Below, in pieces: positions 1 to 64,000 of a stretch of 64,000 bases of DNA. This DNA is from Candidatus Manganitrophus morganii (lineage in GTDB: Bacteria > Nitrospirota > Nitrospiria > SBBL01 > Manganitrophaceae). The notes under the pieces were generated by a model. That model ran no database searches, was not told the DNA's origin, and was given only the letters and a program-made list of their open reading frames with translations. The position numbers were made by a program, and so were the translations under genes. Position 1 is the first letter of the stretch. Each line of letters starts with the position of its first letter. The DNA lies in the NCBI GenBank assembly GCA_021651055.1, contig JAJHOH010000001.1, positions 1,240,001-1,304,000 of the forward strand. The letters run 5' to 3'.

Positions 1-427
1 TGCAAAGGATCTCCCCCCCGTCCAGGCCGACGCCGATCAGCTCAAGCAGGTCTTCATCAACCTAATTAAGAATGCGTTTGATGCGATGCCCAAAGGGGGC
101 ATGCTCACGATCGAGACATCGACCCTCCCGGAGAAACCGCTCATGCTGAACAGGACTTCCCTCCATGAGAGTCCGTCCGAAGAGATGGTCATGATCCAAT
201 TCAAAGATTCCGGTATGGGAATCCATCCGGATAATATTCAAAACATTTTCGATCCGTTCTTTACCACCAAAGGCCGCCAAATGGGTACCGGACTCGGCCT
301 CTCCATCAGCTACAACATTATCGAGAAACACGGCGGAAGGCTGGAAGTCGAAAGCGAGCTCGGGAAGGGGAGCAATTTCATGATCAAGCTCCCTGCACTC
401 TCGCATCAAGGGAGCCGAAATGTCTAA
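1..427 (+). CDS. Sensor histidine kinase, C-terminal part (partial at window start)
   Basis: The frame is already open at base 2, so only the catalytic end of the gene is present. The visible part is an HATPase_c domain: an N-box reading NLIKNAFDAMP, a G1-type box (DSGMGI), an F-box region (IFDPFFTTK) and a G2 box (GTGLGLSI). This is the ATP-binding half of a kinase that autophosphorylates a histidine located upstream of the window. The order N-NAFDAMPKGG then FFTTKG resembles NtrB/PAS-type kinases. Its stop overlaps the start of the next gene by 8 bases, so the two are very likely a translationally coupled two-component pair. The sensor part cannot be seen, so the stimulus is unknown. Confidence 0.93.
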   Translation, partial: AKDLPPVQADADQLKQVFINLIKNAFDAMPKGGMLTIETSTLPEKPLMLNRTSLHESPSEEMVMIQFKDSGMGIHPDNIQNIFDPFFTTKGRQMGTGLGLSISYNIIEKHGGRLEVESELGKGSNFMIKLPALSHQGSRNV

Positions 428-1907
428 AGAGCGGATCTTGGTGGTCGACGACGAGAGGACCATCCTGGAACTGGGCCAGCGTTTTCTCTCCTCTGAAGGA
501 TTCGATGTTGAAACCGCCTCTCAAGGGATGCAGGCGATGAAGCTTTTGGAGCAAGGCCCTTATGAAATCCTTCTCACCGATATTCGAATGCCGGGGATGA
601 GCGGCCTGGAGTTGATGAAGATGGCCCGATCGGTCCGGCCCGAAATCATCATGGTCGTGATCACCGGCCACGGAACGATTACCACCGCCATCGAATCGCT
701 CAAAATGGGCGCCATGGGATTTATCCTCAAACCGTTCACGCGCCAGGAGCTCCTCTCCGCCATCCACAACGCCCTCGACAAGTACCGGTTGCGTCAGGAA
801 AACGTCCGGATGAAATCGCTCATGCCGCTCTTTCAGGTCAACCAACAGCTGATGATGCAGACCGATCTCACCCATCTGATGCGCCTGATCGTCGATTTGG
901 TGAAAACGGAACTCAAAGTGGATCGCGCCAGCATCATGCTTCTGAACGAAAAAACCGGCGAACTCGTCGTGAAAGCCACCACCGGCTTCGAGAATTTGGA
1001 TGAAAACAAGCTAAAAAAACATGTGGGAGAAGGAATCGCCGGATTGGCCGTGGAGAAGAAGCAGCCGATTTTGGTGCAAGGAGGGATCGAAGAAAACCCG
1101 GATCTGAAGGGTCTCCTCGACGATGAAAAGGTCGCGTCCGGACTGGCGGTTCCGATCATGATTCGAAAGAAGGTGATCGGCGTTCTGAATCTTTCTAAAT
1201 TCAACCGCGGCCAGCCGTTGGGGGAGAGCGATCTGGGGCTGATCTCGATCTTTTGCGGACAGGTAGCGGTGGCAATCGAAAATGCGCGCCTCTACCGCGA
1301 CATCCGGAACAGCTATCTTCGAACGCTGCAAGCCCTTGTCGCCGCCATCGAGATCAAAGACCAATTCAGCAAAGGCCATTCCTCCGGGGTGGCGCAATAC
1401 GCGGCGGTCATCGGGAAAGCGCTGCAACTCTCAAAGGGCCGGATGCAAGACTTGATCATTGCCGCGATCCTGCACGATATCGGAAAAATCGGCAGCAGCG
1501 ACGACATTCTAAAAAAGGGGAGCAAGCTCTCCGAGGACGAATTCGAATTAATGAAGTCGCATCCCGGCAATGCCGTCAAAATCCTGGAGACAATCGGCCT
1601 TTCCCGGGAAATTCTCTCCTCGATTCTCCACCATCACGAATGGTGGGACGGAAGCGGATATCCGAAGGGCCTCTCCAGAGAAGAGATTCCGCTCTTCTCT
1701 CGGATCATTGCCATCGCCGATACGATTGACGCCATGACGACTCCCCGCCCCTATCAACAAGCGGTCACGCTGGCCGAAGCGCGGGACGAAATCCGGCGGT
1801 TCAAGGGGAGCCAATTTGATCCGAATCTGGTAGACATTTTCCTGGGAATTGAAGAAAAAACCCTCCTCGATCCGGAATTCTCCGATCTCGATGCCCTTTC
1901 AGGATAA
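420..1907 (+). CDS. Response regulator with GAF and HD-GYP domains (c-di-GMP phosphodiesterase type)
   Basis: The 495-residue protein has three parts. Residues 1-120 are a receiver domain with the acidic pair D10/D11, phospho-acceptor D54 (LLTDIRMPG) and K104 (FILKPF). About 140-290 is a GAF domain. About 300-495 is an HD-GYP domain with HDIGK at 352-356, an HHHE metal-site segment near 404 and DGSGYPKGL near 412. HD-GYP domains of this kind hydrolyse cyclic di-GMP, and the key residues are present. The gene overlaps the upstream kinase gene, so phosphorylation by that kinase is the obvious input and lowered c-di-GMP the expected output. What the GAF domain binds cannot be told. Confidence 0.92.
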   Translation: MSKERILVVDDERTILELGQRFLSSEGFDVETASQGMQAMKLLEQGPYEILLTDIRMPGMSGLELMKMARSVRPEIIMVVITGHGTITTAIESLKMGAMGFILKPFTRQELLSAIHNALDKYRLRQENVRMKSLMPLFQVNQQLMMQTDLTHLMRLIVDLVKTELKVDRASIMLLNEKTGELVVKATTGFENLDENKLKKHVGEGIAGLAVEKKQPILVQGGIEENPDLKGLLDDEKVASGLAVPIMIRKKVIGVLNLSKFNRGQPLGESDLGLISIFCGQVAVAIENARLYRDIRNSYLRTLQALVAAIEIKDQFSKGHSSGVAQYAAVIGKALQLSKGRMQDLIIAAILHDIGKIGSSDDILKKGSKLSEDEFELMKSHPGNAVKILETIGLSREILSSILHHHEWWDGSGYPKGLSREEIPLFSRIIAIADTIDAMTTPRPYQQAVTLAEARDEIRRFKGSQFDPNLVDIFLGIEEKTLLDPEFSDLDALSG

Positions 1908-1968
1908 CCCCGGTACTTCGACAAAAAACCTGATACAACCCAATCGTTTAATAAGTTTGAAATATCTT

Positions 1969-2091
1969 CAGGCTGCTCAAAAAGTTCCAGATGCGAGGCC
2001 GCAGGGAGCGAGGAAACCGCAGCGTACTTTGTTGTACGTGAGGATTTCTGAGCGACTGAGAACGAAGCAGGTGGACTGTTTCAGTAGCCTG
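1969..2091. repeat. Imperfect palindromic intergenic element (~123 bp)
   Basis: The ends are inverted copies (CAGGCTGCTCAAAAAG at the left, and CTGTTTCAGTAGCCTG at the right). The arms pair imperfectly over most of the element around a centre reading GTACTTTGTTGTAC. It sits between the convergent HD-GYP and protease genes. The form matches the short structured repeats (REP/MITE-like) common in environmental genomes, and it may also act as a bidirectional transcription end. Mobility is inferred, as only one copy is in the window. Confidence 0.6.
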
Positions 2092-3054
2092 CTAGACTTT
2101 GAACGGAACCGGCATGAAGGTCACAATAAAGAGGACGATCGATCCCCACCCGATCAATTGATGCTTCAGATCGAGCGGCACATCTTCGTCGATCGTCGGT
2201 GGGTGATGAAGGCCCAGGAATGAAATCAAGATCGCCCAGATATACCAGCCGGGCCATCCGATCACTCCCAAGATAATCAGGGTCACAACCATCCCGATCG
2301 AGAGGAATCGCTGCTTGCGTCCGAGCAGGGCGTAAGCGATATGCCCCCCGTCGAGTTGACCGATCGGAAGGAGGTTCATGGAGGTCACAAACAAGCCGAA
2401 CCATCCGGCAAATGCGACGGAACTGAGCGCCACATCATAACCGGCCGGAGGAACCTTCCCGAGGAAATGGGCCAAGAAGGTGAACATCAGCGGATCGCCC
2501 AGGCGAAGCAAGGCGTTTCCTTCTTGAATCTCCACAATCCTCGATGAATAAAGGCCGATCCCCACGGCAAAGATGGAGACTACAAATCCGGCGATCGGCC
2601 CGGCGGCACCGATGTCGAGGAGGGCGTTCTTTCGGAGAATGGGGGATCTCATCCGGATAAACGCGCCGAACGTTCCGATGCCGAAGGGCGCCCAGGGACC
2701 CGGAATAAAATAGGGGAGGGTCGTTTTAACCCCGTAATACTTTGACGTCACGTAATGACCCATCTCGTGAACAAAAAGGATCGACATCAACGTGAATGAG
2801 AAGGGAATCCCCTTGACCAGGTCGGCGGGACGGCGAAAGGGCTCTCCCCCCTCCTGGTAGCTTCCCGCCAAAAGGGTGGTAAAAATGGTGATGAGAAAGA
2901 GGATGGCAGGAAGAGCAAACCGGGTCTTCTCCTCTTCCCCCGCCGCGATCCAAGACTCCTCCTGCATCGGAGGAGCCATCCCGTTTCCGATCGGGCCGGT
3001 GTGGAAAACCTCTTTTACTTCAGGGATCTTTGGTCCTTCGCTTTCATGCTCCAT
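2092..3054 (-). CDS. Site-2 protease family (M50) membrane zinc metalloprotease
   Basis: The protein is an integral membrane protein. The HEMGH zinc motif lies in a hydrophobic segment (residues 96-100 from the chosen start), and a second M50 motif, MNLLPIGQLDGGH, follows about 135 residues later and supplies the third zinc ligand (Asp). PFIPGPW-like and AAGPIAGF segments are typical of the S2P/RseP fold. Such enzymes cleave transmembrane substrates within the bilayer, often in envelope-stress signalling, but no PDZ domain is seen and the substrate is unknown. I prefer the Met at 3054 because it follows a GAGCGGAA element; the in-frame Met at 3084 overlaps the upstream gene by 41 bases. Co-transcribed with the 60-residue gene just upstream. 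Confidence 0.88.
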   Translation of the reverse strand: MEHESEGPKIPEVKEVFHTGPIGNGMAPPMQEESWIAAGEEEKTRFALPAILFLITIFTTLLAGSYQEGGEPFRRPADLVKGIPFSFTLMSILFVHEMGHYVTSKYYGVKTTLPYFIPGPWAPFGIGTFGAFIRMRSPILRKNALLDIGAAGPIAGFVVSIFAVGIGLYSSRIVEIQEGNALLRLGDPLMFTFLAHFLGKVPPAGYDVALSSVAFAGWFGLFVTSMNLLPIGQLDGGHIAYALLGRKQRFLSIGMVVTLIILGVIGWPGWYIWAILISFLGLHHPPTIDEDVPLDLKHQLIGWGSIVLFIVTFMPVPFKV

Positions 3055-3226
3055 TTCCGCTCGCCTCTCGAACGTCGGTGACATCTTCCATCGGTAGGGT
3101 GACCCAGTCGTTCAGCGTTTGAAGATAGACTTCACTCTCGCTCGCGCCGACCAACGTCCCCTTGTAAACGATCCCTTGATAAACGACTTCGACCTGTTTT
3201 CCCTGGAGCATTTGTAATCGATCCAC
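3044..3226 (-). CDS. Small Sm/Hfq-fold-like protein, 60 aa
   Basis: A short soluble protein with the pattern GKQVEVVYQGIVYKGTLVGA then LPMEDVTDVR. That reads as a small five-strand beta-barrel of the Sm-like kind, but at this length the family assignment is tentative. The start codon is GTG at 3226, preceded by AAAGGAG with suitable spacing. A good promoter (TTGCCA-N18-TATAAT, minus strand) lies upstream at 3264-3293. Its end overlaps the protease start, so the two are translated together. Its role, perhaps binding or regulating the protease or RNA, is unknown. Confidence 0.6.
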   Translation of the reverse strand: MDRLQMLQGKQVEVVYQGIVYKGTLVGASESEVYLQTLNDWVTLPMEDVTDVREASGNGA

Positions 3227-3263
3227 CGGGGCGACTCCTTTGGCACACCGATTCTTGTGACTA

Positions 3264-3293
3264 ATTATAATCTTCTCTTCATTCCGCTGGCAA
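3264..3293 (-). promoter_or_regulatory. Sigma70-type promoter for the Sm-like/protease operon
   Basis: Read on the minus strand: -35 TTGCCA (3288-3293), an 18-base spacer and -10 TATAAT (3264-3269), about 40 bases ahead of the GTG start at 3226. Seen in sequence; activity is inferred. Confidence 0.6.
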
Positions 3294-3514
3294 GTTGTAT
3301 TTCAGAAACGTTGTATTGCATTTGTCCAAGAAGCTGGGTCAAATAACCGTCTCAACGGGGAGAATCCGGAGTCATCCCGATAAGAACTTCCCCATCATCG
3401 CCTCAGTTTACCAGATGAATTCTCAACTTGCCACCTGTCGACGGGAAATTGCCTCTGAACGGAGTGGGAGGGGAAAAAGCCTCGGAGATCGCCAGTGCTC
3501 AGGGGTAAGGGAAA

Positions 3515-3826
3515 CTAAGTCCGGGACGGGGCGGAAAGGGCGGCGTTCCTTCTCTTTGCGGATCGATCCGCATCATAAATGGAGACTGCCCAGAAGGCGC
3601 CGAGCAAGAGCAGTCGCAAGAAGAGATTCCAGCTCATCGGCACCTTCATCCGCAAAATATCAAGATAACTTTCGGGGAGAAGCAAACCGTTCAAGAAGAA
3701 AAAGGAAACAAAAAAGGCGATTCCTTTCCCCCAATCCTCATTGTAAAACTGCCCCAGCCCCGGGTGAATCCCGGAGAGGATAAAAGCGATCTGATTTGAT
3801 TTTCGTTTGTCCGACGTATCGGCCAC
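3515..3826 (-). CDS. Small multi-pass membrane protein, TM2-like
   Basis: A 103-residue protein with two or three hydrophobic segments (about residues 12-28, 32-52 and 66-84). Near the N-terminus is SGIHPGLGQFYNEDWGKG, which resembles the GxGQFYxG turn of TM2/DUF5683-type membrane proteins. The tail after the last helix is basic. It has its own promoter (TTGACA-N18-TATGAT) upstream on the minus strand and stands alone. No enzymatic motif is visible and the function is unknown. Confidence 0.75.
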   Translation of the reverse strand: MADTSDKRKSNQIAFILSGIHPGLGQFYNEDWGKGIAFFVSFFFLNGLLLPESYLDILRMKVPMSWNLFLRLLLLGAFWAVSIYDADRSAKRRNAALSAPSRT

Positions 3827-3862
3827 GGAGCGGCTCCCGTTTTAATCAAAAAGGATTTTTTG

Positions 3863-3892
3863 ATCATAATGACAAAAAGCCCTCCGTGTCAA
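3863..3892 (-). promoter_or_regulatory. Sigma70-type promoter for the TM2-like gene
   Basis: Minus strand: TTGACA at 3887-3892, an 18-base spacer and TATGAT at 3863-3868, about 37 bases ahead of the start at 3826. The -35 box is a perfect match to consensus. Confidence 0.65.
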
Positions 3893-4100
3893 CTTTCTTC
3901 GATAGAACTTAGGAAGGGCGATCTCACCGATCGCTCGGGACCGACCGAGGAAAACAGGGGCAAGCGCCGACACGCCCCCATTACCTAGGAGAATCATGGA
4001 AGGCAATTTGACGGATGACAGGGTTTTTGATACGCTTCCTCTTCGGCTGCCGGATCAAGGGCCCTCTCCCCATCTTCCGGCAGAGAAAGGAAGTCGCTTT

Positions 4101-4913
4101 ATGACGATGCAACCTGTAATCGGTAGATTCTTTCTCTTTGTTTTTCTCTTGCTCCTCCCCGCCCCCCTCGCAATCGCCCAGGAGGCTCCCCCCAAACAAG
4201 GACCCACCGCCGAAGCGATCCTCAAGGCGGCTCACAAGCGGATGTATGGGATCAAGGATCAGACCTCGCAGGTGACCTTCCGGATCGTCGATACCGACGG
4301 AACCGAGAAGAAAACAATCTTTCGGCTCTACTGGAAGAATTATGCCGGCCAGGAGAATCTCCACAGCAAGACGCTCCTCGTTACTGAATCGCCTGTGAAC
4401 GACAAGGGGATTAAGTTCCTTCTCTGGGAACGGGCGCAAGAAAATCAAGCCGACCTCTGGCTTTATCTCCCGGAGTTGCGTCAGGTCAGGCGTCTTCAAC
4501 CGGGACGGCACAAGCACGATAACGAGCCTGATTCCGATCTTCTTTTTGAAGACATGCACCAGCGTCCTGTCGAATGGGATGAGCATCAACTTCTTCCGGA
4601 GAGCGAGGTCCGCGGCGAGCCCTGTTACGTGGTTGAGAGCAAGCTCAAGGATCACCATCTCTATGGAAAGAAGATTCTCCACCTCTCCAAAAACGAGGGA
4701 ACCCTTCGAAAGGTCGATTACTTTTCCGACGATGGAACCCTGCTGAAGACGCAATGGATCGACTGGCAACAGGTGGATAAATCATATGTATGGAAGGGCT
4801 CTCAGGTCGTCAACGCGGAATCTTCCAGAAAGACTTTCGTCGAGGTGAGCGACGTGAAGATCAACGTCGGTCTGCAAGACGACCAGTTCTCCGAAAGAGC
4901 CCTCCGGCGATAA
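4101..4913 (+). CDS. LolA-like outer-membrane lipoprotein-sorting family protein (periplasmic)
   Basis: A 270-residue exported protein. A signal peptide (hydrophobic run FFLFVFLLLLPAPLAIA) is followed by AQEAPPKQ. The mature part has the signature of LolA-like proteins of the TP_0789 type: a repeated beta pattern, LYWKNYAG, DLWLYLPELRQVRRLQPG, DSDLLFEDM, and a late QRKVDYF-like strand with WIDWQQV. Such proteins have an unclosed beta-barrel that can carry lipid or a lipidated protein across the periplasm. The Met at 4101 is chosen because GAGAAAGGAAG precedes it and it opens the signal peptide; the frame is open from 3996. Next to the efflux genes, a role in handling their substrate or in envelope lipid transport is inferred. 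Confidence 0.85.
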   Translation: MTMQPVIGRFFLFVFLLLLPAPLAIAQEAPPKQGPTAEAILKAAHKRMYGIKDQTSQVTFRIVDTDGTEKKTIFRLYWKNYAGQENLHSKTLLVTESPVNDKGIKFLLWERAQENQADLWLYLPELRQVRRLQPGRHKHDNEPDSDLLFEDMHQRPVEWDEHQLLPESEVRGEPCYVVESKLKDHHLYGKKILHLSKNEGTLRKVDYFSDDGTLLKTQWIDWQQVDKSYVWKGSQVVNAESSRKTFVEVSDVKINVGLQDDQFSERALRR

Positions 4914-4925
4914 CACTACGATTTC

Positions 4926-5006
4926 GGATTGCGGAATGCGGATTTCGGAGGTGGGACAGGAGATGGGGCCTTTCCCTTTCATTTTCTGTTTCCCATTCCG
5001 CAATCC
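4926..5006. repeat. Intergenic inverted repeat with 13-bp perfect arms
   Basis: GGATTGCGGAATG at 4926-4938 has its exact reverse complement at 4994-5006, with about 55 bases between. A further partial copy (GCGGATTTCGG) follows the left arm. It lies between the LolA-like gene and the TolC-type promoter. It could be a mobile short repeat or a transcription attenuator; nothing distinguishes these. Confidence 0.5.
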
Positions 5007-5029
5007 GCAATTTATCTCCCCTCTCTCCG

Positions 5030-5058
5030 TTGAATTTTCATCCTGCATTTGTTATCTT
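5030..5058 (+). promoter_or_regulatory. Promoter of the tolC-type gene, near-duplicate of the one at 9292
   Basis: -35 TTGAAT (5030-5035), a 17-base spacer and -10 TATCTT (5053-5058), placing transcription start close to the ATG at 5070. The stretch from TTGAAT through the spacer nearly matches the one before the ABC ATPase gene at 9292-9320. Such agreement over about 25 bases including the spacer points to shared regulation or a duplication. Confidence 0.6.
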
Positions 5059-5069
5059 AAGATCCACTT

Positions 5070-6602
5070 ATGCCGAACTTCCCTTCCAGGATCGTGGTCA
5101 TGCTCTCTTTTACCCTGCTTCTTTTCCCCTTTTTTCAGACATCCTCTCTCAAAGCGGCGGAAAGGACCCCGCAGTCACTCTCACTGACGGAGGCCATCCG
5201 CATCGCGCTCGGAAACAACGTCGATCTTAAGGTAGAGCGGGAAAACATCCGTCTCCAGGAATCGGACATTCTCTTCGAACAAGGCCAATTCGATCCAACC
5301 CTTCACCTCGATGCCCGCGTCGGCAAATCGGTTCAGGAGAGCACCTCCGTCATCGAAGCCGGTTTTGTCGAGACCGGCCAGGTGGATCAGGAATCCCAGC
5401 GGCTGAGCCTCGGACTGAATCAGCGCTTTGGCTGGGGAGGCGATTACGACGTCACCTTTTCACAAAGCCGCTCCAGCGCAACCCTCCAGGAGATCAACCC
5501 CACGTTTCGCGGCGAGCCTGTCCTGACTTTCACACAGCCGCTGCTGCGCGGATTCGGGAGGGAGGTCACCCAAGGCCTCCTTCGGATCGCTCAAACCCAA
5601 CTGCAGATCTCACAGTCGGTTTTTCGATCACAGTTGATGGCGATCATCTTGGAAATCAGCGACGTCTACTGGGATCTGATTTTCCAACGGGAGAACCTCA
5701 AAGTGCAGCAACAATCGCTAAGGGCCGCAGAGCAGCTCTTGGAGCTCAACCGAAACAAGGTTGAGCTGGGACTTTTGGCGCCGATCGAAATTTTGGTCGC
5801 CGAGGCGGGGGTCGCCTCACGGGTTGAAGGGGTGGTGGTCGCCGAAAAAGGGATCGAGGATACGGAAGACCAACTGCGCCGGCTCCTCAACCTTCCGGAG
5901 CAATCGTTCAGCGCCCCGCCCCCTCTTCTTCCGACGGAGGCGCCGATCGACACCCGCATCGAGCTCGACGAGGCATCCCTCCTGACCACCGCGCTGAGAG
6001 AACGGCCGGAGATCGAACAGAGTGAGATGGTGCTGAAGAATCGGGCGCTCTCCATCCGGATCGCAGAAAATCAGCTCTATCCCTCCCTCGATCTCGTCGG
6101 AAGTGTCGGCCTCAACGGAATCGGCGGAAGTTACTCGACCGAACTCGACCAGATCGAATCGGGCGACTTCTACCGCTGGGAGGCGGGGGTCGTCTTGAGC
6201 TTCCCCCTCGGCAACCGCTCGGCGCGGGCCAATGTTCAGAGGGAAAGATCCGAATGGAACCGGGCGACCCTCAATCGAGAACGGACGATCCAGCAGATCA
6301 CCCTCGAAACCAAAGAGGGCCTTCGGCGGGTGGAGACCGACTACCGCCGGATCGAATCAAACCGGCGCGCCCGGATCCTCGCCGAGCGGCAGCTCTCGGC
6401 CGGAAACGAACGGGCAGCGCTAGGCTTGATCAGCAGCCACGACCTTCTGGAATTCCAAACGGAGCTCGCCGACGCGCGGGGGAGGGAGATCCGGGCGATC
6501 ACCGATTATAATAAATCATTGATCAATCTCGACCGGGTCACCGGCCTCTTATTGGAGCGCTTTAACATCGAGACGGTCCCGGCCGCGGGAGAGAAGCGGT
6601 GA
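5070..6602 (+). CDS. TolC-family outer-membrane efflux protein
   Basis: A 510-residue protein with a signal peptide (LSFTLLLFPFFQTSSLKA). Two OEP repeats of long amphipathic helices follow, with recurring NVDLKVERENIRLQESD, RGFGREVTQ, LEISDVYWDLIFQRENLKVQQQSL and the second-half counterpart near residues 385-490. It should form the outer-membrane channel and periplasmic tunnel of a tripartite exporter. Its TGA stop overlaps the GTG start of the adaptor gene (GTGA), so the two are coupled. The ABC ATPase and permease that would complete the pump are 2.7 kb downstream behind a gene on the other strand. The substrate is unknown. Confidence 0.93.
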   Translation: MPNFPSRIVVMLSFTLLLFPFFQTSSLKAAERTPQSLSLTEAIRIALGNNVDLKVERENIRLQESDILFEQGQFDPTLHLDARVGKSVQESTSVIEAGFVETGQVDQESQRLSLGLNQRFGWGGDYDVTFSQSRSSATLQEINPTFRGEPVLTFTQPLLRGFGREVTQGLLRIAQTQLQISQSVFRSQLMAIILEISDVYWDLIFQRENLKVQQQSLRAAEQLLELNRNKVELGLLAPIEILVAEAGVASRVEGVVVAEKGIEDTEDQLRRLLNLPEQSFSAPPPLLPTEAPIDTRIELDEASLLTTALRERPEIEQSEMVLKNRALSIRIAENQLYPSLDLVGSVGLNGIGGSYSTELDQIESGDFYRWEAGVVLSFPLGNRSARANVQRERSEWNRATLNRERTIQQITLETKEGLRRVETDYRRIESNRRARILAERQLSAGNERAALGLISSHDLLEFQTELADARGREIRAITDYNKSLINLDRVTGLLLERFNIETVPAAGEKR

Positions 6603-7726
6603 GAAAAAAAACGATCGTCCTCACCCTGGTCATCTTTGTATTGATCGCCGGGATTGCGACCTTCCGCGGCAAGGGACGGCACGCGGCGGCCGACGAGGAG
6701 ATCGTCGTCGTCAAGCGGGGAGATGTCGTCGCCAAGGCGACCGAGACCGGGTCGTTGGAGCCGACCAACATCGTCGAGATCAAATCGGAGCAGGCCGGCG
6801 AGGTGAAAAAACTCTTCGTCCGTTCCGGAGATACCGTCGAGGCGGGGCAGCCGCTGGCGAGGATCCAGCAGGAATCAACTCAGGCGCGGCGGGTCGCCGA
6901 GGCGCGGGCGACGATCGAGCAGGAACGGCTCAACCTCGAAGAGGCCGAGCGGGAATACAACCGGATGAAGGAGCTCTTCGAGAAGGGGTTCGTCGCCCGA
7001 AAGGAGCTGGAGAGCGCCCAGAAGTTGCGTGACAACGCGCAGATCAGGTACGACCTCTCCAAACGCCAGCTTCTCCTCACCCTCAGTGGGAACAAAGCGC
7101 TCTATGAGAAATATCTTCAACGGGACTTGACGAGCGATGAACCGGACGACTTCACCATCTACGCTCCCCTCTCCGGGACGGTCCTGGAGCTGAGCGTTTC
7201 GGTCGGCGAGATCGTCTCTTCCGGGACCTCCGGTTTTTCGGGGGGGACGACGCTGATGAAGATCGCCGATCTCTCGAAGATGTGGGTGAAAACCAAGATC
7301 AACGAAGTGAATATCGGCCAGGTGGAGGCCGGCCAGCCGGCCGAAATCCGCCTCGACGCCATCCCGAACCAGATCTACCAGGGACGCGTCGTCAAAATCT
7401 CTCCGAAGGGGGAGAAAAACAACAACATCGTCACCTACGAGGTCACGATCGAATTGGACAACTCCGACCAACGCTTAAGACCGTCGATGACTGCCAATAT
7501 CGACATCATTACCGATGTCGCCAAAGATGTCCTCTACCTTCCCCTGATCGCGCTGAACCAGAACGACGGGAAGAGTGCGGTCACCCTGCGCCTCCCCTCC
7601 GGCGAGGATCAGCTCCGCCCCATCGTCCTCGGCCTTCGGAATGAGAGTGTCATCACAATCACCGAAGGCTTGAAGGAGGGGGATCAAGTTATCCTGCCAA
7701 AACGGAATTCCAAGGAACGGGCATAA
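6599..7726 (+). CDS. HlyD/MacA-type periplasmic adaptor of a tripartite ABC exporter
   Basis: A 375-residue protein starting at GTG, overlapping the tolC-type stop by 4 bases. One N-terminal membrane anchor (residues 5-22) is followed by a lipoyl-like half-motif (KSEQAGEVKKLFVRSGDTV). Next come an alpha-hairpin coiled coil (about 100-170), the second lipoyl half (IYAPLSGTVLELSVSVGEIV), and beta-barrel and membrane-proximal domains (VTYEVTIELDN, RPSMTANIDI). This is the membrane-fusion protein layout used with MacB-type permeases. Its partners are probably the OMF just upstream and the ATPase/permease at 9357-11339. Confidence 0.93.
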   Translation: MRKKTIVLTLVIFVLIAGIATFRGKGRHAAADEEIVVVKRGDVVAKATETGSLEPTNIVEIKSEQAGEVKKLFVRSGDTVEAGQPLARIQQESTQARRVAEARATIEQERLNLEEAEREYNRMKELFEKGFVARKELESAQKLRDNAQIRYDLSKRQLLLTLSGNKALYEKYLQRDLTSDEPDDFTIYAPLSGTVLELSVSVGEIVSSGTSGFSGGTTLMKIADLSKMWVKTKINEVNIGQVEAGQPAEIRLDAIPNQIYQGRVVKISPKGEKNNNIVTYEVTIELDNSDQRLRPSMTANIDIITDVAKDVLYLPLIALNQNDGKSAVTLRLPSGEDQLRPIVLGLRNESVITITEGLKEGDQVILPKRNSKERA

Positions 7727-7753
7727 AGGTGGGGTGGGAGAAACGCCTGAACG

Positions 7754-9148
7754 TTACAGGATAAAAAGCTGGTCCTGGCCGGCATTCAACGTGCTGGCCT
7801 GGCCCTGTACGTCAAAATCGACCGCTCCTGATAAGACGAGGATATCCAGCGCATACACCGTCGAAAAACTTCCGTCCGTGATATAGATAATAAAAACCGA
7901 CTCGCCCGGGTCGAGCGAGAACTCTCCCAATAAGACCCCCCCTCGGACGATATCAGCGTCAAGCGGTTCCGGATTCGACAGTGGCGCCGTCACGGTAAGG
8001 CGGATCGTCCCGATGGAAAAACTTTCCGAGTTCGATCCGATGGTAGGAATTTGGATCAGGCTGGTCAGGGTGAAATCAACCGCGGCCGACTCTCCCGGCG
8101 CAAGCGTCGCCACCTGAGCGCCCGCCAAAAAGCCGGAGGTCGCGGCGATCAGGGGGATGTTCTCTCCCGCGTCTTTCAGGACCGATACCCTTTGCAGTTG
8201 ATAGTTTCCGTTACTGTCGGTGATCGCCAGGTCCCCCCCTCCGAAAACGTAGACGCCGGGAAGAGGGGTACCGGCCGTATTACGGACCGTTCCGCTCACC
8301 GATCCCGGAAGGATCCCCATCCGGGCATAAACGGCGGGAAAAAGGCCGGAGAGGGTCGCGGGATCATCCGGATCCGGCCCAAGAGAACCGGCATACGGTC
8401 CCGCGGTCAGCAAAATCCCCTTCCCCGGACGCTCCTGCCAGCCGAGTGCGGTGAATTCAAAAAGCCGGATATCGGCGTCTTGAAGATCGTCGGCGGTGAG
8501 ATTTGAAGGGGGCTGGGTCATCAGAGCGGCGCCGAACCCGGCGTTAAAGACCACTTCGGTCGACGCGCTCAGATCCGCCCCGGCCAGCGGGGTGGCGCCG
8601 TCGGGGAGCGGAACCGGAAGATTTTGGGCGGTATGATAAGAAGTAAGGGTGACATTCGGGACATCTTCATTTAAAGCGCCGGCCGGGACCACTAACTCCG
8701 AGCCGTCCGTCGTCAAAGTCCCTCCGGAGGCGGTAAGGATCACAGACGTTTCGTCCTTCCGCTGGAGAGAAGCGCCGGCATACGTCAGGCCTGAAATGGC
8801 GATCTCTTTCGTCGTGGAGGTATAACCTTCCTTGCTCATCGTCAGCGTGACGGTCGCCCCAACGGGAACCTCCGGAATTTCAAAACTTCCATCCGAGTTT
8901 GTTTGGGCCGTCAGGATGTCGGTCTTCGCCAGTCCGGGCTTTTCCGCGGTCACCACCTCCGCGGTAATCGTGGCGCTCTCCGCCACCTTGGTCTGATCGG
9001 TCCCCGCCGTCTCCAAAATGACGCCTCGCAGGGTGGTCGTTTCCGGGGATGTCGGAGACGCGTCGGAACTTCCGCCCCCCCCGCCGCAGCCGGCGAGTAG
9101 AAACCCTGCGGTCAAAACCACGGACAATATGCGATCGAAGTGTTGCAC
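7754..9148 (-). CDS. Secreted lipoprotein with carboxypeptidase-regulatory-like beta domains
   Basis: A 464-residue protein from the GTG at 9148, which has GGAAAGGGGTGC upstream; the frame also allows 9178. The signal peptide ends in a lipobox (FLLAGC), followed by a Gly/Ser linker. Two domains look like Ig-like CarboxypepD_reg repeats: TLRGVILETAG...GSFEIPEVPVGATVTLTMSKEGY, and later SVSGTVRNTAGTPLPGVYVFGGGDLAITDSNGNYQL. An intervening segment has a ZU5-like VVPAGALNEDVPNVTLTSY. No catalytic motif is seen. The gene lies against the transcription direction of the exporter genes on either side, splitting them. Its role on the cell surface is unknown. Confidence 0.82.
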   Translation of the reverse strand: MQHFDRILSVVLTAGFLLAGCGGGGGSSDASPTSPETTTLRGVILETAGTDQTKVAESATITAEVVTAEKPGLAKTDILTAQTNSDGSFEIPEVPVGATVTLTMSKEGYTSTTKEIAISGLTYAGASLQRKDETSVILTASGGTLTTDGSELVVPAGALNEDVPNVTLTSYHTAQNLPVPLPDGATPLAGADLSASTEVVFNAGFGAALMTQPPSNLTADDLQDADIRLFEFTALGWQERPGKGILLTAGPYAGSLGPDPDDPATLSGLFPAVYARMGILPGSVSGTVRNTAGTPLPGVYVFGGGDLAITDSNGNYQLQRVSVLKDAGENIPLIAATSGFLAGAQVATLAPGESAAVDFTLTSLIQIPTIGSNSESFSIGTIRLTVTAPLSNPEPLDADIVRGGVLLGEFSLDPGESVFIIYITDGSFSTVYALDILVLSGAVDFDVQGQASTLNAGQDQLFIL

Positions 9149-9291
9149 AAAGCACCCCTTTCCGGGAGATCTGAGCACGTTTTTATTTAAAATTCCTGGA
9201 TGGAATAATTACATCTTTCTTTACCCAATGAAGTATACCTCAAAGTGATTAAGCGTCAATGACCGGATCGGACACGCCACATCGATCAAAA

Positions 9292-9320
9292 TTGAATTTT
9301 CATCCTCCTTTTGTTATTCT
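9292..9320 (+). promoter_or_regulatory. Promoter of the ABC ATPase gene, near-duplicate of the one at 5030
   Basis: -35 TTGAAT (9292-9297), a 17-base spacer and -10 TATTCT (9315-9320), about 36 bases ahead of the ATG at 9357. The 15 bases after the -35 start differ from the 5030 copy at only one position and agreement continues into the -10 region. This supports joint control of the two exporter half-operons. Confidence 0.6.
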
Positions 9321-9356
9321 AACTTCGGCACCACACTTTCTAGCCGGCACCGAGCC

Positions 9357-10040
9357 ATGCTGATCCAAGTGAAAGAGGTCACCAAAACCTACCAAATGGG
9401 AGAGGTCGCGGTATGCGCCCTCGCCGGGATCAGCTTTACGATCGACAGCGGCGATTTTATTTCGATCATCGGGCCTTCCGGGAGCGGGAAAACGACCCTG
9501 CTCGATATCCTCGGTTGCCTCTCCCGCCCGACCTCGGGAACCTACCTTCTGAAGGGAGAGGAGACCCAGCATCTTTCCGATCCCGACCTGGCGCGGGTGC
9601 GCAACCGGAAAATCGGCTTCGTCTTTCAGACGTTTCATCTTTTAGGCCGCCAGACCGCCCTGGCGAACGTGGCGCTCCCCCTCTTTTATGCAGGTCTTCC
9701 GCAAGAAGAACGGACGGCCCGGGCGAAAGAAGCGCTGGCCAAAGTCGGCCTGGCCGATCGGATCCACCACCGGCCGAACCAGCTCTCCGGCGGACAGCAG
9801 CAGCGGGTGGCGATCGCGCGGGCGCTGGTCAACCGCCCGGACATCATTCTGGCCGACGAGCCGACCGGAAATCTCGACTCGAAATCGGGCCATGAGATCG
9901 TCGACCTCCTTCGCCAGCTCCATCGGGACGGCCACACCATTATCATGGTGACGCACGACAAAGAGCTGGCCGATTCGGCCGAGCGGACCATCGTATTAAA
10001 AGACGGCCGGATCGTGGATGATGTGAAACGGAATTCGTAG
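9357..10040 (+). CDS. MacB/LolD-type ABC transporter ATPase
   Basis: A 227-residue nucleotide-binding subunit with Walker [10 protein letters not shown] (39-47), Q-loop VFQTFHLL, signature [15 protein letters not shown] (143-157), Walker [13 protein letters not shown] (163-174) and H-loop VTHD. The insertion and spacing fit the MacB/LolD/FtsE subfamily, which energises FtsX-like permeases (mechanotransmission rather than membrane passage). It should work with the permease at 10122, the adaptor at 6599 and the OMF at 5070. The TAG stop codon lies at the very start of a structured repeat (10037-10104). Confidence 0.95.
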
Positions 10041-10104
10041 GGGCGAGGGGGCGCCTCGCCCGGATCCGCTCACAAAAGAAGGGCGACCCACGGGTCGGCC
10101 CTAC
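10037..10104. repeat. Short structured repeat, GTAGGGGCG family (copy 1)
   Basis: The element begins GTAGGGGCGAG and ends with CGGCCCTAC, so its termini are inverted copies. Inside are two hairpins (around GGCGAGG/CCTCGCC and GCGACCC/GGGTCGGC). It separates the ABC ATPase from its permease and provides the ATPase stop codon. A second element with the same terminal sequence lies at 16817-16897. Seen in sequence; that it is a MITE-like mobile element is inference. Confidence 0.6.
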
Positions 10105-10121
10105 AAATAAGGGACTTCTTC

Positions 10122-11339
10122 ATGAATTTCTTCGAAATCTTTACCGATGCCTTCAAGAATCTCTCGACCAATAAGCTCCGCTCCGGGCTGACGATGCTGG
10201 GGGTCATCATCGGCGTTGCGGCAGTGATCGCCATGTCGTCGATCGTCGAGGGGGGCCAGAAAATGACTGTCGAGATGATCGAAAAAATGGGGACCAACCT
10301 CCTCTCGATCCGTCCCAAGAAGTTGAATGAAGAGGAGCTCCGCCAATTCCCGGGCCGCTCCAAAGGGCTCCGTTACGGCGACATCGAGCAGGTCAAAGCG
10401 ATGGTTCCCTACGCCGAGCAAGTCACGCCGGTCATCAACTTCCAATCCCACCTTAAATACGGCGACCGCGATTACAGCGGCATGGTCGAAGGGGTCCTCG
10501 AGACCTACCGGGAGATACGAAACTACGACGTCGATCGGGGCCGGTTCCTCGCCGCGGAGGACAGCGCTGAATTCAAAAAGGTGACGGTGCTCGGGACCGA
10601 GATCGTAAAAGAGCTCTTCGGGAGCGCCGACCCGCTCGGCCAGGACGTCAAAATCGGCGATCATCGCTTTATCGTCGTCGGCATCCTGGCGGAGAAAGGG
10701 AGCCTGCATGGGATCAATTACGACGAGACGGTCCTGATCCCGGCGACAACGGCGATGAAGCTCTTCAAGGGAAACGATGAGCTCAACTCCTTCATCGTGA
10801 AGGTGGACGAGCGGCGAAACATGAAGAAGACCGACGCGATGATCAAGTCGATCCTCCTGCAGCGGCACGACGGGGTCGAAGATTTCGTGATTCGAAGCCA
10901 GGACGAGCTGGTCCGAAACACCGAGCTGATTATCTTTACCTTTCGTGTGATCTTGGGCGGCACCGCCGCCCTCTCGCTCCTGGTCGGCGGGATCGGAATC
11001 ATGAACATCATGCTGGTCACGGTCACGGAGCGGACCGGCGAGATCGGACTGCGCAAAGCGATCGGTGCGAGCCGCCGGGCGATCTTGACCCAGTTTCTGA
11101 TCGAGTCGGTCGCCATCAGCCTCATCGGAGGGATCATCGGAATTCTGCTCGGCGCCAGCCTCGGCCTCGGCTTCGGCTGGCTCGCCAGTCGCGCCATCAC
11201 CGGGTGGAACGCCGTGCTCCTGCCGAGCGCCGTCTTCCTAGGCTTCTTCTTCGCCATGGCGGTCGGAATCACCTTCGGCCTCTACCCGGCCTTTAAGGCG
11301 TCGAACCTCGATCCGGCCGAGGCGCTTAGATATCAGTAG
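10122..11339 (+). CDS. MacB-type ABC transporter permease (FtsX fold)
   Basis: A 405-residue membrane protein. It has one N-terminal transmembrane helix (MLGVIIGVAAVIAMSSI), a large periplasmic MacB_PCD domain (about 45-260), then three C-terminal helices (LSLLVGGIGIMNIMLVTVTERTGEIGLRKAIGASR, SLIGGIIGILLGASLGL, SAVFLGFFFAMAVGI) and the final PAFKASNLDPAEALRY typical of MacB. An AAGGGA ribosome site precedes the ATG. It is the transmembrane subunit for the ATPase immediately upstream. These pumps export macrolides, peptides, lipoproteins or siderophores; which applies here cannot be told. Confidence 0.95.
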   Translation: MNFFEIFTDAFKNLSTNKLRSGLTMLGVIIGVAAVIAMSSIVEGGQKMTVEMIEKMGTNLLSIRPKKLNEEELRQFPGRSKGLRYGDIEQVKAMVPYAEQVTPVINFQSHLKYGDRDYSGMVEGVLETYREIRNYDVDRGRFLAAEDSAEFKKVTVLGTEIVKELFGSADPLGQDVKIGDHRFIVVGILAEKGSLHGINYDETVLIPATTAMKLFKGNDELNSFIVKVDERRNMKKTDAMIKSILLQRHDGVEDFVIRSQDELVRNTELIIFTFRVILGGTAALSLLVGGIGIMNIMLVTVTERTGEIGLRKAIGASRRAILTQFLIESVAISLIGGIIGILLGASLGLGFGWLASRAITGWNAVLLPSAVFLGFFFAMAVGITFGLYPAFKASNLDPAEALRYQ

Positions 11340-11418
11340 GTATATTCAGGGTGGATCAAACAAAAAAGTCATGTTATGATTGCGCCATTCTTTTAGACAA
11401 CTCTCCAAGGATCTTTCA

Positions 11419-14058
11419 ATGACCGAGCGATTCAAGCCGGAAGAGGCGCTTCAACATCGAATCGGCATTGAAAAACAGATTACGGCCATCTCCACCTACT
11501 TCATTAACCTTCCCCCGGAAGAAACCGACCACGGGATCAGCTGGGCCCTCAAAACGATCGGCGAGTTCGCCGGGGACGACCGCAGCTATCTCTACCTTTT
11601 TACCGATCAGGGGACCAGGATCGAGAACACCCACGAGTGGTGCGCCGAAGGAATCGCCTCGATCATCGACAATGTCAAAGGACTCTCGGTCGACATCTTT
11701 CCTTGGTGGATGGACCAACTCCGCCGTTTTGAAAGCATCCATATTCCCCGCATCGCCGACCTTCCTCCCGAAGCCGCGGCCGAAAAATCGATTTTCGAGC
11801 AAGACGGCGTCCGCTCGGTTCTTTCGGTCCCGGTCACCTACGGCGGCGCCTTGGTCGGCTTTATCGGCTTCGACTCAATCCGCGCCGAAAAGAGGTGGGC
11901 CGAAGCGGACATCCGCCTCTTGAAGATGGTGGGGGAGATCATCTCCGCCGCCCTGGAGCGCAAGCGGTTGGAGGAGACCCGGCGGGCCACATTGGCCTAC
12001 ATGTCGGCGATGCAGCAGATCTCCGAAATCATCGAGCAGACGAACGACGTGGAAGAGATGATCACCCGGGTCATCGAGCGGATCCGCCAGATCTTCAACG
12101 CGGACCGCGCATGGCTTTTTTATCCGTGCGATCCGGACGCCCCCACCTGGCGCGTCCCCGTCGAGAGCACCGTTCCGGAATATCCCGGCGCGTTTGCCAA
12201 GAACGTTGAGCTTCCTTTCGATGCGGTGGTCCGGGAGATGTGCCGGTCGTCCCTCGATCAGGCGGAGCCGGTGACCTATGGGCCCGACCGGCCGATCCCG
12301 GGAAACCCGGCGTGGCAAAAAGATTTTTCGATCCAGTCCCATATCTCCACCGCCCTTCGGCCCAAGCTCGGCAAACCGTGGATGCTCGGTCTGCACCAAT
12401 GCTCCCATCCGCGCGTCTGGTGCCCGAACGAGAAGCGGCTCTTCAAAGACCTCTCCCGAAAAATCGCCGACGCGCTCGATAACCTGATTCTCTATCGGAA
12501 TCTGCGTCGATCGGAGGAGCAGTACCGTTCGGTCGTGGAAAATGTAAAGGAGGTCATCTTTCAGGCCGACATCCACGGCTGCTTTCAATTTCTCAACCCC
12601 GCCTGGGGGACGATGACCGGCTTTTCGGTCGAGGCCAGCCTCGGCGCCCCTTTCTGGAAATACGTTCACCCTCCCGACAAGCGAAAAAATGAGGAGCACC
12701 TCCGCTCGCTGACGACGGGGAAAAAAGAGTCGGCCCGGTATGAGACCCGCTACCGGACGAAGGAGGGAGGGGTTCGCTGGATCGAAACCTACCTTCAGAC
12801 CGCCCGCGACGCCAAGGGCGCTTTGACCGGACTCTTCGGCACCTTGAACGACATCACCGAACGGAAACAGCTGGAAGATCAGCTCCGGCACGCCCATAAG
12901 CTGGAAGCGGTCGGCCAGCTCACCGGCGGGGTCGCCCACGAATTCAACAATCTCCTCACGGCGATCACGGGAAGCCTCGATCTCGTTCTCGATCAGCTTC
13001 CTCCCGGCGGCGAATTGCACGGCCTCGTAAATACGGCCGAACAGGCCGCCTGGCGAGCGGCCTCGCTCACCAAACAACTCCTCTCATTCAGCAGGCGAAG
13101 TCCGATCGACCGGCGGCCGCAAAATCTCGGGATGGAAGTCAAAGAGGTGGCGCGTCTTCTCCGGCAGGCGATCGACCGGCGAATCCGGATGGAGATCGAC
13201 GTCGCCGCCGATCTTTGGCCTGTATTGGCCGATGCGGGGGAGATGAACCAGCTGATGATGAATCTTTGCGTCAACGCGCGCGATGCCCTGTTGGAGAAGA
13301 TCGAAAAAAATGCGGACGCTTCCGCGCCGTCCGACTGGGAGCCGCGGATTCTGATTCGCGTCGAAAATATGATCGTCGATGACGCGCATTGCCAAGCGCA
13401 CCCCAACGCCAAAAGCGGCGACCATGTCCGGCTCTCCATCTCCGACAACGGCATCGGAATCGATGAAGAGATTCGCCACCGGATCTTCGAGCCCTTCTTC
13501 ACCACCAAGAAGGTCGGGCGGGGGACCGGGTTGGGGCTGTCGGCGGTCTACGGAATCGTCGCCGCGCATCAAGGCTGGATCGAATTGGAGAGCGCGAGAG
13601 ACGAGGGGACCCGGTTCTCGATTTATTTTCCTCGGACAAAGCAGGCCCCGATTTCATCGATTGCTCCCTCGTCCGAAAAACCGGCCACGGGCGGCGGAAA
13701 AACGATCCTTTTCGTGGATGACGAAGAGGCGATTCGCGATCTGGGGAGAGCGATTCTGGAGCAAAAAGGTTATCAGGTTCTGACGGCGGGGGACGGCAGG
13801 GAGGTGATCGAGATCTTCTCCAAAGAGAAAGAAACGATCGACCTGGTCATTCTCGATGTGATGATGCCTCATCGATCGGGGGGAGAGGTCCTCCGCCAGC
13901 TACGTCAAATCGACCCGAAGCTGAAGATCATCATGTCGAGCGGCCACCGGACCGATCACTCCTTCGACTTCACGAACGTCCTCTTCCTCCCGAAGCCCTA
14001 CCGCCCCGATGACCTTCTTCGGAGGGTGATGGAAGCGCTTCAGCAGCCGTGGGAATAA
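11419..14058 (+). CDS. Hybrid sensor histidine kinase (GAF-GAF-PAS-HisKA-HATPase-REC)
   Basis: An 879-residue soluble protein. Two GAF-like domains (about 15-180 and 195-365) precede a PAS domain (about 380-495; [15 protein letters not shown]), an H-box [11 protein letters not shown] with histidine near 509 and a catalytic domain with N-box [24 protein letters not shown] and [13 protein letters not shown]-terminal receiver (about 755-879) has its phospho-acceptor in [10 protein letters not shown]. The H-box form and attached REC resemble NtrB-like hybrid kinases acting on their own or a separate receiver. No membrane helix, so it senses a cytoplasmic signal. The ATG at 11419 has AAGGAT upstream; the frame extends to a TTG at 11380. 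Confidence 0.92.
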
Positions 14059-14062
14059 TCCG

Positions 14063-14986
14063 ATGCTTCACATTCGGCCCGGTGATGATATCCTCCCGAA
14101 ACTGAAGGAAGCGGGCCTCCCCGGCGAATTCATCCGGTGGGCTGATGCGCTCTGTCAGGGACCGACTCCGGCCGGTCTGCCCCCGGAGGAATGGCGAACA
14201 CTCCGCGCGCGGTTCGCCGCGGAGAACGGCTACCTTCCTTTCGATAAAGCCCTCCCGTTTCTCGCCGAACAGGATCAAAACCTAGAACGCTTCCGCGAAC
14301 ATGACCGGGTGCTCCTCTGGTTCGAGCACGACCTCTTCTGCCAGATCAATCTCATCTACCTGCTCGACTGGTTCTCCCGGCAAAAGCTGGGCAAAACGAA
14401 ACTCTTCTTAATCTGCATCGGAAAACATCTCGGCCATTTAAGCGGCGAAGAATTAACCCGGCTCTTTGGAACCGAACACGAGGTGACTGCGGCGGAGTTC
14501 GATCTCGCCCGCCGCGCCTGGAGCGCTTTCTGCTCCCCCGACCCGAGCGGGATCGAGCGGCTCCTTCGCGACGGCACCGCTCCCCTCCCCTTCCTCCATG
14601 ACGCCTTGCTCCGTCATCTCCAAGAGTTTCCCTCACGGAAGAACGGGTTGAACCTGACCGAGCAATGGGCGCTCGAGGTGATCGCCTCCGGGGAAAACCG
14701 GCCCGATCGAATCTTCCGGGAGGTCAATCGCCGCGAGAAGGTCTTCTGGATGACCGACCTGATCTTCTACGCCGCGCTCAAGCGGCTCACCGCAGGCCCC
14801 TCGCCGCTCCTCACGATGGGACGGATGTTTGAGGTCACCGGCAGCGGCCGGGCCGTCCTCGCCGGCCACGCCGATTCGATCGGGCTGAACGGGATCGACC
14901 GCCGGCTCGGGGGGGTTCATCTTCATGGGAGCGAACCGGCCTGGCGCTGGGATCAGGACGATCAGCGGCTGATCGTATTGTCCTAA
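14063..14986 (+). CDS. DUF1835 domain-containing protein
   Basis: A 307-residue soluble protein beginning 4 bases after the hybrid kinase stop, so probably in the same transcript. Near the N-terminus it has the DUF1835 pattern: an early GDD, an ADALCQGPTPAG segment and FREHDRVLLWFEHDLFCQINLIYLLDWF. No enzymatic role is established for this family. The remainder is helical with a winged-helix-like stretch (LNLTEQWALEVIASGENRPDRIF). Function unknown. Confidence 0.8.
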   Translation: MLHIRPGDDILPKLKEAGLPGEFIRWADALCQGPTPAGLPPEEWRTLRARFAAENGYLPFDKALPFLAEQDQNLERFREHDRVLLWFEHDLFCQINLIYLLDWFSRQKLGKTKLFLICIGKHLGHLSGEELTRLFGTEHEVTAAEFDLARRAWSAFCSPDPSGIERLLRDGTAPLPFLHDALLRHLQEFPSRKNGLNLTEQWALEVIASGENRPDRIFREVNRREKVFWMTDLIFYAALKRLTAGPSPLLTMGRMFEVTGSGRAVLAGHADSIGLNGIDRRLGGVHLHGSEPAWRWDQDDQRLIVLS

Positions 14987-15166
14987 GCGGCAGAATTTCG
15001 AATCGCTCTTCGGCATTCCGGCGACGGGCCCCGTTGAAATCCGGGCCTCGATTCGGTTATCATCCCACCGGGATGAAGCAAGCGAAAACCGATCGGCGCT
15101 TCAAACAGGCCGGCGTTTCCCTCTAACCGTTTAAATCCGGATCTTCGCAGAGAAAGGAAGAGGCAT

Positions 15167-15490
15167 ATGGAATTGGATATGAGAAAGCAAGGTTACAACC
15201 AGGAAGAAGAATATTTTTTCAAGAAGAACCAAGAGTTGATCGAAAAGATGCGCAAAGAGCGCGATTCCCACCGGGACGAGGAGGAGGCCCTGGCCCGAAA
15301 AAACACCCACTGGATGAAGTGCCCCAAGTGCGGCTCGGACCTCCAGGAGGTGGAGCATCTCGGGATCAAGATCGATCGCTGCAGCAACTGCTCAGGTGTT
15401 TTCTTTGATAACGGCGAGCTCGAAATTCTCCTCCAGGCCCAGGAACCGAAGGGATTTCTGAGCGGGTTTCGGAAGGTCTTCAAGAAGTAA
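15167..15490 (+). CDS. Zinc-ribbon protein (zf-TFIIB family)
   Basis: A 107-residue protein with a charged helical N-terminus (Lys/Glu-rich, residues 8-45). A treble Cys pair follows: MKCPKCGSDLQEVEHLGIKI then DRCSNCSGVFFDNGELE. Four cysteines in two CxxC pairs should bind one zinc. This is the TFIIB-type zinc ribbon of PF13453 proteins, often found alone or beside membrane proteins; function unproven. An AAAGGAAGAGG ribosome site precedes the ATG. The next gene starts 3 bases after its stop. Confidence 0.88.
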   Translation: MELDMRKQGYNQEEEYFFKKNQELIEKMRKERDSHRDEEEALARKNTHWMKCPKCGSDLQEVEHLGIKIDRCSNCSGVFFDNGELEILLQAQEPKGFLSGFRKVFKK

Positions 15491-15492
15491 GG

Positions 15493-16341
15493 ATGAGCCG
15501 CCTCGCTTCCCGCGCCGTCCGGTTCATTGCCCTCTTCGTTCTTCTCGCCGGATCGGTTTCGATCGGCCGCGCCGCCCTTTTTCAGACACCCGACGCCCGG
15601 TTCGAAGAGCCCGCCATCAGCGAATCGTCCGGCTTGGTGAAGAGCCGCCGTCTCGACGGCGTCTTCTGGACGCATAACGATTCGGGGGACCGCCCGCGGA
15701 TCTTCGCCGCCACCCGGGACGGCCGGTCGATCGGCGCCGTCGAAGTTCTGAACACACGGAACGTCGACTGGGAGGACATCGCGATCGACGATGTCGGGTT
15801 CCTCTATCTCTGCGACATCGGAAACAACAGGAACCGCCGGACCGACCTCGTCGTCTATCGGGTGCCGGAGGTCGATCCGAGGCGCGTTCGAACCGTCAAT
15901 GTCGCCGCCCGCTTCCCCTTCCGTTATCCCGGCCTTCGCTCACCGGATGCCGAAGCCTGCTTCTTCGCCGACGGCGCGATGTACATCCTCACCAAAGAGC
16001 GGGGGGCCGACGAGACGTTCCTTTACCGGCTCGACCTGTCGCGTCCGGAGCGCGAGCAGACTGTCACCTATGTCGGCAAAACCGAGATCGACGGCCTGGT
16101 CACCGCCGCGGACCTCGCCCCCGACGGATCTCGCCTCGCCGTTCTCACCTACAATTCCATCCATCTCTTCGAAAAACCGAAAGATGGAGATCGTTATCTC
16201 GCCGGCAAACGCCGGAGCATCTTCTTCTTTTTTGGTCAAGCCGAAGCGATCGCCTGGGACGGCGACGATCTGATCGTCACCAACGAGGCGGGGGAGATCC
16301 TCCGGCGGACCGAGTTCAATCTCCTTCCCTTCTCCGACTGA
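15493..16341 (+). CDS. Exported beta-propeller-like protein of unknown function
   Basis: A 282-residue protein with a signal peptide (FIALFVLLAGSVSIGRA). The mature part has SSGLVKSRRLDGVFWTHNDSGD, NVDWEDIAIDD, LYLCDIGNNRNRRTDLVVYRVPE, and YPGLRSPDAEACFF, with repeated beta blades separated by about 45 residues. The HNDSGD, DWEDIA and GDNxxNR-type motifs are typical of a family of secreted propeller proteins sometimes called esterase-like, and acidic residues may bind calcium. No catalytic triad can be assigned. It begins 3 bases after the zinc-ribbon gene and is probably co-transcribed. Confidence 0.72.
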   Translation: MSRLASRAVRFIALFVLLAGSVSIGRAALFQTPDARFEEPAISESSGLVKSRRLDGVFWTHNDSGDRPRIFAATRDGRSIGAVEVLNTRNVDWEDIAIDDVGFLYLCDIGNNRNRRTDLVVYRVPEVDPRRVRTVNVAARFPFRYPGLRSPDAEACFFADGAMYILTKERGADETFLYRLDLSRPEREQTVTYVGKTEIDGLVTAADLAPDGSRLAVLTYNSIHLFEKPKDGDRYLAGKRRSIFFFFGQAEAIAWDGDDLIVTNEAGEILRRTEFNLLPFSD

Positions 16342-16382
16342 TCGGCCTCTTTTTCTTAATGGAAATTGGAATGAGGATGATT

Positions 16383-16814
16383 ATGATCAGACCGTCCCAA
16401 CGTGAAAGAACAATCGGTCTAGAGAACCCCGTGAACCTCCGGAGAGCCATCATCATCGGATTTGTTCTGCTGACTCTCTTCCTCCCCTCCTCCGCTTCCG
16501 CCGAGGAGCCGATCTCTCTGGAAATCCTCTTTGACGGCGTGCCGTCGCCCGGGGGAGGATGGGTTCTCACCGTCACGCTGCTCGCCCGGACCGATCTCGA
16601 TTTAACCCATCTCACCGTCGTTTCTTCAAAAGGCTTGGAACTGACCGCCGGCGTTCCCCACTGGCAGGGAACCCTCCCCGCCGGAGGGGAACAGGTCCTT
16701 GAGCTCTCCTTCACCCTGACCGATCCGCCGCCTCAAGGCGTGACCATCCGAGCACAGGGCCGTACTAAAAAAGGATCTCCCTTCGAAAAGAAAGTCGTCC
16801 AAGGAATCAATTGA
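16383..16814 (+). CDS. Small exported protein of unknown function
   Basis: About 144 residues from the ATG at 16383, which has GAGG six bases upstream; the frame is open from 16359 and a GTG at 16431 would give a more typical signal peptide. A hydrophobic run (AIIIGFVLLTLFLPSSASA) is followed by AEEP, a good signal-peptidase site. The mature part of about 95 residues is a beta-rich single domain (WVLTVTLLARTDLDLTHL, GTLPAGGEQVLELSFTL) resembling an Ig-like fold. It follows the propeller gene by 41 bases. Function unknown. Confidence 0.65.
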   Translation: MIRPSQRERTIGLENPVNLRRAIIIGFVLLTLFLPSSASAEEPISLEILFDGVPSPGGGWVLTVTLLARTDLDLTHLTVVSSKGLELTAGVPHWQGTLPAGGEQVLELSFTLTDPPPQGVTIRAQGRTKKGSPFEKKVVQGIN

Positions 16815-16816
16815 TC

Positions 16817-16897
16817 AGTAGGGGCGGACCTGTGTGTCCGCCCTGTCTTTCAACCGAAAAAGAAAAAGACGGGCGCACACATCGGTGCGCCCCTACT
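16817..16897. repeat. Short structured repeat, GTAGGGGCG family (copy 2)
   Basis: An 81-bp element whose termini are about 30-bp imperfect inverted repeats: left AGTAGGGGCGGACC..., right ...GGTGCGCCCCTACT. Each arm also folds on itself (GGGCGGACC/TGTCCGCCC on the left). Same terminal sequence as the element at 10037-10104. Lies just after the exported-protein gene. Confidence 0.65.
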
Positions 16898-17300
16898 ACA
16901 AACCTCGACCTCATTCAATAAACTGTATTCTTTTTAATCGGGTGTATCCGAAAACTTCTCAGCTTCTTCTTAAAATTAAACTTCATTCTTTCCTCTACTC
17001 ACAAATCCTTTGTCTTTCCAGTAAAAGTCTCTGTTCGGAACGGATAAACCACTGCGGCATCTCTGTTGCAAGGTCCCGATGAGAGATGAATACAGAGCCT
17101 GCGGTAGCCGTTCCTTCGGCGTTCTCTTCGCCGTTGGGATTCCCACCCATCTGCTGCCGCATCCCCTCCCCGTGGGCTTTGGGAAGCAAGGGACCCTCTC
17201 GGGGACCCTGGCATTCCTCCCGAGCCGAGCGTTCCGCCCGGCATACATTCCGGAGGGATCGGCCCGCGCCCAAGCCCACGGGGACTCTCCCTGTTTTTTA
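16898..17300. other. Gene-free structured region
   Basis: No convincing gene is seen between 16898 and the peroxidase start at 17386; frames open on both strands have no ribosome site and read like GC-rich noise. The stretch 17168-17283 has inverted ends (CCCCGTGGGCTTTGGG at 17168-17183, complement at 17269-17283) around further small inverted repeats such as GGGACCC/CGGGGACCC. The first part (16898-17070) is AT-richer with no visible feature. It may be another repeat or the scar of one. Confidence 0.45.
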
Positions 17301-17329
17301 TTGAATTGAATCTCATTGCGTGATATACC
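17301..17329 (+). promoter_or_regulatory. Candidate promoter of the haem peroxidase gene
   Basis: TTGAAT (17301-17306), a 17-base spacer and TATACC (17324-17329), about 57 bases ahead of the ATG at 17386. The -35 box equals that of the two exporter promoters, though the spacer differs. Confidence 0.4.
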
Positions 17330-17385
17330 AGGCGGCATTGAACAAGACGGAAAGAGACGTCTCGGCTTCGACCAAGGAGGGGAGG

Positions 17386-20265
17386 ATGAAAAGAGCGGTC
17401 TGTGCATTATTGTTGATCCTAATCGTGATGGGTGGATGCGCCGGGGCGAAGAAACGGCTGGAGGGGCAGCGCGATCTCGACAGCTGCGCGAAGATGGCGG
17501 CGAGCGGGTTCCGTCCCGTCGCCGGCGAGCGGACCGAGCGGTTCCTCGGAAAGGTCCAGGAAGCGACTGCCCGCTGCCGCGGCGGAGAAAAAGCCGCCGC
17601 CTTCCGGAGCGCCCCCTGGCTCGATTGGTCGAACTACTGGGCCACCGGCGATCTGAACAGCCGCGTCCCCGGCTCCGACAGGACCAATCGGCATCTCGAT
17701 CCGAACGGCCGCGGGATCGACGGCGCCCTCCTCGATCTGGAATATCAGCGGGTGGAGCTGGTCAAATTCAATCTCTTCGACAACAGCGGGACCTATCCCG
17801 ATTATATCCAGGGACGCGACGGCATTCCCGGTGCGGCATTGAAGGTCTGGGACACAATGCGTCTGCCGCAGAGCGATCCGAACTTTTCCGCCGTCGGGGG
17901 GAACGGCCCGCAGCTTTGCCGAGGAGAGTTGATCCGACATCGCACACTGACCGGGATCTGCAACGATCTCAAAAACCCGGCGATGGGATCGACACAGATG
18001 CCGTTCGCCCGAAACGTTCAATTCGAGGCGACCTTCCCCGACCTCGGTAAAGAGGAGCTGGCCCGGAACCGTCACGGCGATCGTCTCGGTCTGCTCACCC
18101 CCGATCCGCAGGTGATCAGCCGGAAGCTTTTCACCCGCCCGCAGTCACAGCCGGAGAAATGCCGAGAAGGGCAGGGGCTCCCCGGCGACTCGCCCGAAGC
18201 AAACTGCGACTACAAGAAGGCCCCCTTCTTCAACGTCCTGGCGGCGTTCTGGATTCAGTTCATGACGCACGACTGGTTCTCTCATCTGGAAGAAGGACAG
18301 AACGGGCCGGAGATGATGGCCGTCGGCTGTGCGACGCAGAAGGTGGCCAATGTGGAGCAGCCGATCACACCGGAAGAGGCTGCGAAGCTCGGCTGCCGTC
18401 CGGATGATCGAATGGAAAAATCGCTCACCGCCGACGAAAGCGATCCCGCGACCTTCATCCACAAGGGCAAGCGCGTTCTCACTCGCGCCTACAAAACGAC
18501 GAACAACAACGTCACCGCCTGGTGGGACGCCTCTCAGATCTACGGCTATGACGAGAGGTCGCGCCGCCGGGTGAAGCGCGATCCGGCCGACCGGGCCAAG
18601 CTCTTGTTGGTTTCGATCCCGCAGCGGGAGGCGGCCGGCGAGAAGAACGGCTACCTCCCCCCGTTTTCGCCCGGCGATCCGATCCATCCCGCCTGGTCGG
18701 GCCAGGAAGCGACCGCGTTTCCGGACAACTGGTCGATCGGCATGAGCTTCTATCACAACCTCTTCGCACGCGAGCACAACCTCTTCGTCGACGCCTTCCG
18801 GACGCAGGCGGCGGAGATGCCGGAGGCCGACTCCGGCCTTCGCAACCCCGCGCGGCCCGATGGGGTGATCCGCAACAAGGAAGTCACCGACGACGAGCTC
18901 TTCGAGGCGGCGCGGCTGGTCGTCTCGGCGGAGATCGCCAAAATCCACACGATCGAATGGACCCCGCAGCTCCTCTACGATGAGCCGCTCTTCCTCGGAA
19001 TGAACTCCAACTGGAGCGGGCTGATCCACGGCGACAACCTCGTCTCCCGGGCGTTGGAGAAGATCGTGATCGACAACTTCGGCGCCTCGGAAAACGCCCG
19101 GAAAGCGGGACAGTGGTATTCGGTCTTCGCATCCGGCCCGGGGATCTTCGGTCTCGGAAGCCGGGTCTATTCGGATGACGCAATCCTCGCCAAGTTCGAT
19201 CCGAAGAAGACCGACATCTGGAATGTCGCGAACCCCGATCATGTCAACGGCGGGATCAACCACTTCGGCTCCCCCTTCAACTTCCCGGAAGAGTTCGTCA
19301 CCGTCTACCGGCTGCATGCCTTGGTCCCCGACCTGATCGAATTCCGCGAGGCCGGAGATCCGAATGTCATCCGAAACAAGATTCCGGTGATCGAAACTTT
19401 CCGCGGAAAAGCGACGGCGGCGATGGAGAGCCGCGGCCTCGCCAACTGGGCCCTTTCGATGGGGCGGCAACGCTTGGGTCTCCTCACCCTCCAGAACCAG
19501 CCGCAGTTTCTCCAGAACCTCCCGATGCCGCGCCTTCAGACGGCGACGAACAGGCTCGATGTGCCGGCGCTCGATCTGATCCGCGACCGCGAGCGGGGGG
19601 TCCCCCGCTTCAACGAGTTCCGCCGGCAATACGGATTGAAGCAGTTGACCCGCTTCGACGACTTCATCGATCCGCGCCTTCCGAAAGATTCACCGGAAGG
19701 GGTTGAACAAAGACAACTGGTGGGACTCCTTCGCGAGGTCTACGGCCAGCACATTTGCGATGCGTCGAAGGTCATCACCTCCGCTCAGGTCAACGACGAC
19801 GGCACGCCGATCACCGACTGCCTCGGACATCCCGACGGAAGCCTGGTCGACAATATCGAAGATGTCGATACTGTCGTCGGCTGGCTCTCGGAATTCACCC
19901 GCCCGCACGGCTTCGCGATCTCGGAGACCCAATTCCAGGTCTTCATCCTCAACGCCTCCCGGCGTCTCTTCAGCGACCGCTTCTTCACCTCCAGCTTCCG
20001 CCCCGAGTTCTACACCCATCTCGGCGTCGAGTGGGTGACGAACAACGGCCCCGACGGAAAAGTAATCGAGAAGGGAACGCCGAACGGCCACCTGGTGGAG
20101 GTCTCCCCGCTCAAGCGGGTGCTGCTGCGGACCGCGCCGGAGCTGGCGCCGGAGTTGTCGAATGTGGTCAACGCGTTCGATCCCTGGGGGCGCGACCGCG
20201 GCGAGTATTATTCGCTGGAGTGGAAACCGCGCGCGGGGGCGGAGGAAGACGAGGGATTTAAATGA
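17386..20265 (+). CDS. Animal-type haem peroxidase, predicted lipoprotein (PIOX/dioxygenase-like)
   Basis: A 959-residue protein from an ATG with a strong GGAGGGGAGG site. The signal peptide ends VMGGC, a lipobox, so it should be anchored to the outer or inner membrane facing the periplasm. The peroxidase-cyclooxygenase fold is shown by the distal-His region FMTHDWFSHLEE (His295), FYHNLFAREHNLFVDAF (about 450-470; compare LxxLFxREHN), VVSAEIAKIHTIEWTPQLL, and the proximal-His region EFVTVYRLHALVPDLIEF (His644). The EF-x-VYR-x-H-x-L-x-PD form is closest to fatty-acid alpha-dioxygenase/PIOX and bacterial homologues, some of which are linked to Mn(II) oxidation. The substrate cannot be decided. 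Long for the family (usually 550-700), with a unique N-terminal ~280 residues. Confidence 0.88.
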   Translation: MKRAVCALLLILIVMGGCAGAKKRLEGQRDLDSCAKMAASGFRPVAGERTERFLGKVQEATARCRGGEKAAAFRSAPWLDWSNYWATGDLNSRVPGSDRTNRHLDPNGRGIDGALLDLEYQRVELVKFNLFDNSGTYPDYIQGRDGIPGAALKVWDTMRLPQSDPNFSAVGGNGPQLCRGELIRHRTLTGICNDLKNPAMGSTQMPFARNVQFEATFPDLGKEELARNRHGDRLGLLTPDPQVISRKLFTRPQSQPEKCREGQGLPGDSPEANCDYKKAPFFNVLAAFWIQFMTHDWFSHLEEGQNGPEMMAVGCATQKVANVEQPITPEEAAKLGCRPDDRMEKSLTADESDPATFIHKGKRVLTRAYKTTNNNVTAWWDASQIYGYDERSRRRVKRDPADRAKLLLVSIPQREAAGEKNGYLPPFSPGDPIHPAWSGQEATAFPDNWSIGMSFYHNLFAREHNLFVDAFRTQAAEMPEADSGLRNPARPDGVIRNKEVTDDELFEAARLVVSAEIAKIHTIEWTPQLLYDEPLFLGMNSNWSGLIHGDNLVSRALEKIVIDNFGASENARKAGQWYSVFASGPGIFGLGSRVYSDDAILAKFDPKKTDIWNVANPDHVNGGINHFGSPFNFPEEFVTVYRLHALVPDLIEFREAGDPNVIRNKIPVIETFRGKATAAMESRGLANWALSMGRQRLGLLTLQNQPQFLQNLPMPRLQTATNRLDVPALDLIRDRERGVPRFNEFRRQYGLKQLTRFDDFIDPRLPKDSPEGVEQRQLVGLLREVYGQHICDASKVITSAQVNDDGTPITDCLGHPDGSLVDNIEDVDTVVGWLSEFTRPHGFAISETQFQVFILNASRRLFSDRFFTSSFRPEFYTHLGVEWVTNNGPDGKVIEKGTPNGHLVEVSPLKRVLLRTAPELAPELSNVVNAFDPWGRDRGEYYSLEWKPRAGAEEDEGFK

Positions 20266-20329
20266 ATAAATGAAAGACGAGCGGTAAGTTCTCCGTTCCA
20301 TGTTAATTGAACCGCTGAAACCATCATGA

Positions 20330-20364
20330 GGAGAGAAGGCTGAACCAACCTCAGCCTTCTCTCC
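20330..20364. terminator. Hairpin terminator between convergent genes
   Basis: A perfect 14-bp stem (GGAGAGAAGGCTGA / TCAGCCTTCTCTCC) with a 7-base loop. It lies between the plus-strand peroxidase and minus-strand peptidoglycan-binding gene. The following T-run is weak (TTCGCT), so function may be bidirectional or partial. A stem with the same core (AGAGAAGGC) lies at 34022-34064. Confidence 0.6.
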
Positions 20365-20427
20365 TTCGCTGTTCGTGAGCGCGTTCGCTATTTGGCCTGG
20401 TGGAGTGGGTGCTTGCGGTTGTTTCGA

Positions 20428-20802
20428 TTACTGGCTGCCCCCTTGCTGGCCCCCCATCCCGGTATCGTCTTCTTGAATGCCGAGTGCGGTCCTCGTTTTC
20501 TCGTCGGGCTGTCCGGTCTGCGGGAGCCCCTTTTCTTTCTGGAAGTCACGGAGCGCCTGTTGCGTGCCGGGATCCAATTTTCCGCTGGGAGCGCCGACGT
20601 CGTATCCCTGGTCATTTAGTTTTTCTTGGACTTCGATGATCACCACCTCGGCCACGACCGGGGCCTCCTCCTGGCCCGCGCCGCCGTTTTGCATCGCATC
20701 TCCCTGTTCTTTTTTGTCTTGCTCGACGGCCCCTTGCGCATAAACCGGGGAGACCAAGAAGAGAACTGCCATCACGCTGACTGCGATCATTTTAAATTTC
20801 AT
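20428..20802 (-). CDS. Exported peptidoglycan-binding (PG_binding_1) protein
   Basis: A 124-residue protein from the ATG at 20802, which has GAAGGAGG seven bases upstream; the frame is open further. A signal peptide (MIAVSVMAVLFLVSPVYA) precedes a Gln/Glu/Gly-rich linker. One PG_binding_1 domain follows: VIIEVQEKLNDQGYDVGAPSGKLDPGTQQALRDFQKEKGLPQTGQPDEKTRTALG. It should bind peptidoglycan in the periplasm but has no catalytic domain. The protein at 34115-34801 has the same plan with longer low-complexity arms, so the two are paralogues. Confidence 0.85.
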   Translation of the reverse strand: MKFKMIAVSVMAVLFLVSPVYAQGAVEQDKKEQGDAMQNGGAGQEEAPVVAEVVIIEVQEKLNDQGYDVGAPSGKLDPGTQQALRDFQKEKGLPQTGQPDEKTRTALGIQEDDTGMGGQQGGSQ

Positions 20803-21049
20803 CACATACCTCCTTCGCTTGCGTTCCACAGGATCATCGCGGCTCCCCTCCGAGGACCCCTTCGATGATAAACCCAGCGTAGCAGCGCCTCTCACGGGCG
20901 ATCAATCCACTCGAAGGAGGAGGCGTCCGCCCTCCATTGTATTAATCACTTCGCAGGTACGACCGCTTACCTGTTGTTCAGCCGGCAGGGCTTCCCTTTT
21001 TATGCCGGCTTAGGCTATGATATTGCGTTACCCTCCTGAGGGATTTCTC

Positions 21050-22045
21050 ATGCCGGAGAAAAAACCGAAGAAGCCGCGCGCGCCGGGCGCCGTTCGAAAA
21101 CGGCGGAAGCCGGCGGGGGTGTCGGTGGGGCTGGCGGCGACCGAGCTGCTGGCCGCGCGACCGCCGGGAAATGTGATCGATCTCCATCAGCAGATCGAAG
21201 CCGACGGCGGGAAGGTCTTGTCGATCTACCGGGAGCCCTACGGCGGTCATTGGCTGGTGATGGCGGCGCTTCCGATCGACAAAGTGTCGCCGACCCCCTA
21301 TCAACGCAATCTCTCCGAAACGCATGTCCTCAAGCTGGAGCGGGTGATCGGTAAGATCGGTCGCTTCCTCGACCCGATCATCACCGTTCGGATCGACAAG
21401 GAGGGCATCGCGAAATACTGGACCCCCAACGGCCATCACCGGCTCTCGGCGATGCGGACCCTCGGCGCCAAAAGCATCATCGCGATCGTCGCGCCCGAAG
21501 CATCGGTCGCCTATCAAATCCTGGCCCTGAATACCGAGAAGGCGCACAACCTTCGCGAGCGGGCGCTGGAAGTGGTCCGGATGTATCGGGAACTGGCCGG
21601 CCTGGGCGACGCCACGGAAGAGACCTATCAGCTCGAATTCGAAGAAGCGGCCCTGATCACCCTCGGCTTCTGCTACGAAGCGCGCCCCCGTTTCTCCGGC
21701 GGGGCGTATCATCCGATCCTGCGGCGCGTCGACACCTTCATCAAGAAGCCGATCGGCGACGCAACGGCGCTCCGTCAAGAACGGGCCGACACCTTGCTCC
21801 GATTGGATGAGACGGTCAGCAGCCGGGTCGAGCTTCTAAAAGCCCGCGGACTGACCAGCCCTTACCTTCGCAGCTTCGTCGTCGCAAGAATCAATCCGAT
21901 CCGCTTTCGGCCCAAAGATGCCGAGCAGCTTTCGTTCAATGAAACGCTGGAGCGGATGAACAAGGCGCTGGCGAAGTTTAATCCGGAGAAGATCAAGATG
22001 GAAGATCTGGCGAAGACAGGCGGGGTGGCGGAGGAAACCGAATAA
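21050..22045 (+). CDS. ParB/Srx-like N-terminal domain protein
   Basis: A 331-residue protein with a basic, Lys/Pro/Arg-rich start (KKPKKPRAPGAVRKRRKP). A ParB-type nuclease domain follows (about 75-180): VSPTPYQRNLSETHVLKLERVI, DPIITVRIDKEGIAKYWTPNGHHRLSAMRTLGAKSI. The NGHHR motif is the ParB GEHRxxA equivalent with altered residues. There is no recognisable helix-turn-helix ParB DNA-binding domain and no ParA nearby, so chromosome partitioning is unlikely. DNA binding or a CTP-switch role is inferred only. The Met at 21050 has GAGGG upstream and a TATGAT -10 lies about 35 bases ahead; the frame also allows 21017. Confidence 0.78.
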   Translation: MPEKKPKKPRAPGAVRKRRKPAGVSVGLAATELLAARPPGNVIDLHQQIEADGGKVLSIYREPYGGHWLVMAALPIDKVSPTPYQRNLSETHVLKLERVIGKIGRFLDPIITVRIDKEGIAKYWTPNGHHRLSAMRTLGAKSIIAIVAPEASVAYQILALNTEKAHNLRERALEVVRMYRELAGLGDATEETYQLEFEEAALITLGFCYEARPRFSGGAYHPILRRVDTFIKKPIGDATALRQERADTLLRLDETVSSRVELLKARGLTSPYLRSFVVARINPIRFRPKDAEQLSFNETLERMNKALAKFNPEKIKMEDLAKTGGVAEETE

Positions 22046-22060
22046 GCTGGAAAGGTGATA

Positions 22061-22090
22061 GGCGGCCCCGCGAAGGAAATCGGGGCCGCC
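22061..22090. terminator. Hairpin between convergent genes
   Basis: GGCGGCCCCG and its exact complement CGGGGCCGCC flank a 10-base loop. It lies between the ParB-like gene (+) and the copper oxidase gene (-). No clear T-run on either side, so termination is plausible but not certain. Confidence 0.5.
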
Positions 22091-22115
22091 CGGGCCGACT
22101 GCAAGGAGGGGAAGG

Positions 22116-22994
22116 TTACGGCACCAGCTCCGTCTTGCCGTCGGCATCCTTGGAAACTTTGATCACGCCGATGGCCCCGCTCAGCGCGTCGGAAAGGGAG
22201 TGGGTCACGATCGGGTAGCTCCCCTCTTCCGGGAAGGTCAATTCGAAGATGGCGCCGCCGGCCGGAGGGATGGTCCAGGTCTGGACCCCGCGGACCGCGT
22301 TCGCCGGATTTCCGCTTTCATAAACCGCGTCGAAAATCCCCCCGATCACATGGATCGCCGAGAAGTTGTTCGGTCCGATATTCACGATGTAGAGCCGGAC
22401 CAGCTCCCCTGGTTTGGCGATCAACGGCTTTTCGATATATTGATTGACCCGGCCGTTGAAGACGACATGCTTGCGCCGTTTTTCCATCATGGCGGGGACG
22501 TCGGGGTAGAACTCACTCTGAACGAGGACATACTCTCTCGCCGGCCGCATCGGCTTTTGCGGATCGACGATGACCACCCCGAACATGCCGTTCGCGACAT
22601 GCTGGATCATCGGCGAGGTCCCGCAGTGGTAGGCGAAGAGACCGGGATATTCGGCCTTCCAGGTAAACGAATTCGTCTCTCCGACCCCGATGCTCCGGTA
22701 GGCCACTCCGGGATTGATCCGGGCCGCGTGGAAGTCGATCGAGTGGGGCCGGGCCCCTTTGTTCTCCAACGTAAACTCGACCTGGTCCCCCTGCTTCACG
22801 CGAACCACGGGGCCCGGGACTTTTCCGTTGTAGGTCCAGGCTTCATACGTTTCGTCGGCGGAAATCGGAAGGGTCTTCTCTTCGGCCGTGAGATGAACTT
22901 TCACGGTGGCGGCCGACGTCCCGCCCGGCAGGATCATCCAGCCGATCAAAACGCCCGCGGCGCCGATGGCGGCGGCTTTTTTCAAATGTGTCAT
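22116..22994 (-). CDS. Two-domain copper oxidase of the nitrite reductase (NirK)/multicopper oxidase type
   Basis: A 292-residue exported protein (signal peptide to about residue 29) with two cupredoxin domains. All copper ligands of a NirK-like enzyme can be aligned: type-1 copper His84, Cys124, His132 and Met137 (HCGTSPMIQHVANGM); type-2 copper His89, His123 and His265 (VTHSLSDA); and the catalytic pair Asp87 (HSIDFH) and His215 (SAIHVIGG). So a functional enzyme is likely. The family reduces nitrite to nitric oxide, but related two-domain oxidases oxidise phenols or metals, and the sequence does not settle which. It is shorter than classical NirK (about 340). AAAGGAG precedes the ATG. It is 56 bases downstream of a MarR gene on the same strand. 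Confidence 0.85.
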   Translation of the reverse strand: MTHLKKAAAIGAAGVLIGWMILPGGTSAATVKVHLTAEEKTLPISADETYEAWTYNGKVPGPVVRVKQGDQVEFTLENKGARPHSIDFHAARINPGVAYRSIGVGETNSFTWKAEYPGLFAYHCGTSPMIQHVANGMFGVVIVDPQKPMRPAREYVLVQSEFYPDVPAMMEKRRKHVVFNGRVNQYIEKPLIAKPGELVRLYIVNIGPNNFSAIHVIGGIFDAVYESGNPANAVRGVQTWTIPPAGGAIFELTFPEEGSYPIVTHSLSDALSGAIGVIKVSKDADGKTELVP

Positions 22995-23050
22995 GCACTG
23001 CTCCTTTATTTGTATGTTTTCATTCCGCCGTAACCTTCCCCATATTCAAT

Positions 23051-23668
23051 TTAATCTTTCAGCACATTCAGACCGGCCGGCGCCGCGTAGTCGGGGCATT
23101 CGATCCGCAGCTCGCGATCGCCGAAAGGGGCCTCCACAAATCCGCAATGGTGCGGCTTCTTCGAATTCGGATACGCGTTCGGGGAAAAGAAGCGGCAATT
23201 GGTGCACATCCGCGCGATCGGAATCATCCCCCGCTCCTGAAATCCCCGGATCAATTTGATCAAGACAAGGAGGAGCGACTCCTGCTCTCCTTTGGAGAGG
23301 GTCCGAATCAAGTCGATCAGCTCGTCGGGAACGGTCTGCGACACGGCCAGCCGCTTTCCCCGCGCGCTGAGCGCCAGATGGGCCACCCTTCCGTCTTCGG
23401 TTCCCCGTTTCTTGGCGAGCAATCCCTTTTTGACAAGCGAGGCGACCGCGTCGCTGACCGTCGCGGGGGTCACCGACAGCTCCTCCGCCGTTCCTCCGAC
23501 GGTGTGCTTCGCCCCCGTCTTCAACAGCGTCAGAAGGATCCGAAGCTGCAACGGGCTGATCGCCGAATCCCGGCTGCGGCGCTCCAATAAAAACCCGACC
23601 GCCTGGACCACCTGCTCCAGGCCAAAGAGAAGCCGCTCTTCAATAGGAAACGATTCGTCGTGTTGCAT
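23051..23668 (-). CDS. MarR-family regulator with a C-terminal four-cysteine motif
   Basis: A 205-residue protein from the ATG at 23668, preceded by GGAGCAGT; an in-frame TTG at 23704 is less likely. Residues about 15-145 are a MarR winged helix (LQLRILLTLLKTGAKHTVGGTAEELSVTPATVSDAVASLVKKGLL...GRVAHLALSARGKRL). The unusual tail has CTNC, then Cys after 16 residues (PHHC) and a last Cys after 15 more (IECPDY). This pattern could bind an iron-sulfur cluster or zinc and sense redox state or nitric oxide, but that is inference. It is followed by the copper oxidase gene and has a palindromic operator in its own promoter. Confidence 0.85.
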   Translation of the reverse strand: MQHDESFPIEERLLFGLEQVVQAVGFLLERRSRDSAISPLQLRILLTLLKTGAKHTVGGTAEELSVTPATVSDAVASLVKKGLLAKKRGTEDGRVAHLALSARGKRLAVSQTVPDELIDLIRTLSKGEQESLLLVLIKLIRGFQERGMIPIARMCTNCRFFSPNAYPNSKKPHHCGFVEAPFGDRELRIECPDYAAPAGLNVLKD

Positions 23669-23709
23669 ACTGCTCCGAGTCTTTGTCTGAGATGGTTCTA
23701 CCAAATTAG

Positions 23710-23722
23710 TTAGGACTCCTAA
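23710..23722. promoter_or_regulatory. Palindromic operator TTAGGA-N-TCCTAA
   Basis: A 13-base palindrome (TTAGGA, one base, TCCTAA) that overlaps the -10 region of the promoter driving the MarR and copper oxidase genes. MarR dimers bind such inverted repeats, so autorepression is the simplest reading. Sequence seen; binding inferred. Confidence 0.6.
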
Positions 23723-23749
23723 ATATCATGCCGCCTTCCGATCTGTCAA
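23720..23749 (-). promoter_or_regulatory. Promoter of the MarR-copper oxidase operon
   Basis: Minus strand: perfect TTGACA (23744-23749), an 18-base spacer and TATTTA (23720-23725), about 50 bases ahead of the chosen start at 23668. The palindromic operator overlaps its downstream end. Confidence 0.6.
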
Positions 23750-23983
23750 CAAAAAAGAATGCGCGCCTTTAAACAAGAAGTAACAGACGGGCAAAAATAT
23801 CGCCCCAGGTTGAAACGGATAACACTTTCCTTTTGATTTCGGCTTGGTTATGATGGAGCCGTTATCTTCCGCAGGGATTTATGATGCAAGAGATAAATCA
23901 GGAAGGTACTCGGATGTGGAGAGGGATTGAGTTAAGACGGAAGATTTGGCGCGATCGGGTGGGATGGTAGAGGGCTAGGAATA
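23750..23983. other. Gene-free region upstream of the SIR2 gene
   Basis: No convincing gene. A 29-codon frame (23881-23970, MMQEINQEGTRMWRGIE...) could be a leader or relic but has no support. A stretch around 23826-23854 (CTTTCC...CGGCTTGGTTATGAT) resembles the one before the ParB-like gene (20991-21020), perhaps a shared promoter form with a TATGAT -10. Base composition becomes AT-richer toward 23984. Confidence 0.35.
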
Positions 23984-24991
23984 ATGGATATATCTCAAAA
24001 TATCCTGCTAACAGGTGCGGGGTTTAGTCACAACTTCGGTGGATTTCTTGCAGATGGGATGTGGTCACAAATTTTTAATCATCCAGAGATTCAGGACCGA
24101 CAATTAATTAAAGATGTTCTGCTGAAGGACTTTGATTATGAGTCTATATATAACGAGGTTCTTCTCGGTGAGACAGGTAAGTGGTTTGATTCAGATAGAA
24201 CAGCTATAAAGACCGCAGTTCTTGAAGCATATAGACAACTAGATCAGCTTATTTTAAATTACAATAAACACCCTAATATAGATTACATGTATGCGGTCAA
24301 TAAATTTATTGAGCGTTTTTCCGGTGACATGAGAACGATTGGATTTTTCTTTACTCTAAATCAGGATATCTTTGTCGAAAGATTTTATAACTCATCGAAC
24401 AAACCGCTTGTGCTTCCGAAGATGAAACGAATACCCGATTACTCAAGTAACGATAGAAGAAAATCTATGCTGCAAGAAGGTGACTTTATCACGGTAATAA
24501 GAGGAAATGACTCAACTTGGATACCAGCCGATCAATTATCCAATCTGGAATTACATTATGTAAAGTTACACGGTTCATTCAACTGGAAAAGCTCAGATGG
24601 TTCAAATATCATGGTGATTGGGAAAGATAAAGAACATCAAATAAGCAGAGAGCCTCTTCTTAGATGGTACGCTGATATCTTCAAGCAAGTTCTTTCTCAG
24701 AAAGATAGGAGGATATTAATTATCGGATACCGCTTCCGTGACAAGCATATTAACCAGATTATCGCAGCGGCTGTAAAAGAACATGGGTTGAAGATATATG
24801 TAGTTTCGCCAGAAGGGCCAAGAGATTTTATCAAAAAATTAGAACATAGCGAAACAGATCACTGTCCTTTTGGATCAGATATTCTCGAAGGGCTATCAGG
24901 CTATTTCCCGTATAAACTTCTAGAAGCATTAGAAGGGGATCAATTTAAATTATTGAATAAACATTACTTCCTTGAGAATCAACGACCATAA
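23984..24991 (+). CDS. SIR2-family (NAD-binding) protein
   Basis: A 335-residue protein with the SIR2-like fold: GAGFSHNFGG (residues 10-19, NAD loop), TLNQDIFVERF (the TxNxD motif), and KLHGSFNW carrying the likely catalytic His. Later comes IIGYRFRDKHINQII, typical of SIR2_2-type proteins. No zinc-binding Cys cluster, so it resembles the NADase/defence type rather than a classical deacetylase. No separate effector domain is seen. Composition is far AT-richer than most neighbours, suggesting recent transfer. The stop overlaps the next gene by one base. An antiphage NAD-depleting role is a reasonable but unproven inference. Confidence 0.85.
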   Translation: MDISQNILLTGAGFSHNFGGFLADGMWSQIFNHPEIQDRQLIKDVLLKDFDYESIYNEVLLGETGKWFDSDRTAIKTAVLEAYRQLDQLILNYNKHPNIDYMYAVNKFIERFSGDMRTIGFFFTLNQDIFVERFYNSSNKPLVLPKMKRIPDYSSNDRRKSMLQEGDFITVIRGNDSTWIPADQLSNLELHYVKLHGSFNWKSSDGSNIMVIGKDKEHQISREPLLRWYADIFKQVLSQKDRRILIIGYRFRDKHINQIIAAAVKEHGLKIYVVSPEGPRDFIKKLEHSETDHCPFGSDILEGLSGYFPYKLLEALEGDQFKLLNKHYFLENQRP

Positions 24992-25752
24992 TGGGTTCAA
25001 CTCTGCTCCTAACTCATGTTCTTCCGCGTATGATATCTAAAGATATTCGTGGAAACTCATTCTTTATATTGCTATCTGTGTTATGCGTCGCAGTTTTTCT
25101 CCAAGGCTGTGTAGCCCTAAGCTTTGGCCAAAGCAGTTATCCCTTCATAGATGAAATTGAATCAACGAAACTAAATACGAACGGCGTTTTAGAATTGCCT
25201 GATCTTACTATTTCGGTTCGGCCTCAAAATGCTGGGGTGACTACTGCTGTGATGGGATATCTCGTACCGATTCTTCCTCTTCCCGGTACCAAAACAAGGC
25301 CAACAGAAGACTTTAGAATTTATTTACAGTTTGAGTCCCTTCACAATGAGGTGTTTTCTCTCAATCCCGATCAGGTGAGAATCTTCGTCGATGGCAGCAA
25401 GAGCGAGATTACACCAACCAAATATCTAACGTTACCTGATGATCCATATCCTCCTTCCTATGCCACGTTTGCCAGGAATCCATCGTATGTATCACCTGGA
25501 CACAATTGGCGCTGCAACGATGCCCTTCTGACAGAAGGTAAGATGACACTCGTCACTCCCAGCGGCCCGATGCATTTTCATCAAAGGATATGTTTTGTGC
25601 TGGAATATCCGACTACCACTCCAACACCAGAACAGGAATTTACTCTGACTATCGGAGGTCTCAGACAGGAGAACAACGAAGTCGAAGTACCGCCAATTCA
25701 CTTTCGCCGGAAGGTCCGCATCAAGTATGAACTCATTCCGAACCCTCCTTAA
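24991..25752 (+). CDS. Predicted lipoprotein of unknown function, coupled to the SIR2 gene
   Basis: A 253-residue protein whose start overlaps the SIR2 stop by one base. A hydrophobic run (FFILLSVLCVAVFLQGC) ends in a lipobox-like LQGC; the Met at 25030 would give a cleaner signal peptide. The mature part is beta-rich (PDLTISVRPQNAG, EDFRIYLQFESLHNEVFSLNPDQVRIFVDG, FRRKVRIKYELIPNPP) with two extra Cys. No known domain is recognised. The AT-rich composition matches the SIR2 gene, so both appear to have arrived together. The odd pairing of a cytoplasmic NAD-binding protein with an exported one needs explaining. Confidence 0.6.
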   Translation: MGSTLLLTHVLPRMISKDIRGNSFFILLSVLCVAVFLQGCVALSFGQSSYPFIDEIESTKLNTNGVLELPDLTISVRPQNAGVTTAVMGYLVPILPLPGTKTRPTEDFRIYLQFESLHNEVFSLNPDQVRIFVDGSKSEITPTKYLTLPDDPYPPSYATFARNPSYVSPGHNWRCNDALLTEGKMTLVTPSGPMHFHQRICFVLEYPTTTPTPEQEFTLTIGGLRQENNEVEVPPIHFRRKVRIKYELIPNPP

Positions 25753-25765
25753 CTCCAGGCATTAG

Positions 25766-25951
25766 AGTCGGAGCAAGCAGGAATATTCATATACGCTAGC
25801 CGATGCCAATGTTATCTTTCAATGGCTGCCAGCAATCATATTGACTCCCTTTATGCATCCGATCGAAGTCACAGGCGAAGTTCGCAGAAATATATATAAG
25901 AACCTCATTACGCAGATGCAAAGAGATGTGGTTTTACCAAAATCGGAATAG
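25766..25951 (+). pseudogene. Remnant of a membrane-protein gene (C-terminal part)
   Basis: A 61-codon open stretch ending at TAG (25949-25951) with no start codon at its beginning. It reads like real protein: SYTLADANVIFQWLPAIILT then PIEVTGEVRRNIYKNLITQM. It has one hydrophobic segment followed by a basic amphipathic helix. The usual start is absent, so this is probably the tail of a truncated gene in the AT-rich islet. It may be only chance coding. Confidence 0.35.
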
Positions 25952-25998
25952 AATGTTCTTTCTTCCTATAGCCTTCCGTGTTCTATAAAAATTAGGTT

Positions 25999-27411
25999 TT
26001 AGGCTGGTTTGATATTCTGATTCAAATGAAATAGATTCATCGGATCATACCGTTTCTTAATCTCCGCCAGCCGCCGATAGTGCTGCCGGTAATTGCTGCG
26101 GACGCGCTCCTGATCGTCCTCTGACATGAAGTTCACATACCCCCCTTCTTCTGAAAAGGGCCGGAGCGCCTCATAGTAAGCGCGGCCCCACGCGACGTTC
26201 CGCTCCGTGTCGGCCGGATCGGAAAAACTCGGCCCGAGCGCCGTGGCAAAAGAAGCATCCCGGTAGGCGAAGGCGGTGGCGTCGGACTTCACACGATGGC
26301 AGGCGCCGTCGATCGGAAAGAGAATGGTCGCCGTCTGAAGAGAGGGGATGCGGGCGGCGTAGTCGAGATGGACGTCGATCGCGCCGTCGGCAATACGGGT
26401 AATGAAATTCCCTTTCCAGTAGTGATAGAGCCCCTTGGGGAGAAGTTCGTCGAAGAGGGTGTTGATCACCGGGTAGGGCATCCGCTCAAGATACTGACCC
26501 TCGATCGAGCCCAGGCGGCTCAGCCGCCCGCGGACCGCTTCGTCCTGAGAGGCCGGTCCGCTCCAGCAGATCAGCACCGCCGCCATCGGCCGCCCATGCC
26601 ACTTTTCAGGAAGAAACGGCACGGGGAGGCCGAGGGTCAACACCAAAAGCGCATTGAGCTCTTCGGGCGCCTCGTCCATCAATGCCCGGTAGCCGCGAAG
26701 GATGTCGCCGTCGAGCGGATAGAAGGTCGGCCCGCCGAGGATGTCGGCCACCGGATGGAGTTGGTATTCGAAGGAGGTCACGACGCCGAAGTTCCCGCCC
26801 CCGCCGCGGAGGGCCCAGAAGAGATCGGGCTCCCGCTCCTTGCTGCAAGTGACGGAGCGGCCGTCGGCGGTGACGACATCGGCCGAAAGAAGATTGTCGC
26901 AGGAGAGCCCGCAACGGCGGGCGAGATGCCCCATCCCACCGCCGAGGGTCAGCCCGGCGATGCCAGTGGTGGAAACAATCCCGCCGGTCGTCGCCAGCCC
27001 GAAGGGATGCGTGGCGTCGTTGAAATCGCGCCAGGTGCTTCCCCCCTCCGCCCGGGCGGTGCGGCGCTCCGGATCGACACGAACCCCTTTCATCCGTCCG
27101 AGGTCGAGCACCATCCCGCCGTCGCAGGTGCTGAAACCGGCGATGCTGTGGCCGCCCCCCCGGACCGCCAGCAAAAGATCGTGCTCCGCCGAAAACCGCA
27201 CCGCGGCGGTCACGTCGCCCGCTTCCGCCGCTTGAACGATCATCGCCGGACGGCGGTCATGCATGGCGTTGTAGACGCGGCGCGCCTCATCGTAGCCGGA
27301 ATCCTCCGGTCGAATCAGCCCGCCGCGCAGGCGTTCTTTGAGTTCCCGGACCCTCGCTTCCTTCAAGCGGCTCTCCCCGCCCGAGCGGAGCGCGATAAGC
27401 AAATCGGACAT
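25999..27411 (-). CDS. FAD-linked oxidoreductase of the PCMH/BBE (berberine-bridge) family
   Basis: A 470-residue protein from the ATG at 27411, which has GAGGTCGAGG upstream. The FAD-binding domain has VRGGGHSIAG (His88, the likely 8-alpha-histidyl FAD site), GGIVSTTGIAGLTLGGG and LSADVVTADG. The cysteine used for a second covalent FAD link in GOOX/BBE enzymes (GxCxxVG) is replaced here (GGIVSTTG), so a single covalent link is expected. A C-terminal BBE motif is present (NLFHLNQNIKP). These enzymes oxidise alcohols, sugars or alkaloids. No signal peptide, so it is cytoplasmic; substrate unknown. Confidence 0.88.
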   Translation of the reverse strand: MSDLLIALRSGGESRLKEARVRELKERLRGGLIRPEDSGYDEARRVYNAMHDRRPAMIVQAAEAGDVTAAVRFSAEHDLLLAVRGGGHSIAGFSTCDGGMVLDLGRMKGVRVDPERRTARAEGGSTWRDFNDATHPFGLATTGGIVSTTGIAGLTLGGGMGHLARRCGLSCDNLLSADVVTADGRSVTCSKEREPDLFWALRGGGGNFGVVTSFEYQLHPVADILGGPTFYPLDGDILRGYRALMDEAPEELNALLVLTLGLPVPFLPEKWHGRPMAAVLICWSGPASQDEAVRGRLSRLGSIEGQYLERMPYPVINTLFDELLPKGLYHYWKGNFITRIADGAIDVHLDYAARIPSLQTATILFPIDGACHRVKSDATAFAYRDASFATALGPSFSDPADTERNVAWGRAYYEALRPFSEEGGYVNFMSEDDQERVRSNYRQHYRRLAEIKKRYDPMNLFHLNQNIKPA

Positions 27412-27492
27412 CCTCGACCTCCTCTTTTTACATACAGAGCGGAACATCCCAGATGATTCAGCGGATCCGATTTTCAGAAACTTCGAGATATT

Positions 27493-27705
27493 TTAGGCGG
27501 CTTTTGAGATCCGCCGGACGTTTGTCGCTTGCAGGCCCTTCACCCCCTGTGTCACGTCAAACTCGACCTCTTCCCCTTCTTCGAGATTCTGGTAACCCTC
27601 GCCGCTGAGTCCGGTGTGATGGACGAAAACGTCCTCCCCGTCCTCTTGAGAAATAAAGCCATACCCCTTTTCGCGGCTAAACCATTTTACACGTCCCTTT
27701 GCCAT
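27493..27705 (-). CDS. Cold-shock domain protein (CspA family)
   Basis: A 70-residue single cold-shock domain: KGRVKWFSREKGYGFI (RNP1-like KGYGFI), DVFVHHTGL (RNP2 VFVHH), then EGEEVEFDVTQGVKGLQATNVRRI. It binds single-stranded RNA or DNA and acts as an RNA chaperone. AAAGGAGG precedes the ATG. It lies close to and on the same strand as the FAD oxidase but has its own leader. Cold-shock genes usually have long structured leaders, and the ~370 bases upstream could include one. Confidence 0.95.
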   Translation of the reverse strand: MAKGRVKWFSREKGYGFISQEDGEDVFVHHTGLSGEGYQNLEEGEEVEFDVTQGVKGLQATNVRRISKAA

Positions 27706-28075
27706 TGATTCCTCCTTTGGTAATTAAGTGTCCCAAACCGCCTGAAACCGGAATGCGGACACACGCATATCGATACTACTAAGTTAGCATTCCAAGGGAG
27801 GAGGAATCAATCAACCCCATGGAGGGAATTCCGAAGTAATACTCCACTCAAGTAGGACAAGCCAACCTCATCGAACCGCCCGGGCGCGGCTCGCGTCGAA
27901 TTTTGGGGTCCTCTCTAATATTCCTCCCACGCATTTTTTCATCTTGACACCATAACGCCATCTTTCGTATCCTCAGGTTTACTTACCTAGAAATAAATAA
28001 TGGACAAATAGCTTAAGTAAAATTTCAACCGCGCGGCAGCCGGGTCGTCACACCGTCAACATAAGGAACAAACAG
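27706..28075. other. Intergenic leader/promoter region
   Basis: Shared upstream region of the cold-shock gene (minus) and the first ZU5-like lipoprotein (plus). No gene is seen. It contains the plus-strand promoter at 27944-27973; a minus-strand promoter for the cold-shock gene could not be placed with confidence. Confidence 0.5.
27944..27973 (+). promoter_or_regulatory. Promoter of the first ZU5-like lipoprotein gene
   Basis: Perfect TTGACA (27944-27949), an 18-base spacer and TATCCT (27968-27973), leaving a leader of about 95 bases before the ATG at 28076. Confidence 0.65.
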
Positions 28076-30052
28076 ATGAATGCTCGGGCGATGAGGTGGG
28101 CGGCGTGGCTCCTGTTGGTGATGGGGATCGGCCTGAAAGTATCTGGATGCGGCGGGGGAAGTTCCGTCGGCGGGGGCGGGGCCGGAAACCCGGCCATCGC
28201 AAGCGCCAGCATCGGGCCGAACGGCGGGAATATCACCTCCCTGGATGGAAAGGTAACGCTGACCATCCCGGCCGGAGCGCTCGGAAACACACAGACGATC
28301 ACGATCGAATCGATCGATCCGGCCACCCTCCCCGCAGAGTTCGCCGGAATTGCTGCGGAACGCGCCTACGAGCTGAAACCGGACGGGCTGCAGTTCAACC
28401 CCCCGGCGCAGATCAGACTCCAACTCGATGCTCCGGCGCAGCCGGCGGCCGGAGCGGTCGAGAAAGGGATCGCCGTTCTCCTGACATCTGCGAATGGACA
28501 GGTCGAGCCGCTCGGCAAGCTGGCGCTGACGATCGACGCCGACGGCAAAACGGCGAGCCTCACCGGAGAGCTGACCCATTTTTCAAAGCTGGTCCAGGCG
28601 GCGACGGTCCGCGATATCGTCACGGTTTCGGGATTTCCCGAGGGCCCCATTCCGGTGGGGGGGACTTTCCAGGTCAAGGTAAGCGTCAACCATCAGGCGG
28701 AGTCGGATCTCCGGGCGACCCGCGTCATTTATGTAAATGAGAGTTTGAACAAGGTCCTCAGCATCACCGACGATTCGGCGGCAAGGCTGAATTTGGACAT
28801 TGATACTTTTAAGAAAGGGATCAGCTTGGGGGGCCTCATTCTAGGGGAGAGACGGACTCTCGAGGACTCTTTTAGCTACACCTGCACGCAAGCGGGTCTT
28901 GGATTTTACAACGTCGAAGTGCGGTTCGAAGAGCTCGCCGCGAACGGCCTTTACACTCCGGTCAATCAAAATCAAAGCTACGTCCTTCAGTTCAAAAAGG
29001 TGGTGATCTGCCAGGGACCCGACACCGCTTCGGGAAAGACGAGCTCGACGAACGTCAACGGCAACTTCGAGTTCACGGTGAATCCTCCCGTGGTGATCCA
29101 GCAGGTCGGCGAGACGTTTACCTTAACGCTCGGCGAAGAATTTATCAACTATGACCCGGTCGTCGTTTCCATTATCGAAGAAATTGAAATCTTCATTTAC
29201 GACAGCAATCTGGGGATCGTCTCGGCTCCTGCCTTGGGCGACCCCCGCGCCCCGCAAGGAACGCCGAATCTGCAGTTGCGGACCGAAGCGGTGTTTTCTC
29301 AGCTGAGGGTACTTGGTCCGCACAACGGGAAAAACGTGCAGAACCTGAAATACAAATGTGAGAAGACGGGAAATACCATTCTCGGTTTTCAGATGGTGGC
29401 CCATAATCCTCCGGGCGAGGGAAATAACATTCCGGTCCATTTTCTGACGGTTCAGATCGAGTGCAAGGCGGCCGAGGGAAAAAAGACCGGCTTCTTCATG
29501 CCGCACGATCCCACCCCCACCAAAGCGGTGGCGTGGGTCGCCTTCAATGAAGGAACCGGCCATACCGACGGGCCGTTCTCCCTTCCCGGCGCCCCCAACC
29601 CGAACAACCTGACGGTCCTCGTCCCTCAGGAGTTGCCATCGGGGGCGTTCTGGGAGGTATCGAATGCGAATTGCGCCTACGTTCATCTGGCGGGATCGTT
29701 TCAGGGACACTCGGCGGACGAGGACCCTTGCAAACATGGCGGACTCCTTTTCTTATTCGAGCGCCCCGACCTCGAAGAGCCTCCCCCATCGGGCGCCGTC
29801 GCCTGGAAGGTGGTGAATCCGGAGATCGGTCATGAGGACGGCCCCTTCGCCCTCCCCGGCGCCCCCAATCCCGACGGGCTGCTCGTGTTGGACCCTCTGA
29901 CCGACCTATCGGATGCCGTCTGGGCCGAGCCCGATGATTGCTCCTTCGTCCACCTCCACCTTCCTTTTCAAAACCATCCCGACCCGGCGCCAAACCTTGA
30001 TGTCAATCCGCAATCGGCCTGCGGCCATGGCGGGCTGGTCTATCTCTTTTAA
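28076..30052 (+). CDS. Surface lipoprotein with ZU5-like domain and duplicated C-terminal module
   Basis: A 658-residue protein with a signal peptide ending in a lipobox (VSGC) and a Gly-rich linker. About residues 45-170 resemble a ZU5-like domain (GPNGGNITSLDGKVTLTIPA, ELKPDGLQFNPPAQIRLQLD). The C-terminus holds two tandem copies of a module of about 90 residues: each has VAW then GH-x-DGPF-x-LPGAPNP, a conserved Cys with YVHL/FVHL, and a closing C-x-HGGL-x-LF. Paralogous at the N-terminus to the next gene. Probably an outer-surface protein. Function unknown. Confidence 0.8.
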   Translation: MNARAMRWAAWLLLVMGIGLKVSGCGGGSSVGGGGAGNPAIASASIGPNGGNITSLDGKVTLTIPAGALGNTQTITIESIDPATLPAEFAGIAAERAYELKPDGLQFNPPAQIRLQLDAPAQPAAGAVEKGIAVLLTSANGQVEPLGKLALTIDADGKTASLTGELTHFSKLVQAATVRDIVTVSGFPEGPIPVGGTFQVKVSVNHQAESDLRATRVIYVNESLNKVLSITDDSAARLNLDIDTFKKGISLGGLILGERRTLEDSFSYTCTQAGLGFYNVEVRFEELAANGLYTPVNQNQSYVLQFKKVVICQGPDTASGKTSSTNVNGNFEFTVNPPVVIQQVGETFTLTLGEEFINYDPVVVSIIEEIEIFIYDSNLGIVSAPALGDPRAPQGTPNLQLRTEAVFSQLRVLGPHNGKNVQNLKYKCEKTGNTILGFQMVAHNPPGEGNNIPVHFLTVQIECKAAEGKKTGFFMPHDPTPTKAVAWVAFNEGTGHTDGPFSLPGAPNPNNLTVLVPQELPSGAFWEVSNANCAYVHLAGSFQGHSADEDPCKHGGLLFLFERPDLEEPPPSGAVAWKVVNPEIGHEDGPFALPGAPNPDGLLVLDPLTDLSDAVWAEPDDCSFVHLHLPFQNHPDPAPNLDVNPQSACGHGGLVYLF

Positions 30053-30178
30053 TAGATATAGAATCCGATTCGACGGCCGCAGAGATTATCCCGGCGACTC
30101 ATGAAACGAAACAACCCGTTCCCCGATTGACCCATCGTCCCCCTTTTCACCCTAAAAACAGATATCCCCTCACGCGCT

Positions 30179-30208
30179 TTGCATCTTGAATTCGAAAAAA
30201 AGTATGAT
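30179..30208 (+). promoter_or_regulatory. Candidate promoter of the second ZU5-like lipoprotein gene
   Basis: TTGCAT (30179-30184), an 18-base spacer and TATGAT (30203-30208), about 70 bases ahead of the ATG at 30280. Confidence 0.45.
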
Positions 30209-30279
30209 GGATAAGATGGTTTTATTCCAGCAACAGCGCAGTGACCCAGGCTTCAAGCGACAACATAAGGAGCAGGCCG

Positions 30280-32304
30280 ATGAGCATTCGGGGGATGCGG
30301 TGGGGGGGGTGGCTTCTGTGGGTGATTGGAATCGGACTGACGGTGGGGGGGTGTAGCGACGAAAACCCCGAGAACAGAAGCGGGGCGGGAAGCCCCGGCG
30401 CCGGGAGCGCAAACATCGGGACAGACGGGGGCGCCGTAACGTCGGCGGACGGGATGGTAACCTTGACCGTCCCGTCCGGCGCGCTCGGTACGACGGAGAC
30501 GATTGTCATCCGATCGATCCACCCGGCCTCCCTTCCTCCTGAATTGGCCGGCGCGGAGCTCGCCTGGGAGTTGCGGCCCGACGGTCTTCAGTTCGCGCAG
30601 CCGGTGCAGGTGTCGGTCACCCTGCCGGAGTCCCCTGCTCAGGCCGACGGGACCTTCCGCGTTCCCTTCAGCTTCCTCCGCACGCTGGCCGGCGCGGCGC
30701 CCGAAGCGCTCGGCAATCAAACCCTCACGGTCGACGGCGCGGCAAACAGGGCGGCGATCGACGGCACGCTGACCCATTTCTCCCCCTTGGCGGTGTATTC
30801 GAACCTCACCGATTCGTCCGCCGGCATCCCCGGAAAAATCTTTTTGGAATTGATCCCCCTGCCGGAAAAAATAACCGTGGGGCAACAATACCGGGCCGAC
30901 CTTCAGGTTTCAGTGGATGGATTGGATGACGAAGCGCCGATCGCCGGATCGTTCGACTATCGGGATCGGAGTCCGGCCCCGCTCAAACACCTCCCCCTCG
31001 GAGATCCCGATTCCCCCGGCTTTCGAGCGCTCCAAGGCTTTTCTCCTCTGCCGGCGCAGGGCACCTTTGTTTTGGACGGGATCGGGTCGTACCTCTGTGA
31101 AGCGGCGGCCCCGGCCGCGATTTTCTCCCTCGATGTCCGCCCGGCGCTGGAGACTTCCGGCCGCTTTCTGACCCCCGATCTTCTCATCACCTTCCGGACG
31201 ACACACACCTGTGCGGCGCCGACCCTCCTCCCGGCGCCGGAGGCGGAGGTGATTACGGTTCCCTTCTCTCAACCCGAGGCGGTCTTTAACCTTTCCCGCG
31301 CGATTCCTCCACCCTTCCTCTCCCTCTTCGGCCTGGATGAAAACCGCGCCTACGCCACGGTCGGCCACCATCCCGGCATGAGCATCCTCGACCTCACCAC
31401 AAACCGGGTGGTCCTCACGAAGACGCTGGAGCCGGATGGCCTGGGGCCGCTGCTCGGGGCGGTGGCTCACCTGCGTGACGGGAGGGGATGCCTCTTCGGA
31501 TATCGAGAGCGCCGGTTCCTCTCCTGCCGGATTCCGGAGATCAACGACTTCGGGCCGCCGGAGAGCAGCGACGACGGCCCGTATCACGACGCCGGACTGA
31601 TCTCGGAGACGCCGGTCGAGACCCCGTCGGGGACGCGGCATCTGCTCTGGTTCGTCGAAGCCGACCGGGTCCATCAGGAGCATCAACCCGGCGGGCCGGG
31701 CTCCCTTATCTTCGAGCGAAAATTGGAGCGCGCCTGGTTCGCGACCGGCGGCACGCCGACGGGAAACGCCAAAAGCGCCTTCTTCACCGGCGGCGGCGCC
31801 CGAATGCTGGCGGTGGTGGCGCGGGGAGAGCCGTCCGGACCGGGGCAGCTTTGGTGGGGAAATCCGGCCGAACTCGGAGGGGGAACTTTCGTCGGGACGC
31901 TAGAGAACGACACGCGGAAGATCCGCTGCGAGATTCCGATCTGCGCGGTGAGCCATTTCAACGGCCGGGTCACGATCCTGGTTTGGGATGGGATCACCGC
32001 GCCGCGGATCATCGACGCGATTCCGGAGACGACCAACGCGGTCGGCATCGATGTGCGGGCGGCGGGAGGAGATCGGGAGATTCTCTCGACCGATTTCGTC
32101 AACAACAACTGGACCTTGACCCGAGTCGGTCGAACCGGCCGGATCCTCTCCTCCGCCACGCGACCGGTCCCGGAAGGCTGCACGAATCCGGGGCATGCCC
32201 TCTTCGTGACCGATCCGCAGACCGATCAGCTCTCCGCCGTCCTCTCGTGCAACGGGGTGAACGCGGAGGGACAGAGCGCGATTGCGAAGATTCCGTTGCC
32301 GTGA
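30280..32304 (+). CDS. Surface lipoprotein, N-terminal paralogue of the preceding gene
   Basis: A 674-residue protein from the ATG at 30280 (AAGGAG upstream; frame open from 30241). Signal peptide and lipobox (TVGGC) closely match the previous gene (MRWxxWLL...GIGL). The ZU5-like part also matches (NIGTDGGAVTSADGMVTLTV, WELRPDGLQFAQPVQVSVTL). The rest differs completely: beyond residue about 200 it looks like a beta-propeller-like region (DENRAYATVGHHPGMSILDL, GRVTILVWDG). The two genes arose by duplication of the front and exchange of the back. Function unknown. Confidence 0.8.
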   Translation: MSIRGMRWGGWLLWVIGIGLTVGGCSDENPENRSGAGSPGAGSANIGTDGGAVTSADGMVTLTVPSGALGTTETIVIRSIHPASLPPELAGAELAWELRPDGLQFAQPVQVSVTLPESPAQADGTFRVPFSFLRTLAGAAPEALGNQTLTVDGAANRAAIDGTLTHFSPLAVYSNLTDSSAGIPGKIFLELIPLPEKITVGQQYRADLQVSVDGLDDEAPIAGSFDYRDRSPAPLKHLPLGDPDSPGFRALQGFSPLPAQGTFVLDGIGSYLCEAAAPAAIFSLDVRPALETSGRFLTPDLLITFRTTHTCAAPTLLPAPEAEVITVPFSQPEAVFNLSRAIPPPFLSLFGLDENRAYATVGHHPGMSILDLTTNRVVLTKTLEPDGLGPLLGAVAHLRDGRGCLFGYRERRFLSCRIPEINDFGPPESSDDGPYHDAGLISETPVETPSGTRHLLWFVEADRVHQEHQPGGPGSLIFERKLERAWFATGGTPTGNAKSAFFTGGGARMLAVVARGEPSGPGQLWWGNPAELGGGTFVGTLENDTRKIRCEIPICAVSHFNGRVTILVWDGITAPRIIDAIPETTNAVGIDVRAAGGDREILSTDFVNNNWTLTRVGRTGRILSSATRPVPEGCTNPGHALFVTDPQTDQLSAVLSCNGVNAEGQSAIAKIPLP

Positions 32305-32341
32305 GTTCCCCGCGCCATTTTTCCCCCGCATCTCAAAAAGA

Positions 32342-32371
32342 GGCCGCGGCCGGGTTGATCCGGCCGCGGCC
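32342..32371 (-). terminator. Rho-independent terminator of the Gly-rich gene
   Basis: A 12-bp perfect stem (GGCCGCGGCCGG with its complement) and 6-base loop. On the minus strand it is followed by CTCTTTTTGAG, so it ends the gene at 32410. Confidence 0.75.
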
Positions 32372-32409
32372 ATGACGTCAACATGAATCCAATGGAGTGA
32401 TCCTCCGGC

Positions 32410-32925
32410 TTACATTCCACCGCCGGGGCTGCCGGTGCCGGAATCACCCAGTCCACCCTCGGGGCTGCCACCGTGCGGCCCGCCGGTGCCGGTGTCTCCG
32501 CCCGATTCTCCGCCGGGAGGTGTCCCGGCGCCTTGATCCCCTTGGTCGGTCGATCCCGGCGGGCAGGGTTCTGTTCCGAGACCGCCGGCGCCCTGGTCGG
32601 AGCCGGAACCGCTTCCACCGGCGCCTAAGTCTCCGCTACCGGAGCCCGAACCGTCTCCGCCCGCGCCCAGATCTCCACCACCCGAGCCGGAGCCGCCTCC
32701 GCCCGCGCCGAGATCCCCCTGCGGCTGCTGTTGGTCAGATGCACCCGGAGGGCAATCGGTCGTTCCTCCCCCTGCCCCCTGATCTCCCATTTCCGGGCTC
32801 GTCTCTCCCGGAGGGGTCGAACCCCCGCCTCCCCCTTCGGCCGTTTGCCCGAAAGCCGATATCCCTCCAAACATTACCAGGACCGTGATGAAAAACGCCG
32901 TTCCGAACAGTTGAACTCTCTTCAT
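32410..32925 (-). CDS. Exported glycine-rich low-complexity protein
   Basis: A 171-residue protein with a signal peptide (LFGTAFFITVLVMFGGISAFG). An almost pure low-complexity body follows, built from GAGG, GSGSGDLGAGG and PPGE-type repeats. AGGAGG precedes the ATG. No folded domain is expected. Tandem repetition is visible around 32600-32715. It belongs with the Gln/Gly/Pro-rich proteins at 20428 and 34115 in style. A role in the envelope or matrix is possible. Function unknown. Confidence 0.7.
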   Translation of the reverse strand: MKRVQLFGTAFFITVLVMFGGISAFGQTAEGGGGGSTPPGETSPEMGDQGAGGGTTDCPPGASDQQQPQGDLGAGGGGSGSGGGDLGAGGDGSGSGSGDLGAGGSGSGSDQGAGGLGTEPCPPGSTDQGDQGAGTPPGGESGGDTGTGGPHGGSPEGGLGDSGTGSPGGGM

Positions 32926-33072
32926 TCTACTTCCTCCTGATCACAACTCGATTTCTCGGTTGAACGTGTGTGTTGCGCTTTATTAACAACCCCTCCCTCG
33001 CGACATTTGTTTTGAAGTCCTTTCATCAATCATGCGCCCTGGATGCTCTGCGCGGCCCGACACGGCCGGCGG

Positions 33073-33948
33073 CTAAGCGGCCCGTCGGATCCGGCTCTCG
33101 GGGACTTCAAAGTTGTAAAGTTGGCCGTGTCCCAAATAAATCACCCGGTCCTCAAATCCGGCATCGGCCGCGGCCTTTTTGAAATCCTCCAGCGGCGACT
33201 TGAAAACGGTGTAATCGTTGTAGTGGATCGGAATCACCTGGCGCGGCTGAATGATCCGGATCGCTTCGACCCCTTGGTCGGCGTCCATCGTCAGAAGCAT
33301 TCCCATGATCCGCGTCCCCCCCAGATGGAAAAGGGCCAGATCGATCTCGGGGAACTTCTTGGGGATTTCCTTCAAGCCATCAAAGACGAGCGTGTCGCCG
33401 GTGATATACAGGCGCAGAGCGGTTCCTCCCTCCCCCGGCTGAAACTCGAGGAGGCTTCCCATCACCTCGGGCAGAAGCCTTGCGACAACCGGCGGGCCGT
33501 GCCGCCCCGGCATGGAAGTAATCTTCACCCGCGCGCCGTCCTTCTCCAGCGTCACCGACTTCCAGGTGTCGAGCGCCCTCGGCGCCGTAAAACCTTTCCC
33601 ACTGAGCGCGCGGGCGGCCTCTTTCGTGGTGACAATCGTCAGCGCTTTGCTCAGCTTCTCCTCGGCGATCCGGTCAAAGTGATCGCCGTGATAGTGAGAG
33701 AGAATGCAGAAGTCGACCGGCGGCAGCGCTTCAATATCAAGGGCGGGATGGGTCAATCGCTCCGAGGTCAATCCATAGCCGAGATAGACATGGTCCCCGG
33801 CGTGCAAAAAATTCGGGTCGGTCAGGATGGTGAAGCCGGCATAACGGAGCAGCACCGTCGCGGTGCCGACAAAAAAGACGGAGCCGAGCGAAAAATCGGG
33901 GGGAACAGTTTCAAAAGAAGGAAGGTGAATTTCATCGCTATTTGGCAT
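33073..33948 (-). CDS. Metallo-beta-lactamase-fold metal-dependent hydrolase (UlaG-like)
   Basis: A 291-residue protein from the ATG at 33948, which has GAGGCAAGG upstream; the frame also allows 34023. The MBL fold is shown by LLRYAGFTILTDPNFLHAG, the metal motif SHYHGDHFD, GRHGPPV, YITGDTLVFDG and a late HYNDY. This is the L-ascorbate-lactonase-like/UPF0173 group of two-metal hydrolases acting in the cytoplasm. The natural substrate is unknown. Stands alone between secreted-protein genes. Confidence 0.9.
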   Translation of the reverse strand: MPNSDEIHLPSFETVPPDFSLGSVFFVGTATVLLRYAGFTILTDPNFLHAGDHVYLGYGLTSERLTHPALDIEALPPVDFCILSHYHGDHFDRIAEEKLSKALTIVTTKEAARALSGKGFTAPRALDTWKSVTLEKDGARVKITSMPGRHGPPVVARLLPEVMGSLLEFQPGEGGTALRLYITGDTLVFDGLKEIPKKFPEIDLALFHLGGTRIMGMLLTMDADQGVEAIRIIQPRQVIPIHYNDYTVFKSPLEDFKKAAADAGFEDRVIYLGHGQLYNFEVPESRIRRAA

Positions 33949-34021
33949 CCTTGCCTCTACAGAGATCGGCTTATTCGTGAACCGGCAGATTGAAAGCCGG
34001 CAGATTAAATTGATCCGATGC

Positions 34022-34064
34022 AAGAAGAGAAGGCCGAGTGTGAGTTCAGCCTTCTCTTCTTTTT
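34022..34064 (+). terminator. Stem-loop with T-run
   Basis: AAGAAGAGAAGGC (34022-34034) pairs with GCCTTCTCTTCTT (34049-34061), followed by TTT on the plus strand. It lies between two minus-strand genes (34115 and 33948), so on that strand it may serve as a weak terminator. Stem shares a core with the one at 20330. Confidence 0.55.
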
Positions 34065-34114
34065 AGGACACAAAAGCGGGTTTCCCTCTTCTGCATCCAA
34101 CTGATCACGGATCG

Positions 34115-34801
34115 CTACTGCTGAAGGGCCCCCGCGTCGGAGCCTTGCTGTTCGGATCCCTGCCCTCCGGCATCCGGGGATTGCGTTCCGGCATCGGGCG
34201 GAGCGCCGCTGCCCAGATCCGATCCCGGCTGATCGCTTCCCTCTATACCGGTATCAGGTTGAGGTTGTCCGGCGCCCATGTCGCCCGGCTGGCTTTCCGG
34301 GACCCCGGCATCCGGCGGCTGACCGGCGCCCATGTCGCCCGGCTGCGCGCCCCCTTCCCCTTGGATACCCAGAGCGGCCATCGTCTGCTGGTCGATTTGG
34401 CCGGTCGGTTGGACCCCTTTGTCTTCCTGGAATTTACGCAATGCCTGCTGGGTCTTCGGTCCGAAGATGCCGTCGACCGGGCCCACTTCGTACCCTTGCT
34501 GGCTCAATTTCTCCTGGACCTGCTTCACCGAGGCTTGGTCTTGCATCCCTCCCTGCATCGCGCCGCCCTGCTGGCTGGTCCCGCCGAGGTCGGAGCCCTG
34601 CTGCTGTGGGTCCGGGCTTTGGATTCCCCCTTGGCCTCCGGCAGCTCCCTGATCACCCCCGGGCTGACCGCTCTGCTGCTGCTCGATCCCCTGCCCCTGC
34701 TGGCCGCTTCCACCCTGGCCGACCCCTTCGTCCGCGTAAAGGGAGGAAACCATTAACATACCTGCGATAACGCTCATTCCGACTGCTTTCAATCTCATCA
34801 T
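34115..34801 (-). CDS. Exported peptidoglycan-binding protein with Gln/Gly/Pro-rich arms
   Basis: A 228-residue protein with a signal peptide (MSVIAGMLMVSSLYA), a Gln/Gly-rich arm (about 25-85) and one PG_binding_1 domain (QVQEKLSQQGYEVGPVDGIFGPKTQQALRKFQEDKGVQPTGQIDQQTMAALG). A repetitive tail with two copies of QPGDMGAGQP and several DAG/GSD units follows. AAGGAGG precedes the ATG. The domain closely matches the one at 20428-20802. Likely anchored to peptidoglycan in the periplasm; low-complexity arms may reach out to other partners. No catalytic residues. Confidence 0.85.
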   Translation of the reverse strand: MMRLKAVGMSVIAGMLMVSSLYADEGVGQGGSGQQGQGIEQQQSGQPGGDQGAAGGQGGIQSPDPQQQGSDLGGTSQQGGAMQGGMQDQASVKQVQEKLSQQGYEVGPVDGIFGPKTQQALRKFQEDKGVQPTGQIDQQTMAALGIQGEGGAQPGDMGAGQPPDAGVPESQPGDMGAGQPQPDTGIEGSDQPGSDLGSGAPPDAGTQSPDAGGQGSEQQGSDAGALQQ

Positions 34802-35244
34802 TTACCTCCTTGACCCTTCTTCATAATCGGGAATCATCCTTACCTTATCGACACCTTGCTTGCTTCCGAATTCCGCATTAACATTAAATTCGACCCCAAC
34901 CTGCGGAGCCGCCGCCCGCATCGAAACGGCGGCCTCGTTCTCTCCATTCGGGATTGCATTACAAAGTGTAGCAATATGTCTCAGAGGGGATCAATTAACC
35001 TGAATGGGGGATAAAAGAAACACTACGATGGGATTAGATAGGAATGTGGACGAGAGGATAAATGTTGTAGATGAATGTTTAATAGAGACGATGAAGATGT
35101 GCCGTACGATCGCCGAAGGACGCGTCAAGCAACCGGAAGGCCGTTTGACTTGGCTCAAGAATCTGGTTATACCTAATCTGACCGTTCTTTGCGGAGTCTG
35201 AAAACAACTTACCATAAGCTGAATCAAACAGAAGGAGGAATCGG
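34802..35244. other. Gene-poor, AT-richer region
   Basis: No gene with good support. A 65-codon frame on the plus strand (35004-35201; VDECLIETMKMCRTIAEGRVK) lacks a ribosome site, and an 88-codon frame lies opposite on the minus strand. Either may be a relic. The region carries the leader of the next gene, with AAGGAGG at about 35231-35237. Confidence 0.4.
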
Positions 35245-36177
35245 ATGCCTTTTCCAAAAGAGCAAAGCAAAGAAGGAGAGTTCGTCCGGCAGGAAGATCG
35301 ATTTCGGGGGTGGGTGACCGCCGACGGTTCCTCCGGTTATCCGGCGGAGCCGGGCCGCTACCATCTCTATGTCTCCCTCGCCTGCCCCTGGGCGCACCGG
35401 ACGGTGATCCTCCGCAAGCTGAAGCGGCTGGAAAACGTCGTCGGGATGACGGTGGTCGATCCGATCCGCGACGAAAAGGGGTGGGCTTTCCGCAACGGCC
35501 CCGGTTATTCGGAAGATCCGATCAACGGGTTTCGCTACCTGAGCGAAGCTTATAAGAAGACCGACCCGACGTTCAATGACCGGGTCACCGTCCCGGTCCT
35601 TTGGGACAAGAAAACCGGCCGGATCGTCAGCAACTCCGACGACGATATTCTGCGGATGTTGAACAGCGAATTTAATGCCTTTACCGATGTGAAGACCGAC
35701 TTCTACCCGGCGCCGTTTCGCGCCGAGATCGATGAAATCAACAACTTCGTTTATCCGAACATCAACGACGGCGTCTACCGGGCCGGCTTCGCAACCACCC
35801 AGGCGTCGTATGAGCAGGCCGTCCGCAACCTCTTCGACGCCCTCGACCGGATCGAAGCGCGCCTCTCAAAGCAGCGTTATCTGGTAGGACAACAGATCAC
35901 CGAGGCCGACTGGCGGCTCTTTCCGACGTTGATCCGTTTCGACGCCGTCTACCATGGGCACTTCAAGTGCAACATCCGCCGGATCGTCGACTACCCCCAC
36001 CTCTGGGGATACTTGCGGGAGCTCTATCAACAGGACGGCGTTGCCGAAACGGTGAACTTCGATCATATCAAGCGCCATTATTACGTGACGCACGACGACA
36101 TCAACCCGACACGGATCGTCCCGGTGGGGCCGGCGCTCGATCTGACCTCTCCACACGGCCGCGAGCGGCTCAAGTAA
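35245..36177 (+). CDS. yqjG: Glutathionyl-hydroquinone reductase (Xi-class glutathione transferase)
   Basis: A 310-residue cytoplasmic protein with the Xi-class motif LACPWAHRTVILRKLK, whose Cys is the catalytic residue. It also has NDGVYRAGFATTQ, the VY..GFA signature, and the C-terminal helical domain RYLVGQQITEADWRLFPTLIRFD. These enzymes reduce glutathionyl-hydroquinones to hydroquinones with release of glutathione disulfide; family length (about 310-330) fits. AAGGAGG precedes the ATG. The presence implies glutathione or a related thiol in this organism. Confidence 0.92.
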   Translation: MPFPKEQSKEGEFVRQEDRFRGWVTADGSSGYPAEPGRYHLYVSLACPWAHRTVILRKLKRLENVVGMTVVDPIRDEKGWAFRNGPGYSEDPINGFRYLSEAYKKTDPTFNDRVTVPVLWDKKTGRIVSNSDDDILRMLNSEFNAFTDVKTDFYPAPFRAEIDEINNFVYPNINDGVYRAGFATTQASYEQAVRNLFDALDRIEARLSKQRYLVGQQITEADWRLFPTLIRFDAVYHGHFKCNIRRIVDYPHLWGYLRELYQQDGVAETVNFDHIKRHYYVTHDDINPTRIVPVGPALDLTSPHGRERLK

Positions 36178-36343
36178 TCCGGCAAACCGATAAAGCCGCC
36201 ACACGATGGCTCGCTCTTTAATCACGATGACCGTCCAACTTTTCAACCATCGCCTTCCAGAGGCCTGACTCCGGGTCACCCCATCGGAATTTCCGACATC
36301 CCGCCTAGACTCATCTCTCTGCAGAATAATCCCTTCGGCTTAA

Positions 36344-36373
36344 TTGACTCGATTTCAAAAAAGCATATACCAT
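36344..36373 (+). promoter_or_regulatory. Candidate promoter of the SBBP surface protein gene
   Basis: TTGACT (36344-36349), an 18-base spacer and TACCAT (36368-36373); TATACC at 36366 with a 16-base spacer is an alternative. Leader of about 80 bases before the ATG at 36457. Confidence 0.4.
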
Positions 36374-36456
36374 AAGTGCAATTAGAAGTTCCCATTAAAC
36401 TCTTTTAATTCCGGACAGGCCCTATCCCTTAAAACCGTCTCCAAGAGGACACCCCC

Positions 36457-39400
36457 ATGAAAAGTCGCATTGTGTTGATCGCCCTATTGTTATCGATCTC
36501 TTCGCCGGGCGACGCCGCTTTGCCCGAGCCGAAAACCGAGACCGACCGGATCCAAACCGCTTATGGACAGATTTCCCTCAGCTTTGAGGCCAACCATGGC
36601 CAGACTGACTCTAAAGTAAAATATTTCTCCCGCGGGAAAGGGTACACCCTCTTTTTGACCTCGAACGAAGCGGTGTTGTCCCTCCAGAAAGGGGAACGGG
36701 CTGAAAACCCGAATATTGAAAATCCTCCGGCTCTATTGAGGATGCGGCTTTCGGGCGCGAGCCAAACGCCGGCCGTTTCGGGAGAAGAGGCGCTCCCCGG
36801 CAGACAGAACTACTTCATCGGAAATGACCCGAAGAACTGGCGGACCGATATCCCAACCTATCAAAGGGTGAAGTATCAGGATGTCTATCCGGGGATCGAT
36901 CTGGTTTATTACGGCAACCAGCGCCAGTTGGAATATGACTTTATCGTCGATCCGGGGATCGATCCAAAGAAAATCGAGCTTCGCTTTGAAGGGGCGGACG
37001 GGATGGAGATCGATCCGCAAGGCAATTTGGTGCTCACCGTCCAAGGAGAAAAAATCCGGATGCACAAGCCGGTGATCTATCAGGAGCAGGCGGGTCAGAG
37101 AAGATTCATTCCTGGACATTATCTGCTCAAAGGGAAAGGGAAGGTCGGTTTCCACGTCGCCGCCTATGACAGAACAAAACCGCTCATCATCGACCCGGTC
37201 TTGAGCTACGCCACCTTCTTAGGAGGAAGCGACCACGATCGAGGGAATGGCATTGCCGTCGACAGCTCAGGGAACGCCTATATTACAGGATCGACCAGAT
37301 CTCTCGATTTTCCAACGGTAGGTACATTTGACAGCACGCTGGGCGGTCCAGTGGATGCATTTGTGGCCAAGCTAAATCCATCCGGCACCGCCCTCCTCTA
37401 TTCCACCTATTTAGGAGGAACTGGCTCGGACAAAGGGAGCGCCATTGCAGTGGATACCTCCGGAAATGCCTATGTCACAGGGGAGACCGATTCACTCGAA
37501 TTTCCCACAACGACTGGCGCATTTGACAGGACCCTGAACGGTACAGATGCCTTTGTGGTTAAGTTGAATTCCTCCGGAACCGCCCTTCTAAATGCTACCT
37601 TTGTGGGGGGAAGCAGCTTCGACGTCGGCAACAGTATTGCTATTGATGCCTCCGGGCAGGCGTATGTCACCGGCTTGACCTATTCAGCCGACTTCCCAAC
37701 CAGCCCCGGTGCCTTTGATACCACTTTCAATTGGTCGTCGTTTAAGGACGAGGCCAGCGATGTTTTTGTCGTTAAGCTAAATCCGGGTGCAACCTCTCTT
37801 CTCTATTCCACCTTCCTGGGGGGGATGAGGAATGATTCTGGCCATGATATTGCGGTTGATGCTTCGGGGAATGCCCATATTACAGGGAGCACCACTTCCC
37901 CCAACTTTCCGACAACCGCCGGCGCGTTTGATACGACCTTCGCCGATGGTGGCGATGCCTTTGCGGCGAAATTGAATTCTTCCGGCTCAACACTCCTATA
38001 TGCGACATACCTGGGTGGAAGCGACCTCGACAACGGTCGGAGCATTGCTCTGGATCGCATCGGAAGTGCATATATCACGGGCGATACCGCCTCGTCCGAC
38101 TTTCCGACCACCCTAGGAGCGTATGATCGAAGTAATCCGAACTCTCCCCCATCCGGCGATGGGTGCGAAAGCGGTTGCCTGGGTCGTTTCAGTATTATCG
38201 ACGCCTTTGTCACAAAATTAAATCCCACCGGTTCCGCCCTAGTCTACTCCACTTATCTGGGGGATTCAGAATCGTCGAATTTCGGCAATGGCATCGCCGT
38301 CGATGCTTTCGGAAATGCCTATGTCACGGGACGTGATGAATTTAGCGATCCGAGTAATACCCTGATGAGCGTCTTTGTTAGAAAATTAAATACGACGGGT
38401 TCCGCTCCGATTGATACCCTCTCTCTGGCAAGAAGTGAGCAGGAGTCGGGCAACGCTATCGCTGTTGACGCTCTAGGGCGTGCCTACATCACCGGAGGGA
38501 CGACCTCTTTCGACTTTCCAACCACCCCCGGCACATTCGATCCGACGCCCAACGGCTTCAGCGATGCTTTCGTGGCCAAGGTGATCTTCCCTTCTTCCAC
38601 TTTCACCGACAACTTCGATCGCCCCGCCTCGACCAACCTCGGCGCTTCATGGAATGAAGTGCTTCCCGATCTGGAGCTCTCCAACAATCAGGTTCGGAAC
38701 GTCACCCCCAACAACAAAGCGGCGATCTTCAGACAAGCGGTGGGGCCCGATCATTCCGTCTCCGTCGATTGCATGGTGACCGCTCCCGGAAACAGCTGCG
38801 GGGTGGTCGCCCGCTGGTCTTCCGAGAGCAATTTCTATCGGGCCCGGATCGATGCCGGCCAGGGGAACATCGCCCTCTTCAAAACGGTCAATGGGACCAC
38901 CACGGCCCTCGGGTCCGCTTCCTACCCTCTGCGATTGAACACGTATTACCGTCTGCGCCTCGTCGTCAGCGGCACGTCGCTGGCGGTCTTCGTTGCCAAT
39001 CACACGAATCCGATCATCACCATTTCGGACGGCGCATTGAGTTTCGGCGATTTTGCCGGCATTCGCTCATATGCCACCGCGGCCAATACAACATGGTTCG
39101 ACAATTTCAATTTGAGCACCCCCCTCTCCGATACCTTCAGCCGCTCCGATTCGAGCAGTTTGGGGTCGAATTGGAGCGAATACATGCCGAACCTGGAAAT
39201 CTTCTCCGGCCAGCTTCGAAACGTCGACGCCGGAAACAAAGCGGCCCTCTTTCTCCAACCGGTCGGGCCCGATCAGAACGTGGCGGTTCACTGCAAGGTG
39301 ACCGCCGCCAATAATGCCTGCGGGGTAATGGCCCGCTGGTTGAACGCCAACAATTTCTATCGCCTGCGCCTTGATGCCGGACAGCAGAACATCGCCCTCT

Positions 39401-39882
39401 TTAAAACGGTGAATGGCGCGACGACACAGATTGGTGTCGCCAACCGCCCGATGCAGCTCAATACCTACTACCGGCTTCGTCTGATTGCAAAGGGGAACTC
39501 TCTGGCGGTTTTCTTTAACGATGAGACCAGTCCGGCCTTTACCGCCTCCGACAGCGCATTAACGGCCGGAGACTTTGCCGGAATTCGATCCTCCGCCTCC
39601 GCTGCCTTCACCACCGGGTATGACAACTTCAGTGCCGGGGTCGCCCGGGATGCCTTCGGGAGCGCGTCGGGCGGCGCATTTACGAAAGCGGCGGGAGCCC
39701 CTGAGACCCTCTCCGCCGTGGAAGGTGAGGACGCCGCAGAGACGGCCGGCGGGTGCGCGATGAATGTCGGCGGGAAATTCGATCCGACATTGATCGGTCT
39801 CTTAGGCGCGGCTGTGATTTATCTCGGGTGGAAAAGAATCAAAAGAAGGCGGGCGGTCCCTGCCGATCGATCCGCCAAGTAA
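36457..39882 (+). CDS. Large surface protein: SBBP repeats, paired C-terminal beta domains and a sorting-like tail
   Basis: An 1141-residue exported protein. After a signal peptide comes an N-terminal domain (SFEANHGQTDSKVKYFSRGKG) common in front of SBBP propellers. About residues 240-710 hold eight or so SBBP repeats (GNAYITG, then FPTTxGAFD, DAFVAKLNPSG, LLYSTYLGG). Two copies of a concanavalin-like domain follow (DNFDR..LGASWNEVLPDLE and DTFSRSDSSSLGSNWSEYMP), each about 165 residues. The end reads GGCAMNVGGKFDPTL, a hydrophobic helix and KRIKRRR, like Gly-Cys/helix/Arg sorting tails (for example JDVT-CTERM). It is probably anchored on the surface. No enzyme motif. Confidence 0.85.
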   Translation: MKSRIVLIALLLSISSPGDAALPEPKTETDRIQTAYGQISLSFEANHGQTDSKVKYFSRGKGYTLFLTSNEAVLSLQKGERAENPNIENPPALLRMRLSGASQTPAVSGEEALPGRQNYFIGNDPKNWRTDIPTYQRVKYQDVYPGIDLVYYGNQRQLEYDFIVDPGIDPKKIELRFEGADGMEIDPQGNLVLTVQGEKIRMHKPVIYQEQAGQRRFIPGHYLLKGKGKVGFHVAAYDRTKPLIIDPVLSYATFLGGSDHDRGNGIAVDSSGNAYITGSTRSLDFPTVGTFDSTLGGPVDAFVAKLNPSGTALLYSTYLGGTGSDKGSAIAVDTSGNAYVTGETDSLEFPTTTGAFDRTLNGTDAFVVKLNSSGTALLNATFVGGSSFDVGNSIAIDASGQAYVTGLTYSADFPTSPGAFDTTFNWSSFKDEASDVFVVKLNPGATSLLYSTFLGGMRNDSGHDIAVDASGNAHITGSTTSPNFPTTAGAFDTTFADGGDAFAAKLNSSGSTLLYATYLGGSDLDNGRSIALDRIGSAYITGDTASSDFPTTLGAYDRSNPNSPPSGDGCESGCLGRFSIIDAFVTKLNPTGSALVYSTYLGDSESSNFGNGIAVDAFGNAYVTGRDEFSDPSNTLMSVFVRKLNTTGSAPIDTLSLARSEQESGNAIAVDALGRAYITGGTTSFDFPTTPGTFDPTPNGFSDAFVAKVIFPSSTFTDNFDRPASTNLGASWNEVLPDLELSNNQVRNVTPNNKAAIFRQAVGPDHSVSVDCMVTAPGNSCGVVARWSSESNFYRARIDAGQGNIALFKTVNGTTTALGSASYPLRLNTYYRLRLVVSGTSLAVFVANHTNPIITISDGALSFGDFAGIRSYATAANTTWFDNFNLSTPLSDTFSRSDSSSLGSNWSEYMPNLEIFSGQLRNVDAGNKAALFLQPVGPDQNVAVHCKVTAANNACGVMARWLNANNFYRLRLDAGQQNIALFKTVNGATTQIGVANRPMQLNTYYRLRLIAKGNSLAVFFNDETSPAFTASDSALTAGDFAGIRSSASAAFTTGYDNFSAGVARDAFGSASGGAFTKAAGAPETLSAVEGEDAAETAGGCAMNVGGKFDPTLIGLLGAAVIYLGWKRIKRRRAVPADRSAK

Positions 39883-40066
39883 AACCACTTAACCCTTCCG
39901 AGCGTGATCACCCTGACAGACCGCCGGCGGGCCGAAGTGTCATAATTTTTACAGAAGAGGTCCGGCCGCTCCTGTGACAAAGAACATGCTTCATTTGGGA
40001 TCAGATCACGGCCTTTTCAACCGGTCGATCAGACAGCATCTCCAACGAAACCGATCCGGAAAACGG

Positions 40067-40096
40067 TTCAAGCCTGCCTTGATGATTCGGTATAAA
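40067..40096 (+). promoter_or_regulatory. Candidate promoter of the MauG-type cytochrome gene
   Basis: TTCAAG (40067-40072), an 18-base spacer and TATAAA (40091-40096), about 50 bases ahead of the ATG at 40147. Confidence 0.4.
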
Positions 40097-40146
40097 ACGA
40101 GAGACTCCCACCCTTGTTGGGTAAAACCGCTGCAGAGAAAGGTCCA

Positions 40147-41646
40147 ATGATGAAAAAAAAGAGATCAACGTTTTGGCTCGTTCTGTCGATGACCGCCGCC
40201 TTAGGGGTATGGTCGGCCTTGCCGATGATGCAGAGCGAAGCCCAAGACCGGACGCCGAAAGAGAAGCCGGTCGAGAAGATGGAAGACAAAGCCCCCAAAG
40301 AGAAAAAGCCCGCCGGAAAAACAACCCCCGCCATTGAAGAGACCAAGAAAAAGGGATTCGACGGGGTCGACTTTTCTTACGACGCATTCGGCGCCCCGCC
40401 GGGACAAGATCCGCAGGAGATCTCCCAAAAGGTGAAGGAGAAAGACATCGCCGACAAGCCGAAGGTGATGGACCGGCAGAAAAAGCGCCTCAACGATCGG
40501 TATCAGACCGACTGTAAAACCGCTTCCGGCGTGGTGATGACCAAAGGGAAGCCGCAGCCGATCGGTCCGGCCGTCCGGTTGAAAGAGGGGGTCACCTGGG
40601 AGACGCTCGGACAGATGACGCCCGAAGAGATCAAGGAGAAAAAATTATTCCCGGCCGGCTTCCACCGACTGCTGCATGTGAAACACGAGGTGGGAGGGAT
40701 GGTCTTCCCGCAGGTTCAGATCGAGCAGTTCCCCCGCTTGGAGCGGTTTGATGTCGATTTCGATCTTCCCGAATGTTTCCTGCCGGAATTTCCTCCCCCG
40801 ATCTTTCTCACCACCCACCCGGAGCTCGGCGACGTCTCCCAGGGGGAGGTCCTCAGCATCGAGAACTTCGACCGGCTCTTCCGCGGGCTGGTCACCCCGG
40901 TGCAGCTCGACGGTCTCCGGCTGCTGGTGACGCAGCTTCCCCAGGAGGAGTTCAACGCGACGCACGATCGGAAATCGGACAAGCCGAGCCTCGGAGTCGC
41001 CTGCCTCGACTGCCACGTGAACTTTCACACCACGGGACAGTTTCATCTCAATCCCGACACCCGTCCGCAGAAAGACCGGCTCCGGATCGATACCGTTTCC
41101 CTCCGCGGGATGTTCGCCCAGCAGATCCATGGCTCGAAGCGGAGCCTCCGGTCGGTAGAGGATTTTACGGAGTTCGAGCAACGGACCGCCTATTTCAACG
41201 GCGATCATATCCGTGCGGCCAAAAAAGGAATGTTCGTCTTCGACCGGATGCTCATCCCCCACATGGCGCAGATGCAGAACATGATCGACTTTCCCCCGGC
41301 GCCGAAGCTCGATCCGGTCGGACGGCTCGACAAGAGCAAGGCGACGGAGCAGGAGGTCCGGGGAGAGGCCCTCTTCTTCGGAAAGGCCCGCTGCGCGGAA
41401 TGCCATCAGCCCCCCGCCTATACCAATCACAACATGCACGACCTGAAGCTGGAGCGATTCGGGGCGGAGGGGAACGGCCCGATCAAAACATTCGCCCTCC
41501 GGGGGGTCAAAGACTCTCCCCCGTACCTGCACGACGGAAGGCTGCCGACGCTGGAAGATACCGTGGAGTTCTTCAATCTGGTCTTGGAGCTGAAATTAAA
41601 TCAGGAAGAGAAGAAAGAGCTGGTGGCCTTCATGAGGGCATTGTAG
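40147..41646 (+). CDS. Periplasmic di-haem cytochrome c of the peroxidase/MauG superfamily
   Basis: A 499-residue exported protein from the ATG at 40147 (AAAGGTCC upstream; frame open from 40114). A signal peptide is followed by a Lys/Glu/Pro-rich linker. Two c-type haem sites are present: CLDCH (286-290) and CAECH (416-420). The end matches the superfamily (FALRGVKDSPPYLHDGRLPTLEDTVEFFNLVLELKL). In CcpA/MauG relatives the first haem lies near the N-terminus; here about 260 residues of no known domain precede it, including PRLERFDVDFDLPECFLPEF. It may reduce peroxide or modify a protein; which is unknown. Confidence 0.88.
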   Translation: MMKKKRSTFWLVLSMTAALGVWSALPMMQSEAQDRTPKEKPVEKMEDKAPKEKKPAGKTTPAIEETKKKGFDGVDFSYDAFGAPPGQDPQEISQKVKEKDIADKPKVMDRQKKRLNDRYQTDCKTASGVVMTKGKPQPIGPAVRLKEGVTWETLGQMTPEEIKEKKLFPAGFHRLLHVKHEVGGMVFPQVQIEQFPRLERFDVDFDLPECFLPEFPPPIFLTTHPELGDVSQGEVLSIENFDRLFRGLVTPVQLDGLRLLVTQLPQEEFNATHDRKSDKPSLGVACLDCHVNFHTTGQFHLNPDTRPQKDRLRIDTVSLRGMFAQQIHGSKRSLRSVEDFTEFEQRTAYFNGDHIRAAKKGMFVFDRMLIPHMAQMQNMIDFPPAPKLDPVGRLDKSKATEQEVRGEALFFGKARCAECHQPPAYTNHNMHDLKLERFGAEGNGPIKTFALRGVKDSPPYLHDGRLPTLEDTVEFFNLVLELKLNQEEKKELVAFMRAL

Positions 41647-41655
41647 TTCGGATGG

Positions 41656-41684
41656 AGGGATCTCTCGCAATTGGGGAGATCCCT
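41656..41684 (+). terminator. Hairpin terminator between convergent genes
   Basis: AGGGATCTC (41656-41664) pairs with GAGATCCCT (41676-41684), followed by TTACTT on the plus strand. Ends the cytochrome gene and lies right at the end of the antiporter gene. Confidence 0.6.
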
Positions 41685-43289
41685 TTACTTGCGTTCCGCG
41701 GTCGGAAGCTCGCCTTTCTTCCAGGCCTCCCATCCCCCTTCGAGAGCGCGGGCGTGCGGCCATCCCGCCTGCCGAAGCTCCTGCGCCACACGAATGCTGG
41801 TTTGATCGTTGGGGCAGGCGCAGAACGGAATCAGCAACGCTTCCCGCGGGAGACCGAGCGCTTTGGCCTGCGGCCCCACCGCTTGTTCGGGTAAAAATCG
41901 AATCGTCCCCGCCGCATTCTCATTGTTCCCTTGATAGGATCGTTCCGTCCGGGCATCGAGGATGACCACCGGCGCTCCGGTCTCTTGAATCTGCCGCATC
42001 TCCGCGATCGAAATCAGATCTTCACCGGCGCCCCCCGTCAATCCCGCGGAGGGAAGCGGCGCGGGAGGCAGATCGACCGGCGACTGAGGCGCACGGGGCA
42101 AGCGAATCCCCTTCCCAAGCCACATCAACGAACCGCCGTGCAGGACGATCGACAGCAGCACCACGGCGCAGGTGATGGAGAAGAGTCGATCGCTCCCCGG
42201 AACGCCGGCAAAAACCGGAAGCAGCACAAGGAGGAGAGAGCTTAACCCCCGCGGTCCGAGCCAGGCGATCAGGAGACGGTTCCTCCAATCTAGCTGGAAT
42301 CCGGCGAGCGAGGAGAGGAAAGCCACCGGCCGAGCCAATATCACCAAAGCGGCAAAGGCGAGCGTCCGCGCATCGAGGATCGTCAGACCGCTCCAAATCA
42401 GCGACGTGCCGAAAAGGATGAAGGTAAAGAGGAGGGTCATCTCGGCGGTCGTCTCCCCGTATTCCAGAAAGCAGTCGCAGAGCTCCACGTCCAGGGCCGC
42501 GATCGTCATCCCGGCGGCGAAGGCCGCCAGAAACCCGCTCCCGTGGACCGCTTCGGCGCCGGCATACGCCGCAAAGACCACCCCCAACGAATAGATCGAT
42601 TCGTAGTCGCGCCGGACGCCGAACCGGTTCCGCATCATCACTAACGCGCTGACCGCCAGAAAACCGACCGCCATCCCGGCGACGGGACCGAGCAAGAAAA
42701 GCGAGAGACCGAAACTCCCCCAATCGGATGCGCCCAAAGAACGATCGCCGAGAAAGACCATGCCGATCAGCACCACCGGCAAGAGCACCGCATCGTTGAG
42801 CCCGCTCTCCAGGCGAAGCGCCTGGCGGACGGGAGCGGGAAGAAACTCCCCTTTGAGCACCCCCCGCAGAAGCACCGGGTCGGTCGACGCCAACGCGGCC
42901 CCGAGGATCGCGGCGGCGGCGAAGGGAAGGTCGAGCAACCACCAGGCGGCCAAAGCGATGAGGAAGGCCGAAAAAAGCGTCCCCGGACCGAGGACGAGCA
43001 GGGCCAGGTTCATGTGGCGCCGGACCTCTTTGAGATTCAGCGCGACCGCATCGGTAAAGAGAACGAGAACCAGGCTGAGGGTGGCCACGACCTGAAGAAG
43101 GGGGGACCCTAATCTTACGTCGAACAAATTCAGCCCGCCCGGCCCCAACACCGCCCCCAAGCCGAGAAAGGCGGCCACCTGAGGAAGGCCGCTTCGCTCA
43201 ATGAGCCCGGAGAGAAGCGCGGCGATGATGATCACCGCCCCCACCAGGGCGAGCATCGCCGTTAACGTCGCATGACTGAAGCCATCCAC
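41685..43289 (-). CDS. CPA1-type Na+(K+)/H+ antiporter fused to a C-terminal rhodanese domain
   Basis: A 534-residue protein from the GTG at 43289, which has GGAGAAAGG upstream; the frame also allows 43358. Residues about 1-400 are a cation:proton antiporter with 11-13 helices, including TDAVALNL, the ASTDPVLL segment that carries the ion-binding Asp in CPA1 carriers, and LNDAVLLPVVL. A cytoplasmic linker leads to a rhodanese domain (about 425-530): VVILDARTERSYQGN, an active-site loop with FCACPNDQTS, and AGWPHARALEGGWEAWKKGELP. The Cys of the rhodanese loop is present. Such fusions couple transport to a sulfur or redox signal in principle; that is inference. Confidence 0.88.
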   Translation of the reverse strand: MDGFSHATLTAMLALVGAVIIIAALLSGLIERSGLPQVAAFLGLGAVLGPGGLNLFDVRLGSPLLQVVATLSLVLVLFTDAVALNLKEVRRHMNLALLVLGPGTLFSAFLIALAAWWLLDLPFAAAAILGAALASTDPVLLRGVLKGEFLPAPVRQALRLESGLNDAVLLPVVLIGMVFLGDRSLGASDWGSFGLSLFLLGPVAGMAVGFLAVSALVMMRNRFGVRRDYESIYSLGVVFAAYAGAEAVHGSGFLAAFAAGMTIAALDVELCDCFLEYGETTAEMTLLFTFILFGTSLIWSGLTILDARTLAFAALVILARPVAFLSSLAGFQLDWRNRLLIAWLGPRGLSSLLLVLLPVFAGVPGSDRLFSITCAVVLLSIVLHGGSLMWLGKGIRLPRAPQSPVDLPPAPLPSAGLTGGAGEDLISIAEMRQIQETGAPVVILDARTERSYQGNNENAAGTIRFLPEQAVGPQAKALGLPREALLIPFCACPNDQTSIRVAQELRQAGWPHARALEGGWEAWKKGELPTAERK

Positions 43290-43404
43290 GCACCTTTCTC
43301 CCGTTTGATCGAACCACCCGCCGCTCGAATAGAGGCCCAGTATAACACTCCTTTCCACCGATCATCCACAGATAGATCGATTGAGACAAATCGGGCAATC
43401 TGGC

Positions 43405-43434
43405 TTTACTTCTCTTTCGCACACGTATTATGAT
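43405..43434 (+). promoter_or_regulatory. Candidate promoter overlapping the CHASE-kinase start
   Basis: TTTACT (43405-43410), an 18-base spacer and TATGAT (43429-43434). It overlaps the ATG at 43430, so if real the true start is further down, for instance GTG at 43478. Confidence 0.35.
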
Positions 43435-46180
43435 GGGGGGTCCGTTGTCGATTAAGAACTTAAACCCCTTATATAAAGTGAACTTAAAAAATCAACTTCA
43501 TGCCGATCTAAAATCAAAAGAGCTCCCCTCTCATCGTACCTTCCTTCCCGGGTGGGTCCTCTTCATTGCGCTGGCCTTGACCGGCCTCGCGACGTGGTAT
43601 GTCTTCTCGCTCGCAGAGATCAAAGACCAAGAACGGTTTCAGAATATCGTTCAACGCTCCCAAAATACCATTGCCGTCCGCATTGAAACCTATATCGACG
43701 CACTTCGCGGGACCGCCGCTCTTTTCGCCGCGACCGGCAGGGCGGACCGAAAAACGTTTCACAACTACATTTCCAGACTCGAACTTCAGAGCCACTACCC
43801 CGGCATCCAGGGAATCGGCTACACAAAGCGGATCACATCCGATCAGACCGAGAAAGCCGTCGCCGAAATCCGAAAGGAGATCCCCGACTTCAAGATCTGG
43901 CCGGAGACTCCCCGCGACGAGGTTCATACCATCATTTACCTTGAACCGCAAAACCGCCGAAACCAAGCGGCGCTCGGTTATGACATGTTCACTGAACCGG
44001 TCAGCCGGGCCGCGATGGAGCGCGCCCGCGACACCGGCCTCGCCGCCACCTCCGGAAGAGTGACCCTGATTCAGGAAGTCGATCGTGAAAAGCAGGCCGG
44101 CTTTTTGATCTATCTTCCGATCTACGAACCGGGCGCCGTTATGGAGACGGTCGATCAACGAAGGGCGGCGCTGAACGGTTTTGTCTACAGCCCGTTTCGC
44201 GCCGACGACCTGCTGGTCGGCATTTTCGGCGGGGAGACAAACCCGCGTGTCGACTTCGAAGTCTTCGACGGTCTGGAGCCGCGCCCTGAGAATCTTCTCT
44301 ATCGCTCCAACGAGTCGAGCACCGGCAGCTATCGTCCTCGCTTTAGCACGATCACCCTGCTTAATGTCTGGGGAGAGACATGGACCTTAAACTTTACCAC
44401 CCGCCCTCCCTTTGATTTGAGTTCAGGAAGAGGGGTCGCTCCCTTTATCTTTATCGCCGGGCTACTGATCAGCATTACGCTCTTTGGCATCACGCGATCC
44501 CAAACGAAGGCGCGCGCGGCGGCCGATCGGAACGCGGCCGAGTTGGAAACATTGAATCAGGTGGCGATCAGCCTGTCGGCGGAGCTGGATCTACAAAAGC
44601 TGGTTCAGATCGTCACCGACGCCGGGACCAAGCTCAGCGGGGCGGCGTTCGGCGCCTTCTTCTATAACCTCATCGACTTAAAGGGAGAGACCTACACACT
44701 CTACACCCTCTCCGGTGTCCCGCGGGAGGCCTTCGCCAAATTTCCAATGCCGCGAAACACCGCCGTCTTCGGCCCCACCTTCCGAGGGGAGGGGGTGGTC
44801 CGGCTCGACGACGTCACAAAAGACCCCCGCTACGGGAAGAATGCCCCTTACGCTGGCATGCCGGAAGGGCATCTGCCGGTCAAAAGCTACCTGGCCGTTC
44901 CGGTCCTCTCGCCTTCCGGGACCGTCCTCGGCGGCCTCTTCTTCGGACACAGCGCCCCCGGCCGATTTACGGAGAGACACGAACGTCTTCTCCTCAGCGT
45001 CGCCTCCCATGCGGCGATCGCCATCGATAAGGCGCGCATCCTCGAATCGGCGGAACAGGAGCGGAAGAAAGCGGAAGAGAGCGAACAGCAATACCGGCTC
45101 CTGGCCGAGATCATGCCCCAGTTGGTCTGGACCTCTACACCGGATGGCCGGATCGATTGGTGCAATCAGAGATGGTACGAGGCGACCGGCATGACAATCG
45201 AAGAGGCGCTGCAGTCGGGCGGACTGAAGGCCATCCATCCCGACGACCGGCAGAGGACACGGGATCGATGGAAAACAGCCATCCTGACCGGCACCCCCCA
45301 CGAAGTCGAATTCCGCCTTCAAAGCCCTTTCGGGGGATACCGATGGTATCTCTCCCGGGGGCTTCCATTAAAGGACGCGAGCGGCCGGATCATCCGATGG
45401 TTCGGCACCTGCACCGACATCGACGACCGGAAACGGGCCGAAGCCGAAGCGCGGGAAGCCAGCCGCGTCAAGTCGGAGTTTGTGTCGAACGTCTCGCATG
45501 AACTCCGAACCCCGCTGAACGCCATCATCGGTTATTCGAGCCTTCTGCGGGACGAAATGTTCGGCGCGCTCATCGATGATCAAAAACAGCCGGTGGAGGG
45601 GGTCCTTAAAAACGGGAAGGAGCTTCTGAATCTCATCAACAATCTTCTCGATCTGTCGAAAATCGAATCGGGGAAGATGTCGATCGATCTGGAGAAGATC
45701 GACTTGGTCCCCCTGCTGGAGGAGATCGTCTCCGGGATGCAGCCGCTGATCGACGAAAAGTCGCTTTCGGTCGCGTACCGGATGACGCCGCTTCCAGAGA
45801 TCGAATCCGATCCGAATAAGCTGAAGCAGATCTTCGTCAACCTGATCTCAAATGCGATTAAATTTACCGAAAGGGGAGGGATCACCCTCCTGGCAACGGA
45901 GACGCCGGAAAAGGGAGGGATCGAAATCGCCGTCCAGGATACCGGCATCGGCATTCCGCCGGACGAGCTCGCCAGGATCTTCGACGCCTTTCATCAGGCC
46001 GACGCAACCTCCACGCGAAAATTCGGGGGGACGGGGCTCGGCTTGGCGATCGTGAAAGAATTGACCGGCCAGTTGAACGGCGGGATCGGCGTCGAAAGCG
46101 AACTGGACAAGGGAGCAACCTTCACCCTCTTTTTGCCTTATCGCTGGAAAGAGGGCAAGAACGGTCCGGAGAAGGAATAA
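43430..46180 (+). CDS. Membrane sensor histidine kinase (CHASE-GAF-PAS-HisKA-HATPase)
   Basis: A 916-residue protein. The first transmembrane helix (FLPGWVLFIALALTGLATWYVF) and second (GVAPFIFIAGLLISITLFGI, about 335-355) flank a periplasmic CHASE domain (IETYIDALRGTAALFAATG, HYPGIQGIGYTKRI, TEPVSRAAMERARDTG). A GAF domain (about 380-540), a PAS domain (about 555-670; DGRIDWCNQRWYEATGM), H-box SNVSHELRTPLNAIIG and catalytic domain (NLISNAIKFT, DTGIGIPPDEL, GTGLGLAIVKEL) follow. It senses an outside ligand, while GAF and PAS add inner signals. No partner regulator adjoins. The start is uncertain because a promoter-like element overlaps the first ATG. Confidence 0.92.
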   Translation: MMGGPLSIKNLNPLYKVNLKNQLHADLKSKELPSHRTFLPGWVLFIALALTGLATWYVFSLAEIKDQERFQNIVQRSQNTIAVRIETYIDALRGTAALFAATGRADRKTFHNYISRLELQSHYPGIQGIGYTKRITSDQTEKAVAEIRKEIPDFKIWPETPRDEVHTIIYLEPQNRRNQAALGYDMFTEPVSRAAMERARDTGLAATSGRVTLIQEVDREKQAGFLIYLPIYEPGAVMETVDQRRAALNGFVYSPFRADDLLVGIFGGETNPRVDFEVFDGLEPRPENLLYRSNESSTGSYRPRFSTITLLNVWGETWTLNFTTRPPFDLSSGRGVAPFIFIAGLLISITLFGITRSQTKARAAADRNAAELETLNQVAISLSAELDLQKLVQIVTDAGTKLSGAAFGAFFYNLIDLKGETYTLYTLSGVPREAFAKFPMPRNTAVFGPTFRGEGVVRLDDVTKDPRYGKNAPYAGMPEGHLPVKSYLAVPVLSPSGTVLGGLFFGHSAPGRFTERHERLLLSVASHAAIAIDKARILESAEQERKKAEESEQQYRLLAEIMPQLVWTSTPDGRIDWCNQRWYEATGMTIEEALQSGGLKAIHPDDRQRTRDRWKTAILTGTPHEVEFRLQSPFGGYRWYLSRGLPLKDASGRIIRWFGTCTDIDDRKRAEAEAREASRVKSEFVSNVSHELRTPLNAIIGYSSLLRDEMFGALIDDQKQPVEGVLKNGKELLNLINNLLDLSKIESGKMSIDLEKIDLVPLLEEIVSGMQPLIDEKSLSVAYRMTPLPEIESDPNKLKQIFVNLISNAIKFTERGGITLLATETPEKGGIEIAVQDTGIGIPPDELARIFDAFHQADATSTRKFGGTGLGLAIVKELTGQLNGGIGVESELDKGATFTLFLPYRWKEGKNGPEKE

Positions 46181-46195
46181 GACGACATCAACCCG

Positions 46196-46780
46196 CTAGG
46201 GGATGGCGAATGGGTTCCGGGAATAGGCGGCAGCCAGAATCATCACACCGACCAAAAAGGCAAGAAAGCTGGTCCCCCCTTTTTTTCGGAGGCGCTCTAA
46301 ATAGGCGGAGCGGTCAGGGACCGTCTCGCGCAGCTTATTGATCGTTGCGAGGCCGCGGCGCAAGTAAAGCCCGTTGGCGGCCACCCCCAGCGCGATCTGG
46401 ACAACCAGCAGCCCCGCCCAGGCGACGTCTGTGACCAGCAACACGGCGCGAGGGTCCTGCGCCGGATTGATGGCCCGGAAGAGATGTGCGAGGAAAAAAG
46501 AGACGAGGAGGTACGCGGCGAGAACGGCTGCCCCTACTAAGTAGAGCTTTCGCCAGAAGCACCAAGAGAGGCCGAAGAGGGCGGCCGCCCAGTTGAAGCT
46601 GGAGAAACGGGAGGCGCCGTCGAGAATGTGCGTCCAATGGGGGAGGTAGTAGTTCTCCGACGCTTCATCGGTATATCCTTTTCCGAGTGCGAATGCATTC
46701 AGCTCCTCGGCGGTAACCGGGTTTTGAGAAGCAACCCCGGGCGGGCTCGGCCAGCTTGCCGACGGTAATTCTTCAGGCAT
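46196..46780 (-). CDS. DUF2628 membrane protein
   Basis: A 194-residue protein from the ATG at 46780, preceded by GGAGAG; a TTG at 46783 is the alternative. The family mark FNWAAALFGLSWCFWRKLYLVGAAV appears near residue 65, with three or four helices to the C-terminus. The N-terminus is Ser/Pro-rich and cytoplasmic. DUF2628 proteins are small membrane proteins of unknown role, sometimes involved in envelope or stress functions. Convergent with the CHASE kinase, ending 16 bases from its stop. Confidence 0.85.
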   Translation of the reverse strand: MPEELPSASWPSPPGVASQNPVTAEELNAFALGKGYTDEASENYYLPHWTHILDGASRFSSFNWAAALFGLSWCFWRKLYLVGAAVLAAYLLVSFFLAHLFRAINPAQDPRAVLLVTDVAWAGLLVVQIALGVAANGLYLRRGLATINKLRETVPDRSAYLERLRKKGGTSFLAFLVGVMILAAAYSRNPFAIP

Positions 46781-46955
46781 CAATCTCTCCTTTTTTGTAA
46801 CCGCTGATGTTGATCTCCGTATAAAGTATTGAAGACCGTCGGATTTGTCAACCGCCGCCGAAACCGGACCGTTTCTTATTTGATCGATCAGAGGCCGAGG
46901 GAGGGATTCCTACCTGGGGACATCGGGCCCAGGCCGATAGGGTTCAAGCGCTTCT

Positions 46956-47948
46956 TTATTCACCCTCCTTCGAAGGCTGCTCGTCGAAGATCCGTCGGAT
47001 CACCTCCTCCACTTCGACCTCCTCCACCGAGAGGTCGTCGATCGGAAGTTGTCCGAGGAGACGGTGGGTGGTCTGGGCGATCTCCTTCTTCTTGACCTTC
47101 AAGACGGCGTGGTGCTCATCGAGCTCCACCACCCCTTCCTCCCCCGAGAGGACGGCGGCCGCTTGGGGAGAGGCGAATCGGATCTTGACCACCTTGTGGT
47201 CGATGTAACGCTGGGAGAGGTCGTTGAGCAATCCGTCATAGACGATCCGGCCGTGGTTGATCACCAAAACCCGCCGGCAAAGCTGTTCCACGTCGCGCAT
47301 GTAGTGGCTGGTCAGGAGGACCGTCGTCTTTTTGAGTCGATTGTATTCTTGTATGAAGCCTCGAATCTTCTCCTGAGAGATGACGTCGAGGCCGATCGTC
47401 GGCTCATCGAGAAAGAGAACCCGCGGCTGGTGCAAAAGCGCCGCGACCAGCTCGCATTTCATCCGCTGCCCCAGCGAGAGCTGCCGGACCGGCACATTGA
47501 GAAGCTCTTTGAGGTCGAGCAGCGAGACCATCTCGTCGAGCGTTTTCTGGAAGGCTTTCGGATCGACTTCGTAAATATCCCGGTTGAGCGCAAACGACTC
47601 CGCCGGCGGCAGGTCCCACCAGAGCTGATTCTTCTGACCCATCACGATGGCGAACCGTTGCTGATAGGCCCGCTTTCTCTCCCAGGGGACAAATCCCAAG
47701 ACGTGCGCCTCCCCGGAGGTCGGGTAGAGAATTCCGGAGAGCATTTTCAGGAGGGTCGTTTTCCCCGCGCCGTTCGGCCCGAGAAAACCGACCAGCTCCC
47801 CTTCTTCCAAGGAAAAGGAAACCGACTTGACCGCCTCGTTGTAAAACGCCTCGCGCCAGAAAAGCCCCTTGATCGAACCGAGAAGACCCGGCTCTTTCCG
47901 ATGGGTTTTAAAGGTTTTGGTCAGGTTTTTGACTTCGATGATCGGCAC
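46956..47948 (-). CDS. ABC-2-type transporter ATPase
   Basis: A 330-residue nucleotide-binding subunit. Walker A GPNGAGKTTLLK, the Q-loop region IVMGQKNQLWWDLP, signature LSLGQRMKCELVAALLHQP, Walker B VLFLDEPTIGLD and H-loop LLTSHYMRD are all present. The C-terminal tail carries an extra beta domain of the type found in ABC-2 exporters. The GTG at 47948 with AAGGATC upstream is preferred; an ATG at 47969 falls inside the inverted-repeat element. It works with the two permeases upstream (minus strand). Substrate unknown, but PF06182 permeases are associated with drug or polysaccharide export. Confidence 0.92.
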   Translation of the reverse strand: MPIIEVKNLTKTFKTHRKEPGLLGSIKGLFWREAFYNEAVKSVSFSLEEGELVGFLGPNGAGKTTLLKMLSGILYPTSGEAHVLGFVPWERKRAYQQRFAIVMGQKNQLWWDLPPAESFALNRDIYEVDPKAFQKTLDEMVSLLDLKELLNVPVRQLSLGQRMKCELVAALLHQPRVLFLDEPTIGLDVISQEKIRGFIQEYNRLKKTTVLLTSHYMRDVEQLCRRVLVINHGRIVYDGLLNDLSQRYIDHKVVKIRFASPQAAAVLSGEEGVVELDEHHAVLKVKKKEIAQTTHRLLGQLPIDDLSVEEVEVEEVIRRIFDEQPSKEGE

Positions 47949-47964
47949 TCTAGATCCTTCCGTA

Positions 47965-48097
47965 GTCATTCCCGCGAAAGCGGGAATCCAGTCATTTGTC
48001 TTCGCATTACGAAACCTCTTCTGATGCTGGCCAAGATATAGACCGCCGGCTGTTTAAACATCTCAAACCTCTGGATTCCCGCTTTCGCGGGAATGAC
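47965..48097. mobile_element. MITE-like element with 27-bp perfect inverted ends inside the ABC operon
   Basis: The left end (47965-47991, beginning GTCATTCCCGCGAAAGCGGG) has an exact inverted copy at 48071-48097. Each end is itself a hairpin (CCCGC/GCGGG). The inner ~80 bases are unrelated AT-richer DNA. This REP/MITE form is common in bacteria. It lies between permease and ATPase genes and may alter their expression ratio. One copy in the window; mobility is inferred. Confidence 0.75.
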
Positions 48098-48109
48098 GAA
48101 TCAAAGGTC

Positions 48110-48958
48110 TTAACTGCTGGCCGAGCTGTAGTGGTGCAGGCTCCAGTTCCAAACGACGAGCGCCAACGACAACGAGATGACCGTCACGCCGATGGTCAGT
48201 CCGATCAACGCGGGATCGGCCCGGCCGGTGAGGACCGAGGCGGGGACCGTCGCGATGAGGCTGCTCGGAACGATGAAAGTAAAGAACGCCTTCCCCAAAC
48301 CGCGATAAATCTCCCGCGGGTAACGGGCGGTGTCCATGAAGTAATAGACAATCGTATTCAGCTCCTGCGACTTCACCAGCCAGAAGACGGCGCTGTTGAT
48401 CATCAGGGAGAAGGCATAATAAAGCAGAAGCGAGACGGCGATCATCAACAGATAGAGCGGAATGCTGCTCCAGGTCGCGTTCTCCAGATGGGCGAAGCCA
48501 TACGCCACGAGCGCAAACCCCATCAGCCCCTCTCCCAGACTCTCCGTCAGCGAAACATGCCGGAAGGCGAGATGGGCATTCGCCGCCATGGGAGAAGTCA
48601 GCATCGCATCGAACCGCCCGGTCCGGACGTAATCCCCCAGCTCCAGAAACCCCTGCCGAAAGGTCAGGTAGGCGATCTCGCGGACCACCCCGACGCTCCC
48701 GACCAGGACCATCGTCTGATGAAAGGTCCATCCGCCGATCGTCTCCACGTTCGCATAGAGGATCGCGAAGAAGACGACGTTCACCCCCATGAAGAAGAGG
48801 TCCATGATGACGGCGATGACGAAATTCGCCCGGTAGATCATCTCGTTCTTCAGGTTGTGGACCAGAAACGACCGATAGAGAAAAAGGTAGCGGCGAAGCG
48901 ACCGGATCAGACCCTGTTTTGACGGTTGCGTTTTCACTTCAGTGGCCGACCGCTTCAT
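48110..48958 (-). CDS. ABC-2-type permease (PF06182-like), second subunit
   Basis: A 282-residue membrane protein with about six helices (ANFVIAVIMDLFFMGVNVVFFAILY, LYLLMIAVSLLLYYAFSLMI, FTFIVPSSLIATVPASVL, ALIGLTIGVTVISLSLALVVW). A short Lys/Arg-rich N-terminus and YRSFLVHNLKNEMIYRANF are typical of the ABC2_membrane_6 family. Its start overlaps the preceding permease by 20 bases. Together they form the heterodimeric channel for the ATPase downstream. Confidence 0.9.
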   Translation of the reverse strand: MKRSATEVKTQPSKQGLIRSLRRYLFLYRSFLVHNLKNEMIYRANFVIAVIMDLFFMGVNVVFFAILYANVETIGGWTFHQTMVLVGSVGVVREIAYLTFRQGFLELGDYVRTGRFDAMLTSPMAANAHLAFRHVSLTESLGEGLMGFALVAYGFAHLENATWSSIPLYLLMIAVSLLLYYAFSLMINSAVFWLVKSQELNTIVYYFMDTARYPREIYRGLGKAFFTFIVPSSLIATVPASVLTGRADPALIGLTIGVTVISLSLALVVWNWSLHHYSSASS

Positions 48959-49727
48959 ATCGTTTGATCCCCCGATTCAAAACAAACCGCAGAAAGAGGT
49001 AAAGGCCGACCGACCAGGCCAGCGCCCCCATCAGCCCCGTGACCGGATGGGCCTCCTTTTCCAGAAAGATCTGGCTGGGAAAGAAGGCAAGATACCGAAA
49101 CGGCAAAACGTTGGCGATCGCTTCAATCGCCTTCGGAAAGAGATCGAGCGGCAGCAATGCCCCGGCGAAAAAGAAGACGATGTATTGCAGCATGTATTTG
49201 AACGCGTTCGCCTGCACCAGCCAAAACGCGAGGAGGGCGATCGCAAAGTCGAACTCGAACGCCAGGACCATCCCGAGCAGCAATGAAAGAAAAAAGAAGA
49301 GGTAGGTCGATGGCCGCGACGGGATCGAGATGTAATCGATGAGGATAAACGAGAGCAGGCCGACCCCCAACGCCACCATCAGCCCCTCGAAGACCTTCCA
49401 GGAGAGGTTGAGGGTGAACCAATAGTGCAGGTAGTTGACCGGCCGGATGAGAAAGCTGGAGAAGGTCCCCTCCCGAATCTGGTCGACGATCTCCCAACTA
49501 GCGTAAGAGAGGACCGCGCTGCTGATGATCAGCTGCAGCAGGTAGTAGGTGATGAGGTCCGGGAGGGAGTAGTCGCCGAGGCGGCCTTCGCTTTGATAGA
49601 TGGCGTTCCAGAGATAGAGGAGGACGCCGATCCGGAGGATGTTTCCGAGGACGGAGATAAACGTCGGCCCCCGATATTGCAGGGCGTTCTGCCAATTGAC
49701 CCAAAAAACCGTCCAGTACTTTCGCAT
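48939..49727 (-). CDS. ABC-2-type permease (PF06182-like), first subunit
   Basis: A 262-residue membrane protein of the ABC2_membrane_6 family. It has the early YWTVFWVNWQNALQYRG segment, then DLITYYLLQLIISSAVLSY, a re-entrant-like EGTFSSFLIRPVNYLHYW, and helices to LAWSVGLYLFLRFVLNRGIKRYE. First gene of a minus-strand operon (permease, permease, ATPase). It overlaps the next permease gene by 20 bases, showing coupled translation. Confidence 0.9.
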   Translation of the reverse strand: MRKYWTVFWVNWQNALQYRGPTFISVLGNILRIGVLLYLWNAIYQSEGRLGDYSLPDLITYYLLQLIISSAVLSYASWEIVDQIREGTFSSFLIRPVNYLHYWFTLNLSWKVFEGLMVALGVGLLSFILIDYISIPSRPSTYLFFFLSLLLGMVLAFEFDFAIALLAFWLVQANAFKYMLQYIVFFFAGALLPLDLFPKAIEAIANVLPFRYLAFFPSQIFLEKEAHPVTGLMGALAWSVGLYLFLRFVLNRGIKRYEAVGH

Positions 49728-49817
49728 CGGGGCAATTATAACTGATCGAGGGCGGGAGGTCTACGGCTTAGGCACCAAAAGGAAGTCAAAAGGGACGAAC
49801 ACTTCAGGAAGCTTACT

Positions 49818-52800
49818 CTATAGCCCTAGCAAGGCGAAGTTGGCCTGCACCGATTTCGCCGCATTCATGTTAACCGTACAGATACCTTCGTTTACACTGT
49901 CACAGCCAGACCAACTAATGTCAGAGCCCAGGTCAGGCGCCGCCGTCAGTGTAACGGTACCAGCCTCAAAATCCGCCTGGCATGTCGATCTACAATTAAT
50001 ACCGATAGGATCGCTGGTGACCGTGCCGCCGCCGGTCCCCCCGATTGTGACGGTGAGTGAGAATGTTTGCAGGGTGAATGTCGCCGTTACCGATTTCGCT
50101 TCATTCATGTTAACGGTACAAGAAGTCCCGTTTACGCTGTCGCAACCCAACCAACGGGTAAAGTCAGATCCCGTATTAGGTACTGCCATCAGTATAACTG
50201 TCCCGGATTCAAAATCAGCCTGGCAGCCCGGTTTACAATTGATTCCATTCGGATCGCTGGTAACTATTCCGATCCCTGACCCAATGACAGTGACGTTGAG
50301 TGGGAATACCTGAAGAGGAGTCGTCGCACTGGCAATATTCGAATAAGCACTGAGGTTCCCCGCCACATCTGTAGCCTGTACCCGATAGCTGTAACTGGTA
50401 CCGGCTGTCAGCCCAGTGTCGTTGTAGCTGGGAACCGTTGCTAACGAGGTATTAACACGGGCAAAGTTGCTGCACCCTGCTCCTTGGCAACGCTCAATCC
50501 AATAACCGTTAATCCCGATATTGTCCGTTGACGCAGTCCAAGAGAGATTAATTTGGCTACTATTGGCAGCAGCGGCTGTCAGGTTTGACGGCGCGGTCGG
50601 AGAAACCGTGTCCGGTGTTGTGGCTACCGCTATATTGGAATAAGCGCTTAAATTTCCTTCCGCGTCGGATGCCTGCACTTGGTAGCGATAAGTAGTGGCT
50701 GGTGTCAATCCGGTGTTGCTGAAAGTAGTGTTGCCAACCAAAGAGGCGTTGACCCGAGCAAAGTTGGTGCACGCGACTCCGGTGCAGCGCTCGATCCAGT
50801 AGCCGGTAACTCCCACAGTGTCCGTGGAGGCAGCCCAGGAAAGATTAATCTGGCTACCGCTCTCCGCAGTTGCATTAAGATTGGCCGGAACAGAAGGAGA
50901 AGTTGTGTCATCGGTTGTAAATGTGAAATCACCGCTTGTGGCTAAGTTGCCCGCTGAATCTTTGCTCAGAACCCGGTAGTGATACAACGTTGAAGGGGAA
51001 AGACCCGACAGTGCAACCGTGTGGCTTGTGACCATCGCCGTATTGAGGTTGGTGATGTTGCCATAGGAAGTTGTCGTTCCATACTCTACTTGGGAATCGG
51101 AAGCCTCATTTGTTGCCCAGCTAATGGTCGCACCGGTTTCCGTAATACTCCCAGAGACCACATTAGAGATCGTGGGCGGTGTAGTATCAAGTGTTGTCGC
51201 GTTAACGACCGTCGAAAAAGGGCTAAGGTTTTCTGCGGCGTCTGCAGCCTGCACCCGGTAGCGGTAGGTAGTAGCCGGGGTCAAACCGGTGTTATTGAAA
51301 GTGGTAGCGATCACCAACGTTCCGTTGACTCGAACAAAGTTGGTACACGTTGCTCCGGTGCAACGCTCAATCCAGTAGCCGCTGACTCCCACATTATCCG
51401 TGGAGGCCGTCCAGGAAAGATTGATCTGGGTGCCACTCGCTGGCGTCGCAATCAGATCTGTTGGCGCAGTCGGCGCAGCCGTGTCAAGTGTTGTAGCCGT
51501 TGCAATATTCGAGAAACTGCTCAGCCTTCCTGCCGCATCGACGGCCCGCACCCGATAGCGGTAGGCAGTGCCGTTGGTTAAGCCGGTGTTGTTGAAGCTG
51601 GTGCCGGTTGCTGTGCCAATCTGGGTAAAGGCAGTGGTGCAGCTTGTTGTTCCAGGGCAGCGCTGTATCTGATAACCGGTAACTCCCACATTGTCGGTTG
51701 AAGGGTTCCAGGAGAGATTGATCTGGGTGCCGCTGATTACCGTGGCGGTCAAACCCGTCGGGGTGGACGGATTAACTGTGTCGGGTGTTGTCGCGTTCAC
51801 GATGGCAGAAAAAGGACTGAGATTTCCTGCGGCATCTGCCGCTTGTACCCGGTAGCGATAGGTGGCAGCGGATGTTAAGTCAAGGTTATTGAAAATCGTA
51901 GCAGCTACCAAGGAGGTGTTGACCCGAGCAAAGTTAGTACACGTTGCTCCGGTGCAACGCTCGATCCAATAACCGCTGACTCCCACATTGTCCGTGGAAG
52001 CGGTCCAGGACAAATTTATTTGGGTGCCGCTGGCGGGCGTCGCGGTCAGATTTGTCGGTGCAGACGGAGCAACAGTGTCCAATGTCGATGCTGTCGCAAT
52101 ATTAGAGAAAGGACTCAGGTTTCCTGCCGCGTCTTCGGCCTGTACCCGGTAACGATAGACAATTCCTGATGCCAAACCGGTATCGCTAAAATTGGTATCG
52201 GTTGTCAAGGAAGTATTGATCCGAGAAAAATTGGTGCAGCCTGTTCCTTCACAACGTTCAATCCAATAGCCGTTCGTACCGACATTATCGATCGAGAAAA
52301 TCCAGGAAAGATCGATTTGAGTGGCACTGGCAACCGAGGCGATTAAATTCGAAGGAGCCGCCGGCGCCTGGGTGTCACTGAATGCGACCGTGACCACACT
52401 ATATGCTTCCAGGGTGAAAGTGCATGAGGTCGTCGCGCTTGTGCAGTCTCCACTGAACCCGGCAAAGGTAGAACCCGTTTCGGCAACCGCCGTCAGCGTC
52501 ACCTGACTTCCAGTTGGAAACGGCGTGGTACAGGTGGTACCACAATTGATTCCCGGAAGATCACTTGTTACACCTCCATCTCCACTTTTTTGAACGGTCA
52601 GAACATGCTCCGCCTGGTCCCGCTCCCCATTCTGCGTCGCCACGTAAAAGAGGGCCTCAGGTGAAGCATTCGGATCCAGCTCTAAAATCTGCGTCGGTGA
52701 GGCGTCCCCACTCTTCTGATCCGCCTGATGCCACACCCGGATCTCGGTTCCCGCCAGATTGAGAGCCATGAACACATTGCTGGCCAAGGCCACCGCCGAG

Positions 52801-54008
52801 GTTTGGTCGAGGCCGGTCTCGTTCCCGGCCAGTGTTGCGGCGGGCTCGGCCTCTTCCGGGGCCGCGGAGGCGCCGGCGATCCGATAGACCGTCCCGTTCA
52901 GATCCCGCGAAGAGATATAAAGAAGATCTCCGATCGAATCGCCCGCAAGCCCCGCTTGGGACAGGTCCCTCCCCGCGATCCGGATCGTCGGGACCGAGTT
53001 CAAACTTTGAATCTCTCCGGTCAGTCCGCTCAGTTTCTGAAAGACGCTGATCCCTCCGTCGTCGACCACGTAGAGCGTGTCGCGCTTCACGTCGAGAAAG
53101 ACCGGATGGTCCCCTGCAAACAAACTGGCGACAAGAGCAGCGGTGGGGGGAACCTCCCCGTCGAGGGACGAAAGATCGTTCCAGATGAGGATTTCACCAT
53201 TGTTGTTGACGACGTAGAGGCGGTTGCGAAAAGGATCGACCGCGATCCCGGTTGGGTGGAGCAGCCGGGTTGCCTGTCCCTTTAGGACGAGATCGGGCGG
53301 GGTATCCCCGTTCACCGCTGCGGCATTGCGCCAGATGCTTACCGAATTGGCCTGGGCGTCGGCGAAGTAAAGCCCGCCTCCGATCGAATCGACAAAGAGA
53401 CTGCCTGAGGACGGCGCGCCGATCCCGGTGCGATCCCCTTGGAGCGTGCGGGTCGGCGAGGTGGAAACGCGGCCCCCCGGGAGCGTTGAATAACGATCGA
53501 ACATTTTGATCGACGAGTCGGCGGCGTCGGCGACGAAAAGAGTGTCCGAGACCGCCTCAACATACCGGATCGCCGCCGGGGCGATTTCGGCCGGGTTGTT
53601 CTGTCCGGGAACGACGTCGACACTCAGGGTGACGGCCGCGACCTGGACCTGATTGATGAAATACCGGATCTCGACGGTGTGCGGTCCGGCGGGAACCCCC
53701 TCGATTTCGCCGGTGACCCGGTTGGTCGAAAGATCGACCGTCAGATCGACCGTTCGTTCGCCGGCCGTCCCCGGATCGATCACCGCCTGGGCCGTCATGA
53801 CCAGATCGGAGTCGGGCAGAGGGGCCCACATCCCCTTCGGGAACGGCATGGAGAAGGCAGGGTCCGATTCGACGGGTGCGGCGGGTCCCTTCGAGTCGCC
53901 TCCGCCGCCGCATCCCCCGATGAGGAGGAAGAGGAGGAAAAAGAGCGGCACGAAGAAGCGGCCGAACGGGTTGAAGATGTAAAATGGTTTCGATAACATG
54001 GCAATCAT
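49818..54008 (-). CDS. Giant surface lipoprotein: propeller, seven Fn3 repeats and Cys-bearing InlB-B-like repeats
   Basis: A 1396-residue protein with a signal peptide ending in a lipobox (FLLIGGC). About 130-440 is a propeller-like region (IAVDPFRNRLYVVNNNGEILIW, PVFLDVKRDTLYVVDDGG). One InlB-B-like repeat (GGVTSDLPGINCGTTC) comes next, followed by seven Fn3 domains of about 93 residues. Six share QINLSWxASTDNVG, GYWIERC and TYRYRVQAxDAAGNLS; the fifth is a different Fn3 type (ETGATISWATNEASD). Two further InlB-B-like repeats (VTSDPxGINC...GCDSVN...CTVNM) end the protein, each with four Cys. Probably an adhesin or scaffold. A second Met at 53999 is possible. Confidence 0.85.
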   Translation of the reverse strand: MIAMLSKPFYIFNPFGRFFVPLFFLLFLLIGGCGGGGDSKGPAAPVESDPAFSMPFPKGMWAPLPDSDLVMTAQAVIDPGTAGERTVDLTVDLSTNRVTGEIEGVPAGPHTVEIRYFINQVQVAAVTLSVDVVPGQNNPAEIAPAAIRYVEAVSDTLFVADAADSSIKMFDRYSTLPGGRVSTSPTRTLQGDRTGIGAPSSGSLFVDSIGGGLYFADAQANSVSIWRNAAAVNGDTPPDLVLKGQATRLLHPTGIAVDPFRNRLYVVNNNGEILIWNDLSSLDGEVPPTAALVASLFAGDHPVFLDVKRDTLYVVDDGGISVFQKLSGLTGEIQSLNSVPTIRIAGRDLSQAGLAGDSIGDLLYISSRDLNGTVYRIAGASAAPEEAEPAATLAGNETGLDQTSAVALASNVFMALNLAGTEIRVWHQADQKSGDASPTQILELDPNASPEALFYVATQNGERDQAEHVLTVQKSGDGGVTSDLPGINCGTTCTTPFPTGSQVTLTAVAETGSTFAGFSGDCTSATTSCTFTLEAYSVVTVAFSDTQAPAAPSNLIASVASATQIDLSWIFSIDNVGTNGYWIERCEGTGCTNFSRINTSLTTDTNFSDTGLASGIVYRYRVQAEDAAGNLSPFSNIATASTLDTVAPSAPTNLTATPASGTQINLSWTASTDNVGVSGYWIERCTGATCTNFARVNTSLVAATIFNNLDLTSAATYRYRVQAADAAGNLSPFSAIVNATTPDTVNPSTPTGLTATVISGTQINLSWNPSTDNVGVTGYQIQRCPGTTSCTTAFTQIGTATGTSFNNTGLTNGTAYRYRVRAVDAAGRLSSFSNIATATTLDTAAPTAPTDLIATPASGTQINLSWTASTDNVGVSGYWIERCTGATCTNFVRVNGTLVIATTFNNTGLTPATTYRYRVQAADAAENLSPFSTVVNATTLDTTPPTISNVVSGSITETGATISWATNEASDSQVEYGTTTSYGNITNLNTAMVTSHTVALSGLSPSTLYHYRVLSKDSAGNLATSGDFTFTTDDTTSPSVPANLNATAESGSQINLSWAASTDTVGVTGYWIERCTGVACTNFARVNASLVGNTTFSNTGLTPATTYRYQVQASDAEGNLSAYSNIAVATTPDTVSPTAPSNLTAAAANSSQINLSWTASTDNIGINGYWIERCQGAGCSNFARVNTSLATVPSYNDTGLTAGTSYSYRVQATDVAGNLSAYSNIASATTPLQVFPLNVTVIGSGIGIVTSDPNGINCKPGCQADFESGTVILMAVPNTGSDFTRWLGCDSVNGTSCTVNMNEAKSVTATFTLQTFSLTVTIGGTGGGTVTSDPIGINCRSTCQADFEAGTVTLTAAPDLGSDISWSGCDSVNEGICTVNMNAAKSVQANFALLGL
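50310..52375 (-). repeat. Tandem Fn3-coding repeats
   Basis: Seven tandem DNA units of about 280-290 bases within the giant lipoprotein gene. Units 2 and 4 are closest in protein sequence, with long identical runs around GYWIERCTGATCTNF, indicating recent duplication or conversion. Confidence 0.8.
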
Positions 54009-54262
54009 GCGGCCGGCCCCTGAATCGGAACGCTCCAGAGGCCGGTGCCTTCTCTATCCTTTTACGCTTTCTCGGTTACCTTCTCGGTGTCTTTGACAGG
54101 AAGGAACCACCGGTCCGGAGCGGCGCCGGCGGTGTGAGAAAATTCATAAAGACGGTTGAGAGTTTATCGTTCCGCGGAAGGCAAAGTCAATATAAAAGTC
54201 GGTCATCGGCCTCAAATGTGATTGAGAATACCGTTGAAACGGCTCGGAGAATCGACCCTCTC

Positions 54263-55162
54263 CTATTCTTTGCCCCGCCCCGGAAAGGTCAGCTCCGCCA
54301 CCGCCGACTTGTCCAACTCCCCTTTTCCGATGTCGATGAGGCGGCGGTACTGCGCATAAGTCGCTTCGGCCAGCGGAAGGGTCGAGCCGTAATCCTCGGA
54401 AAGCTTCAACGCGATCCCCGAATCTTTCGCCGCGTGCGCGGCGGAAAAATAACAGTCATGTTCCCGGTTCTGCATGTCGGCGCCGTCGGTCTCCAACACC
54501 CGGGAGGCGGCGCCGGTCTGCGAGAAAACCTCCCGCAGCAGGGTCAGATCGAGCCCCAGCGCCGCGCCGAGCCCCAACCCCTCCGCCAGGGCGGCGGTGT
54601 TGATGTTCATCACCATGTTGACCAGCGCTTTGACCTTGGCCGCCTCCCCCGCCTTTCCGATGTAGCGGATCGACCGGCCGAGATCTTCGAGCAGCGGCTT
54701 CGCCCGATCGAAAACCGCCCGCTCCCCCCCGCACATCAGATAAAGGGTCCCCTCCCGCGCCTGCGGAATGCTGCTCGCCATACAGGCCTCCAGCGTCTGC
54801 GCTCCATTCTTTTTAGCCCGCTCTTCGATTTCGACATGAACCTCCGGCGAGAGGGTGGCGCAATTGATGAAAAGGCGGCCGTCGCCGAATGGAAGGAGGC
54901 CGGCCGGGTCCGACGCTGAAAAAAGGACGCGCATCGCCGCATCGTCGGTCACAACGGTCATGACCGTATTCGATCCCTTCGCCACCTCCGCCGGGGTCGA
55001 AGCCAGTGAACATCTGAGCTCTTTCGCCAGGGAGGCCGACCTCGCCTGATCGATGTCGTAGACGGCGGTCAGCCGGTATCCTTTGTCCTTCAATCGGCGC
55101 GCCATATTGGCCCCCATCCGCCCCACGCCGACGAAACCAACCTGAAATGCAGATGTCGTCAT
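54263..55162 (-). CDS. NAD(P)-dependent beta-hydroxyacid dehydrogenase (3-hydroxyisobutyrate dehydrogenase family)
   Basis: A 299-residue protein from the ATG at 55162, preceded by GGAGG. A Rossmann motif GFVGVGRMGANMARRL opens the protein. Next are INCATLSPEVH (substrate segment), GEAAKVKALVNMVMN with the catalytic Lys, and KDSGIALKL. It oxidises or reduces short beta-hydroxyacids, for example hydroxyisobutyrate, tartronate semialdehyde or glyoxylate/succinic semialdehyde. The precise substrate cannot be decided. Stands alone on the minus strand. Confidence 0.9.
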   Translation of the reverse strand: MTTSAFQVGFVGVGRMGANMARRLKDKGYRLTAVYDIDQARSASLAKELRCSLASTPAEVAKGSNTVMTVVTDDAAMRVLFSASDPAGLLPFGDGRLFINCATLSPEVHVEIEERAKKNGAQTLEACMASSIPQAREGTLYLMCGGERAVFDRAKPLLEDLGRSIRYIGKAGEAAKVKALVNMVMNINTAALAEGLGLGAALGLDLTLLREVFSQTGAASRVLETDGADMQNREHDCYFSAAHAAKDSGIALKLSEDYGSTLPLAEATYAQYRRLIDIGKGELDKSAVAELTFPGRGKE

Positions 55163-55249
55163 CTTCAATCCTCCCTAAGAATTCGGATAGAAGAGAGATT
55201 AACCTGTCATCACTTCCCAAAGCAATCAGAGAATAACTTGTTGCTCATA

Positions 55250-57397
55250 TTAAAGCGGCTGCCAGAGCCAGGTGATCTTCGTCAGAACCAGCAACGCATT
55301 CTCATCCCCCTGGTGCGAGGGATTGACGATCAGATAAAGCCGGCTCCCCTCCCGGTATTCCCAGGAGAAGCGGACGTTCGCGGCGAGGAGGCGCGCTTCC
55401 CTGTCCCACTGAACCAGCCCTTGAAGCAGCATCCAGTTCGTCAGAGACCAGGAAAAATCGCCGTTGATGATCTGGGTGGTGAACTCCCCCTGCGGCAGAT
55501 CGACCCAGTTGATCTGCCATCCGGCCCCGAGCTTCAACCCGGCGCCGGGGGCGGCGGTCAGGTCGAGGAGAAGGGAGGTTCGGCTTCCATCGTAAAACCC
55601 GCCCCAGAGCAGGCTGACAATCCCGGAATAGGGCCGGCGCGTGTCGGTGTTGAAGTAGAGGTTGGTGTGCGTGTAGTGATAGGTCCCCGCCGGAATGACG
55701 ATGCCGGAGCGGATTTCGAAATCTTCCGGCAGCCGCTCCCGCTGCGGGTCGACGCTGATCAGGAGGAAATCGCCCGACCAGAAGTCGGCCTGCACCCGGT
55801 TGTAGTTGCTCTTGTAGAGGAAGTCGCCGTCGGTCTCCATCTGATAGGTCATCTCCGTCTTCAAGCCGATCTCGCGGATCGGGCCGGAGGCGGGGCGCGG
55901 GCGGATATCGACGTAACCGAAGCTCTCGTCGAGGTCGGTCTGCTGGACGAACCCGAGCGCCGGATCAAACGCCTCATCGACGCGGAGGTGGCTGACATTG
56001 ATCCGCCAGAAGGGATCGCGCCAGTTGAAATTCTGATAGTGCGCCTGGCCCGGCGCCTCTCGATCGGCCCCGCCGGAGCGGGCCCAGAAGCCGTCGAGAC
56101 TCAGACGTTCGTTCGGAGCGAGGACCGTATCGAAGCCAAGGGTCTGGCTCCCCGAGCGGGTTCGCTCGGCCCGGTCGGTCGCAATCAGCCCGACGTTGGA
56201 TCGCACCCCGAGATCGCGCGAGAACCGGACCACGCCGAACCGCTCGGCCGGAAGACCGACCGCCTCGTCCGCCTCCGTTTGCATATAAAGCGACCCGATC
56301 CCATACGGCCCGACCTTCCCGGTCAGCTTCCCGCCGCCGAGGATCGGGATGACCTGCCCCTGTGCAAGGCCGATCCGCCGGCTGAAAAAAGGCTGGACGC
56401 GGCCCGAGAGGCCGAAGTCGTAGAAGTTTTTCCCTTCCAAGAAAAACTCCCGCTTCTCCGGGAAGAAGAGAGGGAAACGGGTGAGGTTGGTCTGGAAGAG
56501 GTCGGCTTCCGTTTCGGCGAAGTCGGTCCGGTAGGTCAAATCGAGGGTGAGGTTGGTCCGAAACTTATAACGGAAGTCGCCGCCGGCGTCGGTGTCGATA
56601 TGGCGATCGTCGCTCAACTCGGTCCGGTTGATCTCGTACGACCCCCGCCCGTACGGCTTGATCCAGAGGCGGCGCTCCTGATGAAAGGCCTCGATCCCGG
56701 TGAGGTGTCCCGCGAGGGCGATTTCGAAGTCGGGATGTTCGCGGCTCACCCGGCTCCAGAAGGAGGTTTCTTTCAGATGGGGAACGCGCCGTCGGAATTG
56801 AAGCCCCCAGATCTGGGAGGCGCCCGATTCGAAGCGGATCGTCGAGAAAGGAATCCGGAGTTCGACCGACCAGCCGGTCTCGGTCCGCCGCGCCGCCGCC
56901 TCCCAGAGGCCGTCCCAATCCCGATCGATCCTCGCCCCCTGCTGGCTGACGAGGGCGTCCGAGAGGGCCGAGAGGGGATTCGTCTCGAAGAGAAATGCGG
57001 TCTGGTGATCGTGATAGGGATCGATCAACACCGAGAAGGCGTCGCTCCGGTCGAAGAGGGCGTCGCGCCGCCGCTCATCGGCATAGACCAGGAGAGGATC
57101 GGGATCGTGGAGGTCGGCCCCGATGTAGAGGTTGTTCTGATCGTAGGCGACCCGGACGAACGACTCTGCAGTGGCCGGAAGACCGTCGACCGGCTCCGAT
57201 GCAATGAACCCGGTCGCCTCCGCCGCCGACCGCCAGACCGGCTCGTCGAGCGCGCCGTCGATCGTGATCGTCTCTTCCCTCAATGGGACGGCGGTCAAAG
57301 CGATTTTGGGAAGCTCCTGTCCCGCGGCGGCCCTCGCGATCAGGAGCGCCAGGATCAAGAAGAAGAGCCGATAAAATCGATGAGGTCTTTGCGGCAT
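55250..57397 (-). CDS. DUF5916 / CBM9-like outer-membrane protein
   Basis: A 715-residue exported protein from the ATG at 57397 (GGAG four bases ahead; frame open from 57430). The signal peptide (LFFLILALLIARAAAG) is followed by a CBM9-like domain (about 30-220): ITIDGALDEPVWRSA, LYIGADLHDPDP, DAFSVLIDPYHDHQTAFLFETNP, GWSVELRIPFSTIRF. The DUF5916 domain that follows has many alternating amphipathic strands (VRFSRDLGVRSNVGLIATDR, LTYRTDFAETEADLFQTNLTRFPLFFPEKREFF) and ends in TW, likely an outer-membrane beta-barrel. It may take part in sugar or glycan uptake; unproven. Confidence 0.88.
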   Translation of the reverse strand: MPQRPHRFYRLFFLILALLIARAAAGQELPKIALTAVPLREETITIDGALDEPVWRSAAEATGFIASEPVDGLPATAESFVRVAYDQNNLYIGADLHDPDPLLVYADERRRDALFDRSDAFSVLIDPYHDHQTAFLFETNPLSALSDALVSQQGARIDRDWDGLWEAAARRTETGWSVELRIPFSTIRFESGASQIWGLQFRRRVPHLKETSFWSRVSREHPDFEIALAGHLTGIEAFHQERRLWIKPYGRGSYEINRTELSDDRHIDTDAGGDFRYKFRTNLTLDLTYRTDFAETEADLFQTNLTRFPLFFPEKREFFLEGKNFYDFGLSGRVQPFFSRRIGLAQGQVIPILGGGKLTGKVGPYGIGSLYMQTEADEAVGLPAERFGVVRFSRDLGVRSNVGLIATDRAERTRSGSQTLGFDTVLAPNERLSLDGFWARSGGADREAPGQAHYQNFNWRDPFWRINVSHLRVDEAFDPALGFVQQTDLDESFGYVDIRPRPASGPIREIGLKTEMTYQMETDGDFLYKSNYNRVQADFWSGDFLLISVDPQRERLPEDFEIRSGIVIPAGTYHYTHTNLYFNTDTRRPYSGIVSLLWGGFYDGSRTSLLLDLTAAPGAGLKLGAGWQINWVDLPQGEFTTQIINGDFSWSLTNWMLLQGLVQWDREARLLAANVRFSWEYREGSRLYLIVNPSHQGDENALLVLTKITWLWQPL

Positions 57398-57582
57398 GCA
57401 GCTCCAAACCGGCCGATCGAAATCAATCAAGCTTTTAAAAGATATGCGGAGGAAGGATAGTTGTCAAACCAAATCCTCTTTTGTAAAAAAAGATCTGGAG
57501 CAAATGGAGCGATTTGTGATACATCATCGGTGCGGGAAATGGATTCTCCTTAAGAAGATCGGGAGCAGAGGGAGGTGCGGTG

Positions 57583-59406
57583 ATGGAAAAGAAAGAAGAG
57601 AAAGAAACCCCGAAGGGGGAGAGCACGCAGAGGCAGGATCGGCTGGGGCTCGCTTTATCGGGAGGGGGCTTTCGCGCCTCTTTCTTTCACATCGGCGTCC
57701 TGGCGCAGATGGCGCGGCTCGGCCTGCTCCGGCATGTGGAGGTAATCTCGACCGTCTCGGGCGGCTCGATCGTCGGGGCCCTCTACTACCTTCACGTGAA
57801 GCGGCTCCTTGAAGCGAAGGGGGACGAAGAGGTGACCGACTCGGACTACGTCGCGATCATCGGGCAGATCGAGCAAGATTTTCTGCGCGGCGTCCAGCAG
57901 AACCTCCGGATGCGGACCTTTATCAACCCGCTCAAAGCGCTCCGGATGGCCCTGCCGAACTACTCCCGGAGCGACCGGATCGGCGAGCTCTACGACGAAT
58001 ATTTCTATCGACCGGTCCTCGATCCCAACCGGACCACGCTGATTGCGATGCGAGAGTTAAAGATTCAGCCGAAGGGGGGGAAGCCCGACTTCAACCCCCT
58101 GGACGACAACGGCGGCCGCCGGGCGAAGGCGCCGATTCTCCTTCTCAACGCGACCTCTCTGAACACCGGCCACAACTGGCGCTTCGAGGCGGTCCGGATG
58201 GGGGAGCCGCCGCGGGACGGGATCGTGGCCCAAGAGATCGACAAGAACCTCCGGCTGCGCCGTCCTCCCTCCTACGACGCGATCACCGAAAAGCAGCAAA
58301 ACATCGAGCTCGGCCTGGCGGTCGCCGCCTCGGCCTGTGTTCCGGGACTCTTCCCGCCGCTGGCGATCAGCGGTCTTTATCCACATGACATTCGGGTCCA
58401 GCTTGTCGACGGCGGGGTGCATGATAATCAGGGGGTCGGGGGGCTGATTGACCTGGGATGCACCCGGTTCGTCGTCAGCGACGCGTCGGGGCAGATGCGG
58501 GATGAACGTCAGCCGACAACGTCGATCCCCGCCGTCCTCGGCCGGGCCAACAGCATCTTGATGGACCGGGTCCGGGAAGAGGAGCTCTTCCGTCTGATTC
58601 AACATGAAGATGCGCCGGTCGCCTTCATGCACATGTTGCGGGGGCTCTCGGGACAGGCGGTGTCATGGATCGGCCCGGATGAAAAACCGGCCGAGCCGGA
58701 AAAGAAGGAGCGGCTGCCCGAGACCACCTCCGAGAGCTTCGGCGTCGCCTCCGAAGTGCAAAATCTTCTCTCCCGGATTCGAACCGACCTCGACTCGTTC
58801 AGCGACGTGGAGGCTTACGCGTTGATGTATGACGGTTATAAAATGAGCGAGCAGGAGATTCCGAAATGCAAGGCCTTTAAGGAGCTTCTCTCCGGGTCGG
58901 CCCCGGTCGCCCCTTCCCCCTGCCGTTTCTTAGAGATCGCGCCGCTGATGGCAAAGCCGACACCGCTCTTCCTCCAACAGCTCAAGGTCGGAGGGGAGCG
59001 GGTGCTGAAAATATTCAGGCTGAGAAAACCGGTCGCGGCCGTCACAGGGATTGTTTTGATCGGCCTTCTCTTCTGGCTCTGGAAGGTGTTGGGGCCGACC
59101 ATTCTGGCGCAGTTCGCCCGGCAGGTCACCATCGGAGGGCTTCTTTTCTCCGGCGCGATTCTGGCCCTCGGTTTTCTTCCGGTCATCAGCCGGGTTCTCC
59201 CTCTCTTTCGCTTTCTTCGCGGTCCGACCAGTTTTATCGTTCGTTTCGTGGTGAGAGCGCTCATTCCGGCGATCGCCTCCGGTCCGATCGCGCTTCACAT
59301 TTTTATCTTCGATCGGCTCTTTCTCAAACAGGGAACGCTGGAGCGGCTGGGGCTTTCTTCGAAAGCAGGGGCCGGGGGTCAGGGGCCGGAGGTCGGGAAA
59401 AACTAA
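57583..59406 (+). CDS. Patatin-like phospholipase with C-terminal membrane helices
   Basis: A 607-residue protein from the ATG at 57583 with GGAGG seven bases ahead. The oxyanion motif is GGGFR (27-31). The nucleophile elbow is STVSGGSIVG with its serine near 61, and the catalytic Asp lies in LVDGGVHDNQG. So a Ser-Asp lipase dyad is present. After the patatin domain (to about 440) there are three or so hydrophobic segments (AVTGIVLIGLLFWLWKV, IGGLLFSGAILALGFLP, IVRFVVRALIPAIASGPIALHIFIF) that may tether it to the inner membrane. Natural lipids unknown. No neighbour suggests a secretion or toxin role. Confidence 0.88.
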   Translation: MEKKEEKETPKGESTQRQDRLGLALSGGGFRASFFHIGVLAQMARLGLLRHVEVISTVSGGSIVGALYYLHVKRLLEAKGDEEVTDSDYVAIIGQIEQDFLRGVQQNLRMRTFINPLKALRMALPNYSRSDRIGELYDEYFYRPVLDPNRTTLIAMRELKIQPKGGKPDFNPLDDNGGRRAKAPILLLNATSLNTGHNWRFEAVRMGEPPRDGIVAQEIDKNLRLRRPPSYDAITEKQQNIELGLAVAASACVPGLFPPLAISGLYPHDIRVQLVDGGVHDNQGVGGLIDLGCTRFVVSDASGQMRDERQPTTSIPAVLGRANSILMDRVREEELFRLIQHEDAPVAFMHMLRGLSGQAVSWIGPDEKPAEPEKKERLPETTSESFGVASEVQNLLSRIRTDLDSFSDVEAYALMYDGYKMSEQEIPKCKAFKELLSGSAPVAPSPCRFLEIAPLMAKPTPLFLQQLKVGGERVLKIFRLRKPVAAVTGIVLIGLLFWLWKVLGPTILAQFARQVTIGGLLFSGAILALGFLPVISRVLPLFRFLRGPTSFIVRFVVRALIPAIASGPIALHIFIFDRLFLKQGTLERLGLSSKAGAGGQGPEVGKN

Positions 59407-59420
59407 AAGGGAAAAAGGGA

Positions 59421-59442
59421 CGGGCGCCCGGACGGGCGCCCG
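59421..59442. repeat. Tandem palindromes between convergent genes
   Basis: CGGGCGCCCG occurs twice (59421-59430 and 59433-59442); each unit is self-complementary. Lies between the patatin gene (+) and the OsmC gene (-), possibly as a weak terminator. No T-run. Confidence 0.5.
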
Positions 59443-59458
59443 CCGATCAAAAACAAAA

Positions 59459-59884
59459 TTAGAGAAGTTTCGCGTTCAAGGTGATTTCGGTCCCGGCGAG
59501 CGCCTGAGAAACCGGGCAGCCTTTCTTGGTCGCCTCGGCGATCTCATTGAATTTCGCCTTGTCGATCCCGGGAATCTCCGCCTCGGAGTTCAATTCCATC
59601 CGGGTGATCTTGAATCCTTCCCCGACCTTTTCCAGATGGGCCTTGGCGACGGTCTTGACCCGCGTCGGGTTAAATCCATTTTTTCCCAGGCCGGCGGAAA
59701 GGGCCATGGAGAAACAGCCGGCGAGCGCGGCGGCGATCAGCTCCTCCGGATTGGTCCCGCTTCCTGACTCGAAGCGCGAGGCGAACGAGAATGGCCCCTC
59801 ATAAGCGCCGGCGCCGACCTTCATTTTTCCTTTTCCTTCTTTCAAATTTCCTTCCCAAGTGGCTTCCGAAGTGCGTACTGCCAT
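59459..59884 (-). CDS. OsmC/Ohr-family peroxiredoxin
   Basis: A 141-residue protein with the OsmC layout: SFASRFESGSGTNPEELIAAALAGCFSMAL with the peroxidatic Cys, and KKGCPVSQAL with the resolving Cys. It reduces organic hydroperoxides using thiols, in the cytoplasm. Family length (about 140) fits. Matches the window's other oxidative-defence proteins. Ends convergent to the patatin gene. Confidence 0.95.
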   Translation of the reverse strand: MAVRTSEATWEGNLKEGKGKMKVGAGAYEGPFSFASRFESGSGTNPEELIAAALAGCFSMALSAGLGKNGFNPTRVKTVAKAHLEKVGEGFKITRMELNSEAEIPGIDKAKFNEIAEATKKGCPVSQALAGTEITLNAKLL

Positions 59885-60101
59885 AAGATGATCCTCCTTT
59901 AATGTTGGTTGGTGCTCCGTTTCAAAACCCGCCCCCTACAGACGATCGGTCAATCTGGATCACTTGAATGATCCGTTCGAAGCCATTCCGGCGATTCGAA
60001 CAACAGGAATACTATGTTACGTCGCTCTATCGCATGTCAAGACTTAAATGCAGCACCTGGATTACTGGATACCCTCTCAAAACATTCACTCCAAATAAAA
60101 A

Positions 60102-60122
60102 GGCCGGCCCACCGGGCCGGCC
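60102..60122 (-). terminator. Rho-independent terminator of the secreted Gly-rich gene
   Basis: A perfect 9-bp GC stem (GGCCGGCCC / GGGCCGGCC) with a 3-base loop. On the minus strand it is followed by TTTTTATTT, giving a strong intrinsic terminator for the gene ending at 60155. Confidence 0.85.
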
Positions 60123-60154
60123 ACTGCTGAAAACAATCTAAATCTACCGATCGG

Positions 60155-61558
60155 TTATTGCACCTGGAACAACCCGGACCAGAGGGCGGCAAGCCGCTCC
60201 TCTCCAAGGATTTTTTTTGCAGGGAACTCCTTCCCCGATCGGGTCACCAACACTAACGCACCCTCTCCCTCGTCCGAAGCGAGCAGCACTCTTTCGACCG
60301 GATCTCCTTCAATCAGGGGAAGCGCCGACGCGATTTGTGTCGGCAGGGTGAAGCTGGCATACGCATTGAGCACGCTGATCTGCCCCAAGGGGAAGGTTAC
60401 GTTGGCCGTCGCAGTGGAACTCGCGAAGGTTCCGGTGGAGGGGAAGCTATCAGTTGTCGTTGCGGAGGAAAACTGGGGAATCAACCTGACCTTATAAACC
60501 GTTCCAGCCGGGATATTCACGGCAGCTAAGGTCACGGTGACGGGATTGTTCGTTCCTTGGGGTAGGGCCACATCCGCGGCGATGTATGAAGCGGAAGGGG
60601 TGGATGGAGAAGCGATGCTGCCGACCGAACTGATCGTAAGGCGCGGCAGATTGGTGAGGGCCGGGTTGCTGGCAGCCGTGACGGGACCGGGGGCAACCGA
60701 CGTGGCATAAACCGGGTTTCTGCTTCCGGTGAAGCCGATGATAAATGCCTCCAAGCGAATCAGGCCGAAACCGACGGATCCACAACCTGTACTAACGCTT
60801 ATCGCCTGGAGCGATCCGGTTCCCTGAATTTCGGGGGCAACCAGCCTGATAGCACCCCCGCTCCCGGAACCGGCCATGACGGATTCACAGAAAAAGGTAT
60901 TACCCGGGTGATATCCGTTTCCGCCGTTGGCGGTAACTGCGCCGTTAACAATAATTTTGGTTGAAGAAGCAATCACAATGGCGCCGCCGCCTCCGCCACC
61001 GGTGGCCCCAGCAACGGTCGCACTGCCGAAGCCTCCTCCACCGCCCGATCCACCAAAGAGTGGAATCAGCGAATTAAAAGAGGTAGGAGCGCCATAAAAT
61101 CCGCTTCGGTTAGCTGATCCGGCGCCGGGGCCCTGCCCTTCGGATGGAAAATTATTCGTCGTTCCCCTTGCGCCCCCCTGGCCCCCAGCAAACCCCCCCG
61201 GACCGCCGATGCCGCCGGGGTTGACGATGGGACCGGTGCTCTGAGGAGCGGTGCCGTTTACGCCGTTGACGCTGATGACGCCGGCGATGGTAACATCGCC
61301 CGTGGCGAGCAGGGTGACAGGGGTGTTGGCGCTATTGTGCGTGAAGCTCACGATCACCCCCGCAGGGATGTTCACGGTGGTGAAATGAAAGATTCCATCC
61401 GGCGGGAGTGGAAGGGTGATGTTTGCCGTCGGCGCCAAGGGACCGTCGGCCCCCGTGCTCCCGCTGTTGTAGGTTTGGGCAGAGGCGGTGAAGGACCCAA
61501 AGAAGACCACCGCTAACCCGATTCCTCCGATCCACTTCTTCGATTGTATTTTGATCAT
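60155..61558 (-). CDS. Secreted Gly-rich beta-helix-like protein of unknown function
   Basis: A 467-residue protein from the ATG at 61558, which has AAAGGAG upstream; the frame also allows 61588. A signal peptide (IGGIGLAVVFFGSFTASA) precedes a Gly/Ala/Asn-rich domain (about 60-250; GGPGGFAGGQGGARG, GGSGGGGGFG, GGGGGGAIVIASSTKIIVNGAV). The ANG/IVNGAVTANGGNG pattern suggests a beta-helix adhesin-like fold with Gly-rich loops. C-terminal beta domains follow, ending LAALWSGLFQV. It follows the IPT/TIG gene on the same strand with no gap, so they are likely one operon. Confidence 0.75.
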   Translation of the reverse strand: MIKIQSKKWIGGIGLAVVFFGSFTASAQTYNSGSTGADGPLAPTANITLPLPPDGIFHFTTVNIPAGVIVSFTHNSANTPVTLLATGDVTIAGVISVNGVNGTAPQSTGPIVNPGGIGGPGGFAGGQGGARGTTNNFPSEGQGPGAGSANRSGFYGAPTSFNSLIPLFGGSGGGGGFGSATVAGATGGGGGGAIVIASSTKIIVNGAVTANGGNGYHPGNTFFCESVMAGSGSGGAIRLVAPEIQGTGSLQAISVSTGCGSVGFGLIRLEAFIIGFTGSRNPVYATSVAPGPVTAASNPALTNLPRLTISSVGSIASPSTPSASYIAADVALPQGTNNPVTVTLAAVNIPAGTVYKVRLIPQFSSATTTDSFPSTGTFASSTATANVTFPLGQISVLNAYASFTLPTQIASALPLIEGDPVERVLLASDEGEGALVLVTRSGKEFPAKKILGEERLAALWSGLFQVQ

Positions 61559-61588
61559 GCCGACTCCTTTCGATCTTTGCATCAACAT

Positions 61589-62488
61589 TTAAGGCATCGA
61601 AACACTTTCCGGGGGCGCGACGACCATACTGCTTCCCGATGGGGATATCTCCGTCGGAGACGGAACATACACACTGATCCCACGGGGAGCGGAAGTGATT
61701 AGTGAACCGGAAGGGGCGATGCCAGTTGAAAACGGCTTAAAGATACTGAGCGGTGGAGCGATACTGAAAGAGGAAACCGGCGGTGTGACCATGATGACGA
61801 CGCTTCCGCTCGGAATCACGCCCTCATTCGTCGTAATCGAGAAAGTATAGGAGCCGGGTGGGGTGTTCGAAGCAACGGTCAACCGAATCGGCAACTTTGT
61901 TCCGTCCCCGCCACTCATCACGGTCGCAGTGATCCGTGAATCTGAAAATGTGACCTGACCGACCGACGGCAGTCCCTGACCCTGGATCGTTGCGACCACG
62001 ACTGCGCCCTGCCCCACCCGGTTGGGATCGACGGAGGTGATCGCCGGTCCGGGAATGACGGTAAATGGTTGAACACTCTGTACCGTTCCCAAGGGCGTGG
62101 TGACTTTGATCAAGCCGGTCGTCGCTCCGCTGGGGACGGTAAAGACGATCGACGCATTCTCCGCCGAGAGGACCGTCGCCGGGGTGTCGTTGACGAAGAG
62201 CTGATTCTCGGAGAGGGTCGTGCTGAAGCCCGAGCCGAGGATCGTCACCGTCGTGCCGACCGGGCCTTTCGTGGGAGAGAAGGAGACCAGTGTAAGCTCG
62301 TCTGGATCGCCCTGCCGGATCGCCAAGAGATTTCCCACCGCATCGTATTCATAGAAGGCGACATTCCCCGCCGAATCCATCTCCGCCGCCAGCCGCCCCA
62401 AGCTGTCGTAGAAGTAGCGCTGCTCGGCATGGGCGAGGGAGGTTAAAAGAAGTAGGGCTAGGGATGTAATCAGTAATTTAGGCATCAT
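61589..62488 (-). CDS. Secreted protein with an RHS/YD repeat and IPT/TIG domains
   Basis: A 299-residue protein with a signal peptide (LLITSLALLLLTSLAHA). One YD repeat (RYFYDSLGRLAAEMDSAGNVAFYEYDAVGNLL) is followed by two IPT/TIG-like Ig domains (VSFSPTKGPVGTTVTILGSGF and ITSVDPNRVGQGAVVVATIQGQGL). The C-terminus is Pro/Ser-rich (SPTEISPSGSSMVV). It stands downstream of the RHS tail and may be a partial relative of it or a surface component of the same locus. Ends immediately before the Gly-rich gene. Function unknown. Confidence 0.78.
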   Translation of the reverse strand: MMPKLLITSLALLLLTSLAHAEQRYFYDSLGRLAAEMDSAGNVAFYEYDAVGNLLAIRQGDPDELTLVSFSPTKGPVGTTVTILGSGFSTTLSENQLFVNDTPATVLSAENASIVFTVPSGATTGLIKVTTPLGTVQSVQPFTVIPGPAITSVDPNRVGQGAVVVATIQGQGLPSVGQVTFSDSRITATVMSGGDGTKLPIRLTVASNTPPGSYTFSITTNEGVIPSGSVVIMVTPPVSSFSIAPPLSIFKPFSTGIAPSGSLITSAPRGISVYVPSPTEISPSGSSMVVAPPESVSMP

Positions 62489-62536
62489 CGATTCAGAACA
62501 TCACCAAAAACCATTAAGCTTTGAATAGCTTCCGTA

Positions 62537-62749
62537 TCACTTCGAGAAGAGTTTCGCTATTGCCATTGCAATAGGAATTCCTATCAATAAGACAAACGCA
62601 CATATCACCACGATAATTGTTACGGCAATTAAATCTTGCCTTGTAACTTTTGTCGAGGGTGGCGCTTCTTCCCAAGACTTCAATCTGTTAAACCATCTTA
62701 TTCTCTCCCATGTGTCTTTTGATTTAATCTGATCCCATAGTTCTTTCAT
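62537..62749 (-). CDS. Small single-helix membrane protein next to the RHS locus
   Basis: A 70-residue protein from the ATG at 62749, which has a strong GGGAGGGAGG site just upstream. The N-terminus is charged and helical (KELWDQIKSKDTWERIRWFN), followed by one transmembrane segment (LIAVTIIVVICAFVLLIGIPIAMAIA) and a short Lys tail. The frame is open back to 62881 but the extra residues come from a transposase scar. AT-rich. Could be an immunity or accessory protein of the RHS system; no family recognised. Confidence 0.55.
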   Translation of the reverse strand: MKELWDQIKSKDTWERIRWFNRLKSWEEAPPSTKVTRQDLIAVTIIVVICAFVLLIGIPIAMAIAKLFSK

Positions 62750-62881
62750 CGCCTCCCTCCCTTCCAGCTTCACGGAGGCTTCACGGTCGTATCGGTCCGT
62801 GAAGATCTCCTGCCGGGATAAGCCCCGGTTCATCAGGTGGTAGTAGGCACCAGGAAACTCTATGCGAAGTGGACGGGACAT
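62750..62881 (-). pseudogene. Truncated start of a REP-associated tyrosine transposase (Y1_Tnp/RAYT)
   Basis: The in-frame stretch MSRPLRIEFPGAYYHLMNRG followed by LSRQEIFTDRYDRE is the well-known opening of RAYT/Y1 transposases. After about 33 residues the match ends and only a short linker leads to the next gene's ribosome site. The catalytic HUH and Tyr parts are absent, so it is a dead fragment. A small inverted repeat (CTTCACGG/CCGTGAAG) overlaps the break. Confidence 0.7.
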
Positions 62882-62998
62882 GTAAATCGTTTCATCTCCT
62901 GTTCACCTTCGTAATGGCTAAAAGTTGAGCCATGAGCAGACTTGACCTCTTCTTGACCCCTTCTCTACACGGACTCCGGTCCCTCGACACTGCAACAA

Positions 62999-63229
62999 TT
63001 ATTTGAAAAACCGTTTATCTTTGGCAAACCGCCTGTCAATTTTCCAACCTATATAGCAAATGATCAACCAGTAGATGAGTATACGAGTACCGCCAAAGAG
63101 ATTTTGAATGATCTCATTATGCGGGTATATCTCTCTAAGAGAATAGGGGATACCCATCGAGACGATAACGCCAAGAGCCGCTATAACATCCCATTTAGTT
63201 ACCACACGTTTAAGGTTATCAGTAGCCAT
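62999..63229 (-). CDS. Small membrane protein, candidate RHS immunity protein
   Basis: A 76-residue protein with two helices (WDVIAALGVIVSMGIPYSL and GTRILIYWLIICYIGWKI) and a basic tail. It begins 2 bases after the RHS stop, and its AAGGAA ribosome site lies in the last RHS codons, so the two are coupled. In polymorphic toxin loci the gene right after the toxin is usually the immunity gene, which fits here, but no sequence family supports it. Confidence 0.55.
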   Translation of the reverse strand: MATDNLKRVVTKWDVIAALGVIVSMGIPYSLREIYPHNEIIQNLFGGTRILIYWLIICYIGWKIDRRFAKDKRFFK

Positions 63230-63231
63230 TT

Positions 63232-64000
63232 TTATTTCCTTCCGCCTAGTAAATATAATTCCTTTCGATGGACGAAATCATAAATGTCTTCACCCAAGCT
63301 TTGACCTCTTAGCCGCTCATAAGTTTGATTAATAGCTGCTCCAACCTCTATCCCACCAACAAATGACAGTGCGAGTGGAAATACAATTGGTCCAGTTGAG
63401 GTCTGAGCAATAGTTAACCCTAGTGTAAATGTTTGGACTCCACCTAATGCCTGAACTCCTTCAAGTGTAAAACCAAATGATGAACGAATATATTCTGGGA
63501 TTTCAACCCCTGCTCCCGTCAGTATTGCAGCAATAAAGCCTTCTGCTATCCTTGCACCAATCGCAGCTTCCTCGGCTGTTTGTGAAGAGATTAATGGGTA
63601 AATAACTCGAGCAGCATACTCCACAATGAGAAGCCCCCAAGGATCTCTATATCGCAAGGAATTACCTTTTACATAGCTATACAAGTTAAGATCTTCCCCA
63701 AGTAAACCAATAGGATCCTCACTAATAAATCTTTTCAACATTGTGCTATAAGACCGTGCCCGATAATAATAAATTCCTGTTCCGTCATTCTCCCTTCCGG
63801 TATATTGGTATGAGTTGGAAGATATGCCAGAGTTAATTGTCTTTCCAAATGCCTCATAGGAATAAAATATTGTTACTGCTCCACCCACATCAGTTAATGT
63901 CGATGTACTTCCCAAGGCATCAGCGTGAAAGTACTCATTAATACTTCCCTGCCGAATAAAGGGCTCATCAATGTTCAAGCTCCTCACATAAGTCGCTCCT
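63232..64000 (-). CDS. RHS-repeat protein, C-terminal part (partial, runs past window end)
   Basis: The frame is open to the window edge, so the start is outside. The visible part has the RHS core end: INEYFHADALGSTSTLTDVGG, FYSYEAFGKTINS, YQYTGRENDGTGIYYYRARSY, RFISEDPIGLLGEDLNLYSYVKGNSL and RDPWGL, the usual core boundary. A variable C-terminal part of about 135 residues follows (VEYAARVIYPLISS...VHRKELYLLGGRK) with hydrophobic segments and no known toxin fold. Composition is AT-richer than the rest of the window. A polymorphic toxin role is plausible. Confidence 0.88.
   Translation of the reverse strand, partial: GATYVRSLNIDEPFIRQGSINEYFHADALGSTSTLTDVGGAVTIFYSYEAFGKTINSGISSNSYQYTGRENDGTGIYYYRARSYSTMLKRFISEDPIGLLGEDLNLYSYVKGNSLRYRDPWGLLIVEYAARVIYPLISSQTAEEAAIGARIAEGFIAAILTGAGVEIPEYIRSSFGFTLEGVQALGGVQTFTLGLTIAQTSTGPIVFPLALSFVGGIEVGAAINQTYERLRGQSLGEDIYDFVHRKELYLLGGRK

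Follow-up and report, generated by a model that had tools for sequence, protein, structure and literature searches.

A predicted exported, alpha-dioxygenase-like haem lipoprotein in Candidatus Manganitrophus morganii

The gene and its surroundings

The DNA analysed here, referred to as the window, is a 64,000-nucleotide stretch of Candidatus Manganitrophus morganii that corresponds to positions 1,240,001-1,304,000 of a 4.29 Mb single contig. Positions 17386-20265 of its forward strand form one open frame of 959 amino acids plus stop, and direct reading places a Shine-Dalgarno-like AAGGAGG at 17374..17380 (+), with the ATG 5 bases downstream. The open reading frame, Pfam, PDB matches, a tree and Foldseek together lead us to describe the predicted product as an exported alpha-dioxygenase-like haem lipoprotein. 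It matches the Pfam animal haem peroxidase model PF03098 (E 1.6e-68), in keeping with the peroxidase-family frame of about 960 residues reported in a first-pass annotation of the window, and it has no match among NCBIfam models. A genome search turned up no other PF03098 gene. Among the matches listed, its top relative is encoded by Candidatus Manganitrophus sp. GAC4 and is 97% identical.

Other features of the window are recorded here in their own right. Nothing in the corresponding part of GAC4 matches the segment 22116-27456, which is possibly a genomic island; it includes a low-GC stretch (24001-26000, 40%), and a SIR2 anti-phage-like gene occupies 23984-24991. A two-domain multicopper oxidase-like protein is encoded at 22119-22994 (-), and its top NCBIfam match, to copper nitrite reductase, falls below the cut-off (200.9 versus 296.3 bits); the Manganitrophaceae paper describes two novel multicopper oxidases per genome. 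At 36457-39882 (+), a protein of 1141 residues combines SBBP beta-propeller similarity with a JDVT-CTERM sorting domain.

Active site, fold and family placement

Reference residue numbers for OsaDOX and CalDOX were taken from PMC8720084. We took CalDOX to be the PF03098 protein of the Calothrix PCC 6303 plasmid pCAL6303.01, an identification based on the genus and on the fit of every published residue number. The published haem, catalytic and channel positions of CalDOX all land as expected on the 959-residue protein, at H295, H644, Y641, F637, H521, W525 and T526, and further channel residues match CalDOX positions at L118, R122, F850, F853, I854, A857 and R860. By alignment, the distal haem histidine is H295 (18268..18270, +), equivalent to OsaDOX H157 and CalDOX H131, while profile and alignment place the catalytic tyrosine Y641 and the proximal histidine H644 (OsaDOX Y379 and H382) at 19306..19317 (+). 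Proximal and distal histidine motifs had been noted at first pass, and both residues are present in the CalDOX alignment and invariant in all 72 members of the long family to which the protein belongs. Y641, which lies three residues before the proximal histidine in the motif EEFVTVYRLH, is likewise kept in 72 of 72. Alignment also identifies carboxylate-binding and channel residues H521, W525 and T526 (18946..18963, +; OsaDOX H311, W315 and T316), together with F850, F853, I854, A857 and R860 (19933..19965, +; OsaDOX F549, F552, I553, A556 and R559), which comprise channel positions and the carboxylate-binding arginine. The carboxylate-binding pair H521 and R860, along with T526, is kept throughout the long family (72/72). 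Two OsaDOX channel residues, M325 and A331, are replaced by Leu and Ser in the 959-residue protein, and chain length or position preference may therefore differ.

Structural comparisons point in the same direction. The best match in a sequence search of the PDB was the plant alpha-dioxygenase 4kvj, with E 1.1e-54 for the single sequence and 2.4e-73 for a profile, and myeloperoxidase and lactoperoxidase followed far behind (6.5e-7 or weaker). Foldseek placed plant alpha-dioxygenases at ranks 1-4 (E 2e-27), the next family reaching 3e-13; E-values of these different tools are not comparable with one another. The structure was predicted from 72 family members (pLDDT 79.8, pTM 0.85), and an earlier prediction from 22 close sequences was discarded as poor (pLDDT 43). 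In a midpoint-rooted tree that contains some long branches and one characterised reference, CalDOX, the long family (97/95) is sister to the short alpha-dioxygenase group that holds CalDOX (96/97), and DHD-type peroxidases stand apart from both. A COX-like row from Nitrosomonas europaea has an unreliable placement (branch length 10) and was not used. The phylogeny proposed at first pass thus bears out the likeness to PIOX and related dioxygenases suggested there, as do the nearest solved structures.

The protein shares with plant alpha-dioxygenase (PIOX; PDB 4kvj and 4hhr) and CalDOX the fold, both haem histidines, the radical tyrosine, the carboxylate-binding His and Arg, the equivalent of Thr316 and nearly all channel residues, and it is 38% identical to CalDOX across aligned positions. 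Sequence, predicted fold and tree all give good support to its placement with the fatty-acid alpha-dioxygenases (alpha-DOX/PIOX). The L-Y-x-W-H motif of COX and LDS proteins does not occur at the proximal site, which reads VYRLH, and the P450 domain that is a feature of LDS is missing. Other members of the superfamily, 10S-DOX and LDS, oxygenate other carbons, so that alpha regiochemistry is assigned here by analogy only.

Export signal, cysteines and distribution of the long form

The protein begins with a hydrophobic signal that ends in a lipobox-like VMGG-C18 (signal peptide and lipobox, 17386..17439, +; C18 codon, 17437-17439). The lipobox anchoring proposed at first pass is therefore present as a pattern, and on this basis we infer that the protein is exported. 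A simple pattern test, used in place of SignalP, recognised a lipobox in 35 of the 78 family ORFs examined and an AxA-type signal end in 29. CalDOX V18 and R22 align with L118 and R122, so that the stretch ahead of the alpha-dioxygenase start amounts to only about 100 residues with the signal counted. The extra N-terminal region of about 280 residues in the first-pass annotation was an overestimate; in the alignment with CalDOX the remaining length consists of insertions within the alpha-dioxygenase fold, notably at residues ~141-185, 254-277, 305-345, 475-495, 577-620, 765-822 and 888-910. The extension relative to CalDOX, residues 19-117 (17440..17736, +), is defined by alignment, is conserved across the long family and includes the invariant C34 and C64. 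It is followed by the alpha-dioxygenase-like core with its family-specific insertions, residues 118-935 (17737..20190, +), as delimited by profile, alignment and Foldseek.

Ten cysteines (34, 64, 178, 192, 259, 274, 315, 337, 791 and 812) are invariant wherever long-family sequences cover them, and the majority fall within the extension or the insertions. Six short alpha-dioxygenase rows lack them, apart from one chance match at C34. Their invariance, combined with an export signal, suggests disulfides, which probably stabilise the exported form. The predicted lipoprotein export, the N-terminal extension, the insertions and the ten invariant cysteines set the protein apart from plant alpha-dioxygenase and CalDOX, and judged by sequence it is a member of a distinct, apparently exported clade of alpha-dioxygenase type that is marked by these cysteines.

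Relatives are encoded by 204 genome stretches, the best 80 of which range from 97% to 59% identity and span Nitrospirota, Pseudomonadota, Acidobacteriota, Gemmatimonadota and others. Every one of the six Manganitrophus genomes searched carries the gene, which is split over two contigs in one of them. Counting any match, long or short, alpha-dioxygenase-like sequences were found in 20 of 296 Nitrospirota genomes sampled and in 11 of 398 Pseudomonadota genomes, the latter including the genome on which the sample centres; their distribution in bacteria is widespread but patchy. A scan of viral contigs found no relative. One Manganitrophus copy (L088, G005:C19:279529-282405) contains an in-frame TAG, which may reflect either a pseudogene or an error in sequencing.

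Candidatus Manganitrophus is a Mn(II)-oxidizing lithoautotroph (PMC9040806), and the Mn(II) oxidation offered as an alternative at first pass consequently deserved a real test. According to this hypothesis, the protein would resemble MopA in function, as a haem peroxidase at the cell surface that contributes to Mn(II) oxidation by the host, an idea that gains from its presence in all six genomes, its predicted exported location and its membership of the same superfamily as MopA (PMC6247904). In MopA, a Mn-oxidizing peroxidase of the long peroxicin type that is also exported, the Asp and Glu that bind haem covalently are retained, and PERCAL and RTX calcium domains are present (PMC6247904). In contrast, the Asp is replaced in the 959-residue protein (T294-H295-D296, where the control peroxidases L121-L126 have DHD), which also has no PERCAL or RTX motif match, and on these negative motif tests a MopA-like function was set aside. 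The phylogenetic distribution is equally at odds with it. Nitrifiers, methanotrophs, Halomonas and Acidobacteriota all encode close relatives of full length; those in Nitrosomonas europaea, Halomonas and Acidobacteriota belong to organisms not known for Mn oxidation, and the other families of the order that were searched yielded no full-length gene, giving either no match or short alpha-dioxygenases only. Moreover, Cyc2 and PCC_1 are the candidates put forward for Mn(II) oxidation in the Manganitrophaceae study, whose main text makes no mention of a haem peroxidase from these genomes (PMC9040806). We consider a role in Mn(II) oxidation highly improbable, and the alpha-dioxygenase reading weakens what had been a tempting candidate for how Manganitrophus carries out this reaction.

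Gene neighbourhoods and the proposed pathway

At least one recurrent partner gene lies near the long form at 35 of 80 loci, many of which are cut by contig ends and some of which come from related genomes. The most frequent is a catalase-related family (26 of 80), whose best solved match is the coral allene oxide synthase-lipoxygenase, with an E-value of 3.5e-10 that is weak in absolute terms; a DyP peroxidase family, clearly assigned (1e-66), follows at 21. GMC oxidoreductases (8), a Tle1-like phospholipase (7), P450s (5) and tandem RoxA-like di-haem pairs (6) also recur, as do two families that have no Pfam match. Eleven of 12 RoxA-like neighbours contain PYLHNGSV and two CXXCH motifs, and PYLHNGSV is a signature of the Pseudomonas aeruginosa oleate-diol synthase pair PA2077/PA2078 (PMC4496055). 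A fusion of a catalase-related domain with an alpha-dioxygenase occurs in Rhizobium (hhalign probability 99.9%; Pfam detects both domains), and a Nonomuraea protein with a similar N-terminus is an apparent fusion of the same kind.

These arrangements have parallels in known systems. In cyanobacteria, a cyclooxygenase-like 10S-dioxygenase is encoded in tandem with a catalase-related lyase (Brash 2014, as cited in PMC13049297). As with this Nostoc linoleate 10S-dioxygenase and its catalase-related hydroperoxide lyase, a superfamily dioxygenase adjoins a catalase-related enzyme in the 26 relatives, although the Nostoc enzyme is COX-like and ours alpha-dioxygenase-like, with no such partner found in the window genome. 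The coral allene oxide synthase-lipoxygenase (1u5u, 3dy5) similarly joins a catalase-related domain to a fatty-acid dioxygenase, which is a lipoxygenase in coral but an alpha-dioxygenase-like haem protein in the relatives. The six tandem di-haem loci are likened by signature to PA2077/PA2078 (FadCcp), a pair that does not flank the window gene. For the family as a whole, the neighbourhoods, the fusions and the known 10S-dioxygenase/lyase tandem strongly favour lipid oxygenation over metal oxidation.

It could be argued that DyP and catalase-related neighbours make up a peroxide-defence cluster, and that the protein, as its PF03098 membership would allow, is an exported haem peroxidase with little oxygenase activity whose role is to clear H2O2 or lipid peroxides under stress. 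We think this improbable: the DHD motif of true peroxidases is missing, peroxidase activity is reduced in plant alpha-dioxygenase (PMC4420034), and the catalase-related family is nearest, among solved structures, to coral allene oxide synthase and not to true catalases. A second possibility is that the chemistry is the same while the position or lipid differs, with oxygenation occurring mid-chain, as in 10S-DOX, or on acyl chains of membrane lipids or other hydrophobic substrates. In known systems, mid-chain hydroperoxides are substrates of catalase-related, P450 and FadCcp enzymes (PMC13049297, PMC4496055), and the two altered channel residues would fit such a change; the EEFxxVYRxH motif and H521, T526 and R860, being of alpha-dioxygenase type and not the LYxWH type of COX and LDS, make it unlikely, if less so than stress defence.

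We therefore favour, as the probable reading, an extracytoplasmic fatty-acid dioxygenase of the alpha-dioxygenase type, with substrate, oxygenation position and physiological role assigned by analogy with characterised enzymes. After export, the protein would carry an acyl group on C18 and sit at a membrane face. Haem bound between H295 and H644 would be activated by peroxide, oxidising Y641 to a radical, and a fatty acid entering the channel would be held through its carboxylate by H521 and R860. The tyrosyl radical could then abstract a hydrogen, by analogy from the alpha carbon, and addition of O2 would yield a hydroperoxy fatty acid, which may become an aldehyde one carbon shorter or be handed to other enzymes. 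Relatives with catalase-related, DyP, P450 or di-haem neighbours probably pass the hydroperoxide on to those enzymes; the Manganitrophus gene would act without such a cluster. Searches that detect catalase-related and DyP partners in relatives found neither in the window genome, which has one sub-threshold RoxA-like match and one unlinked P450, neither constituting pathway evidence; GAC4 has one distant catalase-related gene. The Manganitrophus gene stands alone.

More tentatively, we speculate that many bacteria have an as yet undescribed extracytoplasmic oxylipin pathway whose first step is catalysed by the long clade. In it a disulfide-rich alpha-dioxygenase would provide hydroperoxides to catalase-related, DyP, P450 or FadCcp-like partners, and members lacking partners, the Manganitrophus protein among them, would feed signals or membrane-lipid turnover. 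Characterised alpha-dioxygenases come from plants and a small number of cyanobacteria. Alpha-dioxygenase sequences from five bacterial phyla were recorded in a 2021 survey (PMC8720084), and in the literature we found no description of an exported, ten-cysteine form of about 960 residues or of its gene clusters. If active, such enzymes would bring nitrifiers, methanotrophs, acidobacteria and a Mn lithotroph within the range of oxylipin chemistry, and could serve as secreted biocatalysts for fatty aldehydes.

A Nitrospirota genome with the long form has a second alpha-dioxygenase match within an open frame of 1753 residues (G213:C1:277783-279552), possibly a fusion. The Nitrosomonas europaea record encodes a second PF03098 protein (L128, G319:C35:23732-24895), COX/LDS-like with an LYRWH motif, about 2 kb from its long form.
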